Shown in pieces: positions 1 through 64,000 of a stretch of 64,000 nucleotides of DNA (the stretch's first letter is position 1; every line of letters starts with the position of its first letter). Under the pieces are notes generated by a model. It saw only the letters and a list, made by a program, of their open reading frames with translations, was not told the origin of the DNA and did not search any database. This DNA comes from Tidjanibacter sp. (lineage in GTDB: Bacteria; Bacteroidota; Bacteroidia; Bacteroidales; Rikenellaceae). Made by a program: the position numbers and the translations under genes. The DNA is taken from the NCBI GenBank assembly GCA_017396085.1, contig JAFQNC010000014.1, forward strand, positions 1 through 64,000, given 5' to 3'.

Positions 1-103
1 CAAACAGTTCAACGCAAAATCACTGCGTTTCTTTATTTACACAAATATATATCTTTTGGTGCTATTTTCCAAATCTTATTTACTATTTACTACGATTATA
101 ACT

Positions 104-137
104 AAAAAAACTGCCTAACAAAAAACTTGTTAGACAG
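104..137 (-). terminator. Intrinsic terminator of the rha operon
   Basis: An 11-bp stem (CTGTCTAACAA pairing with TTGTTAGGCAG, one wobble) with a five-base loop lies at 111-137. On the minus strand it is followed by seven T residues (104-110). It is the first strong terminator after rhaD, about 185 bases beyond its stop, so it probably ends the rhaBATD transcript. Confidence 0.8.
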
Positions 138-321
138 GCTCGATCAGTGAAGTTGATGTATTAACTTATCTCTATCGACAGGTTTCATTAACTTTGGGGA
201 GGCTAACGATATGGCTATCTACAACCGCATTGATGGAGCGAACAACTACACATTCATCGTTTATACCGAGAAGTTGGACACGCTCGCTTTTTGCTAATAT
301 AGCCCCTGACAGCCCTCTGAT
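138..321. other. Non-genic stretch after rhaD with an open frame on the minus strand
   Basis: No complete gene is visible. On the minus strand the rhaD frame stays open after its TAA for 49 codons (321 down to 175, stop at 172-174) and reads like ordinary protein, but has no start of its own. On the plus strand a 28-codon ORF begins at 211 behind a GGGGAGG; I do not think it is a gene. Confidence 0.35.
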
Positions 322-1131
322 TTAGAGGTTGAAGGCTCTCTTTAACTCATCCATCTGCTCTTGTGTGGTGCCGGTAGGTTCAAACCCCATCGACTTGGCT
401 GCCATATAAATCTGTGTGGCCTTTGAGAGAACATCAACTTGGTCGAAAGCCCCAAATATATCGACTCCGACTGCACACACACCGTGTTTCTCCCACATCA
501 CAACATCGTACTCTTTCAGAGCCTCGATTGTGGCTTCTGCAAGTTCAACCGATGACGGCATCTTATAGGGCACAATGCCCAACCCCTTCGGGCAGAAGGC
601 GCGCGTTTCGGGTATCATACTCCACAACAGGTTTGTCAGCACATCTTTTTCGAGAAAAGCGGGGTTGTGGGTTAATGCCACAAGGTCAATCGGGTGGGTG
701 TGAAGGGCAGCCTTGTACCCATTACCTTTCTCAATCATCTGGTTGTGCATTGAAAGGTGGGCTGCCAACTCCGAAGTGGGTTTTACAGCCTTGTCCGCAA
801 TGATTACATACGAGGCGCAATCATCTTCGATGCGAATAATCGAGCCGTTATCCATCGGATTGCGAGCCAAGTCGCGCATACGACGATTGGTGCCCTTGCA
901 GAAGAAGTAACAACCTTTGAGTGACGACAGGGTGGTGCCGATAGGATAGGACGGTGAAATGGCGGGCATACGACGAATCTCCTCATCGACATACTCGGTG
1001 ATATTGATTGTAATGTTACCGCCATTGCGTTCTGCCCATCCCTTCTGCCAAAGGTATCCGGCAACCTCGGCAACCTTGTCAATCTCTGACTTTAACGCAG
1101 GGCGATATTCTAAAATACTAATAGACATCAT
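322..1131 (-). CDS. rhaD: Rhamnulose-1-phosphate aldolase RhaD
   Basis: Class II aldolase that splits L-rhamnulose 1-phosphate into dihydroxyacetone phosphate and L-lactaldehyde in the cytosol, the last committed step of rhamnose catabolism. The 269 residues match the usual family length (about 274 in E. coli). The zinc site is visible as H144 and H146 (motif LHTHP) and H216 (WEKHG), with the catalytic glutamate at E121 (TSELAAH). Two ATG codons stand in tandem at the start and either could be used. It is the last gene of rhaB-rhaA-rhaT-rhaD, 16 bases after rhaT, with a terminator about 185 bases downstream. The family assignment is firm from the motifs and the neighbours. Confidence 0.95.
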   Translation of the reverse strand: MMSISILEYRPALKSEIDKVAEVAGYLWQKGWAERNGGNITINITEYVDEEIRRMPAISPSYPIGTTLSSLKGCYFFCKGTNRRMRDLARNPMDNGSIIRIEDDCASYVIIADKAVKPTSELAAHLSMHNQMIEKGNGYKAALHTHPIDLVALTHNPAFLEKDVLTNLLWSMIPETRAFCPKGLGIVPYKMPSSVELAEATIEALKEYDVVMWEKHGVCAVGVDIFGAFDQVDVLSKATQIYMAAKSMGFEPTGTTQEQMDELKRAFNL

Positions 1132-1147
1132 ATTTACATTTTTATTG

Positions 1148-2182
1148 CTATTTTAGTAGTTCGGGAATAAAGGTAGATATAATCAGCACTACAATACCCA
1201 ATACGAGTACTGCAATTGTACTGCGCGAACAGCCTTTCCACTCTTTAAGAATTATTCCCCAAAGATTTGAGAAACTCACGTTGAGAGCCATAAGAATACA
1301 GAACGAGAATGTCATCAGCGTAGGGGAGCCTACCAAGAATCCTTTACCCAGCGAAAGACCGAAGAATTGAGAATACCATAATCCTCCGGCAAGGGCACAA
1401 AAGAGTATGTTGTTCAGAAGTAAATCGCGCTTACAATAGTCGCCAAATGTGTGGTTACGAGCGTTTTGCCACAGGCAGTAACTTGCGTTGGTCAGAAAAC
1501 CTCCAATGGTTACAAGTAGAGTGGCAGGCAGCGAAGAGTACATCGGCTCGGTATTCTCAAAGTGGAGGGTTGAACCAAACTCCAAACCCACATTAAAGCA
1601 ACCACTCATAAGACCCGCTAATAGTGCAATGGCTATTCCTTTGGGGAAATTAAACTCTTTGACGGCAGCTTGTTTCTCCTCTTCGGATAGAGAACGAGCC
1701 TTCATTGCCCCTGCAACACCAATAATGGAGATGCCCACAAGAGTAATAGCCACACCCCACAACACCGAAGCTGTCAGTTTGTCGAGGTGCGATGCTTCGG
1801 GATAGAAGACATTGAGCATAACAGGTCCTAAAATGGTGCCCAAACCGGCACAGGTGCCGAGTGAAATGGATTGTCCGAGTGCAACACCCAGATAGCGCAT
1901 TGACAAACCGAATGTCAATCCTCCGACGCCCCACAAGGCACCAAAGATGACTGTCATTATGATATTAAATGTGTTTTCGCTCGTCACAAGGTCGCAAAGC
2001 GAGGCTCCCTCCGGCACTGCAAGCAGTGCTCCCAATAGAGGAAAGATAATCCACGCAAAGACTCCCTGTGTGAGCCAAAAACTCTCCCACGACCATCCTC
2101 GCACCTTGTTGATTGGGACATAGGAACTCGATTGGCAGAAACTGCCAACGGCGATAATTAGTAGTCCGATGAGAATCTCCAT
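1148..2182 (-). CDS. rhaT: L-rhamnose/proton symporter RhaT
   Basis: Inner-membrane permease that brings L-rhamnose into the cell with a proton. At 344 residues it is the same length as E. coli RhaT. The protein is strongly hydrophobic with about ten predicted membrane helices and opens with the family-typical MEILIGLLIIAVGSFCQSSS. The ATG lies only three bases after the rhaA stop, so translation is probably coupled. Its presence between rhaA and rhaD means uptake is encoded with catabolism. Rhamnose released in the periplasm by the GH106 and GH105 enzymes encoded further along is the likely source of substrate. Confidence 0.95.
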   Translation of the reverse strand: MEILIGLLIIAVGSFCQSSSYVPINKVRGWSWESFWLTQGVFAWIIFPLLGALLAVPEGASLCDLVTSENTFNIIMTVIFGALWGVGGLTFGLSMRYLGVALGQSISLGTCAGLGTILGPVMLNVFYPEASHLDKLTASVLWGVAITLVGISIIGVAGAMKARSLSEEEKQAAVKEFNFPKGIAIALLAGLMSGCFNVGLEFGSTLHFENTEPMYSSLPATLLVTIGGFLTNASYCLWQNARNHTFGDYCKRDLLLNNILFCALAGGLWYSQFFGLSLGKGFLVGSPTLMTFSFCILMALNVSFSNLWGIILKEWKGCSRSTIAVLVLGIVVLIISTFIPELLK

Positions 2183-2185
2183 CTC

Positions 2186-3442
2186 TTATGCACGTTTAGA
2201 TGTGACCTCTCTTTCGTACTGCTGAACATCAGCAATAAACTCTTCGCCTACGGGAACATCGTTCTTCAAGCAGAACATATCCCATACCGCACTCCAAGGC
2301 AGCGACTTGCACTCCTCCAACAGAGCCAAACGCTCAAAACCTCTACCGGAGAGTTCATACTCACGTAGAGTTGCAATGGGCTCTAAAAGAGCCTGCAACA
2401 TACACTTCTGTGTTGCACGCGAGCCGATAACATAAGCACCGATGCGATTGATTGAAGCATCGAAGTAGTCAAGACCGATATGTACCTTATCAAGAGCATT
2501 ACAACGTGTAATCTCCTTGCACAGTTCAAGTGTCTCGTCGTTGATGATTGTTACGTGGTCGGAGTCCCAACGTACGGGGCGCGAAACGTGCAACATCACC
2601 TCTGGGGTGTAGAGCAAAAGCGACGAAATCTTATCGGCAATACTCTCTGTTGGGTGGAAGTGTCCTGTGTCAAGGGTAACCATCTTGCCACGCGATGCAC
2701 CATAACCGATATAGAAATCATTTGACCCAACCGTATAACTCTCCAAGCCGATGCCGAAAACCTTGGACTCGATACAGTCCTTCATATTCTTATACTCGGT
2801 GGCAAAAATTTGGTCAAGAGAATCCTTTAATAACTCACGATAAAGCAAGCGATTGACTGTCAAATCCTTTGAGCCATCGTGTACCCACACGTTCATAATA
2901 CAGGGATCGCCCTGTGCTGCACCCATAGCCTCGGCTACTGCACGGCAACGCTTGGTGTGTTCAATCCAAAAGTTGCGAATCTCGGGGTCGGGATTCGACA
3001 GCGACAAATCTCCCGACTTTGGATGTGAGAACGATGTGGAGTTGAAATCGAGTTTCATATCATTTGCCTTTGCCCAATCAATCCAACTCTGGAAGTGGCA
3101 AGGCTCAACTTCGTTGCGATCTACAAATGTACTACCAAAATCACCGTAGATTTCGTGAAGATTAAGGCGGTGTTTGCCGGGGATGAGCGATGCTGCTTTC
3201 TGTATATCTTTACGTAATTCGTCAATATTACGGGCACGACCCGGGTAGTTACCCGTGGTCTGAATACCACCCGATAGCGAGCCTGCCTTGGGCTCAAAAC
3301 CAACAACGTCGTCAGCCTGCCAGCAGTGTAGCGAGAGTTGGATTTTCTGCAACTGTTCCATCACTGCATCGGTGTCAATTCCGATGGCAGCATAACGCTC
3401 TTTGGCCACTTCGTAAGCCTTCTGAATAAGTTCTGTTTTCAT
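2186..3442 (-). CDS. rhaA: L-rhamnose isomerase RhaA
   Basis: Metal-dependent TIM-barrel isomerase that converts L-rhamnose to L-rhamnulose. Starting at the ATG at 3442 gives 418 residues, against 419 in E. coli. The frame is open 41 codons further upstream, but that stretch is unlike the family and runs into the intergenic region, so I rejected the longer start. Recognisable family blocks include SLHCWQADDV near the N-terminus, LDFNSTSFSHPKSGD in the middle and LDTGHFHPTESIADK at the metal site. It follows rhaB by 46 bases and is nearly touching rhaT. Confidence 0.95.
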   Translation of the reverse strand: MKTELIQKAYEVAKERYAAIGIDTDAVMEQLQKIQLSLHCWQADDVVGFEPKAGSLSGGIQTTGNYPGRARNIDELRKDIQKAASLIPGKHRLNLHEIYGDFGSTFVDRNEVEPCHFQSWIDWAKANDMKLDFNSTSFSHPKSGDLSLSNPDPEIRNFWIEHTKRCRAVAEAMGAAQGDPCIMNVWVHDGSKDLTVNRLLYRELLKDSLDQIFATEYKNMKDCIESKVFGIGLESYTVGSNDFYIGYGASRGKMVTLDTGHFHPTESIADKISSLLLYTPEVMLHVSRPVRWDSDHVTIINDETLELCKEITRCNALDKVHIGLDYFDASINRIGAYVIGSRATQKCMLQALLEPIATLREYELSGRGFERLALLEECKSLPWSAVWDMFCLKNDVPVGEEFIADVQQYEREVTSKRA

Positions 3443-3488
3443 GTTAATTAGGTTTTTATTGCTTTTTATTATTGTTGATTCTGAAAAG

Positions 3489-4925
3489 TTAGTTGCTTTG
3501 TGGAACAAATGTCTCGGTATGAATCGAGCGACGGATATATTGACGCATCTCTGATAATGAGCCAACTAAACCTGCGGCACGAGCCTGCACCATCACATTG
3601 CCCAACGCTGTTGCTTCCGAAGGTCCGGCAACAACGGGAATACCACAAGCATTAGCCGTCATCTGATTCAGTAGCGCGTTTTGGGCACCACCTCCAATGA
3701 CATGCAGAGCCTTTATCTCAAAGGGTGCCACCTTGCGAAGAGTGTCGAGTACGTCTGCATAGCGTGCTGCAAGAGAGTCAAAAATCAGACGTATCATCGT
3801 GGCATCGTCTTGCGGAATCGGCATATTGTGGGACTTGCAATAGCCTCGAATCGCCTCCGGCATATTCGTTGGTGCGGCGAACTCCTCGGCATCGGGATTT
3901 ATCACTTGTGCAGAAGGCGATGTTGTCCGCATCATTTCCATAATTTCAAGATATGAATACTCTCTACCCTCTCTCTTCCAAGCTGCACGACACTGCTCCA
4001 ATAACCACATACCTGTAATGTTTTTCAAGAAACGTGTTGTGCCATCAACTCCACCTTCATTCGTGAAGTTCATCTCAAAAGAGCGGTCGTTAATTTCAGG
4101 CTCGTTGAGTTCGATACCCATCAAAGACCATGTGCCCGACGAAAGGTATGCAAAACCTTCATCCTTCGCCGGTGTTGCGGCAACAGCCGAGCCCGTATCG
4201 TGTCCAGCAACTGCTACGATGGGAATCTCACCAAGACCTGTACTTTGAGCAATAGATGGACTTAATTTGCCAATCTCAACACCAGGCATAACAATCAGTG
4301 GTATTATGTCGCTACTTACACCCGCCAATGAGAGCAACTCCTTGTCCACTTGTTTGGTGCGAGGATTCATAAATTGCGAGGTTGAGAGAATCGTGTATTC
4401 GCACACCTGCTTGCCTGTCAGTAGATATGACAGAGCATCGGGTATGAAGAGCAATTTGTTGGCATTTTTCAATGCCGAAGAGTTCTCGCAATGGAGAGCA
4501 AAGAGTTGGTATAGCGAATTGAAATTCATAATTTGAATTCCGGTGCGAGCATAAACATCCCGACGTGGGCACTTCTTGAAGAACAACTCGGGCATACCAT
4601 TGGTATAGGGATCGCGATAGGCTCGTGGTAGACCTGCAAGCGTGCCATCTTCGCTGACAAATACAAAATCAACGCCCCAAGTGTCAATGCCTATCGATGT
4701 AATTGGCAGATTGCGACGACCCGCCTCTGAAAGACCCTGCAAAATCTCCTCGTAGAGAGCATAGATATTCCAATAATAGTTGTCGCCAATCTGAATTAAA
4801 CGATTGGGGAAACGGTGCAGTACCTCCAATTCAATCTGTTCGTTGCCCAGCGTTGCAAGTATTACGCGACCGCTTGTGGCTCCTAAATCGACTGCTAAAA
4901 AGTAGTGCGGATTCATAAGGCTCAT
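3489..4925 (-). CDS. rhaB: Rhamnulokinase RhaB
   Basis: FGGY-family sugar kinase that phosphorylates L-rhamnulose at C1 with ATP. The 478 residues fit the family. The N-terminal ATP-binding motif AVDLGATSGR (residues 11-20) and the sugar-contact block GIDTWGVDF are present, and the C-terminal GGGAQN motif of the second actin-like domain follows. The first ATG (4925) and an ATG three codons later (4916) are both possible. It is the promoter-proximal gene of the rha operon; a TAACTTTG box lies about 45 bases upstream. No RhaR-type regulator is encoded next to it. Confidence 0.95.
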   Translation of the reverse strand: MSLMNPHYFLAVDLGATSGRVILATLGNEQIELEVLHRFPNRLIQIGDNYYWNIYALYEEILQGLSEAGRRNLPITSIGIDTWGVDFVFVSEDGTLAGLPRAYRDPYTNGMPELFFKKCPRRDVYARTGIQIMNFNSLYQLFALHCENSSALKNANKLLFIPDALSYLLTGKQVCEYTILSTSQFMNPRTKQVDKELLSLAGVSSDIIPLIVMPGVEIGKLSPSIAQSTGLGEIPIVAVAGHDTGSAVAATPAKDEGFAYLSSGTWSLMGIELNEPEINDRSFEMNFTNEGGVDGTTRFLKNITGMWLLEQCRAAWKREGREYSYLEIMEMMRTTSPSAQVINPDAEEFAAPTNMPEAIRGYCKSHNMPIPQDDATMIRLIFDSLAARYADVLDTLRKVAPFEIKALHVIGGGAQNALLNQMTANACGIPVVAGPSEATALGNVMVQARAAGLVGSLSEMRQYIRRSIHTETFVPQSN

Positions 4926-4966
4926 TATGTAGCGTTAAGGTTTTTAATTGTATATACTGATCGCCA

Positions 4967-4991
4967 CAAAGTTAGGCATCAACCCGCCTAA
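4967..4991 (-). promoter_or_regulatory. Promoter -7 box of rhaB with overlapping inverted repeat
   Basis: On the minus strand 4974-4967 reads TAACTTTG, an exact match to the Bacteroidales -7 consensus TAnnTTTG. An inverted repeat, TTAGGC (4972-4977) and GCCTAA (4986-4991) with an 8-base spacer, overlaps the box and covers the space toward -33. A regulator bound there would interfere with, or recruit, RNA polymerase. No clear TTTG is seen at -33. Confidence 0.6.
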
Positions 4992-5084
4992 TTTTATATG
5001 TCGTTTTTGTAAAAAAAAGGTATTAATTGCTAATAGAGCGCGAATTTGGATTTTTGTACCATATTTTCGATAGTTCCTCATATA

Positions 5085-5111
5085 CACACGTGTGGATATA
5101 TCGTACCTTTG
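5085..5111 (+). promoter_or_regulatory. Promoter -7 box of the GH28 gene with CACACGTGTG palindrome
   Basis: TACCTTTG at 5104-5111 matches the Bacteroidales -7 consensus and lies 23 bases before the GH28 ATG. No TTTG is present at the -33 position. Instead a perfect 10-bp palindrome, CACACGTGTG, sits at 5085-5094, between the -33 and -7 positions. Lack of a -33 box is usual for activator-dependent promoters of polysaccharide loci; the palindrome as the regulator site is inference. Confidence 0.55.
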
Positions 5112-5133
5112 TAGTATTAAAACAGATAAGCAA

Positions 5134-6450
5134 ATGAAAAAGTTATCCCTGACCCTGCTACTCATCGTCACTTCGTTGGCTCTCTTTGCCAATGAGCAAT
5201 TCCCCGATGGCACACCCATCGGTAAATGGTTTAAGGACACGCAAAAGGTTCATAGTACCACGCTTGGCGACCGCTTTGTTGTAACCGACTATGGTGTGGT
5301 AAACGATAGCACTTTGGTTCAAACCGAGAGTTTACAGAGGGTGATTGACCTCGCCGCCGAGAAAGGTGGAGTGGTAGTGGTACCCGAGGGTGTCTATTTG
5401 AGTGGTGCGCTCTTCTTTAAGCCCAATACTCACTTGCATATTGAAGAGGGTGGAGTGTTGAAGGGTAGCGACGATATTTCGGACTTCCCGATTGTAGAAA
5501 CACGCATTGAGGGTCGCTCGGTGAAGTATTTTGCAGCGTTGGTAAATGCAGACAAGGTTGATGGCTTCACGATAAGCGGCAAGGGTACAATCAATGGTAA
5601 TGGTATGCGCTACTGGCGAGCCTTTTGGTTGCGCCGTAAGTGGAACCCACAGTGTACGAATATGGACGAGCAGCGTCCGCGTCTGATGTATATATCCAAT
5701 TGTTGTGATGTCCAGATTGAGGATGTAACCTTGCGAAATTCGCCATTCTGGAATTGTCATCTCTATCGTTGTGAGAGAGTTAAGATTCTCGACGTAACGA
5801 TTCTTGCCCCATTTGAGCCGGTTAAGGCTCCGAGTTCCGATGCAATAGACATTGATGTGTGTTGCGACGTATTGGTTAAGGGGTGTTATATGTCTGTGAA
5901 TGACGATGCTATCGCTTTGAAGGGCGGTAAGGGTCCCTATGCGGATGTTGCACCCGAAAATGGTAGTAATGAGCGTATCCTGATAGAGGATTGTAACTTC
6001 GGATTGTGTCATAGTTGTCTGACGTGTGGCTCGGAGTCGATACACAATCGCAATGTATTGATGCGCCGAATAAAGATTGATAAGGCTGACCGTCTGCTGT
6101 GGTTGAAGATGCGTCCCGATACTCCGCAGAACTATGAGTATATCACGGTTGAAGATATTGAAGGTAGCGTTACTTCGTTCCTATATATTCATCCGTGGAC
6201 TCAATTCTTTGATTTGCAGGGTCGAAAAGATATACCTATGTCGTATGGTAGAAATATTACGATGAAGGATTGCGATATCGACTGTAAGGTTTTCTTCAAT
6301 GTGAAAAGTGCCGACGACCAATATCGTCTTATTGATTTCCGCTTTGAGAAATTGGACATACGTGCAGAGAGAGATAAATGCGACCGCACACAGATTGATG
6401 GCTTTGTGTGGGAGGATGTCGAAGTGGTCAAAGTAGATAAAAGAAGATAA
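5134..6450 (+). CDS. GH28 pectin hydrolase (polygalacturonase/rhamnogalacturonan type)
   Basis: Right-handed beta-helix glycoside hydrolase of family 28, which cleaves galacturonic-acid linkages in pectin by inversion. The ATG at 5134 opens a clear signal peptide (MKKLSLTLLLIVTSLALFA), so it is secreted; upstream in-frame codons were excluded. The catalytic set is recognisable: SSDAIDID (D236, D239), NDDAIAL (D257, D258) and H293 in CHSCLTCGSE, where polygalacturonases usually have GHG. That variation, and the neighbours (PL11, GH105, GH106), point to action on rhamnogalacturonan rather than homogalacturonan. It is followed six bases later by the deacetylase gene. Exact specificity is not readable. 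Confidence 0.85.
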   Translation: MKKLSLTLLLIVTSLALFANEQFPDGTPIGKWFKDTQKVHSTTLGDRFVVTDYGVVNDSTLVQTESLQRVIDLAAEKGGVVVVPEGVYLSGALFFKPNTHLHIEEGGVLKGSDDISDFPIVETRIEGRSVKYFAALVNADKVDGFTISGKGTINGNGMRYWRAFWLRRKWNPQCTNMDEQRPRLMYISNCCDVQIEDVTLRNSPFWNCHLYRCERVKILDVTILAPFEPVKAPSSDAIDIDVCCDVLVKGCYMSVNDDAIALKGGKGPYADVAPENGSNERILIEDCNFGLCHSCLTCGSESIHNRNVLMRRIKIDKADRLLWLKMRPDTPQNYEYITVEDIEGSVTSFLYIHPWTQFFDLQGRKDIPMSYGRNITMKDCDIDCKVFFNVKSADDQYRLIDFRFEKLDIRAERDKCDRTQIDGFVWEDVEVVKVDKRR

Positions 6451-6456
6451 GGCTCT

Positions 6457-7410
6457 ATGCGCAGAGGTCTATTTTTTGCAGTTTGCTTGTTGGCTTTTGT
6501 GGTATCGGAGGTCGGCGCCACAACCCCCAAAGTCAGAGTGGCTCGCTATCGTGGAGATAAGCAGTGTGCCATAAGTTACACCTTCGATGATGGATTGCGA
6601 GACCAATATACATTGGCGGCTCCCCTACTCGAAGAGTTGGGTTGGCGAGGTACGTTTGCCATCAATGGTCGAAAAATTGATGTGGCGATGATCAAAGGCG
6701 ATACTACTCGCTTTACATGGCAGGAAGCTGCGGATTTGGCGCGCCGAGGACACGAAATATCAAACCACGGCTGGGAACATAAGAAGATGACCCGCCTAAC
6801 AGAGGAGCGTATCAAACAGGAGATAGCACTTAACGATAGCGCTATCCTTCATAATGTGGGTAGGTATCCTCTCTCTTTTTGTTATCCATACAACTCAAAG
6901 GACTCGTTGATACGTCGTATGGCAGAGCAGGGGCGTGTGACAAGTCGAATGTATCAGATTGCCATCGGAAAAGCATCTTCCGCGCAGAAGATGACGCGCT
7001 GGGTTGACCGTACCATTAGAGATGGTAGTTGGGGTATAGGTATGACCCACGGTATTTTGACTGGATACGATGCCTTTAACGATTTTGCCGATTTTGAGAA
7101 TCACCTGCTCTATACCAAATCTCACGAGGATAAAATATGGGTGGCTCCGCTTGCAGAGGTGGCAGCGTATGTGACCGAGCAGAATAGCGTTGTGCTTGAT
7201 ACCGAAATAAAAAAGAATCAGATTGTTGTAAAGCTTCATCTATCTCTTGATAGTGAACTATACAATGAGCCTCTAACACTCGTCATTGAGGGTGTCAAAC
7301 GGGTGAAAAAGGCTCAACAAGGAGGTCGTAAGTTGGATGTTGAAGCGTGTGGAGATGTCTTTATGGTGGAGGTAAATCCGCATGGCAAACCAGTTAAAAT
7401 CAAATTTTGA
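6457..7410 (+). CDS. Secreted polysaccharide deacetylase (NodB fold, CE4-like)
   Basis: A signal peptide (about residues 1-21) is followed by a NodB homology domain. The metal/base motif TFDDG has D44 and D45, the second motif NHGWEH gives H104 and H108, and MTHGI near residue 195 fits the fifth motif. Such enzymes remove acetyl groups from sugars with a divalent metal. The gene lies six bases after the GH28 gene and shares its transcript, so acetylated pectin backbone or side chain is the probable substrate; that is inference, since CE4 enzymes usually act on N-acetyl sugars or xylan. A C-terminal segment (about 245-317) looks like a small beta domain. Confidence 0.8.
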   Translation: MRRGLFFAVCLLAFVVSEVGATTPKVRVARYRGDKQCAISYTFDDGLRDQYTLAAPLLEELGWRGTFAINGRKIDVAMIKGDTTRFTWQEAADLARRGHEISNHGWEHKKMTRLTEERIKQEIALNDSAILHNVGRYPLSFCYPYNSKDSLIRRMAEQGRVTSRMYQIAIGKASSAQKMTRWVDRTIRDGSWGIGMTHGILTGYDAFNDFADFENHLLYTKSHEDKIWVAPLAEVAAYVTEQNSVVLDTEIKKNQIVVKLHLSLDSELYNEPLTLVIEGVKRVKKAQQGGRKLDVEACGDVFMVEVNPHGKPVKIKF

Positions 7411-7433
7411 TACTTCTATTAGAGGTATTGTGG

Positions 7434-7465
7434 TTTGGAAATCTGCAAACAAAACATTAAATTTG
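7434..7465 (+). promoter_or_regulatory. Promoter of the hybrid two-component regulator
   Basis: A TTTG at 7434-7437 and TAAATTTG at 7458-7465 are separated by 20 bases, a complete Bacteroidales -33/-7 pair, 39 bases before the ATG. The sensor thus appears to have its own constitutive promoter, apart from the GH28 transcript. Confidence 0.7.
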
Positions 7466-7504
7466 TTCGCAGCCATTTGTCCTTGCGCCTAAACTAATTT
7501 TGAT

Positions 7505-10500
7505 ATGAAGAGATATTGCATACTAATCTTTGCCCTATTGGTGGCTCTTTTTGCCCAAGCAGAACAATATGTTGATGTTTCGGTGCGTCATCTGACCACA
7601 CAACAGGGATTGGCAAGTAACTCCGTACGTCACATCTATCAAGACAGCAATGGTCTTGTGTGGTTTGGTACGTTAAATAGTGGTCTGTCGCGCTATGATG
7701 GAAATACCTTCTCGACAATATTCCCCGATTATGGCGATGATATAACATTAGCCGATTCGCGTATATCGTTCATCCAAGAGGATAACAACAACCATCTGTG
7801 GGTGCTGACACGCTCCGACGAGGTGAGTTGCTATGATTTGAAGAATGAGCGTTTCGTCGATTTTACGGGATGTGGCGCCTATGACGATAAGTATGGATAT
7901 ATCGCATTCATCGGTGATGAGGTGTGGTTGTGGGGGAAGACTCAAGGTTGTAGGGTCGTTAGATTCAATGGCGAAGAGTTCTCGTCGGAGGCATTTTCCG
8001 TGGCTTGTGGAAATATTGCATCGGATTTTGTTCACTTTGTCTGTGGTGGTACTGATGGTAGGGTGTGGATTGGAACCGAGAGAGGATTGTATCTCTATGC
8101 AGATGGAGGAGTTGTGTCTATGAATATCGACGAACCTGTATTGAGAGCCAATACCCTCTGTGAGACAGACTACTTCCTGACCAAGTCTGGTGTTATTTAT
8201 CGTTATGCGCCTACTGAAAACCGTGTAGAGATATGCCAAAGGATTCTATCTCGCAATGAGGAGGTGCTATATACGGGCGATTTAGTATATGACGATTGTT
8301 GGATAATCTTCTCGTCAGAGGGTGGATATAGATACACCCCCGAAGGGAATAGATTACGTCGTGAACATTCGGCATTTGATGTTAAAAATGGTAAGGTATT
8401 GCGCAATTCACAGGGCAACTATTTGGTGTATAATGGAACACAAAAGGTGGTCTATGCCGATGTCAAAAACCTTAAAATTAAAGAGTTGCTAACTGCGGTA
8501 CGCAGAACGGGTGACACTGCAATTGAGCGTTATTCCTTCTTGGAGGATTCGAGAGGTATGATATGGATATCAAGCCACTTGAATGGATTGTACTTGTACA
8601 ATCCCAAGAACGATAGTATGCAGCGCATTGAAATAGCAGAGCAGGGTTCAGACATACAATTGCATATGATTGAGGATCGCTCGGGGACTTTGTGGGTTGC
8701 CACTGAATTTGCCGGAGTGTTCAGTCTGAATCCCATAAGCGAGATGGCAGAGTATCTACATCTGGCACGTGGCAGTCGTAATGAGTATGCCAATTGGGTG
8801 CGTACGCTGGCATTAGTCAATGATGAGTTGTGGCTATGTACTCGTGATGGTATGGTTCATATCTACGACGCTCATTCGTTGCAACATAAAAAAACCGAAG
8901 ACTATGAGGCTAATATCTATGCCGTCACAACCGATAGTGATGGCGTGCGTTGGGTGGGTAGCCGATTGAAAGGTTTGCAGATAGGTGGAAAATACTATTA
9001 CAATATTCCGTCAGACTCAACATCAATAGCGTCAAATAATATATACTGCGTTGAGCAGGACCAAAGCAAGCGTATGTGGATTGGTACATTTGGCGGAGGA
9101 TTAAACTTGGCGTATCGTACTGCAAAAGGCAACTATCAATTCCGCCAATTCTTCAACAAATCATATGGTCAAAGCCGTGTGCGTGCAATCTGCTGTGATA
9201 AGAGAGGTTATATGTGGGCGGGAACAAACGATGGTGTGATAATATTCCACCCCGACTCGTTGCTGCAAAATGCCGATAACTATTACCTCTACAATAGTCA
9301 TAATCGAAAATTGCGAAGCAACGAAGTACGCTCGATTGTCGAGGACAGCAAAGGTCGTATATGGATAGCCGAAACGGGTATTGGCTTTTCAGTATGTACG
9401 CCCAACGGCGACTATGGAGAGATAAAATTGAAACGCTATGGCGTTGAGCAGGGTCTGATTTCGGGTATGGTGCAGTCGTTTGTCGAAGATAGAATAGGCA
9501 ATATCTGGATAACGACCGAGTATGGAGTATCGTGCTTTAATCCCGAAGATGAATTTTTCCAAAGCTACATCTGTTCAAGTGAGACACAGAGCAATGTGTG
9601 CTGTGAAGATGCAGCTTTGGCTCTGCCTGATGGTCGTATTGCCGTTGGAACAAACTCCGGTTTGGCAGTCATCTCGCCTTCAAAAATCAGCAAGGATGCC
9701 CCACAAGCCAAGGTGTTGTTTACGGACTTGAAGGTCAATGGCATATCCGTATCCCCATCGGAACCCGACTCGCCAATAAACAGTTCGATGATATACACTC
9801 CTGATGTGCATCTTGCGTATGACCAAAACTCTATTGTGGTTAGTTTCTCGACTCTTGATAATTCGCATTTCACAGATGTCCAATATAGTTACAAACTTGA
9901 AGGCTACGATAACGAGTGGAGCCGTCCTTCGGATTTGAGTTTTGCTACTTATAAGAATCTTGCTCCGGGCAGGTATCATCTGTTGGTAAAAGCCAATAAC
10001 TCAATGGGCGTTTGGAGTGAGGATTTCTCAACTTTGAATATTCACGTACGTTCACCTTGGTATCGTACAACGTGGGCATACATCGTATTCGTTATGATTG
10101 TGTTGGTCATTCTCTATATGGTGTATCGTACACTTATGCACGTGAACGAGTTGCGCAATAAAATAGCCATCGAACAACAACTAACAGAATATAAATTGGT
10201 GTTTTTCACCAACATATCTCACGAATTTCGTACTCCACTAACGCTGATTCTTAGCGCATTGGAACGTATGCGCCGTACCACATCGCTGCCGTTGGAGGTG
10301 TACGATGCTATGCAGGTTATGGAGAAGGGCTCTCATCGTATGATGCGTTTGGTGAACCAATTGTTGGAGTTTCGCAAAATGCAGAACAACAAATTGGCTT
10401 TGTCGTTGGAGAAGACCGATGTGGTGGCTTATCTCCATGAGATTTGGTTGTTGTTCAAAGATGCTGCTGCTGCAAAAAATATTGATTTGCAGTTTAATAC

Positions 10501-11755
10501 TCAATTGGCATCCTATTCAATGTACATTGATAAGGGTATGGTGGATAAGGTGGCGTACAATCTACTCTCAAACGCATTAAAATATACACCTACGGGTGGT
10601 GTTATTGAGTTTGGAATATCATTAGACGAGCCGAACCATCGACTTATGATACGCGTAACCGACAACGGAATTGGTGTTCCTGCCGATAAGCGTAACCAAC
10701 TATTTAGCAGATTTATGCAGAGTAGTTTCTCGGCAAATAGTGTAGGAGTGGGATTGCACCTGACACACGAATTGGTGACATTACACAAGGGCACGATAAC
10801 ATACGAGGAGAATCGTGGCGGAGGTTCTATTTTCGAGGTTCAATTGCCAACCGATTCGTCAATATTTGCAGAGAGTGATTTCCTCTTGCCAAGCGCATTG
10901 GATAAGCAGCAAGAAAGAGTTGCCGAGGAGGTTGTCGTGCAGAATGTCGATATTTCAGATTCGGTTGTCGCATCTGCCCCCATCAACCCGCAACGTATCT
11001 TGATTATTGAGGATGATATTGATGTGCGCACGGTGATTGCCGATGAGTTGCGCCATTGGTTTGAGGTTGTGCCCGTGTCAGATGGCGAAGAGGGTTTGAA
11101 ATACCTACAAGAAAATAGCGATATAGATTTGATTGTATGCGATGTGAGGATGCCGGGTATCAATGGATTTGACCTCACACAACGTCTGAAAAAAGACTTT
11201 GCGACGTGTCATATCCCCATTGTATTGCTGACGGCGTTGAGTTCGCCCGAAAATCATTTGAAGGGTATTGAGAGTGGAGCAGATGCCTACATTACCAAAC
11301 CGTTTAGTGCTCGTCTTGTATTGGCGCGCGTGCTGAAACTTCTTGAACAACGCTCACGCCTCAAAGAGAAGTTCTCAAATGATTTGTCGGTCAAGAGTTC
11401 TATTCTGTGTACCACCGAGCGAGATAAAGACTTTATGAATAGACTCAACTCAACATTGGAGGCGCAAATCGAGAATCCTAACTACTCGATTGAGGATTTT
11501 GCATCCGAAATGGCTATGGGTCGCTCGTCGTTCTACAATAAGGTGCGTAGCATAACGGGTTATTCGCCTAACGAGTATATACGAGTTATTAGATTAAAAC
11601 GTGCAGCAGAGTTGTTATTAACTACACAAATGACATCGGCAGAGATATCATTCAAGGTTGGTATTCACGACCCAAGTTATTTCAGCAAGTGCTTCAAAGA
11701 GCAGTTTGGTGTTACTCCGAAGGTCTATCGCAAGCAGGTTGAGAACACACAATAG
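7505..11755 (+). CDS. Hybrid two-component system sensor histidine kinase/AraC regulator (HTCS)
   Basis: Single-chain glycan sensor and transcription activator typical of Bacteroidales polysaccharide loci; it spans the inner membrane and binds an oligosaccharide in the periplasm. Order of parts: signal peptide (1-19), two-bladed-type propeller repeats (about 25-750, recurring W.GT..GL/GI motifs), Y_Y_Y domain (about 760-850), membrane helix (about 857-877), HisKA with H906 in ISHEFRTPL, HATPase (N and G boxes, about 1010-1110), response regulator with D1213 in CDVRMPG, and a C-terminal AraC helix-turn-helix (about 1310-1412). All catalytic residues are intact. At 1416 residues the length is normal. 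It lies between the GH28 genes and the PL11 genes and is the natural regulator of the RG-I locus. Confidence 0.95.
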   Translation: MKRYCILIFALLVALFAQAEQYVDVSVRHLTTQQGLASNSVRHIYQDSNGLVWFGTLNSGLSRYDGNTFSTIFPDYGDDITLADSRISFIQEDNNNHLWVLTRSDEVSCYDLKNERFVDFTGCGAYDDKYGYIAFIGDEVWLWGKTQGCRVVRFNGEEFSSEAFSVACGNIASDFVHFVCGGTDGRVWIGTERGLYLYADGGVVSMNIDEPVLRANTLCETDYFLTKSGVIYRYAPTENRVEICQRILSRNEEVLYTGDLVYDDCWIIFSSEGGYRYTPEGNRLRREHSAFDVKNGKVLRNSQGNYLVYNGTQKVVYADVKNLKIKELLTAVRRTGDTAIERYSFLEDSRGMIWISSHLNGLYLYNPKNDSMQRIEIAEQGSDIQLHMIEDRSGTLWVATEFAGVFSLNPISEMAEYLHLARGSRNEYANWVRTLALVNDELWLCTRDGMVHIYDAHSLQHKKTEDYEANIYAVTTDSDGVRWVGSRLKGLQIGGKYYYNIPSDSTSIASNNIYCVEQDQSKRMWIGTFGGGLNLAYRTAKGNYQFRQFFNKSYGQSRVRAICCDKRGYMWAGTNDGVIIFHPDSLLQNADNYYLYNSHNRKLRSNEVRSIVEDSKGRIWIAETGIGFSVCTPNGDYGEIKLKRYGVEQGLISGMVQSFVEDRIGNIWITTEYGVSCFNPEDEFFQSYICSSETQSNVCCEDAALALPDGRIAVGTNSGLAVISPSKISKDAPQAKVLFTDLKVNGISVSPSEPDSPINSSMIYTPDVHLAYDQNSIVVSFSTLDNSHFTDVQYSYKLEGYDNEWSRPSDLSFATYKNLAPGRYHLLVKANNSMGVWSEDFSTLNIHVRSPWYRTTWAYIVFVMIVLVILYMVYRTLMHVNELRNKIAIEQQLTEYKLVFFTNISHEFRTPLTLILSALERMRRTTSLPLEVYDAMQVMEKGSHRMMRLVNQLLEFRKMQNNKLALSLEKTDVVAYLHEIWLLFKDAAAAKNIDLQFNTQLASYSMYIDKGMVDKVAYNLLSNALKYTPTGGVIEFGISLDEPNHRLMIRVTDNGIGVPADKRNQLFSRFMQSSFSANSVGVGLHLTHELVTLHKGTITYEENRGGGSIFEVQLPTDSSIFAESDFLLPSALDKQQERVAEEVVVQNVDISDSVVASAPINPQRILIIEDDIDVRTVIADELRHWFEVVPVSDGEEGLKYLQENSDIDLIVCDVRMPGINGFDLTQRLKKDFATCHIPIVLLTALSSPENHLKGIESGADAYITKPFSARLVLARVLKLLEQRSRLKEKFSNDLSVKSSILCTTERDKDFMNRLNSTLEAQIENPNYSIEDFASEMAMGRSSFYNKVRSITGYSPNEYIRVIRLKRAAELLLTTQMTSAEISFKVGIHDPSYFSKCFKEQFGVTPKVYRKQVENTQ

Positions 11756-11838
11756 ATGGTGGAGTCTATCATTGAGTGTTGTGTAAGTATTAAGCAGCCA
11801 CGCAGTGGCAAGAGGCTTGCGAAACTCACGTTAAAGAA

Positions 11839-11870
11839 GGGCTGTCTCAACTTTCAATGTTGGACAGCTC
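11839..11870. terminator. Hairpin between convergent HTCS and PL11 genes
   Basis: GGGCTGTC-CAAC pairs with GTTGGACAGCTC around a TTTCAAT loop, with one bulge. It sits between two convergent genes, so it could stop transcription from both sides. The T tract is weak on either strand, so efficiency is uncertain. Confidence 0.45.
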
Positions 11871-11906
11871 TTCTCGCAATAAGCCAAATCAACATTAGCC
11901 AAATGG

Positions 11907-13820
11907 TTACATATCCGAGGCTAGGTAATAACTTACAAAGTTAGGCTGATTGTAACCGATATTTTGCGTTACTACGCACATATTGTAGAGGTGATCACTC
12001 AACAGGTAGGGGAACTGATACTCCGAAGGATACCACGTCGAGAAGATTCTCAACTCGTCGAGATTCTGTGTCGGCAGGATAATCTCTTCACGCCAATCTC
12101 CCAAGAAATCGGCTACTAAAACAGGATTCTCCTTTGTGCCGTTAATTGAGGTTGCGCCATATTTGTAGAGGGTAAAATATCGTATGCCCTTTTTTGTTGA
12201 GGGGTCTATGCCGTCGATAGTTGTGCCATTCAATATCTCGCGGGTAAGTTTGCCCGACCACCAGATGGCAAAGTTGCATGAGCCTGCTTCGTATCCCAAA
12301 TCATCTTGTTTGATGGAGTGTACATTGCCTCTAAACCACCAAGCTTCGCAGCCTCGCGACGAAGAATCAATATCCGAAATGAGCGCGCGCCCAACATCTT
12401 CGGTGCTATCATATCTCCAAATCAGAGCACCTGTACGTGCACTACGCAATGCGGCTCCAATGTCGCCAAATTCAAAACACGAGTATATCTCCAAACCCGC
12501 AATATCGGGGTCAAAATCGCCCAAATGTAGTGCGTCGCCATGTCCATATCCGCAACAATTTAACCCCTTTCCGTTGTGGTCAATAGTACATGAGCCATAG
12601 ACAACCTCGTCGAAACCGTCATTATCAACATCTCCAACTCGCAAATTGTGATAGCCTTGTCCCGCATACTCGCCATGGATACCATCGGTGGTATCAAATC
12701 GCCATTTGCGGCTCAATTTACCACCATAATAATCCCAAGCTTCTAATACAATTTTATTGTAACAACCGCGACAAATCAATATCGAGTTGTGGATACCATC
12801 AAAAGAGCCTGCACCTACGCGATAACTGCTTGAACGATAGTAGTTAAGGTCACCCCAATCGGCACTCTTCCCAAGTGCAATATAGTCCGTACGAGCCAAC
12901 TCACGACCCGTAACGCCATCCAAGACAGAGAGGAATTCGGGTCCTCCGTGGATGTTGTCATCACCATCAACGCGATAATCTGTTGTGCCATCGTTGTTCG
13001 TATCTCCAATCTCGGTGCCATCACCAAATATGGTGCCCTCGGCTGTACGCAATGCAATCTCGCATTTGCCATCGCCATCAAAGTCGCAAACGGCAAACGA
13101 CGATGAATTTCCGAGCGGAATATTCGGTCCCGACTCTATGCGCCACATAAACGAGCCGTCCAGTTTATATGCCTCATAAAGAGTTGAATGGCGATACTCC
13201 TTTGGACAAATTTTAGTCTCAACAAACTGCTCCAAACGGAATTGACGTTTTAGGATTATTTCGGGAACACCATCTCCATCCAAATCTCCTATTGCACCAT
13301 CATTTGGGGTGTAGAATACGCCCTGCTCAACATCGGCTGTTGATTGTAACATAACCGACCGATAGGGCAAACCGGCGGATGCCTGCGTTGCCGGCAGAGT
13401 GTGAATGTCGAGAGTCTCGTTTGAGCCGGCATAGCATAGGCGATAGATATTGTCCATTCCCAGATTGGCTGTCAAGTCTTGGAAGTTGGTGCGACCCACA
13501 ATAGGCTCATTATTCAACTTGGTCTCTGTGCCATTTGACAGACGATAGAGGTCAAATCCCAACTCTTTGTCGTCTGATGGGAATAGTCGCCAACTGACAA
13601 GAACCTTATCGTTAAATTCGTAGAGAGTCGATTTTACCACCTCCTTGCTGCTGTTAATAGACGCCCACAACATCCGTCGAACATTGGGCTCGACGGGGAG
13701 GGGACGCTCCAACTCGGGCTCGGGTTCGGGAGGAGTTGGTGGTGTAGGCTCGTTGGTTGGATCCTCCGAACACGCTGCAAAAGTTATCAAAACAGCAAAC
13801 AATGTTAATAATCTTCTCAT
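11907..13820 (-). CDS. PL11 rhamnogalacturonan lyase, lipoprotein
   Basis: Family 11 lyase that cuts the RG-I backbone between rhamnose and galacturonic acid by beta-elimination, leaving an unsaturated uronyl end (the substrate for GH105). The ATG at 13820 starts a lipoprotein signal ending in TFAAC, followed by a proline/glutamate-rich linker (about 20-45), which suggests display on the cell surface. The eight-bladed propeller core is marked by repeated D.DGDG calcium loops (for example GDLDGDGVPEI, CDFDGDGKCEI, GDVDNDGFDEV). It is 39 bases downstream of a second PL11 gene and shares its transcript. The longer start nine bases upstream lacks support. Confidence 0.92.
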   Translation of the reverse strand: MRRLLTLFAVLITFAACSEDPTNEPTPPTPPEPEPELERPLPVEPNVRRMLWASINSSKEVVKSTLYEFNDKVLVSWRLFPSDDKELGFDLYRLSNGTETKLNNEPIVGRTNFQDLTANLGMDNIYRLCYAGSNETLDIHTLPATQASAGLPYRSVMLQSTADVEQGVFYTPNDGAIGDLDGDGVPEIILKRQFRLEQFVETKICPKEYRHSTLYEAYKLDGSFMWRIESGPNIPLGNSSSFAVCDFDGDGKCEIALRTAEGTIFGDGTEIGDTNNDGTTDYRVDGDDNIHGGPEFLSVLDGVTGRELARTDYIALGKSADWGDLNYYRSSSYRVGAGSFDGIHNSILICRGCYNKIVLEAWDYYGGKLSRKWRFDTTDGIHGEYAGQGYHNLRVGDVDNDGFDEVVYGSCTIDHNGKGLNCCGYGHGDALHLGDFDPDIAGLEIYSCFEFGDIGAALRSARTGALIWRYDSTEDVGRALISDIDSSSRGCEAWWFRGNVHSIKQDDLGYEAGSCNFAIWWSGKLTREILNGTTIDGIDPSTKKGIRYFTLYKYGATSINGTKENPVLVADFLGDWREEIILPTQNLDELRIFSTWYPSEYQFPYLLSDHLYNMCVVTQNIGYNQPNFVSYYLASDM

Positions 13821-13859
13821 TAATATCATTTGTATTATAAGTTTCTATATCCTAAACTG

Positions 13860-15797
13860 TTATCTACTCTCATCCTTAAAAACATATCCGCGAAATTCTC
13901 CCTCCGGCATGTCGCTACCAAAGTAGAAACCCGTTTGTGTCGGCTGACAATAGCCGACATTTTGAGTCGCTACACTTATGCGATAGATTGGATCTTCCAG
14001 AAAGGTGTGGAAACGGTATTCTGTCGGGAAATCCGAGACGTAGATGCGCAGAGCCGAATTATCTGCGGCTCGCAAAACCACCTCCTCACGCCAGTCGCCT
14101 ACGATGTCGGCACATAGAGCAGGCACAGCCTTTGTTCCGTGATTGCTCTCGGCTCCTTCGAAGTGGATAAGGCGTTTCGCCCAACGTTTTTTAGGATTAT
14201 ACTTTGAGACAAAGGTCTTGTTGAGTAGTTCGCGAGAGAGGTCGCCATCCCACCACACAGCCATATTTATCGTTACGTTACGCTCACGCGGGGCTATCGT
14301 TTCGCCCTTGAAATTGAGTATGCCACCACGACCGATTGACCACATCTCAACGCCATAGTTCGTAGGGTCAATGTCGGCAGCCAAGCAACGACCAACATCT
14401 ATTGTGTCCTTGATTTGGAAGATAATGTTGCCCGTCGCCGCTTCGCGCAGAGTTACTCCATCGCGTCCGTTTTCGTGACAAGCCCACACCTGCAACTCTT
14501 TATTACGAGGACTGAATTGGGTCATATGAACCGCGTCCCCATGTCCTAATCCGGTAGAATAGAGCCCCGTTCCGTCGTGGTCAATGGTACAGGAACCGTA
14601 GATTATCTCGTCGCATCCATCACTATCAATATCTCCGACACGCAAATTGTGATTTCCTTGTCCTGCATAGGCTTCGTTACCCGGAGTGTTACTATCAAAT
14701 ACCCAATGTTGGGAGAGTCGTTTGCCATCCCAATCGAATGCAGCCAAAACAGAACGAGTGTAATAACCACGACACATCACAATCGAGGGACGTTTGCCGT
14801 CGAGGTAGGCTATTGTTGCCAGAAAACGGTCGCTGCGATTGGCTCGCTCGTCACCCCAATCGGAAGGATTGCCTCGTTGCGGTACGTAGTCGGTAGTGTA
14901 GAGAGCCTCACCCGTTAGACCAGAAAAGAGTGTAAGGTATTCGTTCCCTGTAAGTATGCGCCCCCTGTTGCGTAGCACTGAATCAATTTTGATAACGCCA
15001 TCAACCTTTTTCCTCGAAACCTTCCAATAGCCCTCTTCACGATAGTCGGCTTCGGCTTCGCCTATCACTTTGCCTTGTCCGTCAATGGTGCCATCGCTCG
15101 TGCGCATAACTACTTCACAACGGTTGTCCCCATCAAAATCGTAGACTAATATCTGCGTATAATGGTCGCCTGCGCGGATGTTACGCCCCAAGTCAATACG
15201 CCATAGGAACTCGCCGCTAATACGATAGCAGTCTAATAACACATTGCCCGTATAGCCATCGTGGGCGTTGTCGTGGCGATTACTTGGTTCCCACGTGACA
15301 AAATATTCGTATGTTCCGTCGCCATCGGCATCACCCACCATCGTATCGTCAATAGAGTAGGTGTATATCTGTCCGTCGGGAGTTACACCGTCGGCAGGAC
15401 GACGCACGGGAATATCTATATAGCCTCGTGGCGCATTTGCCGGAAGTGTATATTCTCCGCCTGCTGATGCTATTTCGCGACCTTTGACCACAGGACGCAC
15501 CTCGTAAACAGCACTTTCAGTAGAGGAGTTGTGGTCGAAATATATTGTCGATTGCTCTTGTGGCAGAGGCGTGAGCAGTTCCCCATTGCGATAGACGTTG
15601 AATGATGTTTGTATGTCATCACTCGATAGATAACGCCACGAAACAACAACCACATCCTTGTCTGAACGCACAGCAACTACTCCGCGTGAAAGTTTTTCGC
15701 GCTGTAATTTCTCAAAGTTATATGCAGGTAATTGTGCCTCGGCGGATTGTATCGCTCCGAGAGCAAGAATCATAGACACAATAACAAGGAATCTCAT
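13860..15797 (-). CDS. PL11 rhamnogalacturonan lyase, secreted
   Basis: Second PL11 lyase of the pair, 645 residues from the ATG at 15797. Fifty-five upstream in-frame codons were rejected because a normal signal peptide (MRFLVIVSMILALGAIQSAEA) begins at this ATG. It has a type I signal and no lipobox, so it may work in the periplasm while its lipidated partner works outside. The calcium-loop repeats GDADGDGTYEY, YDFDGDNRCEV and GDIDSDGCDEI mark the propeller. It carries an extra stretch near residues 225-265 (around KVSRKKVDGVIK) absent from the other copy. An endo/exo division between the two copies is known for this family, but which is which cannot be read. Confidence 0.92.
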   Translation of the reverse strand: MRFLVIVSMILALGAIQSAEAQLPAYNFEKLQREKLSRGVVAVRSDKDVVVVSWRYLSSDDIQTSFNVYRNGELLTPLPQEQSTIYFDHNSSTESAVYEVRPVVKGREIASAGGEYTLPANAPRGYIDIPVRRPADGVTPDGQIYTYSIDDTMVGDADGDGTYEYFVTWEPSNRHDNAHDGYTGNVLLDCYRISGEFLWRIDLGRNIRAGDHYTQILVYDFDGDNRCEVVMRTSDGTIDGQGKVIGEAEADYREEGYWKVSRKKVDGVIKIDSVLRNRGRILTGNEYLTLFSGLTGEALYTTDYVPQRGNPSDWGDERANRSDRFLATIAYLDGKRPSIVMCRGYYTRSVLAAFDWDGKRLSQHWVFDSNTPGNEAYAGQGNHNLRVGDIDSDGCDEIIYGSCTIDHDGTGLYSTGLGHGDAVHMTQFSPRNKELQVWACHENGRDGVTLREAATGNIIFQIKDTIDVGRCLAADIDPTNYGVEMWSIGRGGILNFKGETIAPRERNVTINMAVWWDGDLSRELLNKTFVSKYNPKKRWAKRLIHFEGAESNHGTKAVPALCADIVGDWREEVVLRAADNSALRIYVSDFPTEYRFHTFLEDPIYRISVATQNVGYCQPTQTGFYFGSDMPEGEFRGYVFKDESR

Positions 15798-15826
15798 CTT
15801 TATATGTTGTTTTGTATAAAATTTCT

Positions 15827-15834
15827 CAAAAATA
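15827..15834 (-). promoter_or_regulatory. Promoter -7 box of the PL11 pair
   Basis: The minus strand reads TATTTTTG here, a match to TAnnTTTG, 30 bases before the ATG of the upstream PL11 gene. No TTTG stands out at -33. Confidence 0.5.
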
Positions 15835-15929
15835 CAATTTTTATCGGATCTATCATGGGAGAGGAGTGTAAAAAAGAAGTATAAAATGCCAAGTTGGCGA
15901 TTTTGGGGGCGTGGTGGATAAAAATACAA

Positions 15930-15937
15930 TAAATTTG
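15930..15937 (+). promoter_or_regulatory. Promoter -7 box of the 16-32 kb operon
   Basis: TAAATTTG matches the Bacteroidales -7 consensus and would give a 5' leader of about 75 bases before the first gene. It is divergent from the PL11 promoter about 100 bases away, so both units could share one regulator site in between. A -33 box is not clear. Confidence 0.5.
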
Positions 15938-16019
15938 GAGTATTGTCTTGTGGATGCAGCAAATTTTCTTTCTATTTTCGCAACATATAATAATATAAAT
16001 AAATTACAAAAGCCCAGAA

Positions 16020-17204
16020 ATGAAACTTAACAGGATTTTTGTCATCACGCTCCTCGTGTGTGCAGGTTGTGTCAATGAGGATTTTAAGGGTCCGGATCGT
16101 GTGGGTGTAGATTTGCTAATCGAAGCCGAAATCGGTGCGGAACAGACTTCAGACAAAACAGGTTGGGTCTCTGGCGATATGATTGGTGTGTCAATAGCAG
16201 GATTGGATGGTTATGCCACGAGTACCAATGTGCCGTACTGTTATAATGAAACCGAAAACAACTTTGTTGCAGCCGATAAACAAATCTATCTGAAAGGAGC
16301 CCGACAAGATTTTACCGCCTACTACCCCTATGTTAAGAGTGATAACACTCATCCTGTGGGGGTAAGTGTCTATGCCGGTGAGGAGAGGCAGACAGAGTCG
16401 GAGTGGGGAAAACTTGACTATCTCTACGCGACAGCATCGGCTACCCGCAACGAACCGTCAGCCAAATTTACTTTCAACCATGTGATGGGGCAACTTTTGC
16501 TCCATTTTGACGTTGAGGGTGGTTTTAGCGGAGAGTTGAGTTATACGATTTCGGGGCTTAAAGTTGATGGTGAGTTTGATACTGCAAATGGTATTATTGA
16601 GCCCATTATGGGTGCCAAGACCGCCCAAATGTCGCTATCGACATCGGCTGCCGATGATGTTTTGATGGTTATCCCGCAGACGGCAAATCTGAAACTTGAA
16701 TTGTTGTACAACAACAAAATATATAGTGGTCTAATCGAGGCAGCTACATTCACTGCTGCAACATCTACTCGCTACAACATTACAGTCAATAGCAGCACAG
16801 AGGAGACCCCTTCATTGATTATTACGAGCCAAGGTATTGGCGATTGGGTAACCGGTTCGGGAGGTACGGTGGAGAGCACCCCCGAAGAGGGAGGAGAGAC
16901 CCCCGACGACCCGAAGCCCGACGACCCGAAGCCCGAAAATCCCGAAGTTGAGATTCCCGATGGCGGTGACAGCGGATGGAAAGAGGGTGAGGGCGGCTCG
17001 GTAGAGAGTGAGCCCGAAGACCCCGAAGAACCCCAAAACCCCGAAGTGGAGTTTCCCGAGGGCGATAACAGCGGATGGGAAGAGGGTGAGGGCGGCTCGG
17101 TAGAGAGTGAGCCCGAGGTAACGCCCGAATTGGAAAACAACGGCAGTTCGAGCGACTGGCAACCTGGACAGGGTGGCACTATCGAGAGCGAAGAGGAAGC
17201 ATAA
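16020..17204 (+). CDS. Fimbrillin-like (Mfa-like) lipoprotein with repeated C-terminal motif
   Basis: Lipoprotein (signal ending VCAGC, Cys near residue 16) whose first 270 residues have the Mfa1-like fimbrillin layout: W.SGD.IGVS, then a Y-A-Y-Y-P-type block (DFTAYYPY) and FNHVMGQLLLHF. Such proteins are either pilus subunits or, in polysaccharide loci, surface glycan binders. The tail is odd: the usual single C-terminal W..G motif is repeated four times (W276, W320, W353, W380), each as W-x2-G-x-GG-(S/T)(V/I)ES, joined by acidic proline-rich linkers. First gene of the long operon. Surface exposure is inferred from the lipobox and acidic tail; function is not proven. Confidence 0.75.
   Translation: MKLNRIFVITLLVCAGCVNEDFKGPDRVGVDLLIEAEIGAEQTSDKTGWVSGDMIGVSIAGLDGYATSTNVPYCYNETENNFVAADKQIYLKGARQDFTAYYPYVKSDNTHPVGVSVYAGEERQTESEWGKLDYLYATASATRNEPSAKFTFNHVMGQLLLHFDVEGGFSGELSYTISGLKVDGEFDTANGIIEPIMGAKTAQMSLSTSAADDVLMVIPQTANLKLELLYNNKIYSGLIEAATFTAATSTRYNITVNSSTEETPSLIITSQGIGDWVTGSGGTVESTPEEGGETPDDPKPDDPKPENPEVEIPDGGDSGWKEGEGGSVESEPEDPEEPQNPEVEFPEGDNSGWEEGEGGSVESEPEVTPELENNGSSSDWQPGQGGTIESEEEA
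16836..17193 (+). repeat. Tandem coding repeat in the fimbrillin-like gene
   Basis: Four copies of a W..G.GG.(V/I)ES block spaced 44, 33 and 27 residues apart. Copies 2 and 3 are almost identical at DNA level (AGCGGATGG then AGAGGGTGAGGGCGGCTC) with matching linkers rich in CCCGA, so this part has duplicated recently. Confidence 0.75.
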
Positions 17205-17290
17205 GTCGCAATCGACACGAAACATTCGATTCGCCCCCTATAAATGACATCGATATATTAAGTAAGTATAAATTAAACACTTTAATCAAA

Positions 17291-18934
17291 ATGAAAGCCT
17301 ATCAACTTTTTCTGACTGCATTTGCACTCGTTGCAACGCTCTTTGTATCCTGCTCGCAGGAGGAGCCGGTAGCACCTGTCGGTGCAGAGATGCCCATCCA
17401 GATTACCATTTCGGATGCCGGCATCCTCTCGACCCGTGCCCTGACCGACTCCGAATACAAAACCCACTTCGAGACCGGTGATGCCGTAGGTCTCTACGCC
17501 GTAAAGGAGGGGGCAGTTGTAAACAACATCGCCAATGTACGTTTGAGTTATGCTGACGGCATGTGGACCCCCGCCGAGCCGATTCTCTACACGACCGAAT
17601 TGGAGGGTGTTACCTATTGGGCATACTACCCCTATGCTGCCGAGTCGGAATTTGATGCTGCTGCCGAAAATCCCTTTGCCGGTAAGATTGCCGCTTGGAC
17701 TATCGGCTCGGATCTCTCGACACAGGAACTCTATGCCGCTTCGGATCTAATGACCGGTTCGGCTGTGGCAACCCTCGATAATGGTCGCTACACTATGGAC
17801 TTGAAACTCCACCACCGAATGGGTATGCTGGTTGTCGAGCTCCCCTCGACCAAGTACACTTTCACCAATACCGAGCCCGCCTTGGAGCCATACATGGTGG
17901 CTGCTGCAAACCCAGCCTTTACGGTAGTTGCGGGCGAGAGCGAGCAGAGCATCGTTCCCTACTACGATGCCACCACAGCAGGCTATCGCATCCTGCTGAA
18001 ACCCGAGACGACCTGCTCGATGAAGGGTCGCTTTGAGGTGGCTGGCAAGGGTCAGAAGTACACCATTGAATTTGCCAATGGTGTTGCTGCCGGCACTTAC
18101 GAGCTCTTCACGGTTGATGGCGGAGTCAAGGAGCAGAGCCTCGAATTGAAGGTAGGTGACTACTTCTGCGCCGATGGTACGATTGTATCCTACCAAGTCG
18201 GAGCAACCGCTCCGAGCAATGCCGTAGGTGTTGTTTGCCAGCTGGGTACGACCGAGGGCATTCAGGCTGCACTGCCCCACTGCTCACACGCCGTGGTATA
18301 TGCCCTGAAACGTACCGAGCGTGCTACGACCGAGGGCGTAAACGACAAGACCGACTATAAGGATGACGCCTATCTCTCGATTTGGTCTACCGAGGCTCCT
18401 ACAAGCGCCATTGACCTCTGGGCTGCCGACTATGGACTGATTGGCGAAGATAACAAGTACAACTCGTCGGACGACACGAAGGTGGCTAACGGCTACGAGA
18501 TGACCACGGCTTGGCTCTCGCTCCCGCTGATTACCGACAAAGTAACGACGAAGGTGACCGACGAAGAGACGGGTGAGGTAACGGAGGTTGAGAGCGAAGT
18601 TCAGAAAGATGTGTTGCAAATTATGCGCGCCACGTTGGCCGGAGCCGTAGCAGTTCCCTCGAACACCACCGGCTGGTGGATTCCTTCGATTTACGAGTGC
18701 CAGCTGCTGCAAGAGCAGTCCGAGGTGCTGAACGCATCGCTCGAAGGTGTGGGCGAGGTGCTGTGGAGTGACTACAACAGCGAGGTAAACGCTGCCGACG
18801 ACAAGTTTGCCGGCTACTGGACTTCGACCCTGCGTCGTCGCGACGCTATGATTGGCTATATGCCCGAGGGGGATGCCAAGGTAGCCTATCTGACCAACCG
18901 CAAGGGTTACTACCGCTTTGCCCTTGCATTCTAA
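17291..18934 (+). CDS. Fimbrillin-like lipoprotein with lectin-like C-terminal domain
   Basis: Lipoprotein signal (ending LFVSC, Cys at about residue 21) followed by a fimbrillin-like region (about 30-300: ETGDAVGLYAV, VTYWAYYPYA, LHHRMGMLVV). The last 90 residues (GWWIPSIYECQLLQ ... GYWTST ... YYRFALAF) resemble the C-type-lectin-like modules found in Bacteroidota surface proteins. Codon use is unlike the genes on both sides: third positions are mostly C or G, as in the GC-rich locus beyond 49 kb. The gene is 86 bases after the previous fimbrillin-like gene and just 10 bases before the acetylesterase, so it is co-transcribed. A surface glycan-binding role is likely but unproven. Confidence 0.75.
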   Translation: MKAYQLFLTAFALVATLFVSCSQEEPVAPVGAEMPIQITISDAGILSTRALTDSEYKTHFETGDAVGLYAVKEGAVVNNIANVRLSYADGMWTPAEPILYTTELEGVTYWAYYPYAAESEFDAAAENPFAGKIAAWTIGSDLSTQELYAASDLMTGSAVATLDNGRYTMDLKLHHRMGMLVVELPSTKYTFTNTEPALEPYMVAAANPAFTVVAGESEQSIVPYYDATTAGYRILLKPETTCSMKGRFEVAGKGQKYTIEFANGVAAGTYELFTVDGGVKEQSLELKVGDYFCADGTIVSYQVGATAPSNAVGVVCQLGTTEGIQAALPHCSHAVVYALKRTERATTEGVNDKTDYKDDAYLSIWSTEAPTSAIDLWAADYGLIGEDNKYNSSDDTKVANGYEMTTAWLSLPLITDKVTTKVTDEETGEVTEVESEVQKDVLQIMRATLAGAVAVPSNTTGWWIPSIYECQLLQEQSEVLNASLEGVGEVLWSDYNSEVNAADDKFAGYWTSTLRRRDAMIGYMPEGDAKVAYLTNRKGYYRFALAF

Positions 18935-18944
18935 ACGACAAACT

Positions 18945-20204
18945 ATGCGAGTTGAGATGAGATGCATACTGGGTATATTGTTTACCTTGTTGAGCCTTCT
19001 GACTGTTGAGGCTCAATCGCGTGTGTTTGAGTTTTCGGATAAGACTCTCTCCGAAAAGGATAGCAGTGGCGACAAAACATCTCTCGACTATACATACTAC
19101 TCTCTGACAGAGGAGATGACGAGTGGAGTGTCGGCTAATCGTTTTTCGATTGCATTGCCCGATGGAAACTACCGTGTCACCGTAACTTTTGATTCAAAGA
19201 GGTTGTCGGGCGATGCGACAATCTTTGCCGAGTCGTCACGTCTGTTGCTGATGAATCAGCCGATTGAGCGTGGAGAGGAGTCACAACACACATTTGTTGT
19301 AAACAAACGCTCTCCTCGTATTAGCGATTCGGAGTCAGCGCGTCTCAAAGAGAAGATTGCCGTAAAACGCAATTGGGATGATTCACTGTCGTTGGATATC
19401 TATTGTGCAGTTCCGTTGAAGAGCATCGTTGTTGAGCCCGTAAATGTCAGAACAATATTTTTGTGCGGTGACTCAACAGTCTGCGACTACGACGATGAGC
19501 CATACGCAAGTTGGGGACAGATTCTGCCTCTCTTTTTGGGTGATAATATTGCTGTTGCAAACTACGCAGAGTCGGGCGAAACAGCTTCGTCTTGTATGTC
19601 GTCGAAACGCTTTGCCAAAGCACTCTCGCAACTAAAAAGCGGTGATTATCTCTTCATAGAACTTGGTCACAACGACCAAAAGCAACAGGGCGCAGGAAAA
19701 GGAGCCTACTACTCGTTTACACATGAGCTGAAAACAATGATTGATAACGTGCGTATGCGTGGTGGGAAACCCGTGTTACTCACTCCATTGCAGCGTCGTC
19801 GTTGGAGTGGTGGTCAGCTACAAGACAGCCATAATGACTACCCCGAGGCAGTGCGAGTATTGGCAGAGCGCGAGGGCGTGCCTCTCATTGATTTGACACA
19901 ATTGACAACCACTTTGCTGACTGCATTTGGTGAGCAACAATCCAAACAACTCTATGTACACTTGCCGGCTAATACACTCCCTAACCAGACCAAAGAGTTA
20001 CGCGACAACTCGCATTTCAGCCCCTTTGGAGCGTATCAAGTAGCAAAAATTGTTGTCGAAAGTCTGCATATGGTTATGCCGGAGTTAAACGAATATTTTA
20101 GAGCAGGATGGAGTGGGTTCTCCCCTGCACAACCAGATGACCCCAACGATTTTGAGTGGGATATACGAGTTGGCTCGGTCTATTCGAAACCAGCGGGAAA
20201 TTAG
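18945..20204 (+). CDS. Rhamnogalacturonan acetylesterase (SGNH/GDSL, CE12-like)
   Basis: SGNH-fold esterase that removes O-acetyl groups from galacturonic acid in RG-I so that lyases can act. The nucleophile block GDSTVCDY, the ELGHND block with Gly and Asn of the oxyanion hole, and the C-terminal DNSHFSPFGA (catalytic Asp and His) are all present. An N-terminal beta domain (about 20-165) precedes the catalytic domain. Start: ATG at 18945, 10 bases after the previous stop; an internal ATG at 18957 begins the hydrophobic signal directly and is also possible. The residues ahead of 18945 overlap the previous gene and were rejected. Confidence 0.88.
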   Translation: MRVEMRCILGILFTLLSLLTVEAQSRVFEFSDKTLSEKDSSGDKTSLDYTYYSLTEEMTSGVSANRFSIALPDGNYRVTVTFDSKRLSGDATIFAESSRLLLMNQPIERGEESQHTFVVNKRSPRISDSESARLKEKIAVKRNWDDSLSLDIYCAVPLKSIVVEPVNVRTIFLCGDSTVCDYDDEPYASWGQILPLFLGDNIAVANYAESGETASSCMSSKRFAKALSQLKSGDYLFIELGHNDQKQQGAGKGAYYSFTHELKTMIDNVRMRGGKPVLLTPLQRRRWSGGQLQDSHNDYPEAVRVLAEREGVPLIDLTQLTTTLLTAFGEQQSKQLYVHLPANTLPNQTKELRDNSHFSPFGAYQVAKIVVESLHMVMPELNEYFRAGWSGFSPAQPDDPNDFEWDIRVGSVYSKPAGN

Positions 20205-20255
20205 ATTATGATAAAATAGATGGAAAAATATTAACAAACTAAAAACTAAAACCTT

Positions 20256-21035
20256 ATGAAAAAGTTTTTTGTAGTAGCAGTTGCAATCTGCACATCGTTT
20301 GCCGTTGAGGCTCAAATCGTAAAAAACAACTTGTTTGCCGGTTATGCCGCCGGTGACAAACTCGAAAAGCAGGAGTATGCCGAAAAGAACTCTCCGATAC
20401 TTGTTGATACTTGGAGCCGCGGTGTGATGAATAGCACAGATATTCAGAGCCATACGGCTTATGTTACCGATGGTTTGACATACGAGGGTTACAATGAGCA
20501 GGGTCTTGCTATTAAGATGGGTAGTAGTTTTGACGAGGGCGCACGTGGTCGTCGTCCAGCAATCTACTCGCTCACCGCAGGTAAAGAGTACCGCAAGGAT
20601 GCCCTCTACCTCGCGTTCCTTGTAAATTTTGAGAAGACAGATGCGAAGAATCCTTCGGAGGTGGTTGCCCTCTCGACAAACTATGCAGGTGGTGGTAACC
20701 GTGGTACCTTCTTCGTGGCTCGCAATGAGATGGATAAGACAAAGTTGCACTTCGGCGTAAGTCTCACCAAGGAGATAGCAGTAGCTCCTGCCACCTACGA
20801 GGTTGGTCAGACCTATTTGGTAGTTATTAAGGTTGATTACTCAACAGCCACGGCCTCTTTGTTTGTCAATCCCGATTTGAATGGTGTTGAGCCCGAAGCA
20901 GTTGCAGTAGCAGATGCCGGCGAGAGTGGATTTAAGCACGCTATTCGCGCAATTAGTTATCGCGACCGCAATAGTTACAAAGGTCGCATCGGTAACTTCC
21001 GCCTTACCAAGAGTTGGGAGGCTCTTGCTGAATAG
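20256..21035 (+). CDS. Secreted LamG/concanavalin-A-like protein of unknown role
   Basis: 259 residues with a signal peptide (MKKFFVVAVAICTSFAVEA). The rest is beta-rich and reads like a concanavalin-A-like (LamG) sandwich: LYLAFLVNFEKTDA, FFVARNEMDKTKLHFGVSL, YLVVIKVDYSTATASLFVNP and a final RIGNFRLTKSW strand. I do not recognise catalytic residues. Similar proteins occur in polysaccharide loci next to acetylesterases and SusC. A carbohydrate-binding or accessory role is inference. Confidence 0.6.
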   Translation: MKKFFVVAVAICTSFAVEAQIVKNNLFAGYAAGDKLEKQEYAEKNSPILVDTWSRGVMNSTDIQSHTAYVTDGLTYEGYNEQGLAIKMGSSFDEGARGRRPAIYSLTAGKEYRKDALYLAFLVNFEKTDAKNPSEVVALSTNYAGGGNRGTFFVARNEMDKTKLHFGVSLTKEIAVAPATYEVGQTYLVVIKVDYSTATASLFVNPDLNGVEPEAVAVADAGESGFKHAIRAISYRDRNSYKGRIGNFRLTKSWEALAE

Positions 21036-21076
21036 TTAATCAATCCGTGCGTAGTCTGTTATAGACTAAATAAATT

Positions 21077-24000
21077 ATGCAATCAAACTTAAATAAAATA
21101 CGTCATCTTGTAACCTTATTGGCGGCAATATTGTGCTTCACATTGCCGTCAATGGGACAAGAGCGTGTAATCACAGGTAAGGTTGTCTATGTCAATGGCG
21201 AGCCTGTAATCGGTGCGACTGTTTTGGTAACAGGCACGATGACCGCCACCTCTACGGGGATCAATGGCGATTTCTCGCTGAAAATTCCCGCCGAGGCGAC
21301 AACTTTTGAGGTTACATACATCGGTTACAAGAAACAAGTGGTAACGATTGGTGCGCGAACCGCATTCCCCATCCGATTAGAGGAGGATGCAGTCGGTATG
21401 GATGAGGTCGTGGTAATTGGTTACGGTACATCAAAACGAGGAAACCTCTCTGGTTCGGTTACCAAGATTGATGCCGAGGTGTTGGAGAATCGCGACGCTT
21501 CGAATATCGCCACTGCGTTACAGGGTATATTGACCGGTGTTGAGGTGCGCACTACGAGTGGTGAGCCGGGTAGTGAGGTCTCTATTCGTGTGCGTGGTTC
21601 GGCTTCTGTTAATGCAGAGTCGGAGCCCTTGTATGTTGTTGATGGTATTCCGGTTGATAATATATCCGATTTGAATGCCTCCGACATACAGTCTATTGAG
21701 GTATTGAAAGATGCCTCGTCGGCTGCTATTTATGGTTCGCGAGGTGCCAACGGTGTCGTAATTATCTCGACAAAGATGCCCGGGAAAGATGAGAATACCA
21801 AAGTGCAATTCACCGCATCGTTTGGTATTCAGCAGATTGAGCGTAAGGTCGATTTACTGACTCCCGAAGAGTGGATTGACTTCCGTACACGTTATAACAA
21901 TGCGCTCTATGTGGCACAGTATGGTGCTTATGGTGCAACCGCTGATGATGACTACGAGACTCGTTTGGTGTTTACGGGTGGTAGCGTTAAGACCTCTTAT
22001 GTGAACGACCCGCGCTGGACTCAACCCAATCACGGAGGGCTTAAACTCATTGATTGGCAAGATGAATTTTTCCGTCTTGCGCCTAAACGAAACTACCAAG
22101 TATCGGTGTCGGATGGCACAAGTAAGACCAATTATCGTATTTCGGCGGGTATGTTGGATCAGCAGGGTGTTGCTATCGGCTCGTCGTATCGTCGTTTGAA
22201 TATGCAGGCTCGTATGCAGAGTGCTCTATTTGATGACAAACTCACTATCGGATTTGACATTCGTCCAACGATTTCCAAAAATGAGGGTGGTCGTGTTGAT
22301 GGTAAGGATAATATGGCAAACCGCGCCCTGACGATGTGTCCTATTGCCGAGCCGGAGGCAGGAATATACTCTGGCGCACAACCATATCCCAAATACGATT
22401 GGGGTGGTTCGGCTGTATCGCCTGTGGCTTATATGGAACAGGTCACCAACGAGTCGAGCAACATTAATCTCGTGTCGTCGATGTTCTTGGAGGCGAATCT
22501 TGCCAAAGGTTTGAAAGCCAATGTGACAGGCTCATACACATATAAGAGTTCTGAAACGCACCGTTTTGTGCCGAGTTCGGTAACATCGGGATGGCAGAGT
22601 TATGACGAAGGTTATCGCACTACGGCACGTCGTAATAACTCTCGTTCAGAGCGTTATCTCTTGCAGGCAACTCTTAACTACGATCGCACGTTTGATGCTC
22701 ATGAGGTGAGTGCAATGGCGGGTTATTCAATGGAGTCGAGTGATGGTACGTCGTCGCAACTCAACGCATCGCAGTTCCCCAATAATACACTTGAATCGTT
22801 CAACGACAAGGACCAAATGCTGACATCGGCTAATGCCTCCTTCACAATGCTGACTCGCCTTGTTTCGTTCTTTGGTCGCGTACAATATGCTTACGATAAC
22901 CGCTATTCGCTGACGGCAAGTATTCGCGAAGATGGCTCGTCGCGATTAGGCTCCAATAATCGTTGGGGTCTGTTCCCTGCTTTGTCGGCTGCGTGGCGAA
23001 TTTCCAATGAGCCATTCTGGCGCGAAAATGATGTTGTTAATCAGTTAAAACTGCGTGGTAGTTGGGGTATTAATGGTAATAATCGTATCTCGGCAACGGC
23101 GGCTATGGCTCTGATGAGTAGTGCAAACTACTCGTTGGCGGGTGGTCTGGTTAATGGTTTTGCTCCAACCTCTATTGAAAATGCCAATTTGGGCTGGGAA
23201 CGTACCCACAGTTGGAATGTTGCACTCGATTTGAGTATGTTTCAGAATCGCTTGCAACTAACAGTTGAGTATTACGACAAACTCACCAAGGATTTGCTCT
23301 ATCAGGTGTCGGTGCCTGCGGTTGTAGGCTTTGAAAAGGCTTGGGATAATGTCGGAAGTATCCGTAACCGCGGTTTTGAGATTGAACTGACTTCGCACAA
23401 TCTCAACAATCGTAACTTCAAGTGGGATACCAACCTCAACCTCTCTTATAACAAAAACATTGTTGAGAGCCTTGGAGAGGATAACACCACTGTATTCACG
23501 GGCTATGATTCTATAACACAGGTTCTGATGGTAGGTCAGCCTATTGGCGCCTATTATCTTTATGATGCTGTGGGTGTTTATCAGTATCAATCCGATTTAC
23601 AGCGTTATCCCGTAATGAAGGGCACTGAATTGGGAGATGTGCGTTATCGCGACGTAAATGACGACGGCATCATCAACGACGACGACCGTACGTTGGTAGG
23701 CTCTCCTGCACCCGATTTCACCTATGGAATGACCAATACACTTCGCTACAAACGATTGGAGTTATCTGTGTTGATAACAGCTCAAACCGGTGGTACGATA
23801 TTCAGCGCACTTGGTCGTGCAATTGACCGTCCCGGTATGAACTTGGGTGGTAACGTGCTTTCGTGTTGGAAGAATATGTGGGTCTCGGAGGAGCAACCCG
23901 GTGATGGTAAAACCCCGGGTATTGCCAATGGTAATACAGGCTCACTTTACGATACTCGTTGGCTGTATAGCACCGATTTTATTAAAATCAAGAATATTAC

Positions 24001-24205
24001 ATTGAGTTACAATTTCAAGACCAAGAAGACCTCGCTGGTGAAGGGTGCTCGTATCTACTTTACGGCTGAAAATGTCTGGATGTGGGATAAGTATTATGGC
24101 GGATTCTCGCCGGAGACCAACAATGGTAATCTGTTGAGTGCCTATGACTATGGTGCTTATCCACAGGCTCGTGTATTTACGATTGGTGCAAATCTAACCT
24201 TCTAA
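21077..24205 (+). CDS. SusC-like TonB-dependent outer-membrane transporter
   Basis: Outer-membrane importer of RG-I oligosaccharides, 1042 residues, working with the SusD gene that follows 12 bases later. It has a signal peptide (about 1-26), a carboxypeptidase-regulatory-like domain (about 27-110: ITGKVVYVNGEPVIGATVLV), the SusC signature DEVVVIGYGTSKRGNLSG (TonB box and start of the plug), the plug block DGIPVDNISDLNASDIQS and IYGSRGANGVVIIST, and a long beta-barrel ending in F. Length and order are normal and no frameshift is visible. Confidence 0.95.
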   Translation: MQSNLNKIRHLVTLLAAILCFTLPSMGQERVITGKVVYVNGEPVIGATVLVTGTMTATSTGINGDFSLKIPAEATTFEVTYIGYKKQVVTIGARTAFPIRLEEDAVGMDEVVVIGYGTSKRGNLSGSVTKIDAEVLENRDASNIATALQGILTGVEVRTTSGEPGSEVSIRVRGSASVNAESEPLYVVDGIPVDNISDLNASDIQSIEVLKDASSAAIYGSRGANGVVIISTKMPGKDENTKVQFTASFGIQQIERKVDLLTPEEWIDFRTRYNNALYVAQYGAYGATADDDYETRLVFTGGSVKTSYVNDPRWTQPNHGGLKLIDWQDEFFRLAPKRNYQVSVSDGTSKTNYRISAGMLDQQGVAIGSSYRRLNMQARMQSALFDDKLTIGFDIRPTISKNEGGRVDGKDNMANRALTMCPIAEPEAGIYSGAQPYPKYDWGGSAVSPVAYMEQVTNESSNINLVSSMFLEANLAKGLKANVTGSYTYKSSETHRFVPSSVTSGWQSYDEGYRTTARRNNSRSERYLLQATLNYDRTFDAHEVSAMAGYSMESSDGTSSQLNASQFPNNTLESFNDKDQMLTSANASFTMLTRLVSFFGRVQYAYDNRYSLTASIREDGSSRLGSNNRWGLFPALSAAWRISNEPFWRENDVVNQLKLRGSWGINGNNRISATAAMALMSSANYSLAGGLVNGFAPTSIENANLGWERTHSWNVALDLSMFQNRLQLTVEYYDKLTKDLLYQVSVPAVVGFEKAWDNVGSIRNRGFEIELTSHNLNNRNFKWDTNLNLSYNKNIVESLGEDNTTVFTGYDSITQVLMVGQPIGAYYLYDAVGVYQYQSDLQRYPVMKGTELGDVRYRDVNDDGIINDDDRTLVGSPAPDFTYGMTNTLRYKRLELSVLITAQTGGTIFSALGRAIDRPGMNLGGNVLSCWKNMWVSEEQPGDGKTPGIANGNTGSLYDTRWLYSTDFIKIKNITLSYNFKTKKTSLVKGARIYFTAENVWMWDKYYGGFSPETNNGNLLSAYDYGAYPQARVFTIGANLTF

Positions 24206-24217
24206 TCTGATGTGAAT

Positions 24218-25813
24218 ATGAAAAGAGTTATCTATAATATAATCATTTCGGTTCTGTCGTGTGCAATGTTCTCATCTTGCACCGATTGGTTGGAGGTGGA
24301 GTCCAAGAGTAATCTTTCGACCACAAATTTCTACAAGACAGCAGCCGAAGCAGAACAGGCTCTCCTTGGTGTCTATAATGGGCTTATGCCGTTGGCAGAG
24401 TATTCGTGGCTGATGTCGGAGTTGCGTTCAGATAACGTGTGGGCTGATAATGCAGAAGATAGTGCAACGCAGCGCGACTATATCGACATCTTCACATTCA
24501 ACCCCAATTTGTCGCTGATTTCGACTCTGAATAAAGCGTGGGTTAATCTCTATGAGATAATTGCTCGCGCAAATATGTTGTTGGCACGTATTGATAATAC
24601 GGTATTTAATCCTGTGGAGGAGATCGATATCAAACTCCAAATGGAGGCGGAAGCACGTCTATTGCGTGGTTATGCCTACTTTGAATTGGTCCGTTATTTT
24701 GGTCGTGTACCGGTAGCGTTAGAGCCGATGACAGTCGATGAGGCTATGTCCACACCGCAGAGTGAAAGTGTCGATATCTACAAGAATGTTATCATCCCCG
24801 ATATGACGTTTGCTGCCGAGAATCTTACGGAGCAAATCTACGATATCAAGGGCAACAAAGCCGCGGCAGGTCGTGCCAATAAGATTGCTGCGCAAGCCCT
24901 CTTGGGGCGTGTCTATCTGACTATGGCAGGCTATCCTCTCTATGATCCTGATGCGAAAGGGTTAGCCAAGGTCGCGTTGAAACGTGTTATTGATGCTGCT
25001 AACGCGAATGGCGATTATTGGGCAAAGACAGGTAAGGATTGGTTGAAAATGTGGATTAGCGACAACGACAACAAATATTACATATTTGAGATTCAGTATG
25101 TCGCTCGCGACGGTTATGGCAACCCCATGACCTATTGGACGTCCCCCAAAGTTGGTGAGGACTATATCGGTTTGCAGATGTCTGGCTATCAGTTGTGTGG
25201 TACGACCGATTTGTTGAACTTGTTCAATGGTGATGCTAATTCTGATGGTGAGTGGGACGATGTGCGTTATGACGGAACATTTGATTTTGAATTTAGTTCG
25301 TCGCTTACATTTTTTGATAAAATGTTTGAGCATAAGAAGAAGCGCGAAGCACTCGGTTATGAGGATATCTCCTCACAAATTGTTACACGCAACTACTTCC
25401 CACAGAACTTCCCCATTATTCGTTTGGAGGATGTTATGTTGATGTATGCCGAGATAGTGGGTCCTATTCCGGAGGCTGTTGAACTTGTGAATAAGATTCG
25501 CACACGCGCCGGACTCAAAGAGCTGACCTCGGATGAGATTCAGAATTTTGATAAGGCTGTTGCAGATGAACGCCGCCGAGAATTGGCGGGCGAAGGTATC
25601 CGTTGGCACGATTTGGTTCGCCACAATCAATATATTGAGGCTCTGCGCAGTAAGTTTATAAGTTACTCGACCGATGAAAATGGCAACATTACTCGTCCGA
25701 AGAGTTATGCAATGGCGTCGCGTGTCATTGAGGGTGTTCATGTATACCCCATTCCCGATGTACAGATGAAGGCTAAACCAGGTCTTTATGAACAAAACCC
25801 CGCTTATAGATAG
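24218..25813 (+). CDS. SusD-like surface glycan-binding lipoprotein
   Basis: Partner of the SusC protein, capping its extracellular mouth. The ATG at 24218 starts a lipoprotein signal ending FSSC; a GTG two codons earlier was rejected. Typical SusD blocks are present: LEVESKSNLS near the N-terminus, EARLLRGYAYFELVRYFG in the TPR region, and ERRRELAGEGIRWHDLVRH near the C-terminus. Length (531) is usual for the family. Probably binds RG-I fragments, by context. Confidence 0.95.
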   Translation: MKRVIYNIIISVLSCAMFSSCTDWLEVESKSNLSTTNFYKTAAEAEQALLGVYNGLMPLAEYSWLMSELRSDNVWADNAEDSATQRDYIDIFTFNPNLSLISTLNKAWVNLYEIIARANMLLARIDNTVFNPVEEIDIKLQMEAEARLLRGYAYFELVRYFGRVPVALEPMTVDEAMSTPQSESVDIYKNVIIPDMTFAAENLTEQIYDIKGNKAAAGRANKIAAQALLGRVYLTMAGYPLYDPDAKGLAKVALKRVIDAANANGDYWAKTGKDWLKMWISDNDNKYYIFEIQYVARDGYGNPMTYWTSPKVGEDYIGLQMSGYQLCGTTDLLNLFNGDANSDGEWDDVRYDGTFDFEFSSSLTFFDKMFEHKKKREALGYEDISSQIVTRNYFPQNFPIIRLEDVMLMYAEIVGPIPEAVELVNKIRTRAGLKELTSDEIQNFDKAVADERRRELAGEGIRWHDLVRHNQYIEALRSKFISYSTDENGNITRPKSYAMASRVIEGVHVYPIPDVQMKAKPGLYEQNPAYR

Positions 25814-25840
25814 TTGAAAACTTAATATATTATTGGTACA

Positions 25841-28792
25841 ATGAAAAGATATTTAATTTTGCCCATCATTCTGCTCTTCGTCCTTTCGGCAGGAGCAACA
25901 GAACGTAAGAAGTATAATTTTAATAGCGATTGGCTGTTGAAAGTAGGTGATAATCAGGAGGCATTGAAGAGTACATACGATGACTCGGATTGGACTTCGG
26001 TAACCCTGCCGCGTGCCTTTAACGAGGATCAGGCTTTTGCTGTTGATATCCGCGAATTGACCGATACGGTGATGTGGTATCGCAAACACTTCTCTATTGA
26101 AAATTTGGATAACAAAAAGGTCTTTATCGAGTTTGAGGGTGTTCGTCAGGCTGGCGAGTTTTATATCAATGGTAATCACTTGGGGCGCCACGAAAACGGT
26201 GTTATGGCTGTTGGTTTTGACTTAACCCCCTATATGACCGAGGGCGACAATGTTGTAGCAGTGCGTGTTGATAACAATTGGCAATATCGCGAAAAGTCGT
26301 CAAATGCTAAATTTCAGTGGAATGACCGCAACTTTAATGCAAATTATGGTGGTATCCCGAAGAATGTCTATCTGCACGTAACCGACGAGGTCTATCAGAC
26401 ACTGCCTCTGTATAGCCACCTGAAAACAACGGGTGTCTATATCTATGCCGATAACTTCAATATTCCTGCGCGTACTGCCACTATTCACGCCGAGTCGGAG
26501 GTGCGTAACGATAGCAAGCAACCGCGACAAGTGACCTATTCGGTGAATATTTACGACATTGATGGTAAATTGGTAAAGAGTTTTGAGGGTGATAAGGTAA
26601 CCATCGCAGCCGGTATGAGTGCAACCGTTAAGGCGCAAGCAGAGATGTCGAATATGCACTTTTGGAGTTGGGGCTATGGTTATCTCTACACCGTTAAGAC
26701 CCAATTGAAGGATGCAGAGGGTAAGCTCTTTGACGAAGTTACAACTCGTACGGGATTCCGCAAGACAAACTTTGGCGAGGGTAAGATTTGGCTCAACGAC
26801 CGTGTAATTATGATGCACGGATATGCACAACGTACATCAAACGAGTGGCCTGCTGTGGGTATTTCGGTTCCCGCCTGGTTGAGCGACTACTCGAATGGTT
26901 TGCAGGTTGAGAGCAATGGTAATCTGGTTCGTTGGATGCACGTTACACCGTGGAAACAGGATGTTGAGTCGTGCGACCGCGTCGGTTTGATTCAGGCTAT
27001 GCCTGCGGGTGATTCGGAGCGAGATCGCGAGGGGCGTCAGTGGATACATCGTACAGACCTTATGCGTGAAGCTATCATCTACAACCGCAACAACCCCAGC
27101 ATCCTCTTTTATGAGTGCGGAAACGAGTCGATTTCGCGCGAGCACATGATTGAGATGAAGGCTATACGTGATCTCTACGATCCCCACGGAGGTCGTGCCA
27201 TAGGTTCGCGTGAGATGCTTGATATTCGCGAGGCAGAGTGGGGCGGTGAGATGCTCTACATCAACAAGAGTAAGCACCACCCGATGTGGGCTACGGAGTA
27301 CTGCCGCGACGAGGGTCTGCGCAAGTATTGGGATGAACACAGTTACCCCTTCCACAAGGAGGGCGAGGGTCCGTTGCACGACGGCAAGCCCGCCACAAGT
27401 TACAACCACAACCAAGATAAATTTGCCTTGGAGTTGATTCGTCGTTGGTATGAATATTGGTTGGAGCGTCCCGGTCAAGGTGAGCGTGTGAGCGCCGGAG
27501 GTGCGAAAATTGTCTTCTCGGATACCAACACCCACCACCGTGGTGAGGAAAACTATCGCCGAAGTGGCGTTGTAGACCCGATGCGTATTGCCAAGGATGG
27601 TTTCTATGCACATCAGGTTATGTGGAATGGATGGGTTGAGAGCGATACTCCCCAAACCTATATCATTGGTCACTGGAATTATCCTGCGGAGACCGTTAAG
27701 TGGGTCTATGTTGTGTCGAATGGCGAGAGCGTAGAACTATTCCTGAATGGCACATCGCTCGGCAAGGGTAAGCGTGAGGCTAATTTCCTATTTAACTTCC
27801 CCAACGTGAAATACGAGGAGGGTAAACTTGAAGCCGTAAGTTATGATGCCGAGGGCAAGGAGGTGAGCCGCTATGCAGTTGAGACCGCTGGTGAACCCGC
27901 AGCCCTGCGCCTGACTGCAATGCAGAATCCCGAAGGTTTCAAGGCTGATGGTGCCGATATGGCTCTCATCGAGTTTGAAGTTGTCGATAAGCAGGGTCGT
28001 CGCTGCCCGATTGACAACCGTATGGTCAATTTCACTCTTAATGGCGAGGCTGAATGGCGAGGTGGCATTGCCCAAGGCGATAACAACTTTGTTCTGTCAA
28101 AGTCGTTACCTGTTGAGTGTGGTGTAAATCGTGCTTTGATTCGCAGTACAACCAAGGCCGGCAAGATTACCCTGACGGCGAAGGCCGAGGGTTTGCCGAA
28201 GGCTACTTTGAAGTTGAAGACCGAGCCCGTTGAGGTTGTAAATGGTATGAGCGAATACCTGCCGCAGTACACTACACCCTGTTCGTTGGTCAAGGGCGAG
28301 ACTCCGCTGACTCCTTCGTACGTTGATCAGAAGCGCACTATCAAGATTGCAAAGGTGCAGGCGGGTATCAATCAGAATCAGGCAGAGCAGACCTTTGACG
28401 ATAATGAACTTTCGGCATGGGTAAACGATGGTCTTTTGCAGACGGCTTGGATTACCTATCAGTTCGATGAGAGCGTGGCTGTTGATGATATCTGTATGAA
28501 ATTAAGCGGTTGGCGCAGACGCAGCTATCCTTTGGAGATTTATGCAGGAGATAAACTTATTTGGAGTGGCACGACACCCAAGAGCTTGGGCTATGTGCAC
28601 ATTTACATCGAAAACCCAATCGAGAGCGACCGTATTACAATTAGTATGAAGGGCGCATCGAAGGATAATGACGCCTTTGGTGAGATCACAGAGGTTGCAG
28701 GCAATGCCGCAAATGAGATGGAGGCTACGACAGGTAAAGGTAAACGCAACCTCTCGATTATCGAGATTGACTTCCTGAAAAATGTTGATTAA
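25841..28792 (+). CDS. GH2 family glycoside hydrolase
   Basis: Secreted GH2 enzyme, 983 residues. Order: signal peptide (1-19), sugar-binding jelly roll (about 25-185), immunoglobulin-like domain (about 195-305), TIM barrel with acid/base E429 in ECGNES and a candidate nucleophile E486 in MWATEYCRDE, a DUF4982-like beta domain (about 600-660), a further Ig-like domain and a C-terminal carbohydrate-binding-like module (about 850-960). The family covers beta-galactosidases, beta-glucuronidases and others. In an RG-I locus, removal of galactose or glucuronic acid side groups is expected; the exact sugar cannot be read. It is 27 bases after susD. Confidence 0.88.
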   Translation: MKRYLILPIILLFVLSAGATERKKYNFNSDWLLKVGDNQEALKSTYDDSDWTSVTLPRAFNEDQAFAVDIRELTDTVMWYRKHFSIENLDNKKVFIEFEGVRQAGEFYINGNHLGRHENGVMAVGFDLTPYMTEGDNVVAVRVDNNWQYREKSSNAKFQWNDRNFNANYGGIPKNVYLHVTDEVYQTLPLYSHLKTTGVYIYADNFNIPARTATIHAESEVRNDSKQPRQVTYSVNIYDIDGKLVKSFEGDKVTIAAGMSATVKAQAEMSNMHFWSWGYGYLYTVKTQLKDAEGKLFDEVTTRTGFRKTNFGEGKIWLNDRVIMMHGYAQRTSNEWPAVGISVPAWLSDYSNGLQVESNGNLVRWMHVTPWKQDVESCDRVGLIQAMPAGDSERDREGRQWIHRTDLMREAIIYNRNNPSILFYECGNESISREHMIEMKAIRDLYDPHGGRAIGSREMLDIREAEWGGEMLYINKSKHHPMWATEYCRDEGLRKYWDEHSYPFHKEGEGPLHDGKPATSYNHNQDKFALELIRRWYEYWLERPGQGERVSAGGAKIVFSDTNTHHRGEENYRRSGVVDPMRIAKDGFYAHQVMWNGWVESDTPQTYIIGHWNYPAETVKWVYVVSNGESVELFLNGTSLGKGKREANFLFNFPNVKYEEGKLEAVSYDAEGKEVSRYAVETAGEPAALRLTAMQNPEGFKADGADMALIEFEVVDKQGRRCPIDNRMVNFTLNGEAEWRGGIAQGDNNFVLSKSLPVECGVNRALIRSTTKAGKITLTAKAEGLPKATLKLKTEPVEVVNGMSEYLPQYTTPCSLVKGETPLTPSYVDQKRTIKIAKVQAGINQNQAEQTFDDNELSAWVNDGLLQTAWITYQFDESVAVDDICMKLSGWRRRSYPLEIYAGDKLIWSGTTPKSLGYVHIYIENPIESDRITISMKGASKDNDAFGEITEVAGNAANEMEATTGKGKRNLSIIEIDFLKNVD

Positions 28793-28807
28793 ACGACACT
28801 ATAAACG

Positions 28808-29422
28808 ATGAAAAATCTCTTTGACATATCGGGCAAGGTGGTGGTCATCACCGGAGCCTATGGAGTATTGGGTTCGGCAGTTTCGAAACACTTTGCCGAA
28901 CAGGGTGCCAAGGTTGTTCTGCTGGGTCGCAACGCCGAGCAGGGAGAGCAACTTCTATCCGAGATCAAAGCGGCAGGTGGAGATGCCATCTTTTTGCAGT
29001 CGGATGTCTTGAACATAGCGAATTTGGAGCATAATCTTACCGATATTCTGGCACACTACGGTCGGATTGACGTGTTGATCAACGCTGCCGGCGGGAATAT
29101 GCCCGCCGCCAGCGTACCCCCCGAGAAGAGCATCTTCGATTTGGACATCGAGGCAGTAAGAAAAGTTGTCGATTTGAACCTCTATGGTACAATCTACCCC
29201 ACGATGGTCTTTGCCAAAGCGATGGTTGAGAATCCATCCAAGCAGGGCTCGATTATCAACTTTTGCAGCGAGAGTTCGATGCGTCCAGACCATGGACACC
29301 AGATGTGTGATGATTTGAATCGTAAGTCGAACCCTGGCTACTCTTGCTACGGTCGTATGCGCGGTTTGGCTGAATTGCGCGGTTTGGAAATGGGTATCGC
29401 TTGTTCGCTCTACAACAAATAG
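28808..29422 (+). pseudogene. In-frame chimera of mannonate oxidoreductase (uxuB-type SDR) and mannonate dehydratase (uxuA)
   Basis: Residues 1-157 are a short-chain dehydrogenase of the D-mannonate oxidoreductase type: TGAYGVLG at the cofactor site (15-22), NAAGGN (92-97), [19 protein letters not shown] and SIINFCSES with the catalytic serine. Instead of the expected YxxxK, the protein changes at MRP (158-160, DNA 29279-29287) to [31 protein letters not shown], which is the C-terminal 45 or so residues of mannonate dehydratase UxuA. This looks like a deletion between adjacent uxuB and uxuA genes at a shared MRP-coding microhomology. The SDR lacks its tyrosine and lysine and the UxuA part lacks most of its metal site, so neither activity is expected. 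Position between two GH2 genes, 15 and 33 bases away, suggests it is still transcribed. Confidence 0.8.
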
Positions 29423-29455
29423 ATTGATATATTCCCAAAACGAAATATTCTGAAA

Positions 29456-32260
29456 ATGAAAAAGATTACGATATTACTACTCTCTCTCTTCGCTTATATG
29501 GCGAGTGCTGTTGCGCAGACAAAGATAGACCTAAATGGCGAGTGGCAGTTTTATTTTGCGAAGGATTTAGCGGAGGCGGATGCTTTAACTTCCGCAAGAT
29601 TCTATGCCAAGGAGTATTCTGCCGATGAGTTTGTTGCGACACTGGTCCCATCGAATTGGGCTGTTTTGGGCTATGAGGAGCCTGTATATCGCACATTTGC
29701 CAAAGATCACACCAGCGAGGGACTCTATCGCAAGAGTTTTACTCTGCCCGAAAATGTTGCTGAAAACAGAGTCCTTCTGCACTTTGGCGGAGTGTGGTCG
29801 TCGGCAGAGGTTTGGCTCAACGGAGTGTGGGTTGGTCGCCATGATAGTGGATACACCTCGTTTGCAATCGACGTAACAGAGTCGGTAGTTGCGGGAGAGA
29901 ATCTGTTGGCTGTACGTGTGCGCCAGAACTATCCGGGTCATCAGAGTGATACCTATGACGATTGGTCATTGGGTGGTATCTTTCGTGATGTTGAGGTGGA
30001 GATGATGCCACGTGGTCGATGGATTGATAAGGTGACGGCTGTTACTGATTTCGATAAAAAGTTTGAAGATGCCCAACTTCAACTTCATATTATGGTCAGC
30101 GACCGTCATAAAAATACCCTGCCGGGTAACTATCGTTCACCAGGTGAGCCTTATGGCTTGCTTATTACGCTTGATGATGCCTCCGGCAATCGTGTTGCAG
30201 AGCGTCTGTTGGATGTCGAGTCACACACCTCCACCGATAGAGAATTACACGAAACACTCTCTATAATTGCACCTAAACATTGGACTGCCGAGACACCCAA
30301 TCTATATACGCTCACTGTTGCTCTGCTCGAAAAGGGAGAGATTGCCCACAGGGTATGTCATAAGATTGGTTTCCGTGAGATATCGACCGCAGATGGAGTG
30401 TTGCGCGTCAATGGCGTTGGAGTTAAGTTGCGTGGTGTCAATTACCACGAGGAGTATCCCGATGTTGGTCACGCCACTACACGCGAGCAGATGCTTGCAG
30501 ACTTAAAGTTGATGAAGCAGGCGAATATCAACTATGTTCGTGCCTGCCACTATCAGCACAACAAACACTTTATTGAACTTTGCGACTCTATGGGTATGTA
30601 TGTCGGAGGAGAGATATCGCTTGGAGGAGCCGATTTAAGGATGTACAACCCCAACTATGTTGGTGCGATTATGACTCGCACCATTGAGACCGTAAATCGC
30701 GACCTCAACGCTCCGTCAATTATCTATTGGTCGGTGGGTAACGAGGACTCCTTCACGGAACTTTTCTTGCAGGCAGCCAAGGTGTGCAAGGCTATCGATC
30801 CGACTCGTCCTACGCTACTCCCGTGGAATGCAAGCGAAGAGTTGCCGTCAGAGATAGATATATTAGCACCGCACTATTGGACTGCTAATGAGTATGACTC
30901 GTTGGCTATGATCTCCAAGCGACCTATCATAACTACCGAGTATGTCCACGCCTATGGTAACTATCGCTTTGGTAGTTTGGAGGCGTGTTGGAAGTCATTG
31001 ACCAAGCATCCAGCTGGTGCGGGTGGTGCTGTTTGGATGTGGGCAGATCAGGGTTTGAAGACCCCGACGAAGAAGGATATGAAGCGTTTTGGAAGTATCG
31101 AGAAAAACGACCCGTATCTTCGCATTGGCTCCGAGGGTTGGGATGGTATAACCGATTCGTATCGTCGCCCGATGCGTGACTATTGGGAGGTGCAGGCTGT
31201 CTATTGTCCTGTATATCCTGCCGAACAGAGTGTTCGCTACTCCTCGAAAAAGATTGTTGTACCTTTCCGCAACGACTACGACTTTATCTCCACAGATGCA
31301 CTCACTATTGACTATCGTCTTATGCTTGATGAGGAGATCCTCTGCGAGGGTAGCGCTGTGCTTGATGCTGCACCTCATAGTGTTGGCAATGTTGTAGTGC
31401 CGACCGACGGCTTGAAAGTTGTAGAGGGAGAGCCTTGTTATATTCACTTCACGATTCGCAATAACGAGGGTGTGGTATTGGGTCGTAAGGCTGTTGAGGT
31501 AGTGATGCCTATGCCAAAGGAAGACCCTGTTGTTGCGCCCATCGAGTTGAACGAGAGTGATGAACGTGTTACGGTGAAGGTTGCAGAAAAGATTTATACC
31601 TTTAACCCTGCTGATGGAATGTTGCTTACAGCTGGTGATGCCATACGTGGTATGCGTCCTGCTATTTGGCATCGACTCAATGATGGTGACCATATCATCA
31701 AAAACCGCAAGTTTGCAGCCGGTGTATCGTTTGAACGATATACATCAACTCTAAAACGCTTTGATGTCAGCCGTTGCGACGATAGCGTTGTTATTACAGC
31801 TGCTGCTGACTATGTTATTGATGCTGCGAACTCGTTTAGTGCCGAATATACCTATACCATCACTTCTGATGGTTCGTTGAAGGTTGACTATGCTATCACC
31901 CCCACGGTGCAGACCTCATTGCTGCCTATTGTGGGCATAGCTCTGAAAACCAAACCCTCGTCGGCTGTTTCACGTTGGTATGGCTTGGGTCCCGACGATG
32001 CTTATCCCAATAAGCAGGCTGCCCCCATATTAGGTGTTTGGAGTGCCGCTGATTTCACGGGTACTCGTGCCGCACGTTGGGTAGATGTTGGCGCAAGTCG
32101 CATAGAGTGCAACGGCTATATCGACCGCGACAAGGTTGATTCGCCCGAGTTGCGCATTGTACACCACGTACTGGGGCGTTCAGAGAAGGGGCGTTTGAAC
32201 TATCCTGAATATCGTATTATCTCCGGTAAGACCTATTCTGGCTCGTTTACAATAAGATAG
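29456..32260 (+). CDS. GH2 family glycoside hydrolase (beta-galactosidase-like)
   Basis: Secreted GH2 enzyme of 934 residues with signal peptide (1-20), jelly-roll sugar-binding domain (IDLNGEWQFYF, VWLNGVWVGRHDSGYTSF), Ig-like domain, and TIM barrel with acid/base E430 in SVGNED and nucleophile E495 in ITTEYVHAYGN. After about residue 620 come a further Ig-like domain and a C-terminal beta-galactosidase small-chain-like domain (YGLGPDDAYPNK). That full five-domain layout favours beta-galactosidase activity on RG-I side chains. Last gene before a strong terminator. Confidence 0.9.
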   Translation: MKKITILLLSLFAYMASAVAQTKIDLNGEWQFYFAKDLAEADALTSARFYAKEYSADEFVATLVPSNWAVLGYEEPVYRTFAKDHTSEGLYRKSFTLPENVAENRVLLHFGGVWSSAEVWLNGVWVGRHDSGYTSFAIDVTESVVAGENLLAVRVRQNYPGHQSDTYDDWSLGGIFRDVEVEMMPRGRWIDKVTAVTDFDKKFEDAQLQLHIMVSDRHKNTLPGNYRSPGEPYGLLITLDDASGNRVAERLLDVESHTSTDRELHETLSIIAPKHWTAETPNLYTLTVALLEKGEIAHRVCHKIGFREISTADGVLRVNGVGVKLRGVNYHEEYPDVGHATTREQMLADLKLMKQANINYVRACHYQHNKHFIELCDSMGMYVGGEISLGGADLRMYNPNYVGAIMTRTIETVNRDLNAPSIIYWSVGNEDSFTELFLQAAKVCKAIDPTRPTLLPWNASEELPSEIDILAPHYWTANEYDSLAMISKRPIITTEYVHAYGNYRFGSLEACWKSLTKHPAGAGGAVWMWADQGLKTPTKKDMKRFGSIEKNDPYLRIGSEGWDGITDSYRRPMRDYWEVQAVYCPVYPAEQSVRYSSKKIVVPFRNDYDFISTDALTIDYRLMLDEEILCEGSAVLDAAPHSVGNVVVPTDGLKVVEGEPCYIHFTIRNNEGVVLGRKAVEVVMPMPKEDPVVAPIELNESDERVTVKVAEKIYTFNPADGMLLTAGDAIRGMRPAIWHRLNDGDHIIKNRKFAAGVSFERYTSTLKRFDVSRCDDSVVITAAADYVIDAANSFSAEYTYTITSDGSLKVDYAITPTVQTSLLPIVGIALKTKPSSAVSRWYGLGPDDAYPNKQAAPILGVWSAADFTGTRAARWVDVGASRIECNGYIDRDKVDSPELRIVHHVLGRSEKGRLNYPEYRIISGKTYSGSFTIR

Positions 32261-32302
32261 TTAGTGTGTGGTTGATTAGTTAGTTGATTAGCCATAATTC
32301 CG

Positions 32303-32338
32303 GAGCCGTATCAGCAGTGCTGATGCGGCTCTTTTTTT
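32303..32338 (+). terminator. Intrinsic terminator ending the 16-32 kb operon
   Basis: GAGCCGTATCAGCA pairs with TGCTGATGCGGCTC (14 bp, one wobble), followed by seven T residues. It lies 43 bases after the GH2 stop and is the strongest terminator in the region. Confidence 0.93.
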
Positions 32339-32584
32339 CTTCTCTCCGCTTGATTTTAGGGGATTTAATAGTGCCCATCACGTAACGCTCTTAAACGACT
32401 ACCATCCCACACCTCTCCTCTTTTATATGTGCTTTTGCAACGTTCAGAATGAACGTAGAGAAGTCGGAATACCATATAAAGAGCGTTATTAAGAAGAGTT
32501 GCAGACTATCACTGCATAAATAGTATGAGTGGGGCTGTCTAACGACTCGTTGAAAATGCGAAACATCTGCTTTTTCAAAGAGCC
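32339..32584. other. Gene-free stretch with competing inverted repeats
   Basis: No gene is seen. Perfect 10-bp arms TAACGCTCTT (32383-32392) and AAGAGCGTTA (32479-32488) flank a second pair, CTCTTTTATATG (32418-32429) and CATATAAAGAG (32473-32483), whose right arms overlap, so only one pairing can form at a time. An inner ACGTTC/GAACGT hairpin lies at 32440-32456. This could be a folded RNA or a small mobile remnant. Confidence 0.45.
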
Positions 32585-32614
32585 AAAAAAGGTCGGTCTC
32601 AAATGAGACCGACC
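32585..32614 (-). terminator. Intrinsic terminator of the fimbrillin/leucine-rich lipoprotein gene
   Basis: A perfect 11-bp stem (GGTCGGTCTCA with TGAGACCGACC, two-base loop) is followed on the minus strand by six T residues. It lies 35 bases after the stop of the minus-strand lipoprotein gene. Confidence 0.9.
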
Positions 32615-32649
32615 CACCAACAAAAAATCAATGTAATGATTCGAAACGG

Positions 32650-34053
32650 TTACTCCTTTTCCCAATTTACACCTTCATTGTTGCTATTCGCTTCCGAAGT
32701 ATTGGTCTGACCGCTACGCATGTACACCGTCATAGTTCCACCACTTTGCTTGCCGGCGCGAACATTGACTTCATCACCCAACATACGAATATCCAATTCC
32801 GTCATATCATTGGAGTAGCAGTAAAGCTGGTCTACATTTGTATTCTTTGAGAGGTTCAGCGTAACAAGGTTGTTTCCATTCACAATAAGTTTTTGCAAAT
32901 TCGTCATATTCGAAATATCGAATGTGCTATCATTGCAAGAGGCAGACCAACCAACGATCTCCAACTTGGTCAAATTAGCGAAGTACTCTACACCTTGGAA
33001 TGTAACAATAGCCGCATCTTCCATACCTTCAGCGCTCTTCTTTACAGACATAGTTGTAGTGTATGACTCTGCAATTACCACCTCACCGGTCTCCTCGTCG
33101 GTTTCCGACACAAAATTATTGTCTTTCAGCCAAGTACGGAAGGTAGCATCGGGGACAATCTTCTTCGCCGCCGCCGCCCTAACATCAATTTGGGGCAGGG
33201 TATAAATCGTATTTTCTGCCAAGTCAGACATAACAGTCGAAGTCGACTTGGCAACCTGACCGGCATTTGTGTAAATCTCTACATCCAAACCTTCGGTAAA
33301 GGGGGTAAGGTTTTTCGAGGGAACAACCACATAGAAATCCTTGGCTGTTTCACCGAGTGCTACGCCACCACAATTGAGGGTGATCGACGTAGAGGAGTCT
33401 CCATCCCATTTGTTTACAACCTTTTCAGCTGTATTATTGGGATAAACAACCACCTTACCGGCAATCTGCTCACCAGCTTTGTCCGTCACAACAATCTTAT
33501 TTACCAAAACATCACCCGTCAGACTGAATTTCAGCACCGAGAAATAGTTTTTGAATTGCATATTACCAATCGTGATGCTCTCGCCATCAACAACCGTTGA
33601 TGCTTCTGGTGCTTTGCCGACCAAAGGAATCTGGGTATAACCATCCTCCACATAGGTCTGATTGGCAGGGAGCATAACTCGAGCTGCACTTCCGGTTCTT
33701 GTTTGTGCAGGCAGATAGAGAGCCGTAATTTCCTCTTTGGGATCAGCCAATTCGGCGATGGTTGCCTCATATACAACCGTGCGACCGTTGTTTGCAAGCG
33801 TTCCCTCCTGCTGGGTAAACTCAACATGCTTATTTGCATCGTTCACATAAACATATACCACATCACCGGCATCCCAATGGGTTCCCACACCGGCAGCATA
33901 ACCGGCACGGGTATCCTCCGAAGGAAGAGCATCAGCGGTAAAGGTAATAGTTTTAGTCCCGGGAGCGGGGGCGAACTGCTCATCGTTCTGTGCGCAAGCC
34001 ACAACGGCAAATGCCATAACGGCAGCCGAAAGATATTTCACAACTTTATTCAT
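32650..34053 (-). CDS. Fimbrillin-like lipoprotein with leucine-rich C-terminus
   Basis: 467 residues: lipoprotein signal (ending VVAC, Cys20), then an Mfa/fimbrillin-like region (about 30-320: TRAGYAAGVGTHWDAGDVVYVY, FKNYFSVLKFSLTG, Asp-rich strands), then a short leucine-rich segment (about 355-440: FANLTKLEIVGWS, NMTNLQKLIVNGNNL, LNLSKNTNVDQLYCYSN, MTELDI). The two together suggest surface display and protein or glycan binding. It is 35 bases after the stop of a 45-codon peptide gene and forms a two-gene unit with it. Substrate or partner unknown. The unit lies between the two plus-strand RG-I operons but need not belong to them. Confidence 0.7.
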   Translation of the reverse strand: MNKVVKYLSAAVMAFAVVACAQNDEQFAPAPGTKTITFTADALPSEDTRAGYAAGVGTHWDAGDVVYVYVNDANKHVEFTQQEGTLANNGRTVVYEATIAELADPKEEITALYLPAQTRTGSAARVMLPANQTYVEDGYTQIPLVGKAPEASTVVDGESITIGNMQFKNYFSVLKFSLTGDVLVNKIVVTDKAGEQIAGKVVVYPNNTAEKVVNKWDGDSSTSITLNCGGVALGETAKDFYVVVPSKNLTPFTEGLDVEIYTNAGQVAKSTSTVMSDLAENTIYTLPQIDVRAAAAKKIVPDATFRTWLKDNNFVSETDEETGEVVIAESYTTTMSVKKSAEGMEDAAIVTFQGVEYFANLTKLEIVGWSASCNDSTFDISNMTNLQKLIVNGNNLVTLNLSKNTNVDQLYCYSNDMTELDIRMLGDEVNVRAGKQSGGTMTVYMRSGQTNTSEANSNNEGVNWEKE

Positions 34054-34088
34054 TGTCTTATTTTTTTAAGTTCTACAATTAGGGGTTT

Positions 34089-34226
34089 CTACTGCCACTC
34101 AAACTCTGCGTAATCCGTACTCACATTGGGATCAACAATATCACCACCGCTTATAGCGAAGCCTGCCTCAACCCTTACATTCTGCAATTCAAGTGCAGGA
34201 GCCACATAGATTGTTTCCTTTTTCAT
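34089..34226 (-). CDS. 45-residue peptide of a family found before fimbrillin-like genes
   Basis: Starts at the ATG at 34226 (MKKETIYVAPAL) and ends in acidic, aromatic EFEWQ. It shares a core (YxAPAxE, then V, then EAGxAxSG) with the 50-residue peptide at 50503-50655, and both genes lie directly before a fimbrillin-like lipoprotein gene. There is no signal peptide or membrane segment. The AxSGG-like centre and acidic tail recall precursor peptides with a leader and core, but no maturation enzyme is seen nearby. It could also be a regulatory or chaperone-like peptide. A full promoter lies 90 bases upstream, so it is the first gene of its transcript. Confidence 0.7.
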   Translation of the reverse strand: MKKETIYVAPALELQNVRVEAGFAISGGDIVDPNVSTDYAEFEWQ

Positions 34227-34315
34227 CTTTTTGATTTTTTGATTTAATAATTTATTTTTTCTAATTTTGTATACAACACTGTACACCCACCCGCCAACGC
34301 AGGTCATACATACTG

Positions 34316-34345
34316 CAAAGGTAGAAGAAATCTCTGCCACACAAA
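34316..34345 (-). promoter_or_regulatory. Full Bacteroidales promoter of the peptide/lipoprotein unit
   Basis: On the minus strand TTTG (34345-34342) and TACCTTTG (34323-34316) are 18 bases apart, close to the -33/-7 consensus. The predicted start gives a leader of about 80 bases before the peptide ATG, which is long for this window. Confidence 0.7.
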
Positions 34346-34419
34346 GTCCCAAAGGGCATTTTTGTACAAAATCACCTTTTTTTTAAACGTAACTACCAAC
34401 CCGACCTAATAAAATAGGG

Positions 34420-34427
34420 TACTTTTG
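34420..34427 (+). promoter_or_regulatory. Promoter -7 box of the GH106 operon
   Basis: TACTTTTG matches TAnnTTTG and lies 23 bases before the GH106 ATG. There is no -33 TTTG. The stretch just ahead (CAACCCGACCTAAT, about 34398-34411) resembles CAACCCGCCTAAT in the rhaB promoter region (4980-4992), so the two promoters may share a regulator site. Confidence 0.5.
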
Positions 34428-34450
34428 TAGAAAGAAACAAAGCAAGAGAA

Positions 34451-37243
34451 ATGAAGAGATTATTACTGATTTTCCACACGCTTCTCCTTGTGGCTGTCGG
34501 TTCGCTCGTAGCACAAGAAAATTCGCATTGGTACCCCATCGAAAAGGAGCATCGTCCCTATGTCCGATGGTGGTGGTTGGGTAGTGCTGTCGATTACGAG
34601 GGCATAACATACAATATGGAGGAGTTCTCTCGTCAGGGATTTGGCGGTGTGGAGATTACCCCCATATACGGCGTTCAAGGCAACGAACACGCCGACATCG
34701 ACTACCTGTCGCCACGATGGATGGAGATGTACAAGCACACACGCGCCGAAGGTAAGAGGTTGGGCATTGGTGTCGATATGAACAACGGCACGGGGTGGCC
34801 CTTTGGTGGTCCGCAGGTCAATTACGACACATCGGCGCAAAAGTTCATAATCGAAGAGTGGACTCTCTCCGCCAACACCCCTTTTACCCACAAGATTCTG
34901 CCGAGTGATAGGAAACAGCACGAAGTAGCCGAACTCGTGGCGATGCAGGCTCTGTCGGGAGATAGAAGAGTGGATATTAGCAACTATGTGGGTCCGAGTC
35001 ATCAACTGTTGTGGAATGTCCCTGATGATAGCGATTGGAAGATATATGCCCTCTTTGCAGGACGTACACGTCAGCGGGTAAAACGTGCCGCTCCCGGTGG
35101 CGAAGGTTTGGTTGTAAACCATTATGATAGTTGCGCATTGAGAATATACCTTGACCGTTTTGAGAAGGCTTTCAGGGAGAGCGGAGCAGAGTATCCCGAA
35201 ACGCTCTTTAATGACTCATTTGAAGTCTATGGGGCGAGTTGGGATGAAAAGATGCCTCAAACATTCATCGAGCGCAATGGTTATGCACTGACCGACTATC
35301 TGCCAGAGTTGGCAGGAGGTGGCGATGCGGAGATTCGTGCACGAGTAGTGAGCGATTATCGAGAGACATTAGCCGAAATGTTGCTCGAAAATTTTACGAT
35401 ACGGTGGAGTGAGTGGGCACATCGTCACGGCTCGCTGACTCGTAATCAGGCGCACGGCTCACCGGCAAATCTCATAGACCTGTATGCTGCGGTTGATATC
35501 CCAGAGTGTGAGTCGTTTGGTCGCTCTGATTTTGACCTTGCAGGGTTACGCTCCGACTCAATCCGAAAACCCAACGATGGAACCCCTGCCGTGCTTAAAT
35601 TTGCCTCGTCGGCGGCACATCTTACGGGTAAAAAAACCGTATCGGCAGAGGCATTGACTTGGCTCACCGAACATTTCCGCACATCACTTTCGCAGTGTAA
35701 ACCCGAGATTGACCTAATGTTTGCAGCAGGTGTAAACCACGTGGTATTTCACGGCGCACCATATTCGCCCAAAGGTGCCGAGTTCCCCGCGTGGCGTTTC
35801 TATGCCTCGATAAATATGAGTCCTACGGCGGCGTTTTGGCGCGATGTTAGACCTCTGACCGATTATATTGCTCGATGTCAGTCATTTCTGTCGGCGGGTG
35901 AGCCTGATAATGATTTATTGGTCTATCTGCCACTTTATGATATTTGGCACGAACAACAAGATAGCCCATTCTTAATATTCGACATCCACAAGATGGATAA
36001 GACGATGCCGCAGGTGAAAGCCACTATGGATGGGTTGGTTTCTGCGGGATTTGATGCCGACTACCTATCGGATCGTTACCTCTCTACGCTTTATGTTGAT
36101 AGGGACGGTATGATTATTTCGGAGGGTGGTGCGCGTTATCGTGCGTTGATGGTGCCGGCTTGCCACAAGATGCCTACCGAGAGTCTTGAAAAAGTTGTAA
36201 CGTTGGCTCGCAAAGGCGCAACAATAATCTTCTCCGAGCACTACCCCGATGATGTTCCGGGCTTGCGACGAATAGCCGAGCGAGACGAATTTAAGCGACT
36301 CCTGAAACGTCTGCCCGATGATGAGGATTTTGGAGAGAGCGAATCATTCCGCTGTGGACGTGGACGAGTGATTACGGGTAGTAACTTTGACGAGATGTGT
36401 CGTATGGCGAATATTCGCCCCGAGACGTTCAAGAGCCAACTCGGAGGTACGATGTTGCGCCGTCGAAATGAAGTGGGGGGTTACAATTACTTTCTGTCAA
36501 TGCTTCGTGAACATAGCGTAGATGGCTGGGTATCTTTGGCAACAGATGGAGCAGCGGCTATTATTCTCGACCCACTAACGGGTAAGGTGGGTAAGGCACA
36601 AATACGCCATAATGAGCAGGGTACAATTGATGTTAAGTTACAGATGAGATCAGGAGAGTCGTTGCTGATTAAGACTTTTGCGCAGGATGTCGAGTGTGAG
36701 GCGTGGCGATATATATCCCATTGTGGTACTCCACTCGAAATTGAGCGTGGGTGGAGCATATCATTCCCCGAAAGTGCGCCATCAATTGACGGACATTTCA
36801 AAATCGACACTCTGTGTGATTGGACTACCTTGCCCGATGACCGAGCAAGGGTAAATCAGGCAACAGCACGTTATGAAGTGCGATTTTTGGTAGATAATCC
36901 CGACGAGGCTGACGATTGGTCACTCGATTTGGGTGATGTGCGTGAGAGCGCTGTGGTGATAATTAATGGCAGACGAGTGGCCACGCTTACTACGGTGCCG
37001 TTTGTTGTAAGAGTGGGTGAGTTTTTGATAGAGGGTGAAAATGTCTTGCAGGTTGATGTAACAAATCTTCCGTCAAATCGTATAGCCGACTATGAGCGAC
37101 GTGGAGTTCATTGGCGTATATTCAAAGATGCTAACATATCGTCGGTAACGGGTGCCAAACAATTTTCGTTTGGCGATTGGTTGCCTGACCCATCGGGACT
37201 CAACTCCAATGTTGTGCTTACACCGATTTACTACGAAAAATGA
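34451..37243 (+). CDS. GH106 alpha-L-rhamnosidase
   Basis: Secreted enzyme that removes alpha-L-rhamnose from RG-I oligosaccharides, providing rhamnose for the rha operon. 930 residues with signal peptide (MKRLLLIFHTLLLVAVGSLVA). Family landmarks: RPYVRWWWLGSAVDYEG at the N-terminus, FGGVEITPIYG, GVDMNNGTGWPFGGP, NDSFEVYGASWDE and GVNHVVFHGAPYSP. The C-terminal jelly-roll-like domain (about 790-915) has the usual VIINGRRVATL strand. It is the first gene of a three-gene operon and its TGA overlaps a possible upstream start of the GH105 gene. Confidence 0.93.
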   Translation: MKRLLLIFHTLLLVAVGSLVAQENSHWYPIEKEHRPYVRWWWLGSAVDYEGITYNMEEFSRQGFGGVEITPIYGVQGNEHADIDYLSPRWMEMYKHTRAEGKRLGIGVDMNNGTGWPFGGPQVNYDTSAQKFIIEEWTLSANTPFTHKILPSDRKQHEVAELVAMQALSGDRRVDISNYVGPSHQLLWNVPDDSDWKIYALFAGRTRQRVKRAAPGGEGLVVNHYDSCALRIYLDRFEKAFRESGAEYPETLFNDSFEVYGASWDEKMPQTFIERNGYALTDYLPELAGGGDAEIRARVVSDYRETLAEMLLENFTIRWSEWAHRHGSLTRNQAHGSPANLIDLYAAVDIPECESFGRSDFDLAGLRSDSIRKPNDGTPAVLKFASSAAHLTGKKTVSAEALTWLTEHFRTSLSQCKPEIDLMFAAGVNHVVFHGAPYSPKGAEFPAWRFYASINMSPTAAFWRDVRPLTDYIARCQSFLSAGEPDNDLLVYLPLYDIWHEQQDSPFLIFDIHKMDKTMPQVKATMDGLVSAGFDADYLSDRYLSTLYVDRDGMIISEGGARYRALMVPACHKMPTESLEKVVTLARKGATIIFSEHYPDDVPGLRRIAERDEFKRLLKRLPDDEDFGESESFRCGRGRVITGSNFDEMCRMANIRPETFKSQLGGTMLRRRNEVGGYNYFLSMLREHSVDGWVSLATDGAAAIILDPLTGKVGKAQIRHNEQGTIDVKLQMRSGESLLIKTFAQDVECEAWRYISHCGTPLEIERGWSISFPESAPSIDGHFKIDTLCDWTTLPDDRARVNQATARYEVRFLVDNPDEADDWSLDLGDVRESAVVIINGRRVATLTTVPFVVRVGEFLIEGENVLQVDVTNLPSNRIADYERRGVHWRIFKDANISSVTGAKQFSFGDWLPDPSGLNSNVVLTPIYYEK

Positions 37244-37263
37244 GAATAAAATTTATAGATGCA

Positions 37264-38397
37264 ATGAAGAAAATTAGACTGCTATTTTTGTTGTTGAGCC
37301 TCTCGGTTGGCTCGGTTGTGGCGCAGGAGTTACCCTCGCGCGACAAAATACTCGAAGTCACAAAGCGCGTCAACGAATATCTGATGACCAAAAAGTATCC
37401 TGACCCAACGGCTGTGATGCCTTATTATTCGCGAAACAAAGTCTATGAGTCGAATATATGGACACGTGCTGTATATTACGAGGGGCTGATGGCTCTCTAC
37501 TCGATTTACCCCGATAATCGTTACTATGACTATGCAATGCGTTGGGCTGAATTTCATAAGTGGGGTATGCGAGGCGACGATACAACAACTCGCAATGCCG
37601 ACAACTATTGTTGTGCCCAGACATATATCGACCTGTATCGTCTGACTCCGCGACCAGAGATGCTGACCAAGACGATTGCCTTGTGCGATATGTTGGTAAA
37701 TAGCCCGCAGATTGAAGATTGGACTTGGATTGATGCCATACAAATGGGTATGCCCGTATTGGTTAAGTTGGGTACATTGAAAGGCGATAGTCGTTACTAT
37801 GAGAAAGCTTACGATATGTATATGTGGAGCCGTAACACACACGCCGGAGGACTCTACAATGAAGCCGAAGGTCTGTGGTGGCGAGATAAGGATTTTATAC
37901 CCCCATACAAGGAGCCCAATGGAGAGGATTGCTATTGGTCGCGTGGCAATGGTTGGGTAGTGGCTGCATTGGTTCGCGTGCTCGATGAACTGCCCCAAGA
38001 TGCCCCGCATCGTAACCAATATATAAAGGATTTGCGTGCAATGTGCAAGGCGGCGAAGGCGTGCCAGCGCGAAGATGGTTATTGGAATGTCAGCTTGCAC
38101 GACGAATCAAATTTCGGAGGTAAAGAGGTTAGCGGAACCTCTCTCTTCATCTATGGTATGGCGTGGGGTATCAATAATGGTATTTTAGACCGAGAGGAGT
38201 ATCTACCCGTGGTGGCAAAGGCTTGGAATACAATGGTAAAAGAGGCTGTTCACAAAAACGGCTTTTTGGGCTATGTGCAGGGCACAGGCAAAGAGCCCAA
38301 GGATGGACAACCCGTCACATTCAAATCGAAACCCGATTTTGAGGATTACGGTGTGGGCTGTTTCCTGTTGGCGGGTTCCGAGATTTATAAATTATAA
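37264..38397 (+). CDS. GH105 unsaturated rhamnogalacturonyl hydrolase
   Basis: Removes the unsaturated uronic acid left by PL11 lyases from the non-reducing end of RG-I fragments by hydration of the double bond. The alpha/alpha barrel is recognisable from MRWAEFHKWGMRGDDTTTRNADNYCCAQTYIDLYR, DWTWIDAIQMGMPV (with the catalytic Asp) and YWSRGNGWVVAALVRVLDEL. The ATG at 37264 begins the signal peptide MKKIRLLFLLLSLSVGSVVA. An earlier in-frame ATG at 37240 overlaps the previous stop by four bases and could be used if translation is coupled. Length (377) is normal. Completes the PL11-GH105-GH106 exchange cycle on RG-I. Confidence 0.93.
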   Translation: MKKIRLLFLLLSLSVGSVVAQELPSRDKILEVTKRVNEYLMTKKYPDPTAVMPYYSRNKVYESNIWTRAVYYEGLMALYSIYPDNRYYDYAMRWAEFHKWGMRGDDTTTRNADNYCCAQTYIDLYRLTPRPEMLTKTIALCDMLVNSPQIEDWTWIDAIQMGMPVLVKLGTLKGDSRYYEKAYDMYMWSRNTHAGGLYNEAEGLWWRDKDFIPPYKEPNGEDCYWSRGNGWVVAALVRVLDELPQDAPHRNQYIKDLRAMCKAAKACQREDGYWNVSLHDESNFGGKEVSGTSLFIYGMAWGINNGILDREEYLPVVAKAWNTMVKEAVHKNGFLGYVQGTGKEPKDGQPVTFKSKPDFEDYGVGCFLLAGSEIYKL

Positions 38398-38420
38398 TCA
38401 ACCCCAAATGTTTTAGTAAT

Positions 38421-39878
38421 ATGAAAAAGAGATTAATTCTTACGCTTGCGTTAATGTTTGCTGTTGTCTTTAACGCATCATCACAACACCTTCGTCTGCC
38501 CAAGGTTATTGGCGACAATATGGTTCTGCAACAGGGTAAAAAGGTGGTAGTTTGGGGTGAGGCAGCTCCCAATGCCAAGGTTGAGGTGCAGTTCCAAAAA
38601 CAGAAACATCGCACCACTGCCAATGAGGTGGGAAAGTGGCAGGTATTGTTGGATGAGATGAAGGCGACGGATAAATCCCAAAATCTTGTAGTGCGCAGTG
38701 ACGATGAGACTCTGATACTGAAAAATGTTGTTGTAGGCGAGGTGTGGTTAGCATCAGGACAATCCAATATGGAGTATTCGATGGCAAACCACCCGAAGTA
38801 TGCAAAACCACGACGTGGCGACCGCGACTATCAGCAGAAGGCTTATGAGAGTGCCTCAAATCCTCTAATCAGAGTGATGCACGTACAGAAGAATCTAAAA
38901 GCCGATACGTTGCCTTCGTATGGTTGGAAAACCCTTACGCAGGAGAGTCTAAAACCGGTCTCGGCGGCAGCCTACTTCTTTGCCGAGATGCTGGCCGACA
39001 GTCTGAAAGTGCCCGTTGGTGTCATTTCGTCGGCGTGGGGTGGTACCTCAATCGAGGCGTGGACTCCGATAGAGGCTTATGTTGAGTCGGAGCAGTTTGG
39101 CGATAAGATTGAACGTGGTAAATATCTTGGTTCCGAGGAGATTGGCAAGCGTTACAATAAGATGATAGCACCGATTATCCCATATACTATGCGTGGTATT
39201 ATATGGTATCAAGGTGAGCAGAATTTGATTATGGGCGACGTGGATTCCTATACAGACAAACAACGACTGCTGATTGAGGGTTGGCGAAATAAGTGGAACG
39301 ACCAAAATCTCTCATTCTACTATGTGCAGTTGGCTCCGCATATCTACTCACAGCGTCGCAATGATGTAGAGCCAAAGACATGGGAGACACTACCTTTATT
39401 CCGTTATGCACAAGAGGCTACAATGTATGAGGTTGAGGGTACAGGAATGGTTGTTATAACCGACTTGGTCGATAAGTTGAGTGATATTCATCCGCCCTAT
39501 AAATGGGAGGTCGGTCGTCGCTTGGCTCGTTGGGCTCTCGCCAATGATTATGGATGTGATATGGAGTATAAGAATGCTTCGTTTGAGTCTATGCAGGTTG
39601 AAGGTAATCGCCTGATTGTCACATTCAAAGATGTAGCAGGAGGACTTAAAACATCCAATGGTGAGGCTCCCGACTGGTTTTGGATTGCCGACAAACAGGG
39701 ACGTTTCTTCAAGGCGGAAGCCGAGTTGATTGCCCCCGATAAGGTTGCCCTTCGACAAGAACGTATCAAACGCCCTGTCGCTGTACGATTTGGCTGGGAC
39801 GAGACAGCTACGCCGAATTTACAAAATGGAGCAGGGCTTCCCGTCATACCGTTCAAGAAGTGGTTGGAGGTGAGGTAG
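38421..39878 (+). CDS. Sialate O-acetylesterase-type esterase (SASA/SGNH)
   Basis: Secreted SGNH esterase of 485 residues with a signal peptide (MKKRLILTLALMFAVVFNASS). After an N-terminal beta domain (about 24-105, LPKVIGDNMVLQQGKKVVVWGEA) comes the catalytic block ASGQSNMEYSM with the nucleophile serine, WGGTSIEAWTP, WYQGEQN and the C-terminal DLVDKLSDIHPPYKWEVGRRLA with Asp and His. The family removes acetyl groups from sugars and includes pectin and xylan esterases. In this operon, after GH106 and GH105, acetylated rhamnose or galacturonate is the likely target. Last gene of the operon. Confidence 0.88.
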   Translation: MKKRLILTLALMFAVVFNASSQHLRLPKVIGDNMVLQQGKKVVVWGEAAPNAKVEVQFQKQKHRTTANEVGKWQVLLDEMKATDKSQNLVVRSDDETLILKNVVVGEVWLASGQSNMEYSMANHPKYAKPRRGDRDYQQKAYESASNPLIRVMHVQKNLKADTLPSYGWKTLTQESLKPVSAAAYFFAEMLADSLKVPVGVISSAWGGTSIEAWTPIEAYVESEQFGDKIERGKYLGSEEIGKRYNKMIAPIIPYTMRGIIWYQGEQNLIMGDVDSYTDKQRLLIEGWRNKWNDQNLSFYYVQLAPHIYSQRRNDVEPKTWETLPLFRYAQEATMYEVEGTGMVVITDLVDKLSDIHPPYKWEVGRRLARWALANDYGCDMEYKNASFESMQVEGNRLIVTFKDVAGGLKTSNGEAPDWFWIADKQGRFFKAEAELIAPDKVALRQERIKRPVAVRFGWDETATPNLQNGAGLPVIPFKKWLEVR

Positions 39879-39968
39879 TAACTTAATGGAAGACCGTTGA
39901 TGACCGCCATACATTAAAAGACTTGCTTGGGGGAGAATAGGATCACGAAAAAAGGACAGTCGTTTGAC

Positions 39969-40040
39969 TTTGTGATTGACTTCGCTCCACAATGCTACCG
40001 CATTGCGCCGCTCGTCTTTCACTGCGTCGGCTCGGCAATA
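39969..40040. repeat. Left copy of a 72-bp intergenic repeat
   Basis: Identical to 48036-48107 at 68 of 72 positions. On the minus strand it folds: CGCAATGC pairs with GCATTGTG around GGTA (about 39993-40012). Two of the four differences fall in that stem and both keep pairing as wobbles. All four would change the amino acid in the only open frame, so a protein is unlikely. Part of the gene-free stretch 39879-40268. Confidence 0.8.
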
Positions 40041-40082
40041 GCCGAACAAGGAGTATTACCTTCGGTAACCCACCTCAAAAAC

Positions 40083-40131
40083 CGAGAGAGGATACATTGC
40101 AAATAAACTTGCAGTATCCTCTCTCGTTTTT
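40083..40131. terminator. Bidirectional terminator with TTGCAAATAAACTTGCA apex
   Basis: CGAGAGAGGATAC pairs with GTATCCTCTCTCG, topped by TTGCAAATAAACTTGCA. T5 follows on the plus strand and A5 precedes it, so it can end the GH106 operon and stop transcription from the island. The same apex tops the hairpin at 48151-48187 on a different outer stem. Confidence 0.85.
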
Positions 40132-40268
40132 GCGAGCTCTTCGAGCATCTCCTTGTAGACCATTGCTCTCGCACTCTTTGTGCTCCCGTTGGAGGGAGTG
40201 ACTTTTGCAGTGTTACGCAAACACACAAATCGTTGTGGCTACTGTATCACCACGCACTCACACGACAC

Positions 40269-40775
40269 TTATAAAAGCACCGCTTTAAGTTTGAAATCTT
40301 TTGAAGAATGGTCAATCATCATTTGATACTCTTTGATTTCGCAATTATTTTCCATTGACAGAGCCCGAATTATACCTCTCAACATTGATAGACTTTCGGG
40401 CGCAATATAAGTACCATAGTAAATGGCAGAAGGGATAGGCGTTGGTAGTGCTTTAACTTTGCCTTTCTCGCAAGGCTCTCCAATCCTGCAGACTACACGC
40501 CACTCTTTTTCGTGAGCCCATTGTTCACCCTTTATCAAACAGATTCGATGAGGAAATAAAACATCTGGAGTGTAGGTTTTCTCTAACAACCCAGTCTGTT
40601 GTAGTATATATTGTCCAATAAAGGAGTCCATCCATAATGTGGCATCTACGCGTTCTTTTTGATAGATGATAGGAGATAGATATCCTTGTATTAGATTGTA
40701 CACTAATTCACGCCTCAATTCTTTCCAGTGTTTGAAATATTGGAAAGAATTGAGGTGCTTGTTTTGCCAAAGTGT
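40269..40775 (-). pseudogene. 5'-truncated DUF2971-type gene
   Basis: The C-terminal part of a DUF2971 family protein (function unknown; often in mobile or defence islands). The family mark HEKEWRVV and the following strands are visible. The frame is open from 40775 with no ATG or plausible start, and the N-terminal half of the family is missing. An artificial start would be a TTG at 40718. A perfect 15-bp inverted repeat (40713-40727, 40741-40755, 13-base spacer) lies within the coding stretch. The fragment marks the left part of the island. Confidence 0.6.
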
Positions 40776-40981
40776 TTATCATAATCACAAATATCGCCCA
40801 ATATACCGATATAGTGATAGATATACTTTCTGTCCGAGAAAGTATGGGGTTCTGTTTTGTTTCTGAAACGCAGCATTTATAGCGCACTTCGGAAATAAAA
40901 TAAACACTCCAAAATCAATGTTACATAAAATGTATTTACACTTTTTGTAATAACAATTTGTGTAATTACATATTTTGTTAT
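40776..40981. other. AT-rich gene-free stretch
   Basis: No gene is seen. It holds a perfect hairpin TACTTTCT-GTCCG-AGAAAGTA (40824-40844) and a run of related TTACA/TGTAA words (about 40920-40980), which look like possible protein-binding sites. Confidence 0.4.
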
Positions 40982-41015
40982 AAAAAGACATCCGAATCTT
41001 GTGGACTCGGATGTC
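40982..41015 (-). terminator. Intrinsic terminator of hipBA
   Basis: GACATCCGA pairs with TCGGATGTC; on the minus strand five T residues follow. It lies 22 bases after the hipA stop. Confidence 0.85.
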
Positions 41016-41037
41016 GAACTTTAAGATATTGAATGTC

Positions 41038-42540
41038 TTATTCTTGTTCCATGATTCTTTGCACTTCGTGACGCAGGTGCTCTTCTACCCACGCAGACAA
41101 TTGCTCCTTTGTAATATTTGTCACACCAATCCTGGTAATCTCGCTGTGAAGTGGGGTGCCCACGCGAATAATATATTTGCATGGTCGAGAGTCTATTGTT
41201 GCAAGTAGATGAAAGTTGCCTTTGAACGCTTGCTCTATGCGTACATTTAGGATATGTCGTCCGTGGCTATCAATATAAGCTATTGAAGGTGTTGCAGCTT
41301 GCAGACCCCACTCCTCTAAATGTTTGTTAAGACATTGTTCTATGCGTCCAATCCACTCCTCTCGAACACCATTGCGTGTGGCCAATGTGCGGAATGCTGA
41401 TATAGACTTAGCAACACTCTCTATAATGCTTTTTGCACGTCTAATACCATTTGCCTTGGCAAAGGATAGCACATCGTCAATAGTAATATTTCGAATCTTA
41501 CCTGCTAACGATAGGCATCTTTCACTCTCCGGTTGATATCCACCTTTGTTAAAAATGTATGTCATATCATACGCAGGCGCCAACGACCACTCTCTGCCCT
41601 CATTCATAATAAATGAGAAATTACGGTTGTGATCATCAGTGTTGTTTGCTAAGATATTGAAGACCATTCGTCTAAATACCTCATCAATAGCGGTCTCTGG
41701 GAGGTTTAGCTTTCGGCAGACAAGTACTAACTGCTCATAGCTTGTTGCCTCGGGATCCAGCGCAGCTAATGTCTGAGTGTGAAGTTTGTTGCCATCCGCT
41801 CGGTCAAAACGCAGAGTAAGGAAGTGTTTAACACCATCAACATCATACAACCTTGATTCCATCATTTGAATCCCCGCCATACAGCACATATTGTAATATG
41901 TCATTTCCAACTCGGCAGATGAACGCAGAGCATCACCAAATTTCAGAATATAATAGTCGTAGTCATTGTCGTGTATAATCTGTCCTGAACGAATCTCTCC
42001 AGATTTTTTATTGATAGCAATGATTGCTTTCGGCTGTCGGCCACCTGCGGATGTACCCACGGCATATAACATCTGCATTGTTATCGACTCATCGGGAGCG
42101 ATATGAGCATCCTCTCGCTCAACAAAGATCTTTTGAGCCAATGCAATTAATGAATCAATATCAATCTTCTCATTTTTGGAACTACTCGATTCTGGCTCAA
42201 ATTCGAATGCGCCCATACCTCGTTTACCTATAAATGAGAGTTTCTCTAATGGCGTTACGCTTGCTGGCGCAATTTTTTGCTCCTTACACCAGTGGTCAAA
42301 TAGTTCATTACCCCAATCATCTGGCAGTGAGTCAGCCAAAAACGGAGGTAGTTTCTGGAATGTCTTTTCAGCATTGCCATACTCAGGCATATTGCAACGA
42401 ATGTTGGCAAGTGGAGCTATTGCGGTTAGCACATCTTGCGTAATAGCCGGGTGTGGCGTAAAGTATGTTAAATGACGCTCTTTGTGCCACGCCAGACGGC
42501 CAATCTCCTTGCCCCAAAGGCTTACTTTTATTGCTTTCAT
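41038..42540 (-). CDS. hipA: HipA-type serine/threonine kinase toxin
   Basis: Toxin kinase of the HipBA class; such enzymes phosphorylate a cytosolic target (glutamyl-tRNA synthetase in E. coli) and slow growth. An N-terminal HipA subdomain (about 1-110) is followed by the P-loop-like VGTSAGGRQPKA (161-172), the catalytic loop NTDDHNRNF (300-308) and the metal site APAYDMTY with D325. All key residues are present. At 500 residues it is longer than E. coli HipA (440); residues beyond about 415 form an additional C-terminal region. It overlaps the antitoxin gene by four bases, so translation is coupled. Confidence 0.9.
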   Translation of the reverse strand: MKAIKVSLWGKEIGRLAWHKERHLTYFTPHPAITQDVLTAIAPLANIRCNMPEYGNAEKTFQKLPPFLADSLPDDWGNELFDHWCKEQKIAPASVTPLEKLSFIGKRGMGAFEFEPESSSSKNEKIDIDSLIALAQKIFVEREDAHIAPDESITMQMLYAVGTSAGGRQPKAIIAINKKSGEIRSGQIIHDNDYDYYILKFGDALRSSAELEMTYYNMCCMAGIQMMESRLYDVDGVKHFLTLRFDRADGNKLHTQTLAALDPEATSYEQLVLVCRKLNLPETAIDEVFRRMVFNILANNTDDHNRNFSFIMNEGREWSLAPAYDMTYIFNKGGYQPESERCLSLAGKIRNITIDDVLSFAKANGIRRAKSIIESVAKSISAFRTLATRNGVREEWIGRIEQCLNKHLEEWGLQAATPSIAYIDSHGRHILNVRIEQAFKGNFHLLATIDSRPCKYIIRVGTPLHSEITRIGVTNITKEQLSAWVEEHLRHEVQRIMEQE

Positions 42541-42845
42541 TTTCTTTTATGCCTTACTCGTTGAACTTTCTTTGTGTCATTATATAGATACGGAGATTCT
42601 GGCAATGCAGGGAGCAGGTACTCTAAATTATCAATGTAGCCGATAGCCTTTATTAGTGCAATGAAAGTGGCAAACGACATCTTTCCGATTGTGCCATTCT
42701 CGAATTTGTTAATGGTTAAAATGGATATACCAGAATGCTCGGACACATCCTTTTGTGTCATATTTAACCTGAGGCGATACTCTCTAAATTGGGTTCCCAA
42801 TAGTTGAATAATTTCTACCGCCGAATACTCCTTAAACTCTTCCAT
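42537..42845 (-). CDS. hipB: HipB-type antitoxin, XRE-family helix-turn-helix
   Basis: 102-residue DNA-binding antitoxin starting at the ATG at 42845; 29 upstream in-frame codons contain the operator region and were rejected. The helix-turn-helix is LGTQFREYRLRLNMTQKDVSEHSG followed by ISILTINKFENG. A C-terminal tail of about 30 residues is basic (KKVQRVRHKRK). It binds HipA and represses its own operon; an inverted-repeat operator lies 25 bases upstream. Confidence 0.88.
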   Translation of the reverse strand: MEEFKEYSAVEIIQLLGTQFREYRLRLNMTQKDVSEHSGISILTINKFENGTIGKMSFATFIALIKAIGYIDNLEYLLPALPESPYLYNDTKKVQRVRHKRK

Positions 42846-42869
42846 AATAAACTTAACTTTTATGTATGT

Positions 42870-42925
42870 TATACCTAAATATCGGGTATAAAATAAATGT
42901 TTATATAGTTTACGATGCAAATATA
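42870..42925 (-). promoter_or_regulatory. hipBA promoter and operator
   Basis: On the minus strand 42925-42918 reads TATATTTG, a good -7 box. Downstream of it lies TATACC-N9-GGTATA (42870-42890), close in form to the E. coli HipB site TATCC-N8-GGATA. Placement between promoter and start suits autorepression. Confidence 0.65.
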
Positions 42926-43001
42926 ATGACATTTTTTGAATCTACACACAATTTGTAAAAAAAGTTGGCGTACCATTGCATCTAGTCCGTGAATACAAAC
43001 A

Positions 43002-43137
43002 AAAATCACAATATATTGCGATTTTCACATTGCTAATTATAGTTGGGTGTCAATCCCAAAATAAGACAAAGTACGACACTTATGCGACAAAATGCGACAA
43101 TGTATAGACAAACATAGAAAAACGCATTTTTGCGTTT
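43002..43137. other. Possible replication or regulatory region: inverted repeats and five phased GACA boxes
   Basis: Within the gene-free 42926-43289. An inverted repeat, AAAATC-CAATATATTG-GATTTT (43002-43025), is followed by GACA at 43065, 43075, 43086, 43096 and 43107. The steps of 10, 11, 10 and 11 bases put all five on one face of the helix. Two copies are extended to ATGCGACAA. A hairpin AAACGCA-TTTT-TGCGTTT (43120-43137) follows. Iteron-like layout; function inferred. Confidence 0.5.
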
Positions 43138-43289
43138 GTTCGTTTGCAAAATCCTTCATAACTTCGCTGGTGAAATGTGGATGGATTTGGACTGATTGTG
43201 ACCACAATAAAAATAGCTAAAACGGCGTTCTGCTACCCACTCCAACATTTGATTATCAACAAATCACACCAAAAAATAAAGAAGACAAA

Positions 43290-44192
43290 ATGAATAAAAA
43301 TACTACTACGCGCTTAACAGATGCTCAGATTCATCCGCTGAAATATCCGAAGGCTGTATTAGTCGAGACAGACATCTTTGAGAAAGAGAACCCGACTGAG
43401 GCTGACTACCTCGCCTCAATTGATCCGGAGGAGATAAATACGATAAAGAAGGCCCTTGGCCGAACTGCGTACTTGAGCGAGGCTTTGCAGGAGGCAGAGG
43501 AGAATCGCAAATGCTTAATGAACTTTGATCTGCGTGCTAAACCAACTATTGAGGGAGTAAATAGCTGTATTCGTATATGCGAGCGAGCAATAGAAGTTCT
43601 CACCCCGGCAATAGCTGTTGCCGATGAACTCGAGGTGTTATACGAGTGTAATTTGGGCCTGCACCCAAGACAGATTGAGGAGGGTAAATCTATAAGGACC
43701 GCGCTTATCGAATGCAAGAAGTTCTTTGAGGAGGAGATCAAAAAGCTCAATTGGCAAATGAGCTTTGTTGAGAGTGCAAACGCTACCCAAAAATCAAGTA
43801 GCAAGCCGCGCAACATCAAGCCAAAGGTTGTTGTTGCAAAGGCGGAGGATATGACCTACTCGTATGATGGCGAACTAACAAGAACTGTCTACAACTATCT
43901 CGCCGAGACAAAGAGGCTAACGGCTAACTGGGATGTGTTCAACAATGCTGTGATGTGTGGCAACTACGCCCAGCTAGACACACCAGCCAATGCCAAGGCG
44001 CAGCTATGTCAGATTATCCACCTCTTTGACATCTATATTTGCGGCGGTCAATATGGCCACAATGCGGCCAATAGCATAGGCTTTAGCGGACGCACAAATC
44101 TCACCCAGCAGGCATCGAATTTGCCTGATAACTTCAAGGTCGAGAGCGAGCAGATATTCCGCCAATGGGCAAAGAAACAGAGCCGCAAGTAA
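43290..44192 (+). CDS. Unrecognised protein of the mobile island
   Basis: 300 residues with no signal peptide or membrane segment. The first half is charged and helical (about 40-170, likely coiled coil: EEINTIKKALGRTAYLSEALQEAEENRK). A basic linker (about 165-180, KSSSKPRNIKPKVVV) precedes a second domain (about 185-295) containing a conserved-looking CGGQYGHNAANSIGF. I know no family for it. It stands first in the block that continues with the HTH and RepA-like genes, 120 bases downstream of the phased GACA boxes. A role in element replication or maintenance is only a guess. Confidence 0.6.
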   Translation: MNKNTTTRLTDAQIHPLKYPKAVLVETDIFEKENPTEADYLASIDPEEINTIKKALGRTAYLSEALQEAEENRKCLMNFDLRAKPTIEGVNSCIRICERAIEVLTPAIAVADELEVLYECNLGLHPRQIEEGKSIRTALIECKKFFEEEIKKLNWQMSFVESANATQKSSSKPRNIKPKVVVAKAEDMTYSYDGELTRTVYNYLAETKRLTANWDVFNNAVMCGNYAQLDTPANAKAQLCQIIHLFDIYICGGQYGHNAANSIGFSGRTNLTQQASNLPDNFKVESEQIFRQWAKKQSRK

Positions 44193-44332
44193 GTCTGTTA
44201 ATTCGCAGAGAACAAAATGCCATAGAATACAAGAATTGCAAACATTTATCAAGATATAACACATTTATATACAACAAATTAAGTTCTTGCTAAATATCGT
44301 AAAAGCCTGAATAAGCAAGAGAATTTGCACTC

Positions 44333-44390
44333 TACCTTTGCTTCTGCAACGATAACGAAATTAACCGTTTCAAGTCGTTGCAGGATTTTT
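44333..44390 (+). promoter_or_regulatory. Promoter and leader hairpin of the HTH-RepA unit
   Basis: TACCTTTG (44333-44340) is an exact -7 match. Just after it CTGCAACGA (44344-44352) pairs with TCGTTGCAG (44375-44383), followed by a T5 run (44386-44390). The hairpin would form the very 5' end of the mRNA, or act as a terminator for the gene upstream. An inverted repeat CTTGCT/AGCAAG lies ahead of the box. Confidence 0.5.
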
Positions 44391-44418
44391 ATTGTATAAC
44401 CTTAAATCAGGTAAAATT

Positions 44419-44721
44419 ATGGCTAAATTGTTAGATCTTGTAGAGAGCCACCCGGACGTTATTGTGAGCATTCGGGCAGCGGATTTGCTGGCGGCAAACG
44501 AGGAGCTTATTAAGCGCACACGACAGGAGTTGGAGCAACTTATTACCGATGCCAACACCGAAACCTATCCGAGTGCCAAGAAGGTGGCGGAGATGCTCGA
44601 TGTTGATAAATCGACACTCTGGCGCTGGGCGAAGGTCGGATACCTCGTACCTATCAATGTGGGTGGCAAGCGCCGCTACCGCATGAGCGATGTCAAACGA
44701 ATCCTTGAAGGAGGCAAATAG
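44419..44721 (+). CDS. Small helix-turn-helix protein (excisionase/MerR-like)
   Basis: 100 residues from the ATG at 44419. The second half is a winged helix-turn-helix of the excisionase/MerR-like type: YPSAKKVAEMLDVDKSTLWRWAKVGYLVPINVGGKRRYRMSDV. The N-terminal helix is of unknown role. In Bacteroidales mobile elements such genes sit just before a RepA-like ATPase gene, as here (9-base gap). It may act as excisionase or as regulator of the replication genes. A TTG start nine codons upstream was rejected. Confidence 0.8.
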   Translation: MAKLLDLVESHPDVIVSIRAADLLAANEELIKRTRQELEQLITDANTETYPSAKKVAEMLDVDKSTLWRWAKVGYLVPINVGGKRRYRMSDVKRILEGGK

Positions 44722-44730
44722 TAGTCGTAT

Positions 44731-45654
44731 ATGGAAAACATTGGTTTCTTTCGCCTCCGCTCGGCTAATCAGTGTCTCGAAGATGCGCAAACAATGCCTA
44801 TACCTCGCCAGTTATATAGCTCGTTAATCTATGAAGGTGAGATAACTATCCTCGTGGCGGACACCAATGTCGGCAAGTCGATATTTGCGGTGCAGATATC
44901 CAATGAGATCGCCAGTGAGCAGCGAGTGTTGTATATCGACTTGGAGCTCTCTGACAAGCAGTTCGAACGCCGATATAGCGAGGACTTTACCAACCACTTT
45001 CACTTCCACGAGAACCTGATGCGTGTGGACTTCACCCAGCACTTCTCGATACCCGACAATGTTACCTACGATGATTACTTTATTGCATCGCTTGTAGAGC
45101 TTATCAAGCGTACCGAGGCGCGTGTTGTTGTTATAGATAATATGACCAAGCTTATCTCCACCGACACCGACTCGGCCGGTAAGGCGAAACCTCTAATGGA
45201 TAGACTCTGTGCCTTGAAGATGGACTTCGGGTTGACGCTTATTCTGTTGGAACATACGCGCAAGTGTGATGCAAGCCGTCCGATTACACTTAATGATATA
45301 CAAGGCTCGAAGATGAAGGTAAACTTCGCAGATGCAGTCTTTGCTATAGGTCGCAGCGTTAAGGACACAAACCTCCGCTATATCAAGCAGCTCAAAGTGC
45401 GCTCCTGCGAATTGGAGTATGGCTTTGAGAATGTGGCAGTTTGCGAGATACGCAAGGATAGCAACTTTATCAAGTTTGAGTTTGTGTCGTATAGTAGTGA
45501 GTCGGAGCACCTTAAAGAGTTTACGGAGGAGGAGCGAGAAGACAAGGTGCAGACTGCGCGCGAAATGTTTGCAAACGGCAAGTCCAAGAGAGGAATAGCG
45601 AGAGAACTTGGTGTTACAGAAGGTACTATTCGATATTGGTTGCGTAATGCGTAA
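44731..45654 (+). CDS. RepA-like AAA ATPase with C-terminal helix-turn-helix
   Basis: 307-residue RecA-fold ATPase of the type called RepA-like or AAA_25 in plasmids and integrated elements; in RepA this fold is a hexameric replicative helicase. Walker A is ADTNVGKS (43-50). Walker B is VVVIDN (about 131-136). LEHTRK and DIQGSKMKVNFADAVFAIGRS match the sensor region. The C-terminal helix-turn-helix (KSKRGIARELGVTEGTIRYWL, about 283-304) suggests specific DNA binding. It follows the small HTH gene by nine bases. It is intact, although the primase-like gene after it is interrupted. Confidence 0.82.
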   Translation: MENIGFFRLRSANQCLEDAQTMPIPRQLYSSLIYEGEITILVADTNVGKSIFAVQISNEIASEQRVLYIDLELSDKQFERRYSEDFTNHFHFHENLMRVDFTQHFSIPDNVTYDDYFIASLVELIKRTEARVVVIDNMTKLISTDTDSAGKAKPLMDRLCALKMDFGLTLILLEHTRKCDASRPITLNDIQGSKMKVNFADAVFAIGRSVKDTNLRYIKQLKVRSCELEYGFENVAVCEIRKDSNFIKFEFVSYSSESEHLKEFTEEEREDKVQTAREMFANGKSKRGIARELGVTEGTIRYWLRNA

Positions 45655-45740
45655 ATGCGTAATGGTGCGTAGGCTTACGCATTTACGCACTTTCACGCCC
45701 CATCAAGTGAAACTAAATACCACATAATGAAAAACATCCT

Positions 45741-46628
45741 ATGAATTATAAATATAAACTTCAATCATACAACGGGAGGAACTCCCGTTACACCTGCCCA
45801 AAGTGTGGCAAACATTACGAATTTATACTTTATGTTGATGCATAGACAAATCAACCATTAGCTGAACATGTTGGAATGTGTAACCGCAAAGATAAGTGTG
45901 GCTATCATTACACTCCATCTGACTTCTTTCGTGACAAGGGGGAAGTTAGAGAGATTGAAATCGTTCCATCACGACCACCCGTAACAACACATTTTGATGT
46001 TGTAGACAAATACTATTTACGGCACCATTACCCTAATACCAATGGACGACAAAGCAATCACATAGTACACCTAACATCATTATTTGGTCATGAACGCGTA
46101 AAAGAGATGCAGTGCGAGTATATGACGGGAGTGTATGGAGATGGTATATGTATATTTTGGCAAATAGATTTGTTAGGGCAAATACATACTGGAAAGATGA
46201 TACAATATGATCCTAAGACTGGACACAATACAGGCTGGTTCAACTGGTTTCACAAGTACTTGGGGGATTCAAACTTTATTCTTAAACAGTGCCTCTATGG
46301 CGAACATCTATTGAGGAGGCTTGACACTACAAGAACAATCGTATTGGTGGAGAGTTACAAAAACGCCCACTTTGTGCGTTGTCTAACAAAGCAATTTGAG
46401 GTATTAAGCACCGATTGTAAAGGGGGCTTTACCGCGGAACGATGTAAGCTTTTGAAGGGGCACAATGTGATAGTACTACCCGATTGTGGAGCCTTTGACG
46501 ATTGGGCCAGGAAGGCCTACTATATCTCTCGCGAGGTGGGTTGCTCAATGCGGATGTCTACATTCCTCGAAGAACGAGCCACCAAGGAGCAGAAGGCAGA
46601 GGGATATGATATCGCCGACTGGATTTAA
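45741..46628 (+). pseudogene. Primase-like zinc-ribbon protein (DUF6371 type) interrupted by an in-frame TAG
   Basis: One frame runs from the ATG at 45741 to 46628 with a single TAG at 45843-45845. Before the TAG is half of a zinc ribbon (YTCPKCGKHYEFILYVDA); after it comes the other half (MCNRKDKCGYHYTP), so the four-cysteine site is split. The remainder has TOPRIM-like strands (TIVLVESYKNAHFVRC, VIVLPDCGAFDDW). Such proteins prime replication of integrated elements. An ATG at 45876 could give a 250-residue product lacking half of the ribbon. Either a nonsense mutation or readthrough at amber is possible; I favour mutation. Confidence 0.7.
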
Positions 46629-46715
46629 GATCAGATACTATTCGGACGACCACTCGTAGATATCGAGAATGAGTTCCTCGAAGCTGTATAGACCGACTCA
46701 GCTCTATTAACAACA

Positions 46716-46743
46716 CTATCCACTCCATTGCCGGGGTGGATAG
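46716..46743 (+). terminator. Hairpin after the primase-like gene
   Basis: CTATCCACTCC pairs with GGGGTGGATAG (11 bp, one wobble), followed by TTGTTTGTTAT. It is a weak terminator 87 bases after the stop. Confidence 0.5.
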
Positions 46744-47033
46744 TTGTTTGTTATAACCTATTGTGTGTAATGTTTGCCGGCTGAAAATATATTGAACAAC
46801 ATCCGGAATCATCAAAAATCTCGAAAAAATTTTAATTCTCTTAATTATGGTTGAATGAAGGCAGTATTAATTGCAGTGTTAGGTGTTTAATATTCAAAGA
46901 GTTTCGATTAGGCAAAATGAGCTTAAAATCGCCCTAACTCTTTGATAAAGGGTCAGCGAAATGATGCAATTAACACCAACAGTATGTCGACTGCATTTGC
47001 CCCACACAACCCGTATGACGCACACAGGTTGCT
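46744..47033. other. Gene-free stretch between the primase-like gene and the tRNA-Pro fragment
   Basis: I see no gene. It is AT-rich in the first half. The only open frame (46942-47139, plus) has no recognisable content and runs through the tRNA fragment, so I do not call it. Confidence 0.4.
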
Positions 47034-47070
47034 GCACCTGCTTTGGGAGCAGGGGGTCGAGTGTTCGAAC
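47034..47070 (+). pseudogene. tRNA-Pro(TGG) fragment, probable attachment-site scar
   Basis: A complete anticodon arm (CCTGC-TTTGGGA-GCAGG, anticodon TGG at 47044-47046), variable loop GGGTC, the 5' half of the T stem GAGTG and the TTCGAAC loop are present. The 3' half of the T stem (CTGTT) does not pair, and no acceptor stem or proper D arm can be formed. Tyrosine integrases of Bacteroidales often use such tRNA segments as att sites, so this likely marks an old element end. Confidence 0.6.
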
Positions 47071-47132
47071 CTGTTATTGACAATCGTGGCCTTTGAAGTG
47101 CCAAAGCTTGTCGAGGTGTCGGAGGTGTTAAA

Positions 47133-47163
47133 TTTGTAGAATTGTGTTTTTTGAGTAACTTTG
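47133..47163 (+). promoter_or_regulatory. Full Bacteroidales promoter of the GIY-YIG/EVE-like gene
   Basis: TTTG (47133-47136) and TAACTTTG (47156-47163) are 19 bases apart, a textbook -33/-7 pair, 31 bases before the ATG. The gene is therefore an independent unit. Confidence 0.8.
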
Positions 47164-47194
47164 TGGAAATCAAACCAAGAAAACGACTTCCAAG

Positions 47195-48007
47195 ATGAAA
47201 GAAGCTGGCTATGTTTATATCCTTACCAATCCGAGCTTCAAGGAGGATTGGGTGAAGATTGGAAAAACCTCGCTTTCTGTTGAACAGAGAGTGAAGCAGT
47301 TGGACACAACAGCCGTCCCACTTCCCTTTGAAATATACGCCACAATGAAGACCTCAAAGTTTAACGAGGCTGAAAAACTTATTCACGATTTCATCTCCAC
47401 ATTTACAAATTTGCGCATCAGGGAGAAACGTGAGTTTTTCAATATCAAACCAGAGAAAGCTCTCGAAATATTAAAACGGGTTGCAAAGGTTATTGATGAT
47501 GCCGAGGTTGACGAGGTGTTCAAAAGGGTAGTCATAGGAGATATGACTCCAAAAAGTTCGCAGATGCAATACGAATCAAGGGATGAAACTAATAGTTGGA
47601 TTTTACCGGCAAACCAAAAGTTCTTTGATGTGGATGGGTGTCTTGCAAAGTATGGCAAAGTATATTGGACACAAAACAATAAGTTGCAAAAGGGCGATAC
47701 CGTGTATTTGTACTCATCAAGCCCCGATAGTTGTATTAAATACAAACTATTAGTTGAAAATCACAATGTTAAATACAATGCAGAATTTGACAAAGAGTTG
47801 GAGTTTTATGTGGATGGAAACGACTTTGAGGTTGCAAAAACCCACAATCGCTTTGCCATCCTAACCCTGATTTCCACAAGTCGTTCAAATAAGATGTCTT
47901 TGGTACATTTGATGGAAAATGGGTTGAATTTTGCACCACGAGGAGGCATAAACCTTTCCAACCAAAAGTCCTCAAAATTACTACAATACATAGAGGATAA
48001 TTTTTAA
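47195..48007 (+). CDS. GIY-YIG nuclease (T5orf172-like) fused to an EVE/PUA-like domain
   Basis: 270 residues. The N-terminal domain (about 1-95) has GYVYILTNPSF, WVKIGKT and an EAEKLIHDF helix, the layout of the T5orf172 branch of GIY-YIG nucleases. A linker leads to a second domain (about 133-270: SWILPANQKFFDV, KVYWTQNNKLQKGDTVYLYSSSP, IKYKLLVENHN, and a C-terminal block ending KSSKLLQYIEDNF) that resembles EVE/PUA-like readers of modified bases. In known systems such fusions restrict DNA with modified bases. Its own promoter and its place between an att scar and a tRNA gene fit a one-gene defence module. Activity is inferred. Confidence 0.7.
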   Translation: MKEAGYVYILTNPSFKEDWVKIGKTSLSVEQRVKQLDTTAVPLPFEIYATMKTSKFNEAEKLIHDFISTFTNLRIREKREFFNIKPEKALEILKRVAKVIDDAEVDEVFKRVVIGDMTPKSSQMQYESRDETNSWILPANQKFFDVDGCLAKYGKVYWTQNNKLQKGDTVYLYSSSPDSCIKYKLLVENHNVKYNAEFDKELEFYVDGNDFEVAKTHNRFAILTLISTSRSNKMSLVHLMENGLNFAPRGGINLSNQKSSKLLQYIEDNF

Positions 48008-48035
48008 CTGATTGCAGAGGCAGTGTTGATTGTTT

Positions 48036-48107
48036 TTTGTGATTGACTTCGCTCCACAATGCTGCCACATTGCACCGCTCGTCTTTCACTGTGTCGGCTC
48101 GGCAATA
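48036..48107. repeat. Right copy of the 72-bp intergenic repeat
   Basis: Matches 39969-40040 with four differences. On the minus strand the stem becomes TGCAATGT with GCATTGTG around GGCA, still fully paired with wobbles. Homology to the left side resumes at the terminator apex and again up to the 3' end of tRNA-Arg (about 48226-48258 against 40161-40193). Confidence 0.8.
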
Positions 48108-48150
48108 AGAGTGCAAATGTTTACCGCTTTGTGCGGCATACAAAAAAATA

Positions 48151-48195
48151 AACAAGGAGATTGCAAATAAACTTGCATCTCCTTGTTCTATTTTT
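48151..48195. terminator. Terminator after tRNA-Arg with TTGCAAATAAACTTGCA apex
   Basis: AACAAGGAGA pairs with TCTCCTTGTT below the same TTGCAAATAAACTTGCA apex as at 40083. A-rich before (A7) and T-rich after (CTATTTTT), so it works on both strands, ending the tRNA transcript on the minus strand and the GIY-YIG gene on the plus strand. Confidence 0.85.
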
Positions 48196-48243
48196 GTGCT
48201 CTGCGAGCAAAACATTTGCTTCCTATTGCTCTCGCACTTCTTG

Positions 48244-48317
48244 TGATTCCGTTGGGGCTCGAACCCAAGACCTACAGCTTAGAAGGCTGTTGCTCTATCC
48301 AACTGAGCTACGGAACC
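48244..48317 (-). tRNA. tRNA-Arg (anticodon TCT)
   Basis: Acceptor GGTTCCG with CGGAATC, D stem GCTC/GAGC, anticodon stem ACAGC/GCTGT with loop CTTCTAA (anticodon TCT), variable AGGTC, T stem TTGGG/CCCAA with TTCGAGC, discriminator A. CCA is not encoded. It reads AGA codons. Its 3' end faces the mobile island. Confidence 0.96.
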
Positions 48318-48358
48318 AATCGGTGCACACAACCCATTCATTCGCCCTTTGCCAATTT

Positions 48359-48435
48359 GTACAAAGACCTGCGCTTTTCTCGCCAACCTGCGCAAAGACC
48401 TGCGCTTTTCTCGCCAAATCGTACAAAGACCTGCG
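48359..48435. repeat. 31-bp tandem repeat between two tRNA genes
   Basis: Two full units (48359-48389, 48390-48420) and half of a third (48421-48435), period exactly 31, built on CAAAGACCTGCG and TTTTCTCGCCAA. The first two units differ at four positions near the unit edges. Confidence 0.85.
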
Positions 48436-48547
48436 TTCTCAACAATCCGCACCTCCAATGGCATCCGTACTTGCAGCGTTTGCTCCGCTTTCTTCCGCAC
48501 CACCCCAAAGAGGCGTAGGGGCTTGAAATTTTGTGCTGTCCACCTTG

Positions 48548-48620
48548 AGCCGAAATCGGGACTCGAACCCGAGACCTTTTCATTACGAGTGAAATGCTCT
48601 ACCGACTGAGCTATTTCGGC
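48548..48620 (-). tRNA. tRNA-Thr (anticodon CGT)
   Basis: Acceptor GCCGAAA with TTTCGGC, D stem GCTC/GAGC, anticodon stem TTTCA/TGAAA with loop CTCGTAA (anticodon CGT), variable AGGTC, T stem TCGGG/CCCGA with TTCGAGT, discriminator T. CCA is not encoded. Upstream gene of a Thr-Arg tRNA unit transcribed on the minus strand. Confidence 0.96.
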
Positions 48621-48721
48621 AACCACTTTGGCCCACATCAGTGGCGCCCACACCCACGCAAGGCACGCACCCACCAATGGCCAAAGCGACTCCACCGATG
48701 TGGATTCGGCTTTGTCGGGCG

Positions 48722-48753
48722 CAAAGATACGAATAAAATTGAAAAATGACAAA
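48722..48753 (-). promoter_or_regulatory. Promoter of the tRNA-Thr/tRNA-Arg unit
   Basis: On the minus strand TTTG (48753-48750) and TATCTTTG (48729-48722) are 20 bases apart, a full -33/-7 pair, about 100 bases before tRNA-Thr. Confidence 0.75.
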
Positions 48754-48844
48754 ACAATTATTTTGTCTAAAATGTTCCCGCTCGGCAGAGGCGTTGCCTG
48801 CCTTGTGGCAGTCGTGGCAAGACGCAGGCTATAGGCCACAAAGC

Positions 48845-48879
48845 AACGAGGAGCAGCCCGCAGTGGGTTGCTCCTCGTT
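48845..48879 (-). terminator. Hairpin at the end of the second polysaccharide operon
   Basis: AACGAGGAGCAGCCC pairs with GGGTTGCTCCTCGTT (15 bp, one wobble, short loop), 32 bases after the stop of the last minus-strand gene. There is no good T run on the minus strand, so it may need Rho or may protect the 3' end. Confidence 0.6.
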
Positions 48880-48911
48880 GGTCAATTTAGTCGTAATCTC
48901 AAACGTCAGAC

Positions 48912-50444
48912 TTACTCGGTAGCCTGCCAAGTGAGTTTGATGTTGTCGATACGAGGTGCATTCGTAGTTGTATCGTTCTTTGTAAAGCGAATGTCAATGG
49001 TCTCAGGAGTGCCAGTAACAGTGAAATCTTTGCTATATGTTTGGCAATCTGCTGCATTAGGATTCTTGGTCTCTAAGATGTTGACCCAAGTTTCTCCGCC
49101 ATCAATACTATACTCAACTTTGACTGCTGAGTTCTTGTAGGCCTGCAGGAACGAAAGAGTGAGCGCAGTATGCTCGTAGAGTTTGATTCCTTTGATGGTG
49201 AAGTAGCCTTCCGTACCATACGTATTATTTGTTCTTAACCAAAGGTAAGTGTCGGTCATACCTTGCACTGAGGAAGCCACATAGCGTGAGATACTTGCAT
49301 TATTGTTGCAGTCATAAGAAATGGCAGCCACATCGCCATTGTATACACTTAGACCAGCCTTGTCATAATTCTTAATTGAGCCACTGGAGAAATTGGTGCT
49401 TCCTGTTGTACCTGTGAATGCTTCGCTATCGAATTGTTCGTAGTAGAGGTGGTCGGCGTACTCAATCTCGTAGTCATATGAGAGGTTTGCGGTGTTGTAG
49501 GTACCTGCCTTGAACTCGATAGCCTCAGCGGCGGTTTTGGTGAAGGTCTGCTCGCCGGTGGAGGTCTCAATCTTGATGGTGAAGGTCTCACCTACGCCAA
49601 GGGTGAAGGGGGCGGTAATCATATAGAAATCGGCACTCTCGCCAACAGCCAACTCATCATCGTTATCGGCCTTGCCGCTCTCGTCATCTTTGTCCTTAAT
49701 GTTCAGCGCACGAGTGTTGAAATCTGCGGCGGTGTTGTTAGCCTTTGCGAGGTCGATGGCGGGCTCATCGGCGGTGAGGTCAATCCAGTAGGCACCGAAG
49801 ATGTTGGTGTTGCCCGTAACGGTCAATTTCTTGATAGCGGTGGGCGCGTTGGAGTTGTTGGTAACGGTGAATTTGTGCAACACTGCAAGGTGTTTGAGGG
49901 CTACTGAGGGGGTGCGAGTGCCCTCTGCCTTGCCAACCATAATGTCCATATCGGCAATGTGGTCGGAGTTGTTGTAGCCATATTGATTGGTTGCACCGAT
50001 GGCGAAGTAACCCCCCTCTTGGCCTTTTTCTGTACGATTAGGCGCAGTCAAAGTAGCATCGCCGCTATTGGTTGTAGAGTGGGGGCTGCAAACATACCAG
50101 TTGTAGTTTGCGCCTTCATCCAGAGCGACTTCTGTGGCAGGGGTGAACTTGCCGGTCAGCTCCTCGTCAATGATAAACTGGGTATTCTCGGAGTAGCCCT
50201 CCTCGCCCACTTTCTGATAGAACACCGAAAGGTCATCTTCTGCCCTCCACTCCACAGAGTAGTCTGCGTTGAGGGTGGTGCGAGATTCGGGGAGGGTGGC
50301 GTAGAGCACCACCTCGGCGGGCTCCTCCACGATGGGCTCATCGGGGGTTACGGGGGTGTTGCCCTCATCAATAATGTCGTTTTGGCAACCCACAGCAGCG
50401 AGTGCCAACAGGGTGGCACCCAAAATCATAAAACTCTTTTTCAT
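48912..50444 (-). CDS. Fimbrillin-like lipoprotein with C-terminal carbohydrate-binding-like domain
   Basis: 510 residues from the ATG at 50444 (a GTG three codons earlier was rejected). Lipoprotein signal ends LAAVGC. Residues about 30-330 are fimbrillin-like (TLNADYSVEWRAEDDLSVFY, YNWYVCSPHS, LKHLAVLHKFTV). The last 170 residues are a beta-sandwich (LYYEQFDSEAFTG, YLWLRTNN, GYFTIKGIKLYEHTALTLSF, VKVEYSIDGGETW, RIDNIKLTW) homologous to the C-terminus of the lipoprotein at 54983-56320. The shared domain suggests binding to the same glycan. It follows a 50-codon peptide gene by 58 bases and is the last gene of the second locus. Confidence 0.75.
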   Translation of the reverse strand: MKKSFMILGATLLALAAVGCQNDIIDEGNTPVTPDEPIVEEPAEVVLYATLPESRTTLNADYSVEWRAEDDLSVFYQKVGEEGYSENTQFIIDEELTGKFTPATEVALDEGANYNWYVCSPHSTTNSGDATLTAPNRTEKGQEGGYFAIGATNQYGYNNSDHIADMDIMVGKAEGTRTPSVALKHLAVLHKFTVTNNSNAPTAIKKLTVTGNTNIFGAYWIDLTADEPAIDLAKANNTAADFNTRALNIKDKDDESGKADNDDELAVGESADFYMITAPFTLGVGETFTIKIETSTGEQTFTKTAAEAIEFKAGTYNTANLSYDYEIEYADHLYYEQFDSEAFTGTTGSTNFSSGSIKNYDKAGLSVYNGDVAAISYDCNNNASISRYVASSVQGMTDTYLWLRTNNTYGTEGYFTIKGIKLYEHTALTLSFLQAYKNSAVKVEYSIDGGETWVNILETKNPNAADCQTYSKDFTVTGTPETIDIRFTKNDTTTNAPRIDNIKLTWQATE

Positions 50445-50502
50445 TGTTATCACTTTGTGTTTGTTTTGTTTGTTTCTTTTTTGTCTTTTGTTGTTCGGTC
50501 AA

Positions 50503-50655
50503 TTAAAACCAATCGGTGTTGCCTTCTTTCCACGCTTCGGGAGTAACACCATCGGGGTTGATGATAATCTCCTCTGTTCCACTCACGGCGATGCCTGCTT
50601 CAAGCACCACCTTCTCCTGCTCAATGGCAGGTGCATTGTACGTTTTCTTTGTCAT
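50503..50655 (-). CDS. 50-residue peptide, second member of the family before fimbrillin-like genes
   Basis: Begins MTKKTYNAPAIEQ and ends EGNTDWF. It shares the core YxAPAxE, V, EAGxAxSG with the 45-residue peptide at 34089-34226: 12 of 21 core positions are identical, while the tails differ but both are acidic with a C-terminal Trp. It lies 33 bases after the GH3 stop and 58 bases before the fimbrillin-like ATG. No signal peptide or membrane helix. Recurrence of the gene pair in two unrelated places argues that it is translated and works with the lipoprotein or its assembly. Function unknown. Confidence 0.72.
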   Translation of the reverse strand: MTKKTYNAPAIEQEKVVLEAGIAVSGTEEIIINPDGVTPEAWKEGNTDWF

Positions 50656-50688
50656 AGTTGTTTTGTTTGTGTTTAGGTTTAATTCTTT

Positions 50689-52920
50689 TTATTTGATGAT
50701 TTTGAAATATGTTTTCAGACCGGTTTGGCTGTCGGTACCGATGGTGAGGGTGTATTTGCCCTCCTCCACGGCCAGTTCCATATTGCGGTTGTGGAAAGCC
50801 AAGCGGCTCACGGGTACCTCAAACTCCACCTTGCGGCTCTCGCCCGCACGGAGGGTGATGCGCTGGAAGTCTTTGAGCTCCTTCATAGGCTGCGTTACGG
50901 AGGCAGTCTTGCGGCCGGTGTAGAGTTGCACCACCTCGGTGCCCTCTCGCTCGCCGGTGTTGCTCACCACCACGCTCACCTTCACACTCTCCTCGGGCCT
51001 CACAGCGGTGCTCTCAATACGGATGTCGGAGAGTTCAAAAGTGGTGTAACTCAGGCCATAGCCGAAGGGGAAGAGTGGGGTGGGGGCCACGTCAAGGTAT
51101 GACGAGGTGTGGCCCATAACCGACTGGGGCGACTCACGAGGAATGTTGTCGAGGTTACCCTCGGTGCCCTTGGCGATGTGGCTGGTGTGCTTGTGGTTGT
51201 AGTAGATGGGGATTTGGCCCACGTTGCGGGGGAAGGTTACGGGCAACTTACCCGAGGGGTTGGCTACACCAAAGAGTATGTTGGCCAGAGCCTTACCACC
51301 CATAGTGCCCGGGTGCCAAGCGTAGAGCACAGCATCCGAAATCTCCACCTGACGGCTGATGGTCAGGGGGCGGCCCGCCATAAAGACCGTAACGAGCGGA
51401 GTGCCCGTCTGCGCCAGTGCCTCCAACATCTCGCCCTGTACGCCCTGAAGGTCGAGCGATGAGAGCGAGTGGGCCTCGCCCGACATCATCTGCTCCTCGC
51501 CCACAAAGGCCACAACAACATCGGCCTTGCGGGCAGCCTTGGTCATACGTTTGAACTCGGCTGTCGATTTGTCCCTCGGGTGGGTGAGGCAGGGCACGTA
51601 GTCGATGGCGACCTTGTCGCCCCACTGCTCACGCAGAGCCATAATGGGGGTTATGGTGTGCTCTTTTTGTCCGTCAAGAGCCCAAGTGCCCATCTGGTCG
51701 TAGGGGGCGTGGGCCATAGGGCCAACAACGAGCACCCTCTTCACGCTCTCGCCCAAGGGCAACACCTTACCCTCGTTTTTGAGCATCACCACACTCTCCT
51801 CGGCCAAGCGGCAAGCGGTGGCAAGCACAGGCTCGGAGTAGATGTCGCTCTGCTCGGCGGTGCGTGCATAGGGCTGTTCAAAGAGCCCGAGGGCCATTTT
51901 GAGTTTCAGCACACGGCGCACAGCCTCGTCTAACACAGCCTCCTCTACCTCGCCCTTCTCGATGAGGTCTTTGAGGTTGAGCAGGTAGGACCTTGACGAC
52001 ATATCCACATCGCAACCGGCCTCAATACACTGGTGGGCGGCATCCCTCTTGTCGTGGGCCACGCCGTGGGGGATGAGGCCAGCAACCGAGCCCCAGTCGC
52101 TCACAACCACACCCTCGAAGCCCCACTGCTCACGCAGCAACTCGGTAAGCAACCAGTGGTTGCCGGTGGAGGGAAGTCCATCGTTGTCGTTGAAGGAGGT
52201 CATAATGGATGCACAACCCTCGTCCACACAAGCCTTGAAGGGGGGAAGGTAGACATCACGCAGGGTGCGAGGGGGGATGCTTGTGGTGTTGTAGTCGCGA
52301 CCACCCTCGGCATCGCCATAGCCCACAAAGTGCTTGGCACAGGCGGCCATAGCGGTGGGGTTGGCAAGCGACTCGCCCTGATAGCCACGCACCACGGCGG
52401 TAGCCAAGCGACCGGCCATATAGGTGTCCTCGCCAAAACTCTCGGCAATGCGGCCCCAACGTGCATCGCGGGCAATGTCCATCATTGGCGCAAATGCCCA
52501 ACGGATACCCCTCTCGGTGGCCTCCAATGCGGTGTTGGCCGAGGCAGCCTCAATCAACTCCTCGTCCCACGAGGCGGCTTGTCCCAAAGGAATGGGCAAC
52601 ACGGTGTTGAAACCGTGCACCACATCGCGAGCAAAGAGCAAGGGAATACCTGCGGGGCTCTCCTCAATGGCAATGCGTTGCAACTCGTTGGTTACGGCAG
52701 GGTCCACGATGTTCATAATGGACGAGAGGGTACCGGTGCGCACCTCCTGTTTGATTTTCTCCAAATCGCGGCGGCCATCCATCTGGTTGAGTTGGCCGAT
52801 TTTGTCCTCAATGGTCATCTTGCCGAGCAACTCCTCCACCCTCTGGTCGATGCTCTGCTGCTGGGCAGAGGCGGCAAGGGGCAGGAGGGCCAACAAGATG
52901 AGTGTAAATAGTTTTTTCAT
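50689..52920 (-). CDS. GH3 beta-glycosidase
   Basis: Periplasmic exo-acting glycosidase, 743 residues from the ATG at 52920, which begins a signal peptide (MKKLFTLILLALLPLAASA); 21 upstream codons were rejected. The nucleophile is D275 in VVVSDWGS. KHFVGYG (196-202) and GRIAESFGEDTYMAG belong to the substrate pocket, the alpha/beta sandwich follows (about 385-600), and a C-terminal fibronectin-III-like domain (about 650-740) closes the protein. This three-domain form is typical of beta-glucosidases, though beta-xylosidases share it. Seventh gene of the second locus in transcription order. Confidence 0.93.
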   Translation of the reverse strand: MKKLFTLILLALLPLAASAQQQSIDQRVEELLGKMTIEDKIGQLNQMDGRRDLEKIKQEVRTGTLSSIMNIVDPAVTNELQRIAIEESPAGIPLLFARDVVHGFNTVLPIPLGQAASWDEELIEAASANTALEATERGIRWAFAPMMDIARDARWGRIAESFGEDTYMAGRLATAVVRGYQGESLANPTAMAACAKHFVGYGDAEGGRDYNTTSIPPRTLRDVYLPPFKACVDEGCASIMTSFNDNDGLPSTGNHWLLTELLREQWGFEGVVVSDWGSVAGLIPHGVAHDKRDAAHQCIEAGCDVDMSSRSYLLNLKDLIEKGEVEEAVLDEAVRRVLKLKMALGLFEQPYARTAEQSDIYSEPVLATACRLAEESVVMLKNEGKVLPLGESVKRVLVVGPMAHAPYDQMGTWALDGQKEHTITPIMALREQWGDKVAIDYVPCLTHPRDKSTAEFKRMTKAARKADVVVAFVGEEQMMSGEAHSLSSLDLQGVQGEMLEALAQTGTPLVTVFMAGRPLTISRQVEISDAVLYAWHPGTMGGKALANILFGVANPSGKLPVTFPRNVGQIPIYYNHKHTSHIAKGTEGNLDNIPRESPQSVMGHTSSYLDVAPTPLFPFGYGLSYTTFELSDIRIESTAVRPEESVKVSVVVSNTGEREGTEVVQLYTGRKTASVTQPMKELKDFQRITLRAGESRKVEFEVPVSRLAFHNRNMELAVEEGKYTLTIGTDSQTGLKTYFKIIK

Positions 52921-52954
52921 TGTTCTGATTGTATTGTCTGTTTGTGGTTTTGGG

Positions 52955-54964
52955 TTACTGTTCCTTGACGAGCAACACTGCATCGGCCCTCATTGTGGCA
53001 TCGGCAGTGGTGTTGGAGATGGTTACAGCCACAGGCTCACCCTCGGTGAACTCCCAAGTGCCGAGGTGGGCCCAATCGCCCGAGGTCTGCCCCAACACGT
53101 TGAGGTCATCACGCTGGAAGGTTACGTGGTAGGCCTTCTCGCCTGCCACAATGTCGAAGGTGGTGCTGGAGGTGAGCCTTTTGTTCGCGCTCTGGTAACT
53201 GTACACAGCCCACTTGCCCGAGGAGGGGATGCTCCCCACGGAGAACTTCACGCTTTGGGGCTTGGTGGTGGTGGCGAGTTCGTAGAACGAGAGGCCATAA
53301 CCACCCCTGCCTTTGGCAACCCAAAGGTCGTCTGCCTCCACGCCGGCATCGCTGTCGTCAATCAGAATGTCGGGCTCGGAGCCATCCATATAGGGGTCCT
53401 CTTGCAGGATGAGGTTAATCTCCCTGCTGTCCACCTGCTGCACATCGCAACCGCCCTGCTCAATGGCCAACGATACCGCCACGGCAGCCGACTGACCGAG
53501 CACCATAAACACGGGCTCCATACGTATCGAGCCATAGGCAATGTGGCTTGCCGACAAGCACACGGGCACCAGCAGGTTTGTACACTGCTCCCTCTTGGGG
53601 GTGATGGAACGGTAGGAGATGGGGTAGGGCAGACCGCCACCAATCTCCACGTTGCCCTCGTTCTTGACCATCGCCTTGCCATCTTTCTCCACAACAATGC
53701 GCTGGCAGTTGTGGGAGTCCATCTGGTAGGCAGCCATACCAACGCCATCGTAGGCAACGGTGCGGCCCTCGCAGTCGGCCTGAGTGGCCACATACTCACC
53801 CACCATCCTGCGGCACTCCCTCACGTAGAGTTGGGGTGTCCAGTGGCCGTGGGCAACATACTCATCCTTCGGGTAACCCCACAACTGCATCCTCTGACGC
53901 AGCAGTTCGGGCACACGCTCATCGTGGCCGATGAAGTAGAGGAGGCCCTTGGTGTACTCGGTGTGGGCGTCAATGATAGCCTTGCGCTCCTCGTAGGAAG
54001 CCTCAGGGTAATTGTGGTTCATACCAATCATATCGCTCGAAAAACCACCCCTGTTGTTCACATCGGTCTTGCCATTGGGCATACGGCTCCAGATGAAGTA
54101 GTCGTTCAGGGAGAGTTTTTCGGGCTGCACCTCCATCAGTCGGAGCAACAACTCGTAGCGGGTGGAGTCGTAGCCCTCGGGGCGAGTGATGGGAATACGA
54201 TTGTCGGGGTTGTCGGTCAGACAGATGCGGTAGTTGTAGGCCTGCACCATATTGTCGGCCGTACCATTCTCGGCCACCTTTGCGGGCGAAATACCCCAGA
54301 GGAGTCCGCTCTCGGGGTTGCCCTTTTCTTTGTAGGGGTCAATGCCATCGGGGAACTGGTGGCGGGTCAAAAGTTGCACACCGTTGTAGGTTTCGCCATA
54401 CTGCTCGTTGGCCTCACGACCCACGGTGTACTCCACGCCGGCGCGGGCCATAAGGTCGCCCTCATAGGAGCAGTCGATGAAATAGTTGGCCTTGATGGTG
54501 CGGGTTTTGGAGGGCTTGGCGGAGTTCTCCACCACGATGCTCACGATGCGCTCACCCTCCTTTTGGCTCTCACGGATGCGATAACCGTCTACGAGGCGGA
54601 TGTTGGGGTGGTCGATGTAGTCCCTCATTATGGCCTCTGCCACCGAGGGCTCAAAAATCCACTGCTCCAAGCGGCCATAGTGTGCGCCAACCTTGCGGTA
54701 GAACTGCTTGGCCACGCCGGAGATAACCTGCTTGTTGCCGATGTCGGTGAAGCCAAGGCCACCTGTGGTTAGACCACCAATGTGGCTTGTGGGCTCCACG
54801 AGGACCACGTCAAGTCCCCTTTGTGCAGCCGAGTAGGCTGCCACCACACCTGCCGATGTACCGCCATAGATGCACACATCATAGGTGCCGACCTTGTTGC
54901 AACCGCCCAGTGTGAGGGCGGCCGCAACGGTCACTATTGCTTTGATGAATTTAGTCGTTTTCAT
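52955..54964 (-). CDS. FAD-dependent oxidoreductase, lipoprotein, with C-terminal beta domain
   Basis: 669 residues: lipoprotein signal (ending LTLGGC), then a FAD_oxidored (PF12831-type) domain with the dinucleotide motif YGGTSAGVVAA, HIGGLTTGGLGFTDIG, DCSYEGDLMARAG and the C-terminal block NLLVPVCLSASHIAYGSIRMEP with GQSAA. After about residue 525 comes a beta-sandwich of the golvesin/xanthan-lyase type (about 530-667). The substrate of such secreted flavoproteins is mostly unknown; oxidation of a sugar is a fair guess in this locus. It shares the core with the gene at 57779-59425 but lacks an insertion of about 40 residues near position 105. Confidence 0.85.
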   Translation of the reverse strand: MKTTKFIKAIVTVAAALTLGGCNKVGTYDVCIYGGTSAGVVAAYSAAQRGLDVVLVEPTSHIGGLTTGGLGFTDIGNKQVISGVAKQFYRKVGAHYGRLEQWIFEPSVAEAIMRDYIDHPNIRLVDGYRIRESQKEGERIVSIVVENSAKPSKTRTIKANYFIDCSYEGDLMARAGVEYTVGREANEQYGETYNGVQLLTRHQFPDGIDPYKEKGNPESGLLWGISPAKVAENGTADNMVQAYNYRICLTDNPDNRIPITRPEGYDSTRYELLLRLMEVQPEKLSLNDYFIWSRMPNGKTDVNNRGGFSSDMIGMNHNYPEASYEERKAIIDAHTEYTKGLLYFIGHDERVPELLRQRMQLWGYPKDEYVAHGHWTPQLYVRECRRMVGEYVATQADCEGRTVAYDGVGMAAYQMDSHNCQRIVVEKDGKAMVKNEGNVEIGGGLPYPISYRSITPKREQCTNLLVPVCLSASHIAYGSIRMEPVFMVLGQSAAVAVSLAIEQGGCDVQQVDSREINLILQEDPYMDGSEPDILIDDSDAGVEADDLWVAKGRGGYGLSFYELATTTKPQSVKFSVGSIPSSGKWAVYSYQSANKRLTSSTTFDIVAGEKAYHVTFQRDDLNVLGQTSGDWAHLGTWEFTEGEPVAVTISNTTADATMRADAVLLVKEQ

Positions 54965-54982
54965 AGGATTGTATCTTGGAGG

Positions 54983-56320
54983 CTACAAAATCTCGGTGAG
55001 CTTGAGGTTGTCCAGACGGACGTGGTTGGAGCCACCATTCTCGGTGAACTTCAGCGAGATGGTCTCTGCGCTTGAGTCTGCGGGAAGGGTGAAGGTTTGC
55101 TCATAGAGTTCAAAACCACCGGTGGAGGCACATATCTGGGTCCAAGTTGTGCCGCCATCGAGCGAGTATTCCACCTTTATTTTCTGTGCAGCCTGCGAGT
55201 AGGAGAGTTTGAGCGTGGTTGCACCGTGCAACTTGATGCCGTCAACGCGGAACCAACCATTCGAATTTTTCTTTATCCAAAGGTAGGCGCCATCCATATT
55301 TGCAATGGCAGGAACTTTATATTTGGACAAACAACTGTTCACTCCATCGCTGGTGTAAACCAGAGCCTTTACATCGTTGTCGTATACCTTGCAGCCGGCC
55401 ATTGCACCCTCGTTGGGCACCTTCTCGCTTTCGGGATTTGTAGGGTCGGTAGCAATCTCGAAGGAGTTGTACTTCACGATGTTGCTTGCCATAAATTGTG
55501 CAGCATCGGTGGTAACATTTCCAACCTCGGTGTCGTGTGCGGTGGTGTGAGAAATCTCCATTGTGGTGTTGAAAGTCTCGCTCCACAACTCCTTACCAAC
55601 CTTGGGAGCACCCTTAATCTTAACCTCGTAGGTTGCCTCGGTGGTGTTGCCCTTCACATCGGTTGCCACAAAACGGAACGAGAGGGTGTTGTTCACATCC
55701 TCCTCTGCGGGTGTATATTGGAAGGGATACTTGTAGGTCTTGTCGGTTGCACCGAAGTCGGCTTTGGCGAAGAACTCGCTCTCGCCTTTGTAGGCTTTGA
55801 AGTTGCTCAGTGCGTAGCCACACTCAACGAGCACCTCAAAGTTGAGGCTCTTGTCGTTTGTAATCTCGCCGGGGGCACTTGCAGGAATGGTTATGGCAAA
55901 CTCAACTGCGCTGGCACTCACCCACACAGCATAGTCCACGCTCTGGACCTTGCCATCGGCACCTGTGGCGGTGAACACAAAGTTGAGCGTTTGGCCAAAT
56001 TGAGAGTCCTTGATGGTGTACTTGAAGTTGTAGCCAACCTCTGTGGGACAATCCTCAAAGTTCTTCTCGGAGCCCTCAATTACCTCGCCGTCAAGCGAAG
56101 TGGCCACACTGGCAATACCCTTGGAGTAGGCCACAGTGAAGTCGTAGGCCACATCCTCATTGGGAGATACGGCGTAGGGCTCTAACGTGTTGAGTGTGAA
56201 CAAAATATGCTCACTGGGGGGGGTAATTTCACCACCATCTATGTTTCCTTCAGGCGTGCAACCTGCCGAGAAACAGAGTGCCACCAAGGCGGCAATGGAG
56301 AATAGTTTTACTCGTTTCAT
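54983..56320 (-). CDS. Surface glycan-binding-type lipoprotein with Ig-like and C-terminal binding domains
   Basis: 445 residues with lipoprotein signal (ending FSAGC). Two Ig-like repeats (about 35-135 and 140-235) lead to a C-terminal beta-sandwich (about 240-445: ELWSETFNTT, AYLWIKKNSNGWFRVDGIKL, IKVEYSLDGGTTW, VRLDNLKLTE) homologous to that of the fimbrillin-like protein at 48912. Placement behind susC/susD fits the SGBP (SusE/F-like) role of holding glycan at the surface. No catalytic residues are seen. Confidence 0.75.
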   Translation of the reverse strand: MKRVKLFSIAALVALCFSAGCTPEGNIDGGEITPPSEHILFTLNTLEPYAVSPNEDVAYDFTVAYSKGIASVATSLDGEVIEGSEKNFEDCPTEVGYNFKYTIKDSQFGQTLNFVFTATGADGKVQSVDYAVWVSASAVEFAITIPASAPGEITNDKSLNFEVLVECGYALSNFKAYKGESEFFAKADFGATDKTYKYPFQYTPAEEDVNNTLSFRFVATDVKGNTTEATYEVKIKGAPKVGKELWSETFNTTMEISHTTAHDTEVGNVTTDAAQFMASNIVKYNSFEIATDPTNPESEKVPNEGAMAGCKVYDNDVKALVYTSDGVNSCLSKYKVPAIANMDGAYLWIKKNSNGWFRVDGIKLHGATTLKLSYSQAAQKIKVEYSLDGGTTWTQICASTGGFELYEQTFTLPADSSAETISLKFTENGGSNHVRLDNLKLTEIL

Positions 56321-56368
56321 TGTCTTTTATCTCTTTTGTTTGTTGTTCGGTTTTGTGTTTGTTTCGGG

Positions 56369-57739
56369 TTAGCTTTCCTTCACGAGGAAGGGGATGCAGG
56401 CGAGGGCAACTTTGTGGTTTTGCTCGTCAGTTACAAAGACGTAGAGCCTGTAACCTCCTTTGATTGAGGGGGCTTTGAAGGTGATTGTGGGCTTGGTGTT
56501 GTCCTCAATGAGCCCCTCAATACCATCGGGCATACTGCCATCGGCGAGAGCTTCACCCTCTTTGTTGATGAGCCAACGGTAGGTGATGGGTGCTCCCGAG
56601 GGGGAGGTTGCATCCACCGTGGCGGTGTTGCCTGTGGAGTTCTTCACCACCGACACTCCGGCTCCGGAGGTCTTGCCATTGAGAGTCATCTTGCTGCGGT
56701 TCTCGATGCGTGGAGCGGGTTTGCTCACGGGTTTGCTTGTCCAGCACTCCGAGATTACGTCCACGCCACCAAAGGTGTTGCGCTCCTTGTCGAAGAGGCC
56801 ATACCAAGTGAGTACCTCGCCGTGGGTTTGGTAGCCCCACACGAAGATGAATGAGCCAATGCAGCCCTTTGATTCGTTGGATTTGATGTTCTCACGCCAA
56901 ACCTTACCATAGAGTTCGGCCTTCTCTGTGGAGGTCATCTCCTCCAAGCAGCCCCACGAGAGCTCCTTGGGGTCGCTACTGGCAGACATTGCCCACGTAC
57001 CCCTCGGACCAAACTCCGTAATCATCCACGGCTTGTTCCAACCTGCCGAGGCTGTGTTTTTGGCCACGTTGCCCACATTGGGGTAGTAGCTGTTTACCGA
57101 GAGGATGTCGATGCTGGGGGCGTGCTGCATAAGCACCTTGATGCGTGAGTTTACATCGGAGTTGGCGAAAGTGATTGTGGTGGGATGATTGGGGTCCTCC
57201 TCGTGAATCATCTTCGCCACATCCTCCACCGCCTTGAAGAGCGAGGCGTTGGTGGTAGCATTGCCTGTTTCGGCCTCGTTACCGATGGACCAACACATCA
57301 CTGCGGGGTGGTTTTTGTAGCGGCGCACCCACGTGCGGTGGTCTTCAAGTTGCTTGGCAATCACTTCGGCATTGGCAGCATCGCCATAGTCGAAACCATC
57401 GCTGTTTTTCATAGATAGTCCCATATTCACATAGAGTCCCTGCTCCCAAGCCTCATCGAGAATGGCTTTGGTGTTGGCATTGGTGGAGTAGGTGCGAACC
57501 ACGTTGCCGCCCCACTTCTTCACATCGCCATAGAAGCGGTTGGCGGCCGCTCCGTTGATGTAGAACTCCGAGGCTCCTTTGTAGAGTTTCCACACGCCAT
57601 CCACCTTTTTGATTTCAAATTTGGTGGGGCGTTGGGCGGTGCTGCCTTGCGGAATTACCGTTTTGCGCTCATCCTCACATCCCACAAGGGCGCAGAGTGC
57701 AAGGAGAGTGGTGAGTATTTTACAAAACTTTGTTTTCAT
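56369..57739 (-). CDS. Glycoside hydrolase clan A (GH2/GH5-like TIM barrel), lipoprotein
   Basis: 456 residues with lipoprotein Cys21 (LCALVGC). The catalytic barrel (about 40-345) carries acid/base E155 in WSIGNEAE and nucleophile E242 in MITEFGPRG, 87 residues apart as usual for clan A. Only the TIM-barrel part of GH2 is present; the jelly-roll and Ig domains are missing. A C-terminal Ig-like module (about 360-455) follows. Surface anchoring and the small size suggest an endo-acting enzyme. It could equally be a distant GH5 or another clan-A family; substrate unknown. Confidence 0.78.
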   Translation of the reverse strand: MKTKFCKILTTLLALCALVGCEDERKTVIPQGSTAQRPTKFEIKKVDGVWKLYKGASEFYINGAAANRFYGDVKKWGGNVVRTYSTNANTKAILDEAWEQGLYVNMGLSMKNSDGFDYGDAANAEVIAKQLEDHRTWVRRYKNHPAVMCWSIGNEAETGNATTNASLFKAVEDVAKMIHEEDPNHPTTITFANSDVNSRIKVLMQHAPSIDILSVNSYYPNVGNVAKNTASAGWNKPWMITEFGPRGTWAMSASSDPKELSWGCLEEMTSTEKAELYGKVWRENIKSNESKGCIGSFIFVWGYQTHGEVLTWYGLFDKERNTFGGVDVISECWTSKPVSKPAPRIENRSKMTLNGKTSGAGVSVVKNSTGNTATVDATSPSGAPITYRWLINKEGEALADGSMPDGIEGLIEDNTKPTITFKAPSIKGGYRLYVFVTDEQNHKVALACIPFLVKES

Positions 57740-57778
57740 TGTCTTATGTGCTATACTGTTGTGTTTTCGGTTTGCTCT

Positions 57779-59425
57779 CTATCGTGCCACCTTTTGTGTG
57801 TGCTGCACCTTCTTTGATGAGGGGGTAAGCAGTTGCCCCAACTCTTCGAGCTTGGCCCTAAGGGTGGGGTAGTCCACATCCTGCACGGCACACTTCGAGT
57901 CGATGGCCTGTACGGCAGCCACGGCGGCCGACTGACCGAGAATCATATAGGTGGGCTCCATACGGATGGTGGTGTAGGCCACGTGGGAGGCCGAGAGGCA
58001 CACGGGCACCAACAGGTTGCCACACTCGCCCCTCTTGGGAGTTAGCGAGTAGTAGTCAATGGCGTAGGGCTTGGTGTTGGTGAAGATACCACCCTCCACA
58101 ATCACACCGCCATCGCCGGCAACATACGACACATAGTGGCAGTCCATCATATAGGTACCAATGCCCACCGAGTGCTCCACGGGGATGCGGTCGGTGCGCT
58201 GCACGTTGTGCTGGGTCATAACCTTCTCGCCCACCATTCGGCGTGCCTCACGCACATAAATCTGGTAGGGGAAGCCACCGTTTTCCACAAACTCATCTTT
58301 GGGCCAGCCCCAACGCAACATCTCCTTGCGGATGTGTTCGGGCACACGCTCATCGTGGCCGAGGCACCAAAGCATACCGACAGCATAGTTTTTGTGCTCC
58401 TGCTCCATACGCTCCCTTGTGGCGTAGTCGCCCTCGGCATAGCCGGTGCTTGCACCGAAGAAGTCGAGGTGGTTGGTGTCGGTCTTGCGGTTGGGCATAG
58501 GGGTAAAGGTGATGATGTTTTTGAGTTCCAAGTCGGGCTCCATAGCAAAGCGGCGGATAACAATCTCATAGAGTGCGGGATTGTAGTCGGCGGGCTTTTC
58601 GATGGGAATCATATTCTCTGCATCATCGGTGAGTGTTACACGATAGCAGTAGGCCTGTGTGCGGTGGTCGGCACTGCCCAGTGGGCCATACATCTCGGGA
58701 GCCACATAGGGGATGAGTTCGCCGCTCTCGCCATTGAGGTAGGGCGAGGTGGGGATGAAGTGGAATTTGCGAATACCGGCCATATCCTCGCCATAGTGCT
58801 CGGTGCTCTCCCTGCCGATGATGTGCGACACACCTGCTGCGGCCATCAGGTCGCCCTCGTAGGAGCAGTCCAAGAACATTTTGGCCTTCACGGTGGTGCC
58901 GTCAAGAAGCTGCATCTTGCGGATTTTGCCCTTGCGCACGGTTGCGCCCTTGTTGAGGTCGAGGGGGGCATTGTAGAGCACCTCCACGCCTGCCTCAGCG
59001 AGCATATCCTTCATTATGCGCTCGGCCACACCCGACTCATAGACCCACTGAATCTGTCGGGCATCGTTTTTGCCGGAGAAGGTGCGCTTCTTGCTCGACT
59101 CCATAAACTCCTCACGGGTTTGGTTACGCCACACCTCAGGCTGGATGTAGTAGTCCCAAATGCGGCCATAGAACTCGGCTGCAAGGCCACCCACTTGGTC
59201 CTGACGGTTGATGTCGGTGGCGGTGAGTCCGGAGGTGGCCATACCACCCACGTGGGTATTTTTGGACACAAGGAGAGTCTTTTTGCCCAAGCGTGCCGAC
59301 TGAATGGCAGCCATCACTCCGGCTGCGCTCTCGCCATAGACACACACTTCGGTGGTGATGGTGGCACCCTGCACCGACAGTGCGGCGCAGAGTGCAAGAA
59401 TCATTATCGACAATCTCTTCTTCAT
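57779..59425 (-). CDS. FAD-dependent oxidoreductase, secreted
   Basis: 548 residues with type I signal peptide (MKKRLSIMILALCAALSVQG). FAD_oxidored (PF12831-type) domain: YGESAAGVMAAIQSARLG at the FAD site, HVGGMATSGLTATDIN, DCSYEGDLMAAAGVSHIIGRES and NLLVPVCLSASHVAYTTIRMEP with GQSAA. It is the paralogue of the protein at 52955-54964, without the C-terminal beta domain and with an additional stretch (about 105-145) before VYESGVAERIM. Lies between the SusD gene and the clan-A hydrolase gene. Having two such enzymes in one locus implies an oxidative step on the glycan. Confidence 0.87.
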   Translation of the reverse strand: MKKRLSIMILALCAALSVQGATITTEVCVYGESAAGVMAAIQSARLGKKTLLVSKNTHVGGMATSGLTATDINRQDQVGGLAAEFYGRIWDYYIQPEVWRNQTREEFMESSKKRTFSGKNDARQIQWVYESGVAERIMKDMLAEAGVEVLYNAPLDLNKGATVRKGKIRKMQLLDGTTVKAKMFLDCSYEGDLMAAAGVSHIIGRESTEHYGEDMAGIRKFHFIPTSPYLNGESGELIPYVAPEMYGPLGSADHRTQAYCYRVTLTDDAENMIPIEKPADYNPALYEIVIRRFAMEPDLELKNIITFTPMPNRKTDTNHLDFFGASTGYAEGDYATRERMEQEHKNYAVGMLWCLGHDERVPEHIRKEMLRWGWPKDEFVENGGFPYQIYVREARRMVGEKVMTQHNVQRTDRIPVEHSVGIGTYMMDCHYVSYVAGDGGVIVEGGIFTNTKPYAIDYYSLTPKRGECGNLLVPVCLSASHVAYTTIRMEPTYMILGQSAAVAAVQAIDSKCAVQDVDYPTLRAKLEELGQLLTPSSKKVQHTQKVAR

Positions 59426-59509
59426 TATCTCTGGGGTTATCTTATTATCTGATGTTCGTTTTCCTTAAACCTATTATATTTAATTATATGTGTGTGCCGT
59501 GCGACACTA

Positions 59510-61108
59510 CTAATAGCCCACGTTCTGGGGGAAGTTCTCGGCACCCATATTGATAATCTCCGTCTCGGGGATGGGCCAACGTACAAAGTGGGGGTTGGCG
59601 GGCAGGTTGGTACGACCGGCAAGCGATGTGGCATAGCCATCGTTACCTGCGTGTGCCTTCACTTGGTCGATGAGCAGACCGAGGCGTTTGAGGAAGTACC
59701 AACGGTCGTTCTCAAAACACATCTCCCTTGCCTCCTCATCAATGATGTGCTGGAGTTTGAGGGTGCCTGTGAACTCGGCATTACCGGCCCTTGTCCAAGT
59801 CTTGTTGAAGTAGTATTTTGCCTTGGTCTGATTGTTCAGACGGAGAGCGGCCTCGGCACCCATCAGGTAGACATCGGCCAAGCGGTAGAGGATGAAATCC
59901 TTGTAGCCCCTTGAAGCGAAGAGCTCACGGGTCTCCACATCGCCGTGTTTGGTGCATCCGGGCAGGTTGTAGCGGTCCACGTTGCCACTCTTGGTTGCGG
60001 GGAAGTATTCACCGGGCTTCACAAACAATTTGTTACCATTGGAGTCGGTACCATACTCAATCTCGCGATTGGTGGTGTTTTTGTAGCGGTGGATAAACCA
60101 ATCGTTGAAGCGTTTGTCCTTGGCTTGGTCGTAGAGCGAGAGCAGGTAGGGGTTGGGCAGGCAACGGCCATAGGTGTAGCCCCAGTTCTCCACCGAGCAA
60201 GCATCTGCCGCCTCGCCACCAATGATGTTACGCGACATTGCAATGAAGAGGGTTGAGAAGTTGTGTCCTTTGGGAGTGGTGGTGGAGAAGTTACCGCCGG
60301 GGTTTTCGCTCCACTGCTGCACCATCAGAGCCTCCGAATGGTTGAGGTCGGCACCTTTGAATACATCCACGGGCTCCGAAAGGAGCGCATAGCCGGAGTT
60401 CTCAAAGGCATCGGCTTGGTCGAGTGCGGTCTGCCAATCTTTCTTCCACAGAGCCACCTTTGCGAGGATGGCACGTGCGGCGGCCTGATTGAACCTGCCG
60501 GGCTGTGCAGATTGCCAATCGAGGTTTTCGATGGCGTAGGTGAGGTCGCTGTAGAGCAACTCATAGACCTTGTTGGGCTCTGCGGGGTGGTAGTCCCTAG
60601 GGTCGTTCACATTCTCCCACGTTACGGGCTCGGAGTTGAGCCAAATGCGGTCGTAGGTGCGGAACAGCAAGAAGTAGGACTGCGCACGGAAAGCCTTGGC
60701 CTCGGCCAGGGTGGTTTTGAGTGCATCGGTTTGCTCAAGGTCCTTGCCTGCGGCAATAATCTCGTTACACCTACCGATAATCTGGTACATAGTGTTCCAC
60801 ATCTTACGCACCTGAGTTGCCGAGGGCTTGAGGTGGTTGGGGTCGTAGGTACCATAGAAGTTACCGGTACCACCATTGGTCATCACAATGTCGGTACCAC
60901 GCTCCAGTGCCCACATTGTGCAACTTTCATCATCGCTCAGGTAGGTGCGGTGGAGTGCATAGAGGGCTGTGGTGGCGAGAGCCAAACCCTCCTCGCTGTT
61001 GAATACATAGTCCTGTGAATACTGCGTTTTGTTCTCCTCCATCAGGAAGTCGGAGCAGGAGGTGAGTCCTGTTGCGACAAGCAGTAGTAATGCAATATAT
61101 TTTTTCAT
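59510..61108 (-). CDS. SusD-like surface glycan-binding lipoprotein
   Basis: 532 residues with lipoprotein signal ending TGLTSC. SusD landmarks: SDFLMEENKTQYS, AKAFRAQSYFLLFRTYDRI, DFILYRLADVYLMGAEAALRLNN, EEAREMCFENDRWYFLKRLGLL and the terminal WPIPETEI. It follows susC by 30 bases. Partner of the SusC protein in import of the unknown glycan. Confidence 0.95.
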   Translation of the reverse strand: MKKYIALLLLVATGLTSCSDFLMEENKTQYSQDYVFNSEEGLALATTALYALHRTYLSDDESCTMWALERGTDIVMTNGGTGNFYGTYDPNHLKPSATQVRKMWNTMYQIIGRCNEIIAAGKDLEQTDALKTTLAEAKAFRAQSYFLLFRTYDRIWLNSEPVTWENVNDPRDYHPAEPNKVYELLYSDLTYAIENLDWQSAQPGRFNQAAARAILAKVALWKKDWQTALDQADAFENSGYALLSEPVDVFKGADLNHSEALMVQQWSENPGGNFSTTTPKGHNFSTLFIAMSRNIIGGEAADACSVENWGYTYGRCLPNPYLLSLYDQAKDKRFNDWFIHRYKNTTNREIEYGTDSNGNKLFVKPGEYFPATKSGNVDRYNLPGCTKHGDVETRELFASRGYKDFILYRLADVYLMGAEAALRLNNQTKAKYYFNKTWTRAGNAEFTGTLKLQHIIDEEAREMCFENDRWYFLKRLGLLIDQVKAHAGNDGYATSLAGRTNLPANPHFVRWPIPETEIINMGAENFPQNVGY

Positions 61109-61138
61109 AGTTGTAAATAATCCTCCGTTAGACTGTTT

Positions 61139-64000
61139 TTAGAATGAAACATTAACACCCAAAAGCACTGTGCGGGGCTCGGGATAACTACCCGGGTTCT
61201 GCTCCGGACCATAGCCGAGCACCTCGGTGGCGGTCCAAAGGTTGGTGAGTGTTGCATAGAGCCTGAGCGACTGCATCGAGAGAGCCTTGGTCACCTTCTT
61301 GGGGAAGTTGTAGCCAATCTGCACATTGCGCAGACGCACAAACGAAGCATCCTGATAGCCCACTGCGGTCATATAGGCAGGTACCTGTACGATGTTGGGT
61401 GCGGGAGCCTCGTTGGAGGGGTTGTTGGGGGTCCAGTAGTTACGGCGCACACCGTTGCGCTTACCTGTCATATCGCCACCATTGTCAAAGGTGGTCAGAT
61501 AGGAGTTGTAGCGGGTGCCGCCATAGGAGATGTAGAGGTCGGCCGAGAGGTCGAAGCCTTTGTAGTAGAGTCCGGTGGAGAGTGAGCCAATCCACTTGGG
61601 GTCGCGGTACATAATCACCCTGTCGGTGTCGTCAAGCACGCCATCCCCGCTTGCATCCTTCACTTTGATTGCACCGGGTTTGGCATCGGGCATATGCGAG
61701 GAGGCGATGTCATCACCCTCCTGCCAAATGCCGTCAAAGGCGTAGTCGTAGTAGACGTTCATAGGCTCGCCGATGAACCACTTGTTGTTCACGTCATTTT
61801 TGGGCAGGCCGTTCTCGTCAAGGCTGCCATCAATGCGCACGATTTCGTTTTTGTTGCGTGCGAAGGTGAGGTTCACATTCCACTCAAAATCTTTGGTCTT
61901 CACGGGAATGAGGTTGAGCGTGAGCTCCACACCACGGTTGTTCACACGGCCCATATTAACCAACTGGCTGGCATAGCCGGTCGATTGGCTCAGGGTTTTG
62001 TTTACAAGCAGGTCGGTGGTGTCGGTGTTGTAGAGTTCCACGCTACCACCAATGCGGCCATCGAAGAAGCCGAAGTCCACACCGAGGTTGGTGGAGGTTG
62101 AGGTCTCCCATTTGAGGTTGGGGTTGGGCATTGTGGTGTCGGGCAGATAACCCACCGAGGGGATGGTGCCAAACTCATACATATACTTGTCGGTAAGACC
62201 GAGGGTGGTGTAGGGCGAGATACCCTGATTACCCACCTGACCATAACTCAAACGGAGTTTCAGGTTGGATACCCACTCGGCACTCTTCATAAACTCCTCC
62301 TCGCTCACCCTCCAAGCAAACGAAGCCGAGGGGAAGAAACCATATTTGTTGCTTGCGCCAAACACCGAAGAACCATCCATACGCACGGCTGCGGTGAAGA
62401 GGTAGCGGTCTTTGTAGTTGTACCTCACACGTGCCAGCGAGGAGAGCATCTTCCTCTCGGAGAGTTGGAACGAGGGTACGCCGTGCTCAATGGCCGAGCC
62501 AATGGCGTTGAAGGAGAGGTCATCGTTGGAGAAGCCTGTGCCGGTGATGCTGATTTGCTTCCAAGTGATGTAGTTCACACTCTGCATCAGGGTGGCGTCA
62601 ATCTTTTGGTCATCGCCGATGGTGGTGGAGTAGTTGAGGATGTTCTCCACCAAGTAGTCGAAGTAGTCGCTGTGCGAAACAGTTGCCTTACCTTGGGTAT
62701 TGCGACCTGTGGTGTGCTCCACACCGAGGTAGGAGCCGCTATCCACGTTGCGCTCCGAGAGGCTTGTGTTCAGACGATAGGAGAGTCCGTCTGCGATTTT
62801 CCAGTCGGCAAAGAGGTTAATCAGCAGTCGGTCGGTCTGACTGCGGTTGTCGGAGTTGTTAATGTTCCACAGGGGGTTGTAGTGCGACTCGCCCGCCTCG
62901 GTAACATCCTTACGCAGGGTTACGCCATCCTCCTCATAGACCTTTGCCAACGGGGGCATAGTTACGAAGGTGTTGAACGAGCCATCGGCACTCTGCTTCC
63001 ACGCACGCGAGAAGGAGAGGTTGGCACCGAGGGAGATTTTCTTGGTCAGCTTGTGGTCGATGTTGAGCCTACCCGACACCTTCTCAAAGCCGGAGTTGTG
63101 TACCATACCGTCTTGGGTGTAGGCACCAATTCCGAATGCATATTTGGTCTTGTCGTTACCCGACTGCACCAACACATCGTGTTTCTGCTGGAGGGCCTTA
63201 CTAATCATCAACTTCTCCCAATCAACCCACTCGCCCGAAGCAAGCACCTCGCCCATAAGGCCTTTGAGGCAGTCGCTCTCGTCATAGGAGCCATAGGCGT
63301 TGTAGTAGGCCTCCATACGGTAGGCTGCCCACTCTTCGCCATTGTAGAACTCGAAGTTGCGGTTGATGTCCTGCACGGCAGCGTAGCCACTGTAGGAAAC
63401 TTTCAGTTTGCCCTCCTGACCTCGCTTGGTGGTGATGAGGATTACACCATTGGCGGCCCTTGCACCATAGATGGACTGCGAGGAGGCGTCTTTGAGGATT
63501 TCCATCGACTCGATGTCGTTGGAGTTGATGTCGTCAATGCTACTCATAGGCACACCATCCACAATGTAGAGGGGAGCGTTGTCGCCCGAGAGAGAACGGC
63601 GACCACGAATGAGTACCGAAGAGGAACCACCGGGCTCGGCACTGCCCAAGGATACGTGTACACCGGCAGCGGCACCACGCAACATCTCGCCGAGCGAGGT
63701 TGTGGGGGTGGTGTTGAGCTGCTCGCTCGACACGGAGGCAATGGCGCCGGTCACATCGCTACGGCGTTGGGTACCATAACCCACCACAATCACCTCCTCA
63801 AGCATCTGGAAGTCATCTTTGAGGGTGAATGTGCGGCCGGGCTTGCCGTCTACCACAATGGTTTGGCTGGCGTAGCCCACACACGAGAGTTCGAGTTTCT
63901 CGCCCTTGGCGGCAACAATCTCAAAGTGTCCGTTGATGTCGGCGATGGTGGCATTGGCCATATTTTTCAGGGAGATGATGGTGGCACCGATGATGGGCTC
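61139..64000 (-). CDS. SusC-like TonB-dependent outer-membrane transporter (5' end outside the window)
   Basis: The frame is open to the window edge, so the start, signal peptide and part of the carboxypeptidase-regulatory-like domain are missing. An internal ATG at 63961 is not the start, because the codons before it (EPIIGATIISLKN) are the typical domain. Present are EEVIVVGYGTQRRSDVTGAI (TonB box/plug), DGVPMSSIDDINSNDIES, IYGARAANGVILITT and a full barrel ending in VSF. About 953 residues are visible. Confidence 0.95.
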   Translation of the reverse strand, partial: EPIIGATIISLKNMANATIADINGHFEIVAAKGEKLELSCVGYASQTIVVDGKPGRTFTLKDDFQMLEEVIVVGYGTQRRSDVTGAIASVSSEQLNTTPTTSLGEMLRGAAAGVHVSLGSAEPGGSSSVLIRGRRSLSGDNAPLYIVDGVPMSSIDDINSNDIESMEILKDASSQSIYGARAANGVILITTKRGQEGKLKVSYSGYAAVQDINRNFEFYNGEEWAAYRMEAYYNAYGSYDESDCLKGLMGEVLASGEWVDWEKLMISKALQQKHDVLVQSGNDKTKYAFGIGAYTQDGMVHNSGFEKVSGRLNIDHKLTKKISLGANLSFSRAWKQSADGSFNTFVTMPPLAKVYEEDGVTLRKDVTEAGESHYNPLWNINNSDNRSQTDRLLINLFADWKIADGLSYRLNTSLSERNVDSGSYLGVEHTTGRNTQGKATVSHSDYFDYLVENILNYSTTIGDDQKIDATLMQSVNYITWKQISITGTGFSNDDLSFNAIGSAIEHGVPSFQLSERKMLSSLARVRYNYKDRYLFTAAVRMDGSSVFGASNKYGFFPSASFAWRVSEEEFMKSAEWVSNLKLRLSYGQVGNQGISPYTTLGLTDKYMYEFGTIPSVGYLPDTTMPNPNLKWETSTSTNLGVDFGFFDGRIGGSVELYNTDTTDLLVNKTLSQSTGYASQLVNMGRVNNRGVELTLNLIPVKTKDFEWNVNLTFARNKNEIVRIDGSLDENGLPKNDVNNKWFIGEPMNVYYDYAFDGIWQEGDDIASSHMPDAKPGAIKVKDASGDGVLDDTDRVIMYRDPKWIGSLSTGLYYKGFDLSADLYISYGGTRYNSYLTTFDNGGDMTGKRNGVRRNYWTPNNPSNEAPAPNIVQVPAYMTAVGYQDASFVRLRNVQIGYNFPKKVTKALSMQSLRLYATLTNLWTATEVLGYGPEQNPGSYPEPRTVLLGVNVSF

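Follow-up and report, generated by a model that had tools for sequence, protein, structure and literature searches.

Small peptides encoded ahead of surface lipoprotein genes in Tidjanibacter are probably scattered precursors of an LPP-like RiPP system

In a 64,000-nucleotide stretch of Tidjanibacter sp. DNA (hereafter, the window), two short open reading frames belong to a family of small peptides whose genes are paired with lipoprotein genes. At the level of sequence, we observed that these peptides are under selection and that they co-occur with, and in some genomes are physically linked to, a cassette of putative processing genes. The most probable explanation, in which we have considerable confidence, is that the family comprises RiPP precursors resembling those of linear polyphosphorylated peptides (LPPs), encoded at scattered sites, and that their tails are processed in trans, exported and active together with the cognate surface lipoprotein.

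Both open reading frames exist as a preliminary description of this DNA had them, with lengths of 45 and 50 residues and both on the minus strand (Table 1). The residues that it reported as shared at equal spacing are found as such in both sequences, both tails are acidic and contain Trp, and neither peptide has a signal peptide. It had also placed each peptide gene first in a pair with a fimbrillin-like lipoprotein gene. A same-strand lipoprotein gene does follow each of them, but copy 2 is not the first gene of its unit, since a glycoside-hydrolase-like gene lies 33 bp ahead of it. Tails of the copy 2 type, WxEGNT.W, are also found beside orthologous lipoproteins at five other loci (L054, L057, L059, L061 and L068). 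The C-terminal part of the copy 1 partner is LRR-like, with weak LRR matches, and the C-terminal domain of the copy 2 partner is common to the lipoprotein encoded at 54983-56320 (minus strand). The C-terminal ~145 residues of the latter match the copy 2 partner with 38% identity, and there is no peptide-profile match ahead of its gene.

Table 1. Positions of the two peptide genes, their parts and their partner genes in the window
Feature	Position	Strand	Sequence	Remarks
Promoter-like element ahead of copy 1	34316..34345	-	TTTG-N18-TACCTTTG	Bacteroidetes-type, 97 nt upstream of copy 1 start; consensus match only
Copy 1 peptide gene, 45 aa	34089..34226	-	MKKETIYVAPALELQNVRVEAGFAISGGDIVDPNVSTDYAEFEWQ	ORF, ATG at 34226; profile match E=2.7e-19
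Copy 1 conserved leader core, Y7 to S26	34149..34208	-	YVAPALELQNVRVEAGFAIS	Family core YxxPx[ILV]E...E.G[IF]A.[ST], 102 ungapped members
Copy 1 variable acidic tail	34092..34148	-	GGDIVDPNVSTDYAEFEWQ	Putative exported part; net charge -5
Copy 1 partner, 467-aa lipoprotein	32650..34053	-		Lipobox VVAC; gap 35 bp after peptide gene; fimbrillin-like N-domain, A5 profile E=3.2e-43 (the protein is itself a row of A5)
Copy 2 peptide gene, 50 aa	50503..50655	-	MTKKTYNAPAIEQEKVVLEAGIAVSGTEEIIINPDGVTPEAWKEGNTDWF	ORF; profile match E=2.8e-19
Copy 2 conserved leader core, Y6 to S25	50581..50640	-	YNAPAIEQEKVVLEAGIAVS	
Copy 2 variable acidic tail	50506..50580	-	GTEEIIINPDGVTPEAWKEGNTDWF	Net charge -5
Copy 2 partner, 510-aa lipoprotein	48912..50444	-		Gap 58 bp after peptide gene; fimbrillin-like N-domain, A5 profile E=2.1e-53 (the protein is itself a row of A5)

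Two other repeated features of the window were seen. An interspersed repeat of ~226 nt is present at 39969-40192 and 48036-48255 (74% identity), the second copy ending at a tRNA-Arg gene (48243-48317), and two related oxidoreductase-like genes on the minus strand (52955-54964 and 57779-59425) share stretches of 74-75% DNA identity with other genes between them.

The two peptides are members of a much larger family. A profile built from eight own-genome peptide copies, with no lipoprotein sequence in it, identifies 11 copies in the own genome at E<1e-3. Among the 23 genomes of the genus, which are MAGs under the label Tidjanibacter (Rikenellaceae), 22 have between 3 and 12 copies, and a peptide-only profile finds well over 100 in relatives. 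Ten related loci, found with a close subset of the family, carry Tidjanibacter or Rikenellaceae labels, and most of them are from ruminant guts. The conserved N-terminal part and variable tail noticed in the two window copies are seen family-wide. In 102 ungapped members the core reads Y-x-x-P-x-[IVL]-E-x-x-E-V-x-V-E-x-G-[IF]-A-x-[ST], in which Y, P, E and G do not vary and the final residue is S in 90 members and T in 12. Y and P are present in 102/102 and I, V or L at P+2 in 93/102, so the YxxPx[V/L/I] criterion of LPP leaders is met. The tails are 9-27 residues long with a mean charge of -4.9, and 103 of 110 members have an aromatic residue among the last six tail positions. Scans of the peptides against Pfam and NCBIfam returned no match, neither database having a model for them, and a search of the peptide profile against the PDB found no lasso leader and only chance matches. 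A double-glycine leader was considered and rejected, as conservation does not extend to the G that follows the conserved S.

The pairing of peptide and lipoprotein genes is strong. Among the copies with flanking sequence, 110 of 114 directly precede a same-strand lipoprotein gene (103 identified by script and 7 by eye, the latter owing to an LTNC lipobox, a frameshift or a contig end), with a gap of -1 to 76 bp (median 25 bp). Among other genes the base rate of lipoproteins is only ~21-23%, and the peptide profile contains no lipoprotein sequence, so we regard the pairing as real. The four copies that lack a downstream lipoprotein are L113 and three peptides of G054. The preliminary description had named, as a result that would refute it, a random placement of homologues relative to fimbrillin-like genes; we observed the opposite. 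In some other families the peptide gene instead comes immediately after the 3' end of a lipoprotein gene or another large gene (L267 in G054, L312/L318 in G367, L317/L319 in G251, L175 and L184), so the order of the partners differs between lineages.

Most partner lipoproteins have a fimbrillin-like N-domain. The profile of this domain (A5) matches PDB entries 4k4k, 3ufi and 4eps (2.8e-8 to 1e-4), which we take to be fimbrillin-like structures. The Pfam family Mfa_like_1 is matched by 7 of 63 partner lipoproteins. Unlike fimbrillin-like proteins of this type, many partners carry extra C-terminal modules, and these are diverse (BspA LRR, BACON, pectate-lyase-like, PCMD and others). A fimbrillin-like partner is thus usual in the family and is present for both window copies, but it is not universal. 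In one orthologous set (L159 in G000:C9, L050 and L053) the peptide precedes a different lipoprotein, judged by eye to be heparinase-like. The converse association holds only in part. Of the top fimbrillin-like matches in the genome, about ten have a peptide and several others do not, the profile for this count having been trained on peptide-associated proteins. In the window itself, the adjacent plus-strand fimbrillin-like lipoprotein genes at 16020-17204 and 17291-18934 have no YxxP peptide. The product of the former terminates in acidic repeats of 33 residues (99-bp tandem repeat at 16915-17116) that contain Trp and are reminiscent of the peptide tails. The possibility that 16020-17204 encodes a long precursor was rejected; it encodes a lipoprotein without YxxP. 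We found no paper on small proteins near fimbrillins in the literature searched.

Across 26 orthologous pairs, which are not independent, dN/dS is 0.28 for the leader and 0.24 for the tail. An earlier estimate was biased because pairs had been chosen by peptide identity; therefore, the pairs were re-chosen by similarity of the lipoproteins. Purifying selection of this strength (dN/dS ~0.25) indicates that the peptide itself is functional. Tail similarity tracks lipoprotein similarity when corrected for the leader (partial r=0.61, permutation p=0.001) and also within genomes (partial r 0.56). The tail goes with its own lipoprotein, and co-inheritance alone could explain this co-variation. A TAnnTTTG box is found at 2.3 per kb upstream of the peptide genes compared to 0.12 per kb between the peptide and lipoprotein starts.

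The putative processing machinery is a cassette encoding a PqqD-type RiPP recognition element (RRE), a SipW-like S24 peptidase, an MsbA-like ABC exporter and an HprK-like kinase, a composition taken from ten own-genus loci with flanks, as resolved by simple gene calls. The own-genome copy of this cassette is on a separate contig (G000:C36). PqqD (PF05402) is present as one copy in 21 of 23 genus genomes, and the cassette RRE is seldom seen elsewhere in the phylum. It is a discrete protein of 89 residues (PF05402, 1.3e-13), and the only PDB match of its profile is TfuB1, the RRE of a lasso-peptide system. The peptidase matches Peptidase_S24 (PF00717) over the cut-off at 7.6e-6 and TIGR02228 below its cut-off at 3.9e-8, and it keeps the Ser (GxSM.P) and His (HR[IV]) motifs in 17 loci. 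The exporter is recognized as an ABC exporter (1.6e-28; PF00005 and PF00664) with MsbA as its best NCBIfam match (1.2e-77, below its cut-off), and the domain scan detected no C39 domain in it. The kinase assignment is less firm, resting on weak HMM matches and a signature. This P-loop protein of ~300 residues has the invariant signature GESGTGKST...NDD...PWSGK and matches HprK_rel_A (TIGR04352) only weakly (4e-4, below its cut-off), and its profile matches only P-loop proteins and PEPCK in the PDB. Five cassettes of other families also include an NTP transferase (PF14907, NTP_transf_5; 2.5e-43 to 3.9e-33), which was not seen in the own-genus cassettes, where only the cassette loci and not whole genomes were considered. 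At L261 (G259) and L293 (G397), from sequence reading, the cassette adjoins glycosyltransferase and polysaccharide-export-like genes.

The distribution of the peptide follows that of the cassette. In the own genus, 21 genomes have both peptide and PqqD, and G003 has neither. Across 13 other Rikenellaceae genera, the peptide-positive set and the PqqD-positive set are the same (3/3 vs 0/10, p=0.0035). In a survey of 392 genomes of the order, where cassette-positive means a cassette-type PqqD at E<=1e-14, the peptide is present in 14 of 31 cassette-positive genomes compared to 1 of 361 others (p=2e-16). About 17 cassette-positive genomes lack a match to the peptide profile used (A2). A broader, out-of-sample profile identifies further peptides in 7 of 17 cassette-positive and in 1 of 20 cassette-negative genomes (p=0.011), and in several cases (G315, G088 and G397) the additional peptides again precede lipoproteins. 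Two peptide-positive genomes have no PqqD match, namely G009, which is 59% complete, and G184. Genomes were counted as independent in these tests, an assumption that does not hold in full. The occurrence in many families speaks against inheritance from one event. In ten genomes (G001, G024, G035, G054, G221, G239, G259, G335, G397 and G251) a peptide lies within ~20 kb of PqqD (1.3-19.7 kb). The precursors are scattered in the own genome and adjoin the cassette in some relatives (L233, L267 and L294). With the own-genome cassette on another contig, the case for a connection there depends on co-occurrence and the motif.

The preliminary description had offered a leader/core precursor peptide as one of two readings. 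This reading is now strongly supported, since RREs are known to bind leaders at YxxPx[ILV], the motif found here at the N-terminus, and since peptide presence follows the cassette. The steps from RRE binding through phosphorylation, cleavage and export to tail function are inferred without biochemistry, and those up to export are taken from precedent. The N-terminal ~25 residues would be the leader, whose Y-x-x-P-x-[ILV] motif would dock onto the discrete PqqD-type RRE. The HprK-like kinase would probably phosphorylate the sole invariant hydroxyl residue, the Ser/Thr located 16 residues after the Pro. The SipW-like S24 peptidase may take the leader off at either of two sites, after V-E-x (before G-[IF]-A), which fits the LPP position of Glu, or after A-x-S, which fits the -3/-1 rule of signal peptidases. 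Export of the acidic tail, with its aromatic end, from the cytoplasm would fall to the MsbA-like ABC exporter. A single cassette is predicted to serve several scattered precursors, each co-transcribed with the surface lipoprotein that follows, and the tail would most likely act with that lipoprotein as a ligand, cap or decoration of the adhesin. It is very likely, by inference, that the own genome has the genes that cut, modify and export the tails. Binding or modification of the neighbouring lipoprotein by the exported tail is the least certain step.

The closest known counterpart is the LPP system, described for the lpp cluster of Paenibacillus alginolyticus, a member of the Bacillota (Popov et al., Nat Commun 2026, PMC13381572). 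There, a SipW-type peptidase cleaves after FET in an RRE-dependent manner, an HprK-like kinase phosphorylates Ser3 of the core, and the product is linear (PMC13381572). The Bacteroidales system shares with it a discrete RRE next to a SipW/archaeal-type signal peptidase, an HprK-like kinase, an MsbA-like transporter and, in other Bacteroidales families but not in the own-genus cassettes, an NTP transferase. Both also lack a lasso leader peptidase and have precursors with a YxxPx[V/I/L] leader, a Glu conserved close to the cleavage site, a little further on a conserved Ser, and a variable C-terminus, and some cassettes of both lie beside glycosyltransferase or capsule-type genes (for the Bacteroidales, the two loci read above). 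However, the full LPP leader consensus, YxxPxVLxHQxIxFETxxS, is not met, HQxIxFET being absent from the Bacteroidales peptides. The conserved E is at P+10 rather than +11, the S/T is at P+16 rather than +15, and an invariant G-[IF]-A-x-[ST] and short tails set these peptides apart. The host is different, one cassette would serve about 3-12 scattered precursors whose genes lie outside the cluster in the own genome, and most of these genes have a surface lipoprotein gene as partner. We regard the system as a probable Bacteroidales variant of an LPP-type RiPP system with scattered, lipoprotein-paired precursors, one that by inference works like an LPP system. It is not filed as a full member because the full leader consensus and a clustered precursor are not met and phosphorylation is untested. 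Among Bacteroidales peptides, the bacteroidetocins and other GG-leader/C39-type systems (PMC10352776) share leader-dependent export of small peptides, but the present family has no double-Gly motif and the domain scan showed no C39 domain in its exporter. The survey of Bacteroidales RiPPs in PMC10352776 does not mention S24 or YxxP. We found no report of a Bacteroidales LPP-like system, subscription papers and preprints being mostly outside our search.

Several other explanations were weighed. One is that the peptide is a small factor that works in the cytoplasm, assisting the assembly of the lipoprotein whose translation follows or acting as its chaperone, with the cassette there for some other reason. 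The close, co-transcribed pairing with surface lipoproteins, the lack of a signal peptide and the co-variation of tail and lipoprotein would all fit such a factor, which was the other suggestion of the preliminary description. However, it is the leader and not the tail that is common to all copies, and this leader carries the RRE-binding motif; the distribution of the peptide matches that of the PqqD cassette, and the two are physically linked in ten genomes; and some relatives (G054) have peptide and cassette without a downstream lipoprotein. The assembly factor is now the weaker rival, and we consider it improbable. An upstream open reading frame that controls translation or attenuation of the lipoprotein gene, with no role for the peptide after its synthesis, would account for a short reading frame, a short gap before the main gene, and promoter-like boxes that lie upstream of the peptide gene and are almost absent between the two genes. 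It would not account for purifying selection on both leader and tail, by which a purely translational leader is disfavoured, or for residues that are invariant across families, and it has no need of the processing cassette with which the peptide correlates. We consider it very improbable.

Two further readings accept that the peptides are RiPP precursors. The tails could be secreted signals or antimicrobials, with the lipoprotein acting as a receptor, immunity protein or carrier rather than as a structural partner. This is a variant of our preferred explanation that differs in the role of the tail, and its weight is contained within that of the latter. It draws support from machinery shared with RiPP bacteriocins and LPPs, and from the many diverse tails per genome, each of which tracks its lipoprotein. 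Set against this, a genome can have as many as about a dozen different tails, each belonging with a large lipoprotein of adhesin type (LRR, BACON and other modules), which looks more like surface biology than antibiosis; we regard this variant as unlikely without dismissing it. The other reading is that of true lasso-peptide precursors. The phosphorylated lasso system encoded by the bsf cluster of Bradymonas has the same leader motif, kinase and NTP transferase (PMC10368454). Similarities to such phosphorylated lasso peptides (bsf and paeninodin type) include the YxxPxL-type leader, the ABC exporter, the HprK-like kinase, a discrete PqqD-type RRE that is closest to lasso RREs and, in cassettes of other families, the NTP transferase. 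Nevertheless, the leader peptidase B2 (PF13471) is found in 0 of the 21 genus genomes searched, on which ground the lasso assignment was rejected. No cyclase (Asn synthetase-like) was recognized by eye beside the cassette, an S24 peptidase takes the place of B2, the precursors are scattered, and the tails have no conserved start and ring acceptor. We give this possibility almost no weight.

The preferred reading, that of LPP-like precursors with lipoprotein-directed tails, now provides a probable pathway for a family of small ORFs found repeatedly in several families of gut Bacteroidales, for which neither Pfam nor NCBIfam offers a model. LPPs are of unknown role and were said in 2026 to be restricted to Bacillota (PMC13381572), and a Bacteroidales counterpart tied to a surface adhesin offers a direct route to function. 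It remains possible, though we propose it only tentatively, that a Bacteroidales LPP-type pathway gives many surface lipoproteins each their own secreted, probably phosphorylated, acidic peptide, such that peptide/adhesin pairs across the genome share one modification and export machine. If this is true, LPPs would gain their first concrete biological role, at the cell surface.
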